IMG/VR virus record: IMGVR_UViG_3300047276_000154
Location: 1 to 20,346 of that record
DNA: 20,346 nt
From: a virus
Direction: 5' to 3' (one strand)
The translations under genes were made by a program, and so were the position numbers. Shown piece by piece: positions 1-20,346 of the stretch. The stretch's first letter is position 1, and each line of letters opens with the position of its first letter. Below the pieces are notes generated by a model, which was not told the DNA's origin, did not search any database, and worked only from the letters and a program-made list of their open reading frames with translations.

Positions 1-2
1 GC

Positions 3-152
3 TGTACGATCACAACTACTGTCACTTCTGGTGCTGTAACTGGACAGACAGTTGCTGCTGGTGGTGATGGTTACCGTGTCGGAGACGTGCTGAGCGTTGC
101 TGGTACTACTAGCGCAACGTTCCGCGTTGCTACTGTTAACTATACCAACTGA
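3..152 (+). CDS. C-terminal end of a virion protein (partial, 5' end outside window)
   Basis: An open frame enters from the left edge and ends at TGA 150-152, giving 49 residues rich in Thr, Val, Gly and Ala. It contains GDGYRVGDVLSVAG, a pattern (GxGYxxGDxLxVxG) that I associate with phage and cyanophage virion proteins such as decoration, capsid-associated or tail-tip proteins. Codon use (GCT, GGT, ACT) matches the downstream structural genes. Its position, before a strong terminator and the gp11-like gene, is where T7 has the capsid gene. I cannot tell whether this is the capsid protein's own C-terminus or an accessory head protein, because only the last 150 bases are present. Confidence 0.7.
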   Translation, partial: CTITTTVTSGAVTGQTVAAGGDGYRVGDVLSVAGTTSATFRVATVNYTN

Positions 153-163
153 GGTGAACTATC

Positions 164-346
164 ATGGCTGCTTCTGTAGCTGCTGGTAACAACGGGTGCT
201 GCACAACTGATGCTGTGCGTATCTCTGTTGCCAAGACTCAGCGTCGCTTTGGTGGCGCTGCTATCGCTGACTCTGCTGTGGCTTCGACCACTAAGGGTCT
301 GCGTACTGCTTATCCTGGCGTTGAGTGCAACATCGCTAACGTCTGA
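164..346 (+). CDS. Small hypothetical protein, 60 aa, end of head-gene operon
   Basis: ATG at 164 follows a Shine-Dalgarno-like GAGGTG (151-156) at 7 nt spacing. That motif overlaps the stop of the preceding gene, which suggests translational coupling. The protein is Ala/Val/Thr-rich with no membrane segment, a Cys-Cys pair near residues 12-13 and a short basic stretch (KTQRR). Codon use matches the flanking structural genes. It ends directly before two hairpins, so it is the last gene of the upstream transcription unit. I do not recognise the family. A small head decoration or accessory protein is possible by position only. A hydrophobic ORF in another frame (210-452) overlaps it but crosses the terminator and is less credible. 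Confidence 0.6.
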   Translation: MAASVAAGNNGCCTTDAVRISVAKTQRRFGGAAIADSAVASTTKGLRTAYPGVECNIANV

Positions 347-365
347 CAAAGAACTTGTTTCTTTG
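347..365 (+). other. Hairpin directly after the stop codon
   Basis: CAAAGAA (347-353) and TTCTTTG (359-365) form a perfect 7-bp inverted repeat with a 5-nt loop, starting at the base after TGA 344-346. No T-run follows, so it is not a classical terminator. It may help stabilise or process the 3' end of the head-gene transcript ahead of the true terminator 15 nt downstream. The role is inferred. Confidence 0.5.
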
Positions 366-380
366 CTCAAAAATACATTA

Positions 381-407
381 GGGAGTGCTTCGGTGCTCCC
401 TTTTTTT
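381..407 (+). terminator. Intrinsic terminator with TTCG tetraloop, after head genes
   Basis: The 8-bp stem 381-388/393-400 (GGGAGTGC paired with GGTGCTCCC, including two G-T pairs) closes a C(TTCG)G tetraloop, a known extra-stable RNA loop. Seven T follow at 401-407. An additional A-T pair (380/401) can extend the stem. It lies between the head genes and the gp11-like gene, the position of the major late terminator in T7 (after gene 10). It would reduce transcription into the tail genes relative to the head genes. Confidence 0.9.
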
Positions 408-432
408 ATCCATCGCATACAACATTTCTGTT

Positions 433-1041
433 ATGCCGTTCCCTACCACTAACGCTCAGACTGAGCTTCAAGCTGTTAATGAAATTCTGGCGTCAGTTGG
501 TCAGGCGCCTGTAACCACCCTTGATCAAACCAACCCGGACGTTGCGATTGCATACGACACCCTTCAACAGGTGTCACGGGAGGTTCAGGCAGAAGGCTGG
601 ACATTTAACCGGGAGTATGACTATCCATTTACTCCTGATAACAACAAAGAAATCCTGATTCCCAACAATGTACTTCAACTTGATCTGACTCCTGACTACA
701 GAAATCAAGATGTTGTTCGTCGTAGTGGAAAGCTTTACGACCGCACTGCTCACTCCTATCAGTTTGATGAGCAAGTCAAGTGTGATGTGCTCTGGCTATT
801 TGACTGGGTAGACCTTCCTACACCAATTAAAGATTACATTGTTGCACGAGCTGCCAGCATCACTTCAACACGAATTGTCGGAGACAGTACTCAGTACCAG
901 ATGCTACAACAGCGAGAAGCGTACACCCGTGCAATGGCACTGGAATATGAGTGCAATCAAGGTGACTATACCTTCTTTGGCCATCCTCGTGGTGCCAACT
1001 ATTACAACAGCTACGAACCCTATAAGGCCTTGTATCGCTGA
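433..1041 (+). CDS. Tail tubular protein A (T7 gp11-like)
   Basis: The 202-aa product is close to T7 gp11 in length (about 196 aa). The N-terminal region TELQAVNEILASVGQAPV, followed by an EGWTFN motif near residue 57, is characteristic of the family: a ring protein joining the portal to the tail nozzle. The ATG at 433 is preferred because family homology begins immediately after it (MPFPTTNAQTELQ). An upstream in-frame start at 385 would lie within the terminator stem. No Shine-Dalgarno sequence is visible before 433. The stop overlaps the ATG of the nozzle protein gene (TGATG at 1039-1043), matching the fixed gp11-gp12 order in T7-like phages. Confidence 0.95.
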   Translation: MPFPTTNAQTELQAVNEILASVGQAPVTTLDQTNPDVAIAYDTLQQVSREVQAEGWTFNREYDYPFTPDNNKEILIPNNVLQLDLTPDYRNQDVVRRSGKLYDRTAHSYQFDEQVKCDVLWLFDWVDLPTPIKDYIVARAASITSTRIVGDSTQYQMLQQREAYTRAMALEYECNQGDYTFFGHPRGANYYNSYEPYKALYR

Positions 1042-3443
1042 TGGCAAGTGTTACTCAACGAATTCCTAGTTTCCTTGGTGGTGTATCAAGGCAGCCAGAT
1101 GACAAGAAACTTCCTGGTCAAGTACGGGAAGCAATTAATAGCTACGCAGATCCTACTTATGGGCTGTCAAAGAGGCCTGGAACTAAGTGGTTGATAAACC
1201 TGTCTTCCACTACCAATGAGTACCAGAACGGTAAGTGGTTCTACATTAACCGTACCTCTACTGAGAAGTATATTGGTGTGATGTATGGAGCCAATATCAA
1301 GATCTGGAATGTTCTTAATCCTTCCGCTACTGTTACCGTAACTAATACTGGTTCCAGCTATTTAAGTTATGGCAGCTCTACTGCTAAGAACAGCCTGCAA
1401 GTACTGACTGTACAAGATAAGACTATCGTCGTAAATAACACAAAGACAGTCACTACTCAAGCAGCGCCAAGCTTCACAGCCAAGAGCAAAGCTACCATTC
1501 GCCTTCTGAGTGTTGAATATGGAGCTGAGTACTACATTAAGATTGGCAGTGCTGCCGCATACAGCTTTACCACTAAAAACACCGAAGATCCAGCATTAAA
1601 CAATACAACTAACACGAAGGTCTTAAATGCAACTGATGTGTTGGATCAGATCTTCAATAATCTGGTTCTCCCTGCAGGCGTTACCAAGTACAAGTACAAG
1701 GGTTCCATCGAACTAGAAAGCTCTAGTGCATTCACGGTTGAAGTACGAGGCGGTATTAGCGGAGAATCCCTGAAGGTCATTCAGGACGAGATCACTGTCT
1801 TCCCTGAAGCTCCTAGTGAGTCAAGGCATGGACGTGTGCTTCAAGTAAATAACACAGCGAATAAGGAAGACACTTACTACATCAAGTTCTTTGCTGACGA
1901 TGGTATTGGTGGTAAGGGTGTATGGGAAGAGACAGTATCTCCTAGTGTTTCAAAGGGATTAACTGCTTCCACAATGCCTCACGAGCTGATCAACACAGCC
2001 CTGAACACATTTACCTTCCAACCGATCACCTGGGATGAACGTCTTGTTGGTGATGATACCTCCAATGAACACCCAAGCTTTGTTGGTAAACAGATTCAAC
2101 AAGCATTCTTTCACAATAACAGACTAGGCTTCCTCACTGATGACAATGTGTCAATGAGTCAAGCTGGTGAGTTTTACAACTTTTACCACGCTTCTGCTCT
2201 GACACAGGTAGATAGCGATCCTGTTGATCTTAGTTGTTCCAGCTTAAGGCCTGCTGTGCTTCATGCTGTACTACCAGCTGCTCAGGGTCTTGTCCTGTTT
2301 AGCACAGGGCAGCAGTTCCTGATGTATTCGGACGATGGGATACTGACTCCTACAAAGACAGTAATCAGAACCATCTCTAACTACGAGAACGATCCTCTGA
2401 TTGATCCTGTGGATGTAGGGACCAACATGGTCTTCCTGAGTAAGTCTCCAGGGTATACCCGTATCTACGGCATGTTGACCCGTGGTCAGCAGGAGAACCC
2501 TGATGTTCTGGATATTGGCCGTATTGTATCTGAGTGGATTCCTGACACGGTTACAGATCTAATTGCATCACCTCAGAACTCTTTCATCGCAATGTATGGA
2601 ACAGGCACTGAGTATGTCTATTTCTACCGCACCTATACAGTTGGTGAGGATCGTGTCATGCAGGCATGGTTCAACTGGAAGATGCAAGGAAACACACAGT
2701 TCATTGCCATTGATAGCGACGACCTGTACACAGTCACATATCAGAGTGGTCAGTACACGTTGTGCAAAGCAAACCTTACTCAGACTCCTGATGAAGCAAT
2801 TCTGAGGGCTGACAGTGGACAAGTGGTTCAGCTGTGTCTTGATCAATACGCTAACCCAACCAGTATCACTTACAACACGACTACCAAAGTCAATAGGTGC
2901 TACCTGCCATACAAGGACATTTCTGGTCTAGAGCCGCAGGTCATCATTGCTGATCCTGCTAACACCGGAGAGTCTGGTTATACCGCTATCACTATTCGTG
3001 GTACTGATGGCACCGGACCATACTTTGAGTTTATTGGTGATAACTACTCAGCTCAAAGGACAAAGGTCTATGTTGGATTTAGGTATAACTTTGATGTTCA
3101 GCTGCCAACTATCTACTACCAAGTGGCGCAGAATACCTCCGACTATACAGCTAATCTAACTATCTCACGAGTCAAGGTATCGGTTGGCCTGTCCAGCAAC
3201 GTTGGCTTCAAAGTAAAAGCTATGGGTAATCCTGAGTGGTATGACGTTCAGTCAGTTCAGGATGCCGACTACTACTTAGCCAATGACGTTCCACTGAATG
3301 AGCAAACTGTGTACACACTACCTATTCATCAACGTAATTCTAACTTCACCCTAAGGGTCTTTAGTGACTCACCATTCCCGATCTCTCTTACTTCGATGAT
3401 GTGGGAAGGGAACTACTCACCACGGTTCTATAGGAGGGCTTGA
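1041..3443 (+). CDS. Tail tubular protein B, nozzle (T7 gp12-like)
   Basis: The 800-aa product nearly equals T7 gp12 (794 aa). The N-terminus has the family signature: a short MASVTQRIPSFLGGVSRQPD segment, then GLSKRPGTKW around residues 41-50. This corresponds to the GGISQQPD and GLQKRPP motifs of T7 gp12. The protein forms the tubular nozzle of the short tail, binds the gp11-like ring above it and carries the fibres at the interface. The rest is the expected beta-rich sequence, with PSFVGKQIQQAFFHNNRLGF near residue 345 as another conserved block. Its start is translationally coupled to the preceding gene by a 1-nt overlap. No anomalies were seen. Confidence 0.96.
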   Translation: MASVTQRIPSFLGGVSRQPDDKKLPGQVREAINSYADPTYGLSKRPGTKWLINLSSTTNEYQNGKWFYINRTSTEKYIGVMYGANIKIWNVLNPSATVTVTNTGSSYLSYGSSTAKNSLQVLTVQDKTIVVNNTKTVTTQAAPSFTAKSKATIRLLSVEYGAEYYIKIGSAAAYSFTTKNTEDPALNNTTNTKVLNATDVLDQIFNNLVLPAGVTKYKYKGSIELESSSAFTVEVRGGISGESLKVIQDEITVFPEAPSESRHGRVLQVNNTANKEDTYYIKFFADDGIGGKGVWEETVSPSVSKGLTASTMPHELINTALNTFTFQPITWDERLVGDDTSNEHPSFVGKQIQQAFFHNNRLGFLTDDNVSMSQAGEFYNFYHASALTQVDSDPVDLSCSSLRPAVLHAVLPAAQGLVLFSTGQQFLMYSDDGILTPTKTVIRTISNYENDPLIDPVDVGTNMVFLSKSPGYTRIYGMLTRGQQENPDVLDIGRIVSEWIPDTVTDLIASPQNSFIAMYGTGTEYVYFYRTYTVGEDRVMQAWFNWKMQGNTQFIAIDSDDLYTVTYQSGQYTLCKANLTQTPDEAILRADSGQVVQLCLDQYANPTSITYNTTTKVNRCYLPYKDISGLEPQVIIADPANTGESGYTAITIRGTDGTGPYFEFIGDNYSAQRTKVYVGFRYNFDVQLPTIYYQVAQNTSDYTANLTISRVKVSVGLSSNVGFKVKAMGNPEWYDVQSVQDADYYLANDVPLNEQTVYTLPIHQRNSNFTLRVFSDSPFPISLTSMMWEGNYSPRFYRRA
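3432..3437 (+). promoter_or_regulatory. Strong ribosome binding site for the gp14-like gene
   Basis: A perfect AGGAGG lies 9 nt before ATG 3447, inside the last codons of the nozzle gene. Most genes in this window lack any such motif. It sets the start of the gp14-like gene and suggests high translation. Confidence 0.75.
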
Positions 3444-3446
3444 TAG

Positions 3447-4517
3447 ATGGCTAATCCATGGGGAGGCCTAACTGATGGTTTTGGCTATGACGCAGTTAGC
3501 GGCGTAGCTAATATTGCCTCCAACCTGTACGGGTCTATACAGCAAACTAACTACGCTAACGCTGCTAGCTCTGCTACAAATAAGTACAACTCACAGCTGT
3601 ACCGCTATAACTGGCGTGAAGCAAAGCGTGACTATAGATTTGCTAATCGTGGAGTCAACATAGCTCGTCAAAACGAAACGGCTGAGCGTGGTTGGAGAGA
3701 CCAGACTGCATTACTCGACTATCAGCACGGAATGGCAATCCGTGACTACGAGTACAACATGCAAATGCGTGCTTATAACAAGTCTGAAGAGACATATAAG
3801 CAACAACTTAACTTCAACAACATGGCTGCACAAGTAGCCATGGAATCTGAAGATAGGTGGATGGATGAAAGGTTTAAGGAAACAGCTTTTGCTAATCAAG
3901 ATCTGATGGTACAGCTGCTTCAAGAGGAGGGTAAGTCTGGGCTACTACAAGCTGGTAGGTCAGCTGGTAAGGCCGTTCAGTCTGCTATGGCAGCTGCTGG
4001 CCGCAATCAAGCCATCCTCGTTGAATCACTTGTTTCTGCAGAGAAGCAGTCTCAAGTTAATCGTAAGAAGATCCATACCGACAAGTACGGTGCTGATCTT
4101 ATGGCTGAAGCCAACCGGATGCTCAAGCCTGAAATTGCTCCTGCACTGCCCAAGCCTATCCCGCTTCCTGCGACTATCTTCCAGAATCCTCAGCGTCCTA
4201 AGAAGCCACCCAAGCCTCCAAAGATTGAACAACAAAGTAACTCTTCTTCTTGGCTTAGCGCTGGTCTCGGTGCTGCAGCAACACTACTTCCCCTTGCATT
4301 CTCTGACAAAAGGCTAAAAGAAGATATTGTCCATATTGGTCACTCAGAAAGTGGGATCAATATCTACGAATTTAACTACAAAAACGAGTATCAACGTTAC
4401 ACAGGTGTGCTGGCACAAGAACTTCTCGACTCCCACCCTGAGGCTGTCTCTGTGGGAGAGGATGGCTTCTATCGTGTCAACTACGACCTTATTGATGTAA
4501 ACATGCAACCAGTCTAA
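3447..4517 (+). CDS. Internal core protein (T7 gp14-like) with C-terminal S74-type domain
   Basis: This 356-aa protein lies between the nozzle gene and the large core genes, exactly where T7 has gp14 (196 aa). Residues 1-210 are mostly helical, rich in Ala, Gln, Tyr and Asn, as expected of an ejected core protein. Around residues 230-265 a Pro/Lys-rich linker (RPKKPPKPPK) is followed by a hydrophobic stretch (WLSAGLGAAATLLPLAF). Residues 286-356 carry the S74 intramolecular chaperone/autoprotease signature: S286-D-K-R-L-K291, then GVLAQELLDSHPEAV and GFYRVNYDLID. In S74 proteins the Ser and the Lys five residues later form the self-cleavage dyad, and cleavage occurs before the Ser. The domain is short: it stops just after the VNYDLID strand and lacks the long C-terminal coiled coil of fibre chaperones. 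The gp14 assignment rests on context; the S74 motif is directly visible. Cleavage is unproven. Confidence 0.8.
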   Translation: MANPWGGLTDGFGYDAVSGVANIASNLYGSIQQTNYANAASSATNKYNSQLYRYNWREAKRDYRFANRGVNIARQNETAERGWRDQTALLDYQHGMAIRDYEYNMQMRAYNKSEETYKQQLNFNNMAAQVAMESEDRWMDERFKETAFANQDLMVQLLQEEGKSGLLQAGRSAGKAVQSAMAAAGRNQAILVESLVSAEKQSQVNRKKIHTDKYGADLMAEANRMLKPEIAPALPKPIPLPATIFQNPQRPKKPPKPPKIEQQSNSSSWLSAGLGAAATLLPLAFSDKRLKEDIVHIGHSESGINIYEFNYKNEYQRYTGVLAQELLDSHPEAVSVGEDGFYRVNYDLIDVNMQPV

Positions 4518-7500
4518 ATGGATCAAATCTCGTACCAAGGGTACGCCCAGCGTACAGCATTTGACCCGATTAAAGCACCAGATCAAACTGCAAGAATCCT
4601 GGCGGAGGGTGAGCGCACCATACGTGGTATGCAAGCCGTCCGCAGACAGGAGCAGGAAAATCGTGATGCTTATGCAGCGGGTCTAGAGCGCAAGAATCAG
4701 TTAGAAGCCCGTAATCGGGAGAGTAACTACAATCTCCAGAAGGGTTTCAGAGAGAGCTATCAGCGTGCTATAACACAAAACTATCGAATAGAAGCTGAAA
4801 ATGCTGATGTAAGAGCTGGCAATATTGAGCAAACCACCAAGGCTCTTGCGTCATTCTCTCAAACGCTTGGTAAGCAGTTAGCTGTCTATCAAGAGCAAAA
4901 AGATGAAGCTGACGAGCTTGCAGGTTACAACGCAATCTTTGAACTAGGAATCACTCTTGAAGAGTACAACGCTCTCAAGGCTGGTGAAGCAAAGATTGAT
5001 GCCTTTGACCAAGCTACTAACAACGTCACACAACAGCTCCAGGAACGTGGTGTATCAGCTGAACAGATTGCTCAGATCCGTGGTCTGAGTGGTCGTAAGG
5101 CATACGGTGCCATGAAGGCGTTTGCCATTCAGGGTGCTGATAATTACCCACTGTTTAGGGCAGAGAACCAAGACCGTGAGTTTGAGATCAACGGTGAAGC
5201 TTATACGCTAAACACCGCACGTAACGCTGGTCCTGCTGTTTGGGCTGCTGTTAATGCTCAGCTTAGAACTGAGTACATGAAGCAGTATCGGGGTCTTGAT
5301 GGTAAGTTCCTAAACGAGTATCTCTTCAAAGGGATGCGTGAAGTTGAAAACCAAGAAAAGATCTCGTTTGCTAATGACCGTCAGAAGGCACTAGCTGCTG
5401 AGTACAAGGAGCAGCAAACCAATGAGTTTGTTACTGACTTTAAGGCTACTGGTGCTCAAGGTGTCCTTGATTGGATCCAACGTACATCAGGTGGTACAAG
5501 TGTAGGTCTTCGTAACCAACGCCTTGCTGCTATTGACATCATGGTCGATATGGCAGCTAGTGGTCAGTTCCAAGCAGCTGATCTTGAAGAGTTGCGTGGT
5601 CTTGGCGTCACACTCAATGGCTCTAAAGAAGCAAAAGCATTTGGTGACCTGTATGGTCGTGACCTTGCCAAACTTGAAAATGCGATCAACGACTTTAATG
5701 TTAAACAGTATCGCCAACAAGAGTTTGATCTAGAGAAGGATAAAAAGGATGCAATCACACAGCTCCATGATTACGTCACTCAAAACGGTCCTCTGAATGA
5801 AGAGGAGAAGAAGCAATATGAAGAGTGGTGGAGGCAGACATTCCGAGAGCATCCTCCCGGTGATGTAACTAAGTTCACTACTACTGAAGAATTAGCTGAC
5901 GCTGAGGCTAAACAGCAACTAGAACTTAAAGCTCGTTCAGGTCAGCTGACTACTCTTGAACTAATGAGTGGTAAGTACAGCACTACCCTCATCAACCAAT
6001 TCAGATCGTTTGCTAAGCAAGGCGATACTGCTAGCAAAGAGTTTGTCACCAGCACTAAGAAAGCTGTTGATCAAGCTCTCAAGCAGTCTATGGGTCTCCT
6101 GGCTGCTGGTCCTGAGCAGATGAATTCTCAGTTCTACATGATGCAGGCTATTGCCCATCAAGACCTTGAGGCTCGTGCTCAGAAACTTATGAGTCAAGGC
6201 GCTCAACCTGAGCAAGCCTATCAAGAGGCATGGCAGGAGATCTCTAAGGATATTGTCAAAGGTCAGAAGGGTGATGGTCGCTATGCACTCAAGATGAGTG
6301 GTGGTCAACCTGCTTCTGGTGATGATGCTGGTTTCCAATATCTTAGTCGTGATAGCGGTCAACAGCAGTCCATCCGTCGTATTTCCCAGATCCGTAACCG
6401 TATTGCTGAAGACCACAAGGTAATCACTAAGACGAACATCCTCACGCATGATGAGGTAGTAGCTGTCAAGAATGTCGCTAAAGGTGGTGCCATTCCTCGC
6501 TTTGTCTATGCGATGAATGACATGTATCCCAACATGACTCCATACGAGATTATGGACATCTTGATGGAGAGTGCTGGTCAGAAGCCTGTTACCCGTCCTC
6601 CAGCTGCTGCTGTCTATGAGGGTGTACGTCCACAGTTCCGTGGTCTTATGACCTTCCGTCCTTCTCTATCTAGGACTGCTCAGGCTTATGCAATGAGCGG
6701 TGGTCCTGGTGCTCCCTATAAGGGTCTACTGGATCTAATTGCTAGCAAAGAATCTGGTAATGATACCAAGAACGGTGGGTATGACTCACTCAATACAGGT
6801 GGATCGGATGGTGGGCATACTGCTCATGGCTCTGGGACGGGTTTAGCTAAGTTTGGTCGTCCTCTCACACAGATGACTGTTGGAGAGGTTATGGACCTAC
6901 AAGCTCGTGGTGTTCTTCATGCTACTGGTCGCTATCAGATTATTGGTGGGACACTCCGTGGTCTTGTAGCCCGTGGTAAGGCCAGTCGTTCTGATCTCTA
7001 TGATCAAGCTACTCAAGATAAGCTCGCCATTGCACTGATTCATGGTCGTGCAGGTAAGTTCTTCAGTGGTGAAGTAGACGCCGGTGCTGTTGTTGGTGGC
7101 ATGGGTAATGAGTGGATTGGCCTTCAATACGTCAAACCACAAGTTCTTGTAGCTGCTCTGAACACTGCCAAAGCAAACCTAAACAACCCTAATTTTGACG
7201 TGTCCCGGATGAAGTCCAGTGTCATCTACAAGGTAGGCGGTATTGGTCCTAGTGGTCCTGGTCACTTTGGTCCTCACCTTGACATTAAACAAGACAACGG
7301 TAAGTTCTTCTCCCGTAACTCCCTAGATAACTATGTCGGCTTCCAAACAGCTAGTGGTCTACTTCCTGTTAGCTCAGGTGTAACCGTAGATGGTGGTCAA
7401 TTTGGTGCAGGTAGAGACTATGGCTCCCACAATGGCTGGGACTATGCAATGCCTCAAGGCACAAAGGTAGTCCTCCGTAATGGTGCCTGGGTTGTAGGGA

Positions 7501-7586
7501 AAGTAAAGACTGAATACGGAGACAAGCTAACGATTGCACTGCCAGATGGTAGGCGGTTTAACATTCTTCACGGTAATGCTGTATGA
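4518..7586 (+). CDS. Internal core/ejection protein (T7 gp15-like) with lysozyme-like and M23-like domains
   Basis: A 1022-aa protein, about 275 aa longer than T7 gp15 (747 aa). Residues 1-730 are helical, Gln/Glu/Ala/Arg-rich core-protein sequence. The extra length is two wall-degrading modules. At residues 735-890 a lysozyme/transglycosylase-like domain shows DLIASKESGND, with E745 the likely catalytic acid, GRYQI at 804-808, and QDKLAIALI. At residues 905-1022 an M23-like metallopeptidase appears with its motifs in permuted order: GPHLDIK (H920, D922) comes first, then HNGWD (H971, D975), then ILHG (H1018). Ordinary M23 enzymes have HxxxD first and HxH last. In T7 the transglycosylase domain is at the N-terminus of gp16, the next gene; here it is at the end of the gp15 equivalent. 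The likely role is local peptidoglycan opening during DNA ejection. The start follows the previous stop directly (TAAATG), without a Shine-Dalgarno motif. Confidence 0.88.
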   Translation: MDQISYQGYAQRTAFDPIKAPDQTARILAEGERTIRGMQAVRRQEQENRDAYAAGLERKNQLEARNRESNYNLQKGFRESYQRAITQNYRIEAENADVRAGNIEQTTKALASFSQTLGKQLAVYQEQKDEADELAGYNAIFELGITLEEYNALKAGEAKIDAFDQATNNVTQQLQERGVSAEQIAQIRGLSGRKAYGAMKAFAIQGADNYPLFRAENQDREFEINGEAYTLNTARNAGPAVWAAVNAQLRTEYMKQYRGLDGKFLNEYLFKGMREVENQEKISFANDRQKALAAEYKEQQTNEFVTDFKATGAQGVLDWIQRTSGGTSVGLRNQRLAAIDIMVDMAASGQFQAADLEELRGLGVTLNGSKEAKAFGDLYGRDLAKLENAINDFNVKQYRQQEFDLEKDKKDAITQLHDYVTQNGPLNEEEKKQYEEWWRQTFREHPPGDVTKFTTTEELADAEAKQQLELKARSGQLTTLELMSGKYSTTLINQFRSFAKQGDTASKEFVTSTKKAVDQALKQSMGLLAAGPEQMNSQFYMMQAIAHQDLEARAQKLMSQGAQPEQAYQEAWQEISKDIVKGQKGDGRYALKMSGGQPASGDDAGFQYLSRDSGQQQSIRRISQIRNRIAEDHKVITKTNILTHDEVVAVKNVAKGGAIPRFVYAMNDMYPNMTPYEIMDILMESAGQKPVTRPPAAAVYEGVRPQFRGLMTFRPSLSRTAQAYAMSGGPGAPYKGLLDLIASKESGNDTKNGGYDSLNTGGSDGGHTAHGSGTGLAKFGRPLTQMTVGEVMDLQARGVLHATGRYQIIGGTLRGLVARGKASRSDLYDQATQDKLAIALIHGRAGKFFSGEVDAGAVVGGMGNEWIGLQYVKPQVLVAALNTAKANLNNPNFDVSRMKSSVIYKVGGIGPSGPGHFGPHLDIKQDNGKFFSRNSLDNYVGFQTASGLLPVSSGVTVDGGQFGAGRDYGSHNGWDYAMPQGTKVVLRNGAWVVGKVKTEYGDKLTIALPDGRRFNILHGNAV

Positions 7587-10500
7587 GCACATTTGATGAT
7601 CAGTTTGAGGTAAATCAAGATGCCTTGAACCGATATAACAATTTGGAGGCTATTAATCAAGAGATTCAAGCCGATCAACAAGCAGCCAATGCCGAAGCCG
7701 CAGCCGCCAAAAAGGCAGAGCAGGAGATGGCTGCTAAGAAGAATCCTGATGGCTCACTGAAGGGTTCCCATGAAATCAAAGATCCTAAGAAGTTCGGTCT
7801 TGGTGAGAATCTAACTGAAGCTGGTAATGCTCTTGCTGGTGGTGCTATTGATGCATACAACAGTGTTGTCAGTCTTCCTAAGTTCTTTGATCCAAAGTTC
7901 TACCAACCTGATACCCCACAGAAGCCCTACCTCTACGACAACCCGCTTGTCATCAAAGAGAAGCCCATTACACGTACTGTCTGGGGTAACGCTATCCGTA
8001 CTGTTACCGAATTCGGTATTGGTATGCTCGGTGTTGGCAAGGTTGGCATGGCCATCAAGGGTGTTAAAGGTCTGCAGATGGCTGCCAAAGCTTCAACAGC
8101 TGGTCGTCTGGCAACAGGTGCAGTACAAGGTGCTGTCTATGACACCATCAGTAACACCTCTCAGCAAGGAAACGTAGCAGCTGCACTCATTCAGATGAAA
8201 CCTGAATGGTCAAACGTACTGAAGCCTATTGCTACTACTGAGGACATGTCTCCTGCTCAGCGTGCTCTTATGAACACAGCTGAGGGACTGGGTATTGGCC
8301 TGGTTATAGACGGCGCTCTGGAGGGCGTTGGAGCCGCTGCAAGGAGCCTCAAGCCTACCCCTAAGGGGAATGTGCCCAATCCAACTCAGGAGGCCCTTGA
8401 ACGGTCTTCTAGGATTGAGTATGCACAGAAGACTGAGCAAGTACAACGTTACGCTCAGAAAGACTATGAGGATTCTGTCTATCGAAAAGAGAAAGCTGGT
8501 AACGATGCTCTAAATAAGACGCGTACTGAAGCTGCAATGGCTGGTGGAATGCCTCCAGAGGTCGTTGATTCAATGGTCACTCCATTCCCAACAAAGGCTG
8601 AGTGGAAGGCTAACAATGAAGTTCTCGGTATTGATCACTGGAAAGTCCTTGGTGAGGATGAGAAGCTACAGCTGATGGCTAAGGCTTCAGAGAAGCACCA
8701 ACTTGACTGGGGCAATACTCGTGACTTCTCTCGTCGTGCTGAGAAGCAAGGCAAGGCTAATCAAGAGGTTGCCGAAGATCAGCTTCTGGAGGATATGCAG
8801 AATGGTGCTCCTCGTCAGAATCCTGCCTATTACGATGAAGGTGATGTAACCGATAACCAAGCACTAACTAACACCTCACGTCCTACTAAGGGTGTGCGGG
8901 ATATGATCGCTATTCGTAACGATTGGGAGCAATCACAAGGTTCTCCTCGTGGTCCGCTTAGTGAAGCACATATCCGTAGGCTTGAGTATGGTGCTCCTGG
9001 TCTTAGTAAAAAGCAGATTGATCAAATTGCAGACCAACTAGTAGCTGATCCTGCATTCCAGGCTCTCTATGGTGGCAAGAAGACACCGCAGAACATCAAG
9101 GAAGACTTTGTGGAGGCAGCTACTGAGCTGTATCGCTTCCTAAATGATGGTGGTAGCCAACGTGCTATCACTGATCTAGATGAAACTGAACTTCGTGGTT
9201 TCATTGATAGCTTCTCCCGTACTAAGAATGGTGGTGAACTTCCAAAGACCGTTATTGAAGGTCGTGAGATCCTTAACCATTCACAGCTGATCGCTACCGA
9301 TCTTGTTATTGGCCAACTTACCCATGGTATGCGTGACCTTGCCAGGGGTGCTGTGAATGTTGCTGATGAAGTAGCAGTTAATGCTCCGGGTAGTGTAATG
9401 GATGGGATCATTGCTCGGTGGGCTGCCCTAACTCGTATCCGCAAGGAAACATCAATGCTGTCTTCCTGGAACCTGCGTAGGTTCTCTCCTGGCTTGGAAG
9501 ACCTTGGCACCATGATGGAAGCCTCTGACCGTGCTGTTATGGAGTCCTCTGAGGCCCTTAAACAGCTGGTTCGGGACAACGCTAACGATGAGCTGCTGCA
9601 GGTATTCAACCATTTTGTTGCTACTAATGGTGCTAACAAGTCGATGCTTGTTGACTTCAATGCGTTTATGTCTCGTAACCTACGTGGTTACCGTGATGGT
9701 GATGCTGTAGTCCGTAACAAGATCATTGATGAGGCAGCAACAATGGGTATTAACTCTATGTTGTCTGGTCCTAAGACACCACTCCGAGCATCTATTGGTA
9801 CTGGTATTGGTACTGTAATGCGTCCTGTTGCTACCATTGTAGGTAGCCTTGGGCAGGCAGATAAAGAAGGTGTTATCCGTGGTGCATACGCTTCTCTTGG
9901 AGCTATGTACGAATCCATTGGTGAGTCGTGGAAGCGTGCTGTAGCTGACTTCCACGCCTACACACAGATGGAAGATGGATGGCGTGGTGTTATGCCTAAC
10001 GCTAAGGACTATGAGTGGGAGGCACTGAAGGAGAGTGCCAAGCTTTACGGCTCAGACGGAGACAAGGCGACCATGGAGATCGCTAACTTCCTCCGTACGA
10101 TGAATAAGCTGCCTATCTTCAACTACGGTCCCAGGATCCTCCAGGCCTCTGATACGTTCTTTAAGAACATGATCGGTCGTGCCTCTATCAGGCAACGTGC
10201 CGTGATGGAAGTATGGGACCAGGCTAAGCAGATGGGTAAGGCTTGGGATGACGCTGATATTCCTCGTCTTATTCAAGAAGCTGAAGGTAGGTTTGAGAAC
10301 AAGATCTTCACCGCTGATGGTCAACTCTCTGACGAACTGGCTAAGTATGCCTACAGCGAAGCAGCCATGACAAAGGAGTTGGATGGTTTTGCTAAGAAGC
10401 TCGATGAAGCCTTCAAGGCACAGCCTTACCTCCGTCCATTCATGCTGTTTATGAAGACTGGTGTGAATGCTTTGGATATGACTTCCAAGTACACACCACT

Positions 10501-11686
10501 CGTTAATAACATCATCAAAGAGCATACAGATATTCTGACTCGTAACTTTGATGACCCACAGCTTCTAAAGTACGGTATTAAAACTGCTGAAGACCTAGAG
10601 ATCGCTAGGGCTACTGTTCGTGGTCGTCAGGCTATTGGCTACGGCTTTACCACGATGGTTGCTATGGCAGTTGCTAACGGTGTTGTTACGGGTAACGGTC
10701 CTTCTGATCGTCAACTCCGTGAAGCATGGCAGCAGTTTGGCTGGCGTCCTCGTTCCATTCGCATTGGTGATACCTATGTATCCTACGAGTCTCTAGAACC
10801 ATTCAATACCATTCTCAGCTTCATTGCTGATGTGGGTGATGCTTCTAAGGTCATGGGAGAGCAAAAGACTGGCGATCAACTCGGAGCTATTGCTTATCTG
10901 ATCTCTCAGAACGTAACCAATAAATCCTTTATGGCTGGTTTGTTCCAGGTAACTGAAGCATTCCAAGGTGGTATGAAGCTACCTCAGATTGCAGCTAACC
11001 TTGCTAACAACCAAGTACCTCTCAGTGGTATGCGGAACGAGATTGGTAAGCTGATCAGCCCAGGTATGCGTGAACTAGAGAAAGGATTCCAGCAGAGTAT
11101 CTACAATCGCAACCTGTACGTTGACGTAGTTTCAGGTGTTACACCAAACTACCGATATGACATTCTGAATGGCCAACCACTCCAGGACTACAACCTTGCG
11201 GTTCGTCTTTGGAATGGTGTGTCTCCATTCATGGTTAATCCAACTGTTAACCCAACTAGGGATCTGCTCTTCCGTAGTGGAGTTGATCTCAAGCTAACAT
11301 TCAACACTGGTCCTAATAAAGAATCTCTTGAAGGTCGTCCTGACCTCAAGTCTAAGTTTCAGTACTACGTCAGTCAGCAGAACATCGAAGGAAAACTGCA
11401 GGCACTATTCCAAGATCCAAAGGTCATTGAATCCATTGTTCAGATGGAGAATGATCGTGATAATGGTCGTCGGTACGACGCCTCTTCTACCTTCCACAAC
11501 GCTCGTATTGAACGCATTCTGAAGGAAGCCAAGGTTAATGCTTGGCAGCACCTGATGAATGATTCCGCTGACATCCAACAACTTAATCAACAAGCTCGTC
11601 TAGAAGCTCTTGCAGCCACCCAACGTAGACAAGGTAACTCACAGAGAGCTGACCAAGTTCAACAACTCATAGACATCGCTAAATAA
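7583..11686 (+). CDS. Large internal core/ejection protein (T7 gp16-like)
   Basis: The 1367-aa product matches T7 gp16 (1318 aa) in size and position. Its start overlaps the preceding stop (ATGA), so the two core proteins are probably translated in a coupled way. The N-terminus is Gln/Ala/Lys/Glu-rich and has no transglycosylase motif, unlike T7 gp16. Gly/Ala-rich amphipathic or membrane-active stretches occur around residues 145-175 (VTEFGIGMLGVGKVGMAIKG) and 230-255. Near residues 1010-1080 there is a hydrophobic segment (YGFTTMVAMAVANGVV), then a GWRPRSIRIGDTYVSYESLEP block of the kind conserved in gp16-like and other large ejected proteins. The protein is expected to leave the capsid with its gp14- and gp15-like partners and form the DNA conduit across the envelope. 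Identification of the C-terminal half is firmer than that of the N-terminal half. Confidence 0.88.
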   Translation: MSTFDDQFEVNQDALNRYNNLEAINQEIQADQQAANAEAAAAKKAEQEMAAKKNPDGSLKGSHEIKDPKKFGLGENLTEAGNALAGGAIDAYNSVVSLPKFFDPKFYQPDTPQKPYLYDNPLVIKEKPITRTVWGNAIRTVTEFGIGMLGVGKVGMAIKGVKGLQMAAKASTAGRLATGAVQGAVYDTISNTSQQGNVAAALIQMKPEWSNVLKPIATTEDMSPAQRALMNTAEGLGIGLVIDGALEGVGAAARSLKPTPKGNVPNPTQEALERSSRIEYAQKTEQVQRYAQKDYEDSVYRKEKAGNDALNKTRTEAAMAGGMPPEVVDSMVTPFPTKAEWKANNEVLGIDHWKVLGEDEKLQLMAKASEKHQLDWGNTRDFSRRAEKQGKANQEVAEDQLLEDMQNGAPRQNPAYYDEGDVTDNQALTNTSRPTKGVRDMIAIRNDWEQSQGSPRGPLSEAHIRRLEYGAPGLSKKQIDQIADQLVADPAFQALYGGKKTPQNIKEDFVEAATELYRFLNDGGSQRAITDLDETELRGFIDSFSRTKNGGELPKTVIEGREILNHSQLIATDLVIGQLTHGMRDLARGAVNVADEVAVNAPGSVMDGIIARWAALTRIRKETSMLSSWNLRRFSPGLEDLGTMMEASDRAVMESSEALKQLVRDNANDELLQVFNHFVATNGANKSMLVDFNAFMSRNLRGYRDGDAVVRNKIIDEAATMGINSMLSGPKTPLRASIGTGIGTVMRPVATIVGSLGQADKEGVIRGAYASLGAMYESIGESWKRAVADFHAYTQMEDGWRGVMPNAKDYEWEALKESAKLYGSDGDKATMEIANFLRTMNKLPIFNYGPRILQASDTFFKNMIGRASIRQRAVMEVWDQAKQMGKAWDDADIPRLIQEAEGRFENKIFTADGQLSDELAKYAYSEAAMTKELDGFAKKLDEAFKAQPYLRPFMLFMKTGVNALDMTSKYTPLVNNIIKEHTDILTRNFDDPQLLKYGIKTAEDLEIARATVRGRQAIGYGFTTMVAMAVANGVVTGNGPSDRQLREAWQQFGWRPRSIRIGDTYVSYESLEPFNTILSFIADVGDASKVMGEQKTGDQLGAIAYLISQNVTNKSFMAGLFQVTEAFQGGMKLPQIAANLANNQVPLSGMRNEIGKLISPGMRELEKGFQQSIYNRNLYVDVVSGVTPNYRYDILNGQPLQDYNLAVRLWNGVSPFMVNPTVNPTRDLLFRSGVDLKLTFNTGPNKESLEGRPDLKSKFQYYVSQQNIEGKLQALFQDPKVIESIVQMENDRDNGRRYDASSTFHNARIERILKEAKVNAWQHLMNDSADIQQLNQQARLEALAATQRRQGNSQRADQVQQLIDIAK

Positions 11687-11691
11687 GCGTC

Positions 11692-13641
11692 ATGGCTGTA
11701 ACTAGGAACACATATACAGGGAACGGGTCTACCGTTCTCTATTCTTTTACTTTTCCATATCTTGAGAACACCGACGTTAAAGTAAGCGTCAACGGTGTTG
11801 TTACAACTGCATATACATTTGCCAACGCTACGACGATTCAATTCAATACAGCTCCTGCTAATGGGGCTGCTATTGCAATTTATCGTCAAACAGATGATGC
11901 GTCACTCGCTGCTGCTTTCTATCCCGGTTCCGCTATTCGTTCACAGGATCTGAATGATAACTTCACTCAGAACCTGTATGTGACCCAGGAATCAAATCGT
12001 GATGCTACCGATGCAGTTGCACTCGGCACGGCTGCTGTTAGTACAGCTAATTCTGCTACGACAACTGCCAATGCTGCAACCGCAACAGCAAATACAGCAT
12101 TGTCCAACTCAAGTGCTGCTGTAAGCACGGCTAACACTGCTAACACTAACGCAAGTGCTGCTGTCTCGACGGCTAATACGGCTTCGTCTAACGCGACTTC
12201 TGCTGTCAACACGGCCAATGCGGCTACTGCAACGGCAAACAGTGCCGCTGCCGACGCGGCTACAGCTATCAGTACTGCCAACAGCGCGGTCTCTACTGCG
12301 AACAGTGCAGTAAGCACGGCTAACGCTGCGACTACAACGGCTGGTAATGCTGTGTCTACAGCTAACAGTGCTGTATCCACGGCTAACACAGCCTCTACCA
12401 ACGCCAGCAACGCTGTTACTACGGCTAATGCGGCCTCTACTACTGCTGCAGGAGCTGTTACTACGGCTAACAGTGCAGTGTCTACAGCTACGGGAGCAGT
12501 TAGCACTGCTAATACGGCTCTCAGCACGGCAAACGCTGCAGCTTCTGCTGTAGCTAATGCCATCCTGTATGACAATGTAGTTAACGTTGCTGCAATTCCA
12601 GCTTCACCAGCTAATAACGATGCGGTAGAAGTCGTTAATTCGACAGGCATTGAGAGCTTCACGCCTCTTGCTGGTAAGCCTGCTGGATTCGTAGGTGACT
12701 CTGGCCTCAGTGTGCGTATTGTCTACACGACCACCGGCTCTACCTGGAACTGGATTCAGTACTTCCCGAATGATCCAGAGGATCGGTACGGAGATGCGAT
12801 TGTTACCCTGCAGGGTGATGTATCCACTCTACAGACTGATCTCGGTCAGGCTCAGACTGATATCTCACAAGCTGAAACTGATATCCTAGCTCTGGATACT
12901 GTCAAGCTTGACGCAACCACTGCAGCTTCTACGTACCAGACGATCTCTGGTATGAGCACCTATGTTCAGACTACTGACGTAGGCACTGTTTCGTCTACCA
13001 TGATTGCTGATGGTTCCATCGTTGATGCAGATATTAGTGCAACAGCAGCAATCGCTCCTAGTAAAATTAATGGAACTGCCATTGTCAATAGTGATGCTCG
13101 TCTTACTGATACACGTACCCCAACTGATGGAAGTGTAACCACCGCTAAGATCGTCGACGGTAACGTAACTACAGCAAAGATTGCTGATGGTGCGATTACC
13201 GCTAGCAAGATTGCTGCTGGTGCGGCAGTCCCTGCTGATGGAAGTATTTCTACGGCAAAGCTTGCTGATGGTTCGGTTACTACTGCAAAGCTTGCTGATA
13301 GCTCCGTGACCGGAACAAAGATAGCTAACAGCACTATTAGTGCTGCGAAGCTCAGTTTTACGCCTGCGTCATCCTTCACTGATACCACTACGGCAACCTC
13401 AAAGACGCTTGCAAACTATGAGCGCTGCAATGTAACCGCTGCTGGTCAGACTATAACCCTCCCGGCATCACCATCTGCTGGATGGCAGGTGGCAGTTGGC
13501 GTTGGCGCTTTTACAAATACTATTATCGCTCGCAACGGATCTAATATTATGTCATTAGCAGAAGATCTGACTATTGACCTGGAAAACCGCACAGTCAACT
13601 TCTATTACGTTGATGTCACCCGTGGTTGGAGGGTATTCTAA
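11692..13641 (+). CDS. Tail fibre protein (T7 gp17-like N-terminus)
   Basis: A 649-aa fibre. Residues 1-105 are the T7 tail-fibre N-terminal domain that anchors to the tail: MAVTRNTYTGNGSTVLYSFTFPY, then YRQT, PGSAIRSQDLNDNF. Residues 114-290 are an Ala/Thr/Ser/Asn heptad array. Residues 291-375 include an EPRYGD-like segment (DPEDRYGDAIVTLQGDV), then a short coiled coil (LQTDLGQAQTDISQAETDI). Residues 479-555 hold ten-residue repeats of the type DGSVTTAKLA. The C-terminal 90 residues (QTITLPASPSAGWQVAVGVG ... ATRGWRVF-like end) form a distal domain that I associate with cyanophage fibres. It recognises the host surface. The start lies 5 nt after the preceding stop, without a Shine-Dalgarno motif. 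No obvious enzymatic depolymerase domain is seen. Confidence 0.92.
   Translation: MAVTRNTYTGNGSTVLYSFTFPYLENTDVKVSVNGVVTTAYTFANATTIQFNTAPANGAAIAIYRQTDDASLAAAFYPGSAIRSQDLNDNFTQNLYVTQESNRDATDAVALGTAAVSTANSATTTANAATATANTALSNSSAAVSTANTANTNASAAVSTANTASSNATSAVNTANAATATANSAAADAATAISTANSAVSTANSAVSTANAATTTAGNAVSTANSAVSTANTASTNASNAVTTANAASTTAAGAVTTANSAVSTATGAVSTANTALSTANAAASAVANAILYDNVVNVAAIPASPANNDAVEVVNSTGIESFTPLAGKPAGFVGDSGLSVRIVYTTTGSTWNWIQYFPNDPEDRYGDAIVTLQGDVSTLQTDLGQAQTDISQAETDILALDTVKLDATTAASTYQTISGMSTYVQTTDVGTVSSTMIADGSIVDADISATAAIAPSKINGTAIVNSDARLTDTRTPTDGSVTTAKIVDGNVTTAKIADGAITASKIAAGAAVPADGSISTAKLADGSVTTAKLADSSVTGTKIANSTISAAKLSFTPASSFTDTTTATSKTLANYERCNVTAAGQTITLPASPSAGWQVAVGVGAFTNTIIARNGSNIMSLAEDLTIDLENRTVNFYYVDVTRGWRVF
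12031..12561 (+). repeat. 25-heptad Ala-rich shaft repeat within the tail fibre gene
   Basis: Residues 114-290 of the fibre can be written as 25 consecutive seven-residue units without a phase slip, plus two residues. Typical units are SAVSTAN, NAVSTAN, TALSTAN and GAVTTAN, with Ala nearly fixed at unit positions 2 and 6. The DNA copies differ widely at synonymous positions, so this is an old protein repeat rather than recent slippage. It probably forms a trimeric coiled-coil rod. Confidence 0.9.
13126..13356 (+). repeat. Ten-residue repeats within the tail fibre gene
   Basis: Residues 479-555 contain seven decads: DGSVTTAKIV, DGNVTTAKIA, DGAITASKIA, a seven-residue insert, then DGSISTAKLA, DGSVTTAKLA, DSSVTGTKIA and NSTISAAKLS. 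This is a common fibre repeat that likely makes a beta-structured or mixed shaft segment between the coiled coil and the distal domain. Confidence 0.88.
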
Positions 13642-14411
13642 TGTCTGCCTTATCTCAATTCTTAAAGCCTACCACTTTTCCTTTAGAAGTACTTGTTGTT
13701 GGAGGCGGAGCAGGTGGTGCTAATGGTGGTTTTGGTACCTCAGGTGGAGGAGGCGGAGCAGGAGGACTTATACAACTAAGTAAATGGCCAGCAATATTTG
13801 GCCAGACGTTCAACATAGTTATTGGAGCAGGTGGTGCCGGTGGTGTAACTCCTGGCGGGAATGGATCTAATTCATCATTTCACTCATACATTGCTTACGG
13901 AGGAGGAGGAGGCGGAATTTCTTCTGCATCAGCTGGTGGATGTGGTGGAGGATCTGGTTATTTAGGCGGTACTACTGTCTACCCAGCTGGAAGCGCAACT
14001 CAAGGTAACTCATTAACATCATTCATTGATGCTTCTTTTGTTAAAACTGCTGGATTCAACGGATCCGGTGGAAATGGTGGGGGAAATTACGGTGGAGGTG
14101 GAGGAGTTTCTGGTCCTGGCCTAAATAACCAGACTGGTGGAAGCGGTTTAGCCTTCCTTGATGGATCTACTTACGGACAGGGTGGAGGAAATGGTACATG
14201 GAATAGTGCTAATACTGGCAATGGTGGATACGGCGGCTATTATGCATCTAGCTCCCAAACTTATAGTGTCGGAGGAGGATCTGGATGTGTTTCTATTCTT
14301 TACCCAAGTTCTTACCCGGCTCCAGCATCTATTACCGGAACATATACGCAGCCTACAGTATCTGGCTATAGAGTATATAAATTTACAGGCTCCGGCTCTA
14401 TTACCTTCTAA
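13641..14411 (+). CDS. Glycine-rich tail adhesin-like protein
   Basis: This 256-aa protein is extremely rich in Gly. It opens with a beta strand (LEVLVVGGGAGG) followed by many Gly runs (GGGGGAGGL, GAGGAGG, YGGGGGG, GGCGGGSG), and ends in YRVYKFTGSGSITF. I know this layout from the glycine-rich domain family found in cyanophage and other phage tail proteins. Polyglycine sandwich domains act as receptor-binding tips in some phages, such as the separate adhesin gp38 of T-even-like phages. ATG 13641 is chosen over TTG 13626 because GGAGGG (13628-13633) gives a good Shine-Dalgarno for it. The start overlaps the fibre stop by one base (TAATG), so the two are coupled and probably assembled together. 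Receptor binding is inferred. Confidence 0.85.
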   Translation: MSALSQFLKPTTFPLEVLVVGGGAGGANGGFGTSGGGGGAGGLIQLSKWPAIFGQTFNIVIGAGGAGGVTPGGNGSNSSFHSYIAYGGGGGGISSASAGGCGGGSGYLGGTTVYPAGSATQGNSLTSFIDASFVKTAGFNGSGGNGGGNYGGGGGVSGPGLNNQTGGSGLAFLDGSTYGQGGGNGTWNSANTGNGGYGGYYASSSQTYSVGGGSGCVSILYPSSYPAPASITGTYTQPTVSGYRVYKFTGSGSITF

Positions 14412-14413
14412 CT

Positions 14414-14692
14414 ATGGCACACTTTGCAGAACTAGACGACGCTAATATTGTCACTCGGGTTATTGTCGTAGGAAACCCAGATTGCCTGGATGACGCTGGT
14501 AACGAATCAGAAGCTGTAGGTATCGCTTTCTGTAAAAGCATTACTTCCCCTGATTCGCGCTGGGTTCAAACCAGCTACAACGGCAACATTCGCGGTAAAT
14601 ACGCTGGCATTGGCGATACCTACGATCCTATTGCAGATGTCTTCGTCTCTAATGTTGTAGAGGAAGAGCAACCGTCTACTGACACTATCTAG
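14414..14692 (+). CDS. Conserved cyanophage-type small protein, 92 aa, function unknown
   Basis: The sequence starts MAHFAELDDANIVTRVIVV and contains ESEAVGIAFC, WVQTSYNGN and KYAGIGDTYDP. I recognise this as a widespread small protein of cyanophages (both T4-like and T7-like), usually near tail fibre genes and without an assigned function. The YAGIGDTYDP segment is the most diagnostic. It starts 2 nt after the adhesin stop and has no Shine-Dalgarno motif. It is probably a virion or tail-associated protein by location. The C-terminal tail is acidic (VVEEEQPSTDTI). Confidence 0.85.
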   Translation: MAHFAELDDANIVTRVIVVGNPDCLDDAGNESEAVGIAFCKSITSPDSRWVQTSYNGNIRGKYAGIGDTYDPIADVFVSNVVEEEQPSTDTI

Positions 14693-14706
14693 CTAATTCT
14701 ACTATC

Positions 14707-14916
14707 ATGATCACCATCCTTGGGGTCAAGGTTTCTTATGAGACCTTGGCCTTTTTTGCTTTATTTATTGCTTCTGAGTACCTTGGCATGACCAAGAAGC
14801 GCCGTGCTAACAGTGTTACTCAAGCAATCTCTATGGCGGCTGCCTACTTCAGCAAGACTCGTACTGAAGACGATAAGGTCCGCCGCTTCCGTCGTGCATT
14901 AACAGACCGAAAATGA
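14707..14916 (+). CDS. Small membrane protein upstream of endolysin (holin candidate)
   Basis: A 69-aa protein with one predicted hydrophobic helix at about residues 11-27 (YETLAFFALFIASEYLG), followed by a strongly basic C-terminal half (TKKRRANS ... RRFRRALTDRK). One membrane helix with a charged tail, immediately before an endolysin gene overlapping by ATGA, fits a small holin or pinholin. Virion membrane-associated roles are also possible, since similar cyanophage proteins have no proven function. The first third of the coding sequence contains a terminator-like hairpin at 14724-14757. An in-frame ATG after it (14788) would give a 42-aa product lacking the helix. No Shine-Dalgarno motif precedes ATG 14707. 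Confidence 0.7.
   Translation: MITILGVKVSYETLAFFALFIASEYLGMTKKRRANSVTQAISMAAAYFSKTRTEDDKVRRFRRALTDRK
14724..14757 (+). terminator. Terminator-like hairpin inside a coding sequence
   Basis: The 12-bp stem 14724-14735/14740-14751 (GGTCAAGGTTTC with GAGACCTTGGCC, including two G-T pairs) closes a TTAT loop and is followed at once by six T (14752-14757). It has all the hallmarks of an intrinsic terminator but lies in codons 6-17 of the small membrane protein gene. A second CCTTGG at 14719-14724 repeats the right-arm sequence, so an alternative pairing with TCAAGG is conceivable (attenuator-like). Function is unproven. Confidence 0.65.
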
Positions 14917-15476
14917 TTAAGCTGACTGACGTAGCTCGCTACTACAAAGGTCTGCCTAACCAAGTTAAAGCCCTCCAACTCCTTGAGAAACTCCTAGGTG
15001 AGGAGGGCCTTTCTGAAAATCAGGAATGGGTAAAGCTGTGGAGACAACCTCCCGCTAAACCCCCCAGTCAAACCTTCTCTAATTCATGGGATGGTATTGA
15101 AGCAGCTGCAGCAGCGGCTGGAGCTAAATTTCCTGAGGTTGTGGCAGCACAGTGGGCACTTGAAAGTGCATATGGCACTGCCCTATCTGGTAAGAATAAC
15201 TTCTTTGGAATTAAGGGACCGGGAACGGTCAAGACTACATGGGAAGACTACGGTAATGGTCCTGTGACCATCAAGGCTTCCTTCCAAGATTTCGCTACAC
15301 CATACGATTGCGTGGCTCACCTTGTCACTCAATGGTACAAAGACTATAAAGGCTATAAAGGTGTCAACCGAGCAGCTACTCGTGAAGACTGTGCGTATCT
15401 ACTGAAGCGTGAAGGTTACGCTACTGATCCCATCTACCCGCAAAAGCTTATTCGGTTGATGGAGCAGCATGATTGA
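14913..15476 (+). CDS. Endolysin, glucosaminidase (FlgJ-type) family
   Basis: A 187-aa cell-wall hydrolase expected to cleave peptidoglycan glycan strands at lysis. Residues 1-45 form a helical N-terminal region (YYKGLPNQVKALQLLEKLL). Residues 57-187 are the glucosaminidase domain: PEVVAAQWALESAYG with E84 the likely catalytic acid, NNFFGIKG at 95-102, FQDFATPYDCVAHL at 124-137, and GYATDPIYPQKL at 168-179. All are typical of the family. No signal peptide is seen, so export should depend on a holin. The two neighbours are both small membrane proteins, forming a lysis cassette. T7 instead uses an early amidase lysozyme (gp3.5), so this late-gene endolysin differs from T7 in type and place. The start overlaps the previous stop (ATGA). 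Confidence 0.93.
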   Translation: MIKLTDVARYYKGLPNQVKALQLLEKLLGEEGLSENQEWVKLWRQPPAKPPSQTFSNSWDGIEAAAAAAGAKFPEVVAAQWALESAYGTALSGKNNFFGIKGPGTVKTTWEDYGNGPVTIKASFQDFATPYDCVAHLVTQWYKDYKGYKGVNRAATREDCAYLLKREGYATDPIYPQKLIRLMEQHD

Positions 15477-15702
15477 AGCAATAGTTTCAGGCACTGTAGC
15501 TGTCTTTACAGCAGTCGTAGCTCTTCATTCACGTATGCACGGTCGTATCTCTGAAGTCGATAAGCGTATTGATCAGGTTGAATTACGTATCGCTGAGAAG
15601 TACGTCCAGCGTGAGGAGCTTTCCTCTGCACTGCAAAAGATGGAGGATCACATGATCCGCATCGAAAATAAACTAGATCAGATCGTCCTTAGAAATGGCT
15701 AA
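15469..15702 (+). CDS. Small membrane/coiled-coil protein (holin or inner spanin candidate)
   Basis: A 77-aa protein with one N-terminal membrane helix (about residues 4-21, AIVSGTVAVFTAVVALHS). A long charged coiled-coil-like helix follows (ISEVDKRIDQVELRIAEKY ... ALQKMEDHMIRIENKLDQIV). Such a membrane anchor plus coiled coil fits T7 gp17.5-like holins or Rz-type inner spanins. No embedded or overlapping outer-spanin lipoprotein was recognised. It overlaps the endolysin stop by 8 nt and the terminase start by 8 nt, and GGAG (15461-15464) lies close before its ATG. In T7 the gene between fibre and small terminase is the holin 17.5, which supports holin, but the topology does not settle it. 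Confidence 0.75.
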   Translation: MIEAIVSGTVAVFTAVVALHSRMHGRISEVDKRIDQVELRIAEKYVQREELSSALQKMEDHMIRIENKLDQIVLRNG

Positions 15703-15946
15703 GAACAAGGCAACAGAGGACATGTTTAATGAACTTCATAACATGGTCACTCAAGAGTTGCTTAATCGAATTAAGTCTGGTGAGGCATCTACAGCTGATC
15801 TGAAAGCTGCCTGTGACTGGTTAGCTAAGAATGATATTAGCGGGGTTGCTTATGACGGTAACCCCCTAGACAAACTAGCGACAGTACTGCCAAAGGTAGA
15901 TCCCGAACTTGTACAGAAGAGGTTGTATGGCAAGTCGTACAGCTAA
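15695..15946 (+). CDS. terS: Small terminase subunit (T7 gp18-like), probable
   Basis: The 83-aa product is close to T7 gp18 (89 aa) and sits directly after the lysis genes, as in T7. It is helical: FNELHNMVTQELLNRIKSGEASTADLKAACDWLAKNDI resembles the alpha-helical core of podoviral small terminases, followed by a PLDKLATVLPKVDPE tail of the kind seen in this family. Small terminases form ring oligomers that bind the packaging site on the concatemeric DNA and stimulate the large subunit. Here, unlike T7, about 3.7 kb separates it from the large subunit gene. It overlaps the next gene by 20 nt. Confidence 0.72.
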   Translation: MAKNKATEDMFNELHNMVTQELLNRIKSGEASTADLKAACDWLAKNDISGVAYDGNPLDKLATVLPKVDPELVQKRLYGKSYS

Positions 15947-16181
15947 CTACTACAAACAAAACCCTGCTGCCAATAAGCGTCGTCTTAAGCAACAGGCCAA
16001 ATATAACAAGACAAATAACGGTCTCAAGATCCGTACTGCAGCTAATGAGCTGAACAGACAACTTGGTACATACGGTAATGGTGACGGGAAGGATGCCTCC
16101 CATACAGGCCCTAATAAAGGCAAGCTTGAATCCCCTTCAGCTAACCGTCGTCGTCCAAGAACTGGTAAGAAGTACGCCTAA
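15927..16181 (+). CDS. Conserved basic small protein, 84 aa
   Basis: ATG 15927 is favoured over upstream alternative starts because AAGAGG (15917-15922) precedes it at 4 nt, and the product then begins MASRTANYYKQNPAANKRRL. It is strongly basic (many Lys and Arg) with conserved-looking blocks KKIRTAANELNR-like (residues about 33-45) and YGNGDGKDASH (about 50-60), ending in SANRRRPRTGKKYA. I recognise the GDGKDASH plus NRRR pattern as a recurrent small-protein family in phages and algal viruses, but not its function. Nucleic-acid binding is plausible from charge. It overlaps the end of the small terminase gene and precedes an HNH nuclease gene, so a role around packaging is possible. Confidence 0.8.
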   Translation: MASRTANYYKQNPAANKRRLKQQAKYNKTNNGLKIRTAANELNRQLGTYGNGDGKDASHTGPNKGKLESPSANRRRPRTGKKYA

Positions 16182-16183
16182 TC

Positions 16184-16510
16184 ATGACACCGCTATTCCC
16201 TAGCCCTGATCATTATCTCCACAACTTGCAAGCCATGACAAGCTCCGAAGCAAAACGGCTCCATCGTCATGCAATTAAAGAAGCATTTGAATTTCAATGT
16301 GTCTATTGTGGTATTAAACATGAACCTGATGAACTCACTATTGATCATGTCCGTCCTCGTTGTTATGGCGGACACTCTTTTACGAACAACCTTGTACCAT
16401 CCTGTCGTAAATGTAATCAGGCTAAGGGAAGCAACAACTGGCTCTCGTGGATGAGAGCAACCTTTGGTATTACACCTAGAGAGAACCTCATTCTATCGCA
16501 TATTAACTAA
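16184..16510 (+). CDS. HNH endonuclease
   Basis: A 108-aa protein with a complete HNH zinc-ribbon motif: C39-V-Y-C42, then LTIDHVRPR with D54-H55 (the catalytic His), GGH at 62-64, NNL at 68-70, then C74-R-K-C77-N78 and K81-G. The two CxxC pairs should bind structural zinc. HNH proteins next to terminase genes take part in DNA packaging in several tailed phages, where they nick at or near the packaging site with the large terminase. Free-standing homing endonucleases share the fold. No intron or repeated flank is visible, and neighbours are tightly packed (2-nt gaps), which favours a resident packaging role. No Shine-Dalgarno motif precedes the start. Confidence 0.93.
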   Translation: MTPLFPSPDHYLHNLQAMTSSEAKRLHRHAIKEAFEFQCVYCGIKHEPDELTIDHVRPRCYGGHSFTNNLVPSCRKCNQAKGSNNWLSWMRATFGITPRENLILSHIN

Positions 16511-16512
16511 TC

Positions 16513-17256
16513 ATGCCTGCATTAACACCTGAGCAGCGGCGTAAGCAAATCGAGATGCAACGCCAGCGTGAAGCTGCTGCTAAAGCTGCCAACAAACCTA
16601 AGCGTGGTCAAAAGGGCGTCCAGACTTCTGGCGGTTCCAAGACTAAAGGTGAGACTGTTGGTGGCGCTAAGCCTATCTCTAAACCAACCACTAAGCCCGC
16701 TGCTAAGCCTACTACCAAGACAAAGGTAGCTGACTACCAAGATGCCCAAGGTAATACCTACGACGGTAACACTGGTCGTTTTAAGTCCAAGGTAGCCCCT
16801 AAGCCTGCCGCTAAACCTGCTCCTAAACCTTCTAGTGGTGGTCGTACATACGCTTCTACTAGCACCCCTGCTACGACTGCTTCAGTTACTGAGAAGCCTC
16901 AGTCTAATGCTGGTATGAAGAACCAGAACAAGGATTACCGTGGCAACCTCTTTGAAAAGACCTTTGGGTACAAAAGAGGTGAAGCACCTGATCAGCTAGC
17001 CAAGCGTGCTAACTACGCAGGAACCGACACTGGCGTTAACCCATCCACAAAAGTAGATAAGAACTACGCTGATAAGAAGCCAGTCAATCAGACACCTGTT
17101 GCATTTGGAAAGGACACAAACCTTTCTAATGAGCCTGCAAAGCCTGCATCTCCTTCGGCTCCTCCGTCTCCTAATCAGACCAATAAGTACGACAAGGCTT
17201 CAAAGGGGATGACTCTTGCTGAACGCATGAGGCGTCGTCGGATGGGTCTTGATTGA
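16513..17256 (+). CDS. Basic Lys/Pro/Ala-rich, probably disordered protein
   Basis: A 247-aa protein of unknown family. Residues 1-35 form a charged helix (EQRRKQIEMQRQREAAAK). Two KP-repeat patches follow (SKPTTKPAAKPTTK around 55-69 and KPAAKPAPKPSS around 95-106), separated by a short DAQGNTYDGNTGRFKSK motif. The middle is Ser/Thr/Asn-rich. The C-terminus is an arginine-rich tail (MTLAERMRRRRMGLD). Composition is like histone H1-type or other disordered nucleic-acid-binding tails. It starts 2 nt after the HNH stop. DNA condensation, packaging help or a virion role are inferences only. The KPAAKP repeat recurs in the next gene. Confidence 0.8.
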   Translation: MPALTPEQRRKQIEMQRQREAAAKAANKPKRGQKGVQTSGGSKTKGETVGGAKPISKPTTKPAAKPTTKTKVADYQDAQGNTYDGNTGRFKSKVAPKPAAKPAPKPSSGGRTYASTSTPATTASVTEKPQSNAGMKNQNKDYRGNLFEKTFGYKRGEAPDQLAKRANYAGTDTGVNPSTKVDKNYADKKPVNQTPVAFGKDTNLSNEPAKPASPSAPPSPNQTNKYDKASKGMTLAERMRRRRMGLD

Positions 17257-17265
17257 TCAACCTGT

Positions 17266-17280
17266 ACATATAGACATATA
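17266..17280 (+). repeat. Tandem ACATATA copies before a gene start
   Basis: ACATATA occurs at 17266-17272 and 17274-17280, separated by one G. The last base is the A of the ATG of the 487-aa protein gene. It makes an unusually AT-rich leader in a short gap. A binding or low-structure leader role is possible; no function is shown. Confidence 0.4.
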
Positions 17281-18743
17281 TGGCAGTTCTCGGGAGATCT
17301 CGGGAACAACGTAGATATGATCGTGAGCAAAACAGATTAGTCCGTGAAGCGAATACATCACTATCTCGTGATCCCGACAAACTATTCAAACAATGGCAAC
17401 AAGCTGGATGGGTTACTAAATCCGTATCTAGTTTTGATGAACTTGTTGCTCAATATAATAATCTTGTAAGTCAAGGTGAGAGTCCAGCTAAGGCCAGAGA
17501 AGCATTAATTGATCCTAAGGCTGGTAAAAACATATTCGGTCCTGTAGATCCTGAGACTGGTTTAGCGAAGCTAGACCGTCGTTCTGTACGTACAAGGACT
17601 GCCCCTGCCACTCGTCAACTTGCTGATCAACAGTTTGGTGCTGGTGGCGGTGACCAGTTTGAAGCTAATGTGCGAGATCAATTTGATCGTACTGGTAATA
17701 GAGGCGGTGAGATGCGTGCTAAGGCACGTATGGCTCACAACAACGTTGCTAATCCAGACTACGCTGGTCAAATTCAATACGACCTTGGACATTATCGAGC
17801 AGCCGCTCACCCTGATGGTGCTGGCTATGACGGTCCAATGAATATGGATCCTGAGCCTTCCTACATTAATCAGTCTCACATTGACAAAGATAGGATTCCT
17901 CAAAACGCTATGCGTGAGTATGGAGTTCCTCTCAATGGTCCTGAAGCTGTTGCTGAAACTACTATTCAACAACGTGGGGCTCCGTCTAGGTCTGGACTAA
18001 TGACTCGCGATGGGCATCTTCCTCAGCCAGTTTTAGATGACCTATCCACTAGCGCATACAGACAAGCTTTTGAAACCGCAAAAGCAAATGGGGAGTTGAC
18101 TGGTAGATACGGTGGAGTAATGTCTATCAAGAAGGATCCAAGTATCTATAAGAACTGGGATACTGGACTTGACCTAGGTCCAGAGAACTACGGCAACATC
18201 AAGTCTTACGGACAAGCACTGGCACTTGCTGATAAAGCGGAGCAACTTGGTCAGCAAGGTGCCAACATCCGCCCAGCTTTAGATCAACTCTCACCTACAA
18301 CTAGCAAAGGTACTGCTGTAGCTCAATCTGGTCCTGTTAGGCGTATAGCTCCTGCTGCTATTCCATACAAGAATCCAGCTCCGCTCACTGCTAAGCAGAT
18401 CAGCGAGTTCCAAGCTGGTGGTGGTCAAGCTGCCATGATTAGGGACGGTTTAACCAAAGAGCAGATTATTGCTAGAGGTAGGGCACTTCTCAATCCTAAG
18501 CCGCCAAAACCACCAAAGGCAACGGTTAAACCAGCTGCTAAACCAACATCCAAACCAACATCTAAGCCAACAATTAAACCAGCAGCTAAACCTAGGCTGC
18601 GTTTTAGGTCTGCTATACCTGAGCCAACACCTAGAGCAGCAAGGCGTGATGCAGCTGCTCAACTCACTAGAATTGTTAATTCTACTAATGATGTCATTCG
18701 TATTGTTCCTGGAGAATGGTTGCCAGGATCTGAGGGTGTCTAA
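17280..18743 (+). CDS. Unrecognised 487-aa protein with possible nuclease-like motif and KP repeat
   Basis: The N-terminus (residues 1-65) is a basic helical region (RSREQRRYDREQNRLVRE). A central stretch has YDLGHYRAAAHPDG (D168, H171), then N188 and N197 in MNMDPEPSYINQ. This D-x-G-H...N...N spacing recalls His-Me finger nucleases, though one motif alone is weak evidence. Residues about 405-440 hold a Pro/Lys repeat (PKPPKPPK, then KPAAKPTSKPTSKP), followed by an arginine-containing C-terminus. The start has no Shine-Dalgarno motif but follows a 23-nt AT-rich gap. It sits between the small and large terminase genes in a row of basic proteins. I do not recognise the family. Virion, packaging or nuclease roles are all open. 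Confidence 0.8.
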   Translation: MAVLGRSREQRRYDREQNRLVREANTSLSRDPDKLFKQWQQAGWVTKSVSSFDELVAQYNNLVSQGESPAKAREALIDPKAGKNIFGPVDPETGLAKLDRRSVRTRTAPATRQLADQQFGAGGGDQFEANVRDQFDRTGNRGGEMRAKARMAHNNVANPDYAGQIQYDLGHYRAAAHPDGAGYDGPMNMDPEPSYINQSHIDKDRIPQNAMREYGVPLNGPEAVAETTIQQRGAPSRSGLMTRDGHLPQPVLDDLSTSAYRQAFETAKANGELTGRYGGVMSIKKDPSIYKNWDTGLDLGPENYGNIKSYGQALALADKAEQLGQQGANIRPALDQLSPTTSKGTAVAQSGPVRRIAPAAIPYKNPAPLTAKQISEFQAGGGQAAMIRDGLTKEQIIARGRALLNPKPPKPPKATVKPAAKPTSKPTSKPTIKPAAKPRLRFRSAIPEPTPRAARRDAAAQLTRIVNSTNDVIRIVPGEWLPGSEGV

Positions 18744-19087
18744 TGCCTAACCCTTCTCTAAAAGTAAACCCAGCACGTAGCCCTTCTGCAGCTGTACTTA
18801 AACAAGAAAAGGGTCAGAACCTTCTTGATCATTTCCTGAAGTATATCAACCCCAAGTACATCAGTGGTACTAACCCCATTGCTAGGACACAAACTGCACA
18901 TGGGTTTAGCCCTACTAAGAATGCTGCTCTTAACTTTGGCAAGATGATGGGTGTCCCTTATGACCCTGCAACACGTGTCAGACCGGGAGATCCTCTTACT
19001 CAACTCAAAGGATCTACAAGCAAGATCGGTACGACTGAACGGATCTATAACAGCTATTACCAGCCACGAGTAAAGCTGGCTGATTAA
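18743..19087 (+). CDS. Hypothetical protein, 114 aa
   Basis: The start overlaps the previous stop by one base (TAATG), with GAGGG (18732-18736) 6 nt before it, so it is translationally coupled. The protein is moderately basic without membrane segments. It has a helix near residues 18-35 (AVLKQEKGQNLLDHFLKYI), a central TAHGFSPTKNAALNFGKMMG segment, and a C-terminus rich in Tyr, Arg and Lys (ERIYNSYYQPRVKLAD). I do not recognise the family. Context, in a run of basic proteins before the large terminase, suggests an accessory packaging or virion role without proof. Confidence 0.75.
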   Translation: MPNPSLKVNPARSPSAAVLKQEKGQNLLDHFLKYINPKYISGTNPIARTQTAHGFSPTKNAALNFGKMMGVPYDPATRVRPGDPLTQLKGSTSKIGTTERIYNSYYQPRVKLAD

Positions 19088-19100
19088 CACATCTTACCTT

Positions 19101-19541
19101 ATGGACAACACTAATAATGACGCTCGTAGAGCACGACTGCAGGGAGCCGAACTTTCAAAACTAAATCTGAAAGGAAAGTCTCTTCAAGAGATGCAAACTA
19201 TGATCCGAGCTGCAAAAGCCAAGGCTAACGAAGCCTACGCTGCAGGAAAGGACGTAGCACCAAAGCCAGTTGCGGCACCGCTTCAAGGAAGGGACAAGTT
19301 ACAGTGGGAACAGAAGCTGCGAAGGAATGAGGAAAAGGCAAAACAAGAGTCTAGGCGTAAAGTACGTAAAGATTCTGTTGAGCCAAAATCTAAACCAATA
19401 CCATCTACTAAACGCCCACGAGGTACTGCTGGTGTCCAGCTTACTGACATAGCACCTCCTTCTTCAGAACGTTTTGGTCCTGGTGGTATGTTTAGCACTA
19501 TCGACCAGCTTCATGAGAGACAATTCAAGTGGAAACGTTAA
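19101..19541 (+). CDS. Basic helical hypothetical protein, 146 aa
   Basis: Residues 1-50 and 65-90 look helical and highly charged (LQEMQTMIRAAKAKANEAY; KLQWEQKLRRNEEKAKQESR). They are followed by a basic Pro-containing stretch (KSKPIPSTKRPRGT) and a C-terminal GPGGMFSTIDQLHERQFKWKR. No catalytic motif or membrane helix is visible. It begins 13 nt after the preceding stop without a Shine-Dalgarno motif, and is the last gene before the terminator at 19564. The family is unrecognised. Composition resembles its neighbours and fits a nucleic-acid or scaffold-binding protein, which is inference only. Confidence 0.75.
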   Translation: MDNTNNDARRARLQGAELSKLNLKGKSLQEMQTMIRAAKAKANEAYAAGKDVAPKPVAAPLQGRDKLQWEQKLRRNEEKAKQESRRKVRKDSVEPKSKPIPSTKRPRGTAGVQLTDIAPPSSERFGPGGMFSTIDQLHERQFKWKR

Positions 19542-19563
19542 TTAATTAAACGCCACCACTGGT

Positions 19564-19602
19564 ACCTAGAAGCCTCTACAAGGGGCCTCTAGGTTCTTTT
19601 TT
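19564..19602 (+). terminator. Intrinsic terminator just before the large terminase gene
   Basis: ACCTAGAAGCC (19564-19574) pairs with GGCCTCTAGGT (19584-19594) over 11 positions with one A-C mismatch, closing a 9-nt loop. TCTTTTTT (19595-19602) follows. Orientation is + only; the reverse strand lacks a downstream T-run. It ends the accessory operon 14 nt before the terL start, so terL expression must come from readthrough or RNA processing. Confidence 0.82.
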
Positions 19603-19616
19603 GTACATCCTATTAT

Positions 19617-20346
19617 ATGGATACTTTAACAGCCCTTAGAGACGATTTTAAGATCTTTCTTCAAGCCCTATGGGGACAACTAGATCTCCCTTCTCCTACA
19701 CGAGCGCAATACGCCATTGCTGACTACCTGCAACACGGACCTAAACGACTACAGATCCAAGCTTTCCGAGGAGTCGGTAAGAGCTGGATTACTGGAGCGT
19801 TTGTGTTATGGACCCTATTCAATGATCCCGAAAAGAAGATCATGATCATCTCTGCGTCTAAAGAGCGTGCAGATAACATGTCTATCTTCCTTCAGAAGCT
19901 GATCATTGAAACGCCATGGCTAGCTCACCTCAGACCTAAGAGTGATGAAGCCAGATGGTCTCGTATCTCCTTTGACGTTAACTGCTCACCCCACCAAGCA
20001 CCATCCGTTAAGTCAGTTGGTATCACAGGTCAGCTAACTGGTTCTCGTGCAGACCTGATGATTCTTGATGACGTGGAGGTCCCTGGTAACTCCATGACGG
20101 AGATGATGCGAGAGAAGCTCCTTCAGCTCTGTACAGAAGCGGAGTCCATCCTCACACCGAAGAAGGACAGCCGCATTATGTACCTTGGCACTCCACAGAC
20201 TACCTTCACCATCTACCGAAAGCTAGCAGAACGTAACTATCGTCCATTTGTCTGGCCATCCCGTTACCCACGTAAGGACAAGCTCTCCCAATACGAAGGT
20301 CTCCTGGCCCCTCAGATCTCAGAAGACATTGAGATGGGTGTTGATG
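19617..20346 (+). CDS. terL: Large terminase subunit (T7 gp19-like), partial, runs off right edge
   Basis: The 243 visible residues read open to the window end. They align by eye along their length with T7 gp19: FRGVGKSWITGAFVLW contains the Walker A P-loop (RGVGKS, residues 51-56), and IISASKERADNMSIF follows at 77-91. SVKSVGITGQLTGSRADLMI leads into Walker B (LMILDDVE, 147-154), and YLGTPQT is the coupling motif. This is the ATPase half of the packaging motor; the nuclease domain lies beyond the window. ATG 19617 gives MDTLTALRDDFKIFLQALW, as expected for the family N-terminus. No Shine-Dalgarno motif precedes it, and a terminator ends 14 nt upstream. The gene powers DNA translocation through the portal. 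Confidence 0.97.
   Translation, partial: MDTLTALRDDFKIFLQALWGQLDLPSPTRAQYAIADYLQHGPKRLQIQAFRGVGKSWITGAFVLWTLFNDPEKKIMIISASKERADNMSIFLQKLIIETPWLAHLRPKSDEARWSRISFDVNCSPHQAPSVKSVGITGQLTGSRADLMILDDVEVPGNSMTEMMREKLLQLCTEAESILTPKKDSRIMYLGTPQTTFTIYRKLAERNYRPFVWPSRYPRKDKLSQYEGLLAPQISEDIEMGVD

Follow-up and report, generated by a model that had tools for sequence, protein, structure and literature searches.

The C-terminal part (residues ~898-1022) of a gp15-like ejection protein encoded in a 20,346-nucleotide stretch of viral DNA, here called the window, probably belongs to the M23 (LytM/MepM) fold lineage in circularly permuted form, and is likely a peptidoglycan metallo-endopeptidase carried on an ejection protein. 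On the evidence of sequence comparisons, both the M23 homology and the circular permutation are real, and the permuted domain is fixed in the gp15-like ejection protein across a large group of Synechococcus-type podoviruses. We infer for this domain an M23 fold, metal binding, catalysis and a role at DNA entry.

The window is part of a T7-like cyanopodovirus; the closest named phages are the Synechococcus phages S-CBP1, S-CBP3, DSL-LC07, S-SRP01 and P60. The gene order starts with a gp11-like gene (385-1041), nozzle gp12 (1041-3443; PF25675, E 1.3e-208) and an internal protein at the gp14 position (3447-4517), which ends in a Peptidase_S74 chaperone domain (E 1.9e-7), a domain whose customary place is in tail fibres. 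It continues with the gp15-position internal core (ejection) protein of 1022 residues (4518..7586, + strand), which has the permuted domain at its C-terminus, a gp16-like internal virion protein (7583..11686, + strand; phrog_6651, E 4.8e-224) whose first 4 bases overlap the gp15 stop, followed by a T7-type tail fibre (11692-13641). The 4518-7586 product matches the profile phrog_24152 (E 4.9e-46), and its homologues are annotated as ‘hypothetical protein’ in S-CBP1, ‘tape measure protein’ in DSL-LC07 and ‘internal virion protein’ in P60 (gp33). The gp14-gp15-gp16 gene order and the homology to annotated internal virion proteins identify it as a T7 gp15-like ejection protein, in agreement with the placement of the domain on a gp15-like core protein in an earlier note on this DNA. 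The gp16-like protein of the window gave no Pfam match, and no transglycosylase domain is recognisable in it. A separate gene for a glucosaminidase-type lysozyme at 14913-15476 (PF01832, E 1.9e-20) probably encodes the endolysin.

The permuted M23-like domain is placed at 7209..7583 (+ strand, as are all features of this protein) on the evidence of hhalign, shuffle controls, hmmsearch and AlphaFold2; position 7194, where the earlier note had the domain begin, is codon 893 of the 4518-7586 open reading frame. The three motifs described there are all present in the translation and in the order claimed. GPHLDIK (7269..7289; H920 and D922) corresponds to the last M23 motif, GPHxHF, and aligns with columns 97-106 of an M23 profile; HNGWD (7428..7442; H971 and D975) corresponds by profile and family alignment to the first motif, HxGxD; and LHG (7566..7574; H1018) corresponds to the middle catalytic His, with the new C-terminus four residues on, only NAV preceding the stop in the 1022-residue translation. 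The order is HxD, HxxxD, H, and the M23 order of HxxxD, H, HxH is absent. The joint of the old C- and N-termini (residues ~938-953; 7329..7376) is crossed by the tandem-profile alignment described below and is predicted to be a beta-hairpin, with DSSP strands at 51-55 and 58-61 of the AlphaFold2 model.

A profile of 77 canonical M23 domains, nearly all from viral contigs, was compared using hhalign with an alignment of 33 family members in their native order, with probabilities in the range of 96-97. The C-part of the family matches columns 2-73 of the M23 profile (probability 96.0) in an alignment that spans the pre-motif segment P..g.iTS.FG.R, HxGxD, GTpV and the middle His, and the N-part, with GPHLD, matches columns 97-106 as a separate alignment. 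Permutation was examined by doubling the M23 profile head to tail and aligning this tandem with the native-order family—an equivalent of the search with a re-permuted sequence proposed earlier—and a single continuous alignment was obtained that extends from GPHLD across the joint as far as LHG (26-128 to 97-191), raising the score from 53.3 to 67.4. The observed gain of 14.7 was reached in none of 200 shuffles of the N-part columns, which gave at most 11.8; the N-part alone scores 29.0, compared with no more than 17.1 when shuffled. With hmmsearch the C-part recovers M23 domains including that of S-SRP01 (E 2.7e-11, in 84 sequences) and the N-part recovers M23 domains of an HxD type (E 5.4e-8); wherever both parts match the same canonical M23 they do so in swapped order (54/54; native order 0). 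Agreement from curated models is weak: in a C-terminal piece of 138 residues, the NCBIfam model MepM matches residues 39-129 (E 0.0019). The Pfam model reports M23 in 16 of the 33 members, the best at E 8.2e-4 and all below the gathering cut-off; the window piece scores 14.4 bits against PF01551 (E 0.04; cut-off 28.7 bits) and genome-level matches range from 12 to 18 bits, again all below it. Sequence searches of the PDB, with the domain alone or the whole protein, returned only noise. It is the profile alignments of both halves, the shuffle controls and the swapped-order matches, taken together, that bear out the permuted M23 homology put forward earlier, and a reading of the motifs as chance is very unlikely.

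AlphaFold2 gave confident models both for the window domain (pLDDT 90.2, pTM 0.84) and for the S-CBP1-type domain (pLDDT 86.6, pTM 0.82), and their strands follow the order expected of a permuted M23, with one additional hairpin where the old termini meet. M23 was absent among the matches listed by Foldseek for either model against the PDB, and a search of BFVD with the same aligner did not find M23 beyond the permuted family. This result weighs against an M23 fold, although the aligner works sequentially and is expected to perform poorly on permuted folds. Family matches in BFVD are P60 gp33 (TM 0.77), whose BFVD model agrees with the AlphaFold2 ones, A0A6J7X0C8 (TM 0.76) and A0A510E7V3 (TM 0.59). 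The last of these is to the model of A0A510E7V3_3, a viral protein fragment of 1191 residues that matches window positions 7185-7583 at 23% identity and possibly represents a further permuted lineage.

At least 94 distinct homologous phage domain sequences were assembled after a widened search; a genome-collection scan found no relatives. The swapped motif order recurs in four near IMG/VR relatives, in S-CBP1, DSL-LC07 and P60, and in 94 distinct sequences overall, and the equivalents of H920, D922, K924, G973, D975, H1018 and G1019 are invariant (94/94 distinct domains). Where a homologous reading frame is complete to its end, the stop lies a few residues at most from LHG, so the C-terminus in the window does not reflect a local frameshift. 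Two domains (L203 and L227) have HHG in place of LHG.

Two readings would deny a permutation of M23 altogether. The domain could be a separate beta domain in which GPHLD, HxGxD and LHG are coincidental; the lack of M23 among the Foldseek matches would fit, as would the fact that the best Pfam match of the window piece is an SH3-like model (E 0.001), but both halves align by profile against shuffle controls, the two-part matches are uniformly swapped and the MepM model matches, and we consider this reading highly improbable. An ordinary M23 whose halves only seem swapped through a frameshift, an assembly error or a chimera has next to no likelihood and is refuted by the same order in 94 distinct sequences, among them those of the complete isolates S-CBP1, DSL-LC07 and P60.

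LytM binds zinc through H210, D214 and H293, joined by N117 when latent; its catalytic histidines are H260 and H291 (PMC4594094). By alignment, H971, D975 and D922 fall at the ligand positions H210, D214 and H293, and H1018 and H920 at the catalytic positions H260 and H291, both of which are invariant in the 94 as to the residue present; the profile alignment thus agrees with the five correspondences claimed at the outset. The H-D-H ligand set of M23 is not found in the window, which has H971, D975 and an Asp, D922, instead of the last His. The substitution pointed out in the earlier note is present, but it is not bound up with the permutation: the same Asp is found in M23 domains of ordinary order. 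Canonical-order M23 domains with a TGPHLD[VI]K ending and Asp at the zinc-ligand His (L301, L309, L310, L313 and L201) lie on MAG contigs of patescibacteria, archaea and other bacteria and, for L201, on a viral contig; L303, in a genome, is another such domain. These HxD-type domains are a natural M23 variant separate from the permuted family, and are the ones to which the permuted N-part has the greatest similarity. Scanning genomes with the TGPHLD[VI]K pattern yielded only ordinary-order M23s and chance matches.

The family divides into two clades by the fate of the HxGxD His, which is kept only in the clade of the window (10/94). In the other 84 the loop is one residue shorter (RGSHGID, RGSFGVD, GSNGYD) and a His at the ligand position is absent; the neighbouring position is F or Y in 19 of them and N in two. 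All 84 have a His five residues before the Ser in an FxxHxxRGS motif (the S-CBP1 type; for example L005, L007, L024, L070, L203 and L227), and none of the 10 in the window clade does. This His aligns six residues before H971, by count the same offset as that of the catalytic residue Tyr204 from H210 in LytM, and it may have taken over as ligand or catalytic group. The split is probably the result of one or a few events on the tree, and the 84/10 complementarity does not therefore represent 94 independent observations.

Upstream of the permuted domain is a lysozyme-like domain (residues ~721-870; 6678..7127) with tblastn matches of 36-46% to cyanomyovirus proteins annotated as endolysin or lysozyme murein. 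The glycan-cutting module in this slot has been exchanged between relatives—Glucosaminidase in S-CBP1, DSL-LC07 and S-SRP01, SLT in S-CBP4 and S-CBP3, and in P60 Phage_lysozyme2, slightly under the cut-off. The slot that follows contains the permuted M23 in S-CBP1, DSL-LC07 and P60, and in S-SRP01 and S-CBP4 an ordinary M23 that scores above the Pfam cut-off. These ordinary domains share the gene position, the homologous body and the preceding glycan-cutting domain, but are canonical in order, that of S-SRP01 with HxH and that of S-CBP4 with degenerate first and last motifs. No further M23 match is present elsewhere in the complete genomes of P60 and DSL-LC07. The gp15-like protein of S-CBP3 (L009:10167-13142) has an end without M23 and without any Pfam match that contains SYHYYGQAFD, which we take to resemble the M15 peptidase motif SxHxxGxAxD.

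A tree of the protein body (first 640 residues; quick FastTree, midpoint rooted, with weak deep nodes) interleaves the permuted and ordinary forms: S-SRP01 groups with the permuted L025 and L026 (support 0.99), and S-CBP4 with the permuted L203 and L227 (support 0.86). The ordinary-order M23 at the identical slot in gp15 sisters indicates that the two forms have been exchanged, and exchange within one slot suggests that they are functionally equivalent. Wall-hydrolase domains are documented to move between homologues of gp16 and gp15 (PMC8954989).

We propose that the M23 fold was cut in the loop behind the middle catalytic His, with the old ...yaHLsk...GqkV... hairpin lost or split, and that the old termini became linked through a short hairpin. 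The M23 groove would still be formed, and most likely acts as a metallo-endopeptidase on the peptide cross-links of peptidoglycan; peptide cutting beside the upstream glycan-cutting domain would then allow the ejected core to pass the wall.

The permuted domain is probably an endopeptidase, either still active or active until recently. It could alternatively be a permuted M23 homologue without catalysis, as are the LytM domains of EnvC and NlpD, that now only binds peptidoglycan or props the core or tunnel. Loss of catalysis is possible in the clade without the HxGxD His (84 of the 94, some with F, Y or N at the neighbouring position), and the Asp in place of a zinc-ligand His in every member points the same way; but none of the 94 varies at the positions of H920, D922, D975 and H1018, the new upstream His is present in all 84, which would fit the replacement of a ligand or catalytic group, and the slot is otherwise filled by ordinary M23 domains. 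We regard a non-catalytic homologue as unlikely for the family. A more specific form of the favoured reading, an active permuted M23 lineage that has swapped repeatedly with its ordinary counterpart in phage ejection proteins and in which the metal site has moved (H-D-D in one clade, the FxxHxxRGS His in the other), is put forward tentatively, as somewhat short of an even prospect.

Compared with peptidase family M23 (PF01551; LytM, lysostaphin, MepM/ShyA), the window domain shares the HxGxD, middle His, GPHxx, FG-R and GTpV segments and, in the predicted model, the order of strands within each half, and both halves can be aligned by profile; it differs in its permuted halves, in the Asp for LytM H293, in the missing hairpin after the middle His and in Pfam scores below the cut-off. 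The lytic transglycosylase of T7 gp16 and the lysozyme of the K1E and K1-5 gp15 homologues are likewise wall-degrading modules on ejection proteins, but cut glycan strands rather than peptides and are not permuted (PMC8954989). The NlpC/P60 enzymes, a cell-wall peptidase superfamily with circularly permuted members (LRAT-like, YaeF-like), set a precedent, although theirs is a cysteine peptidase fold with no relation to M23 (PMC6403190). No earlier report of circular permutation in M23 was found in the open-access literature searched. M23 ranks among the most widespread wall-peptidase folds, and annotation finds none in these cyanophages because the domain is permuted. The cultured isolates S-CBP1, P60 and DSL-LC07 are where wall cutting by the ejection protein can be tested, and if the domain is active, the M23 groove would tolerate both new termini behind the catalytic His and an altered ligand set.
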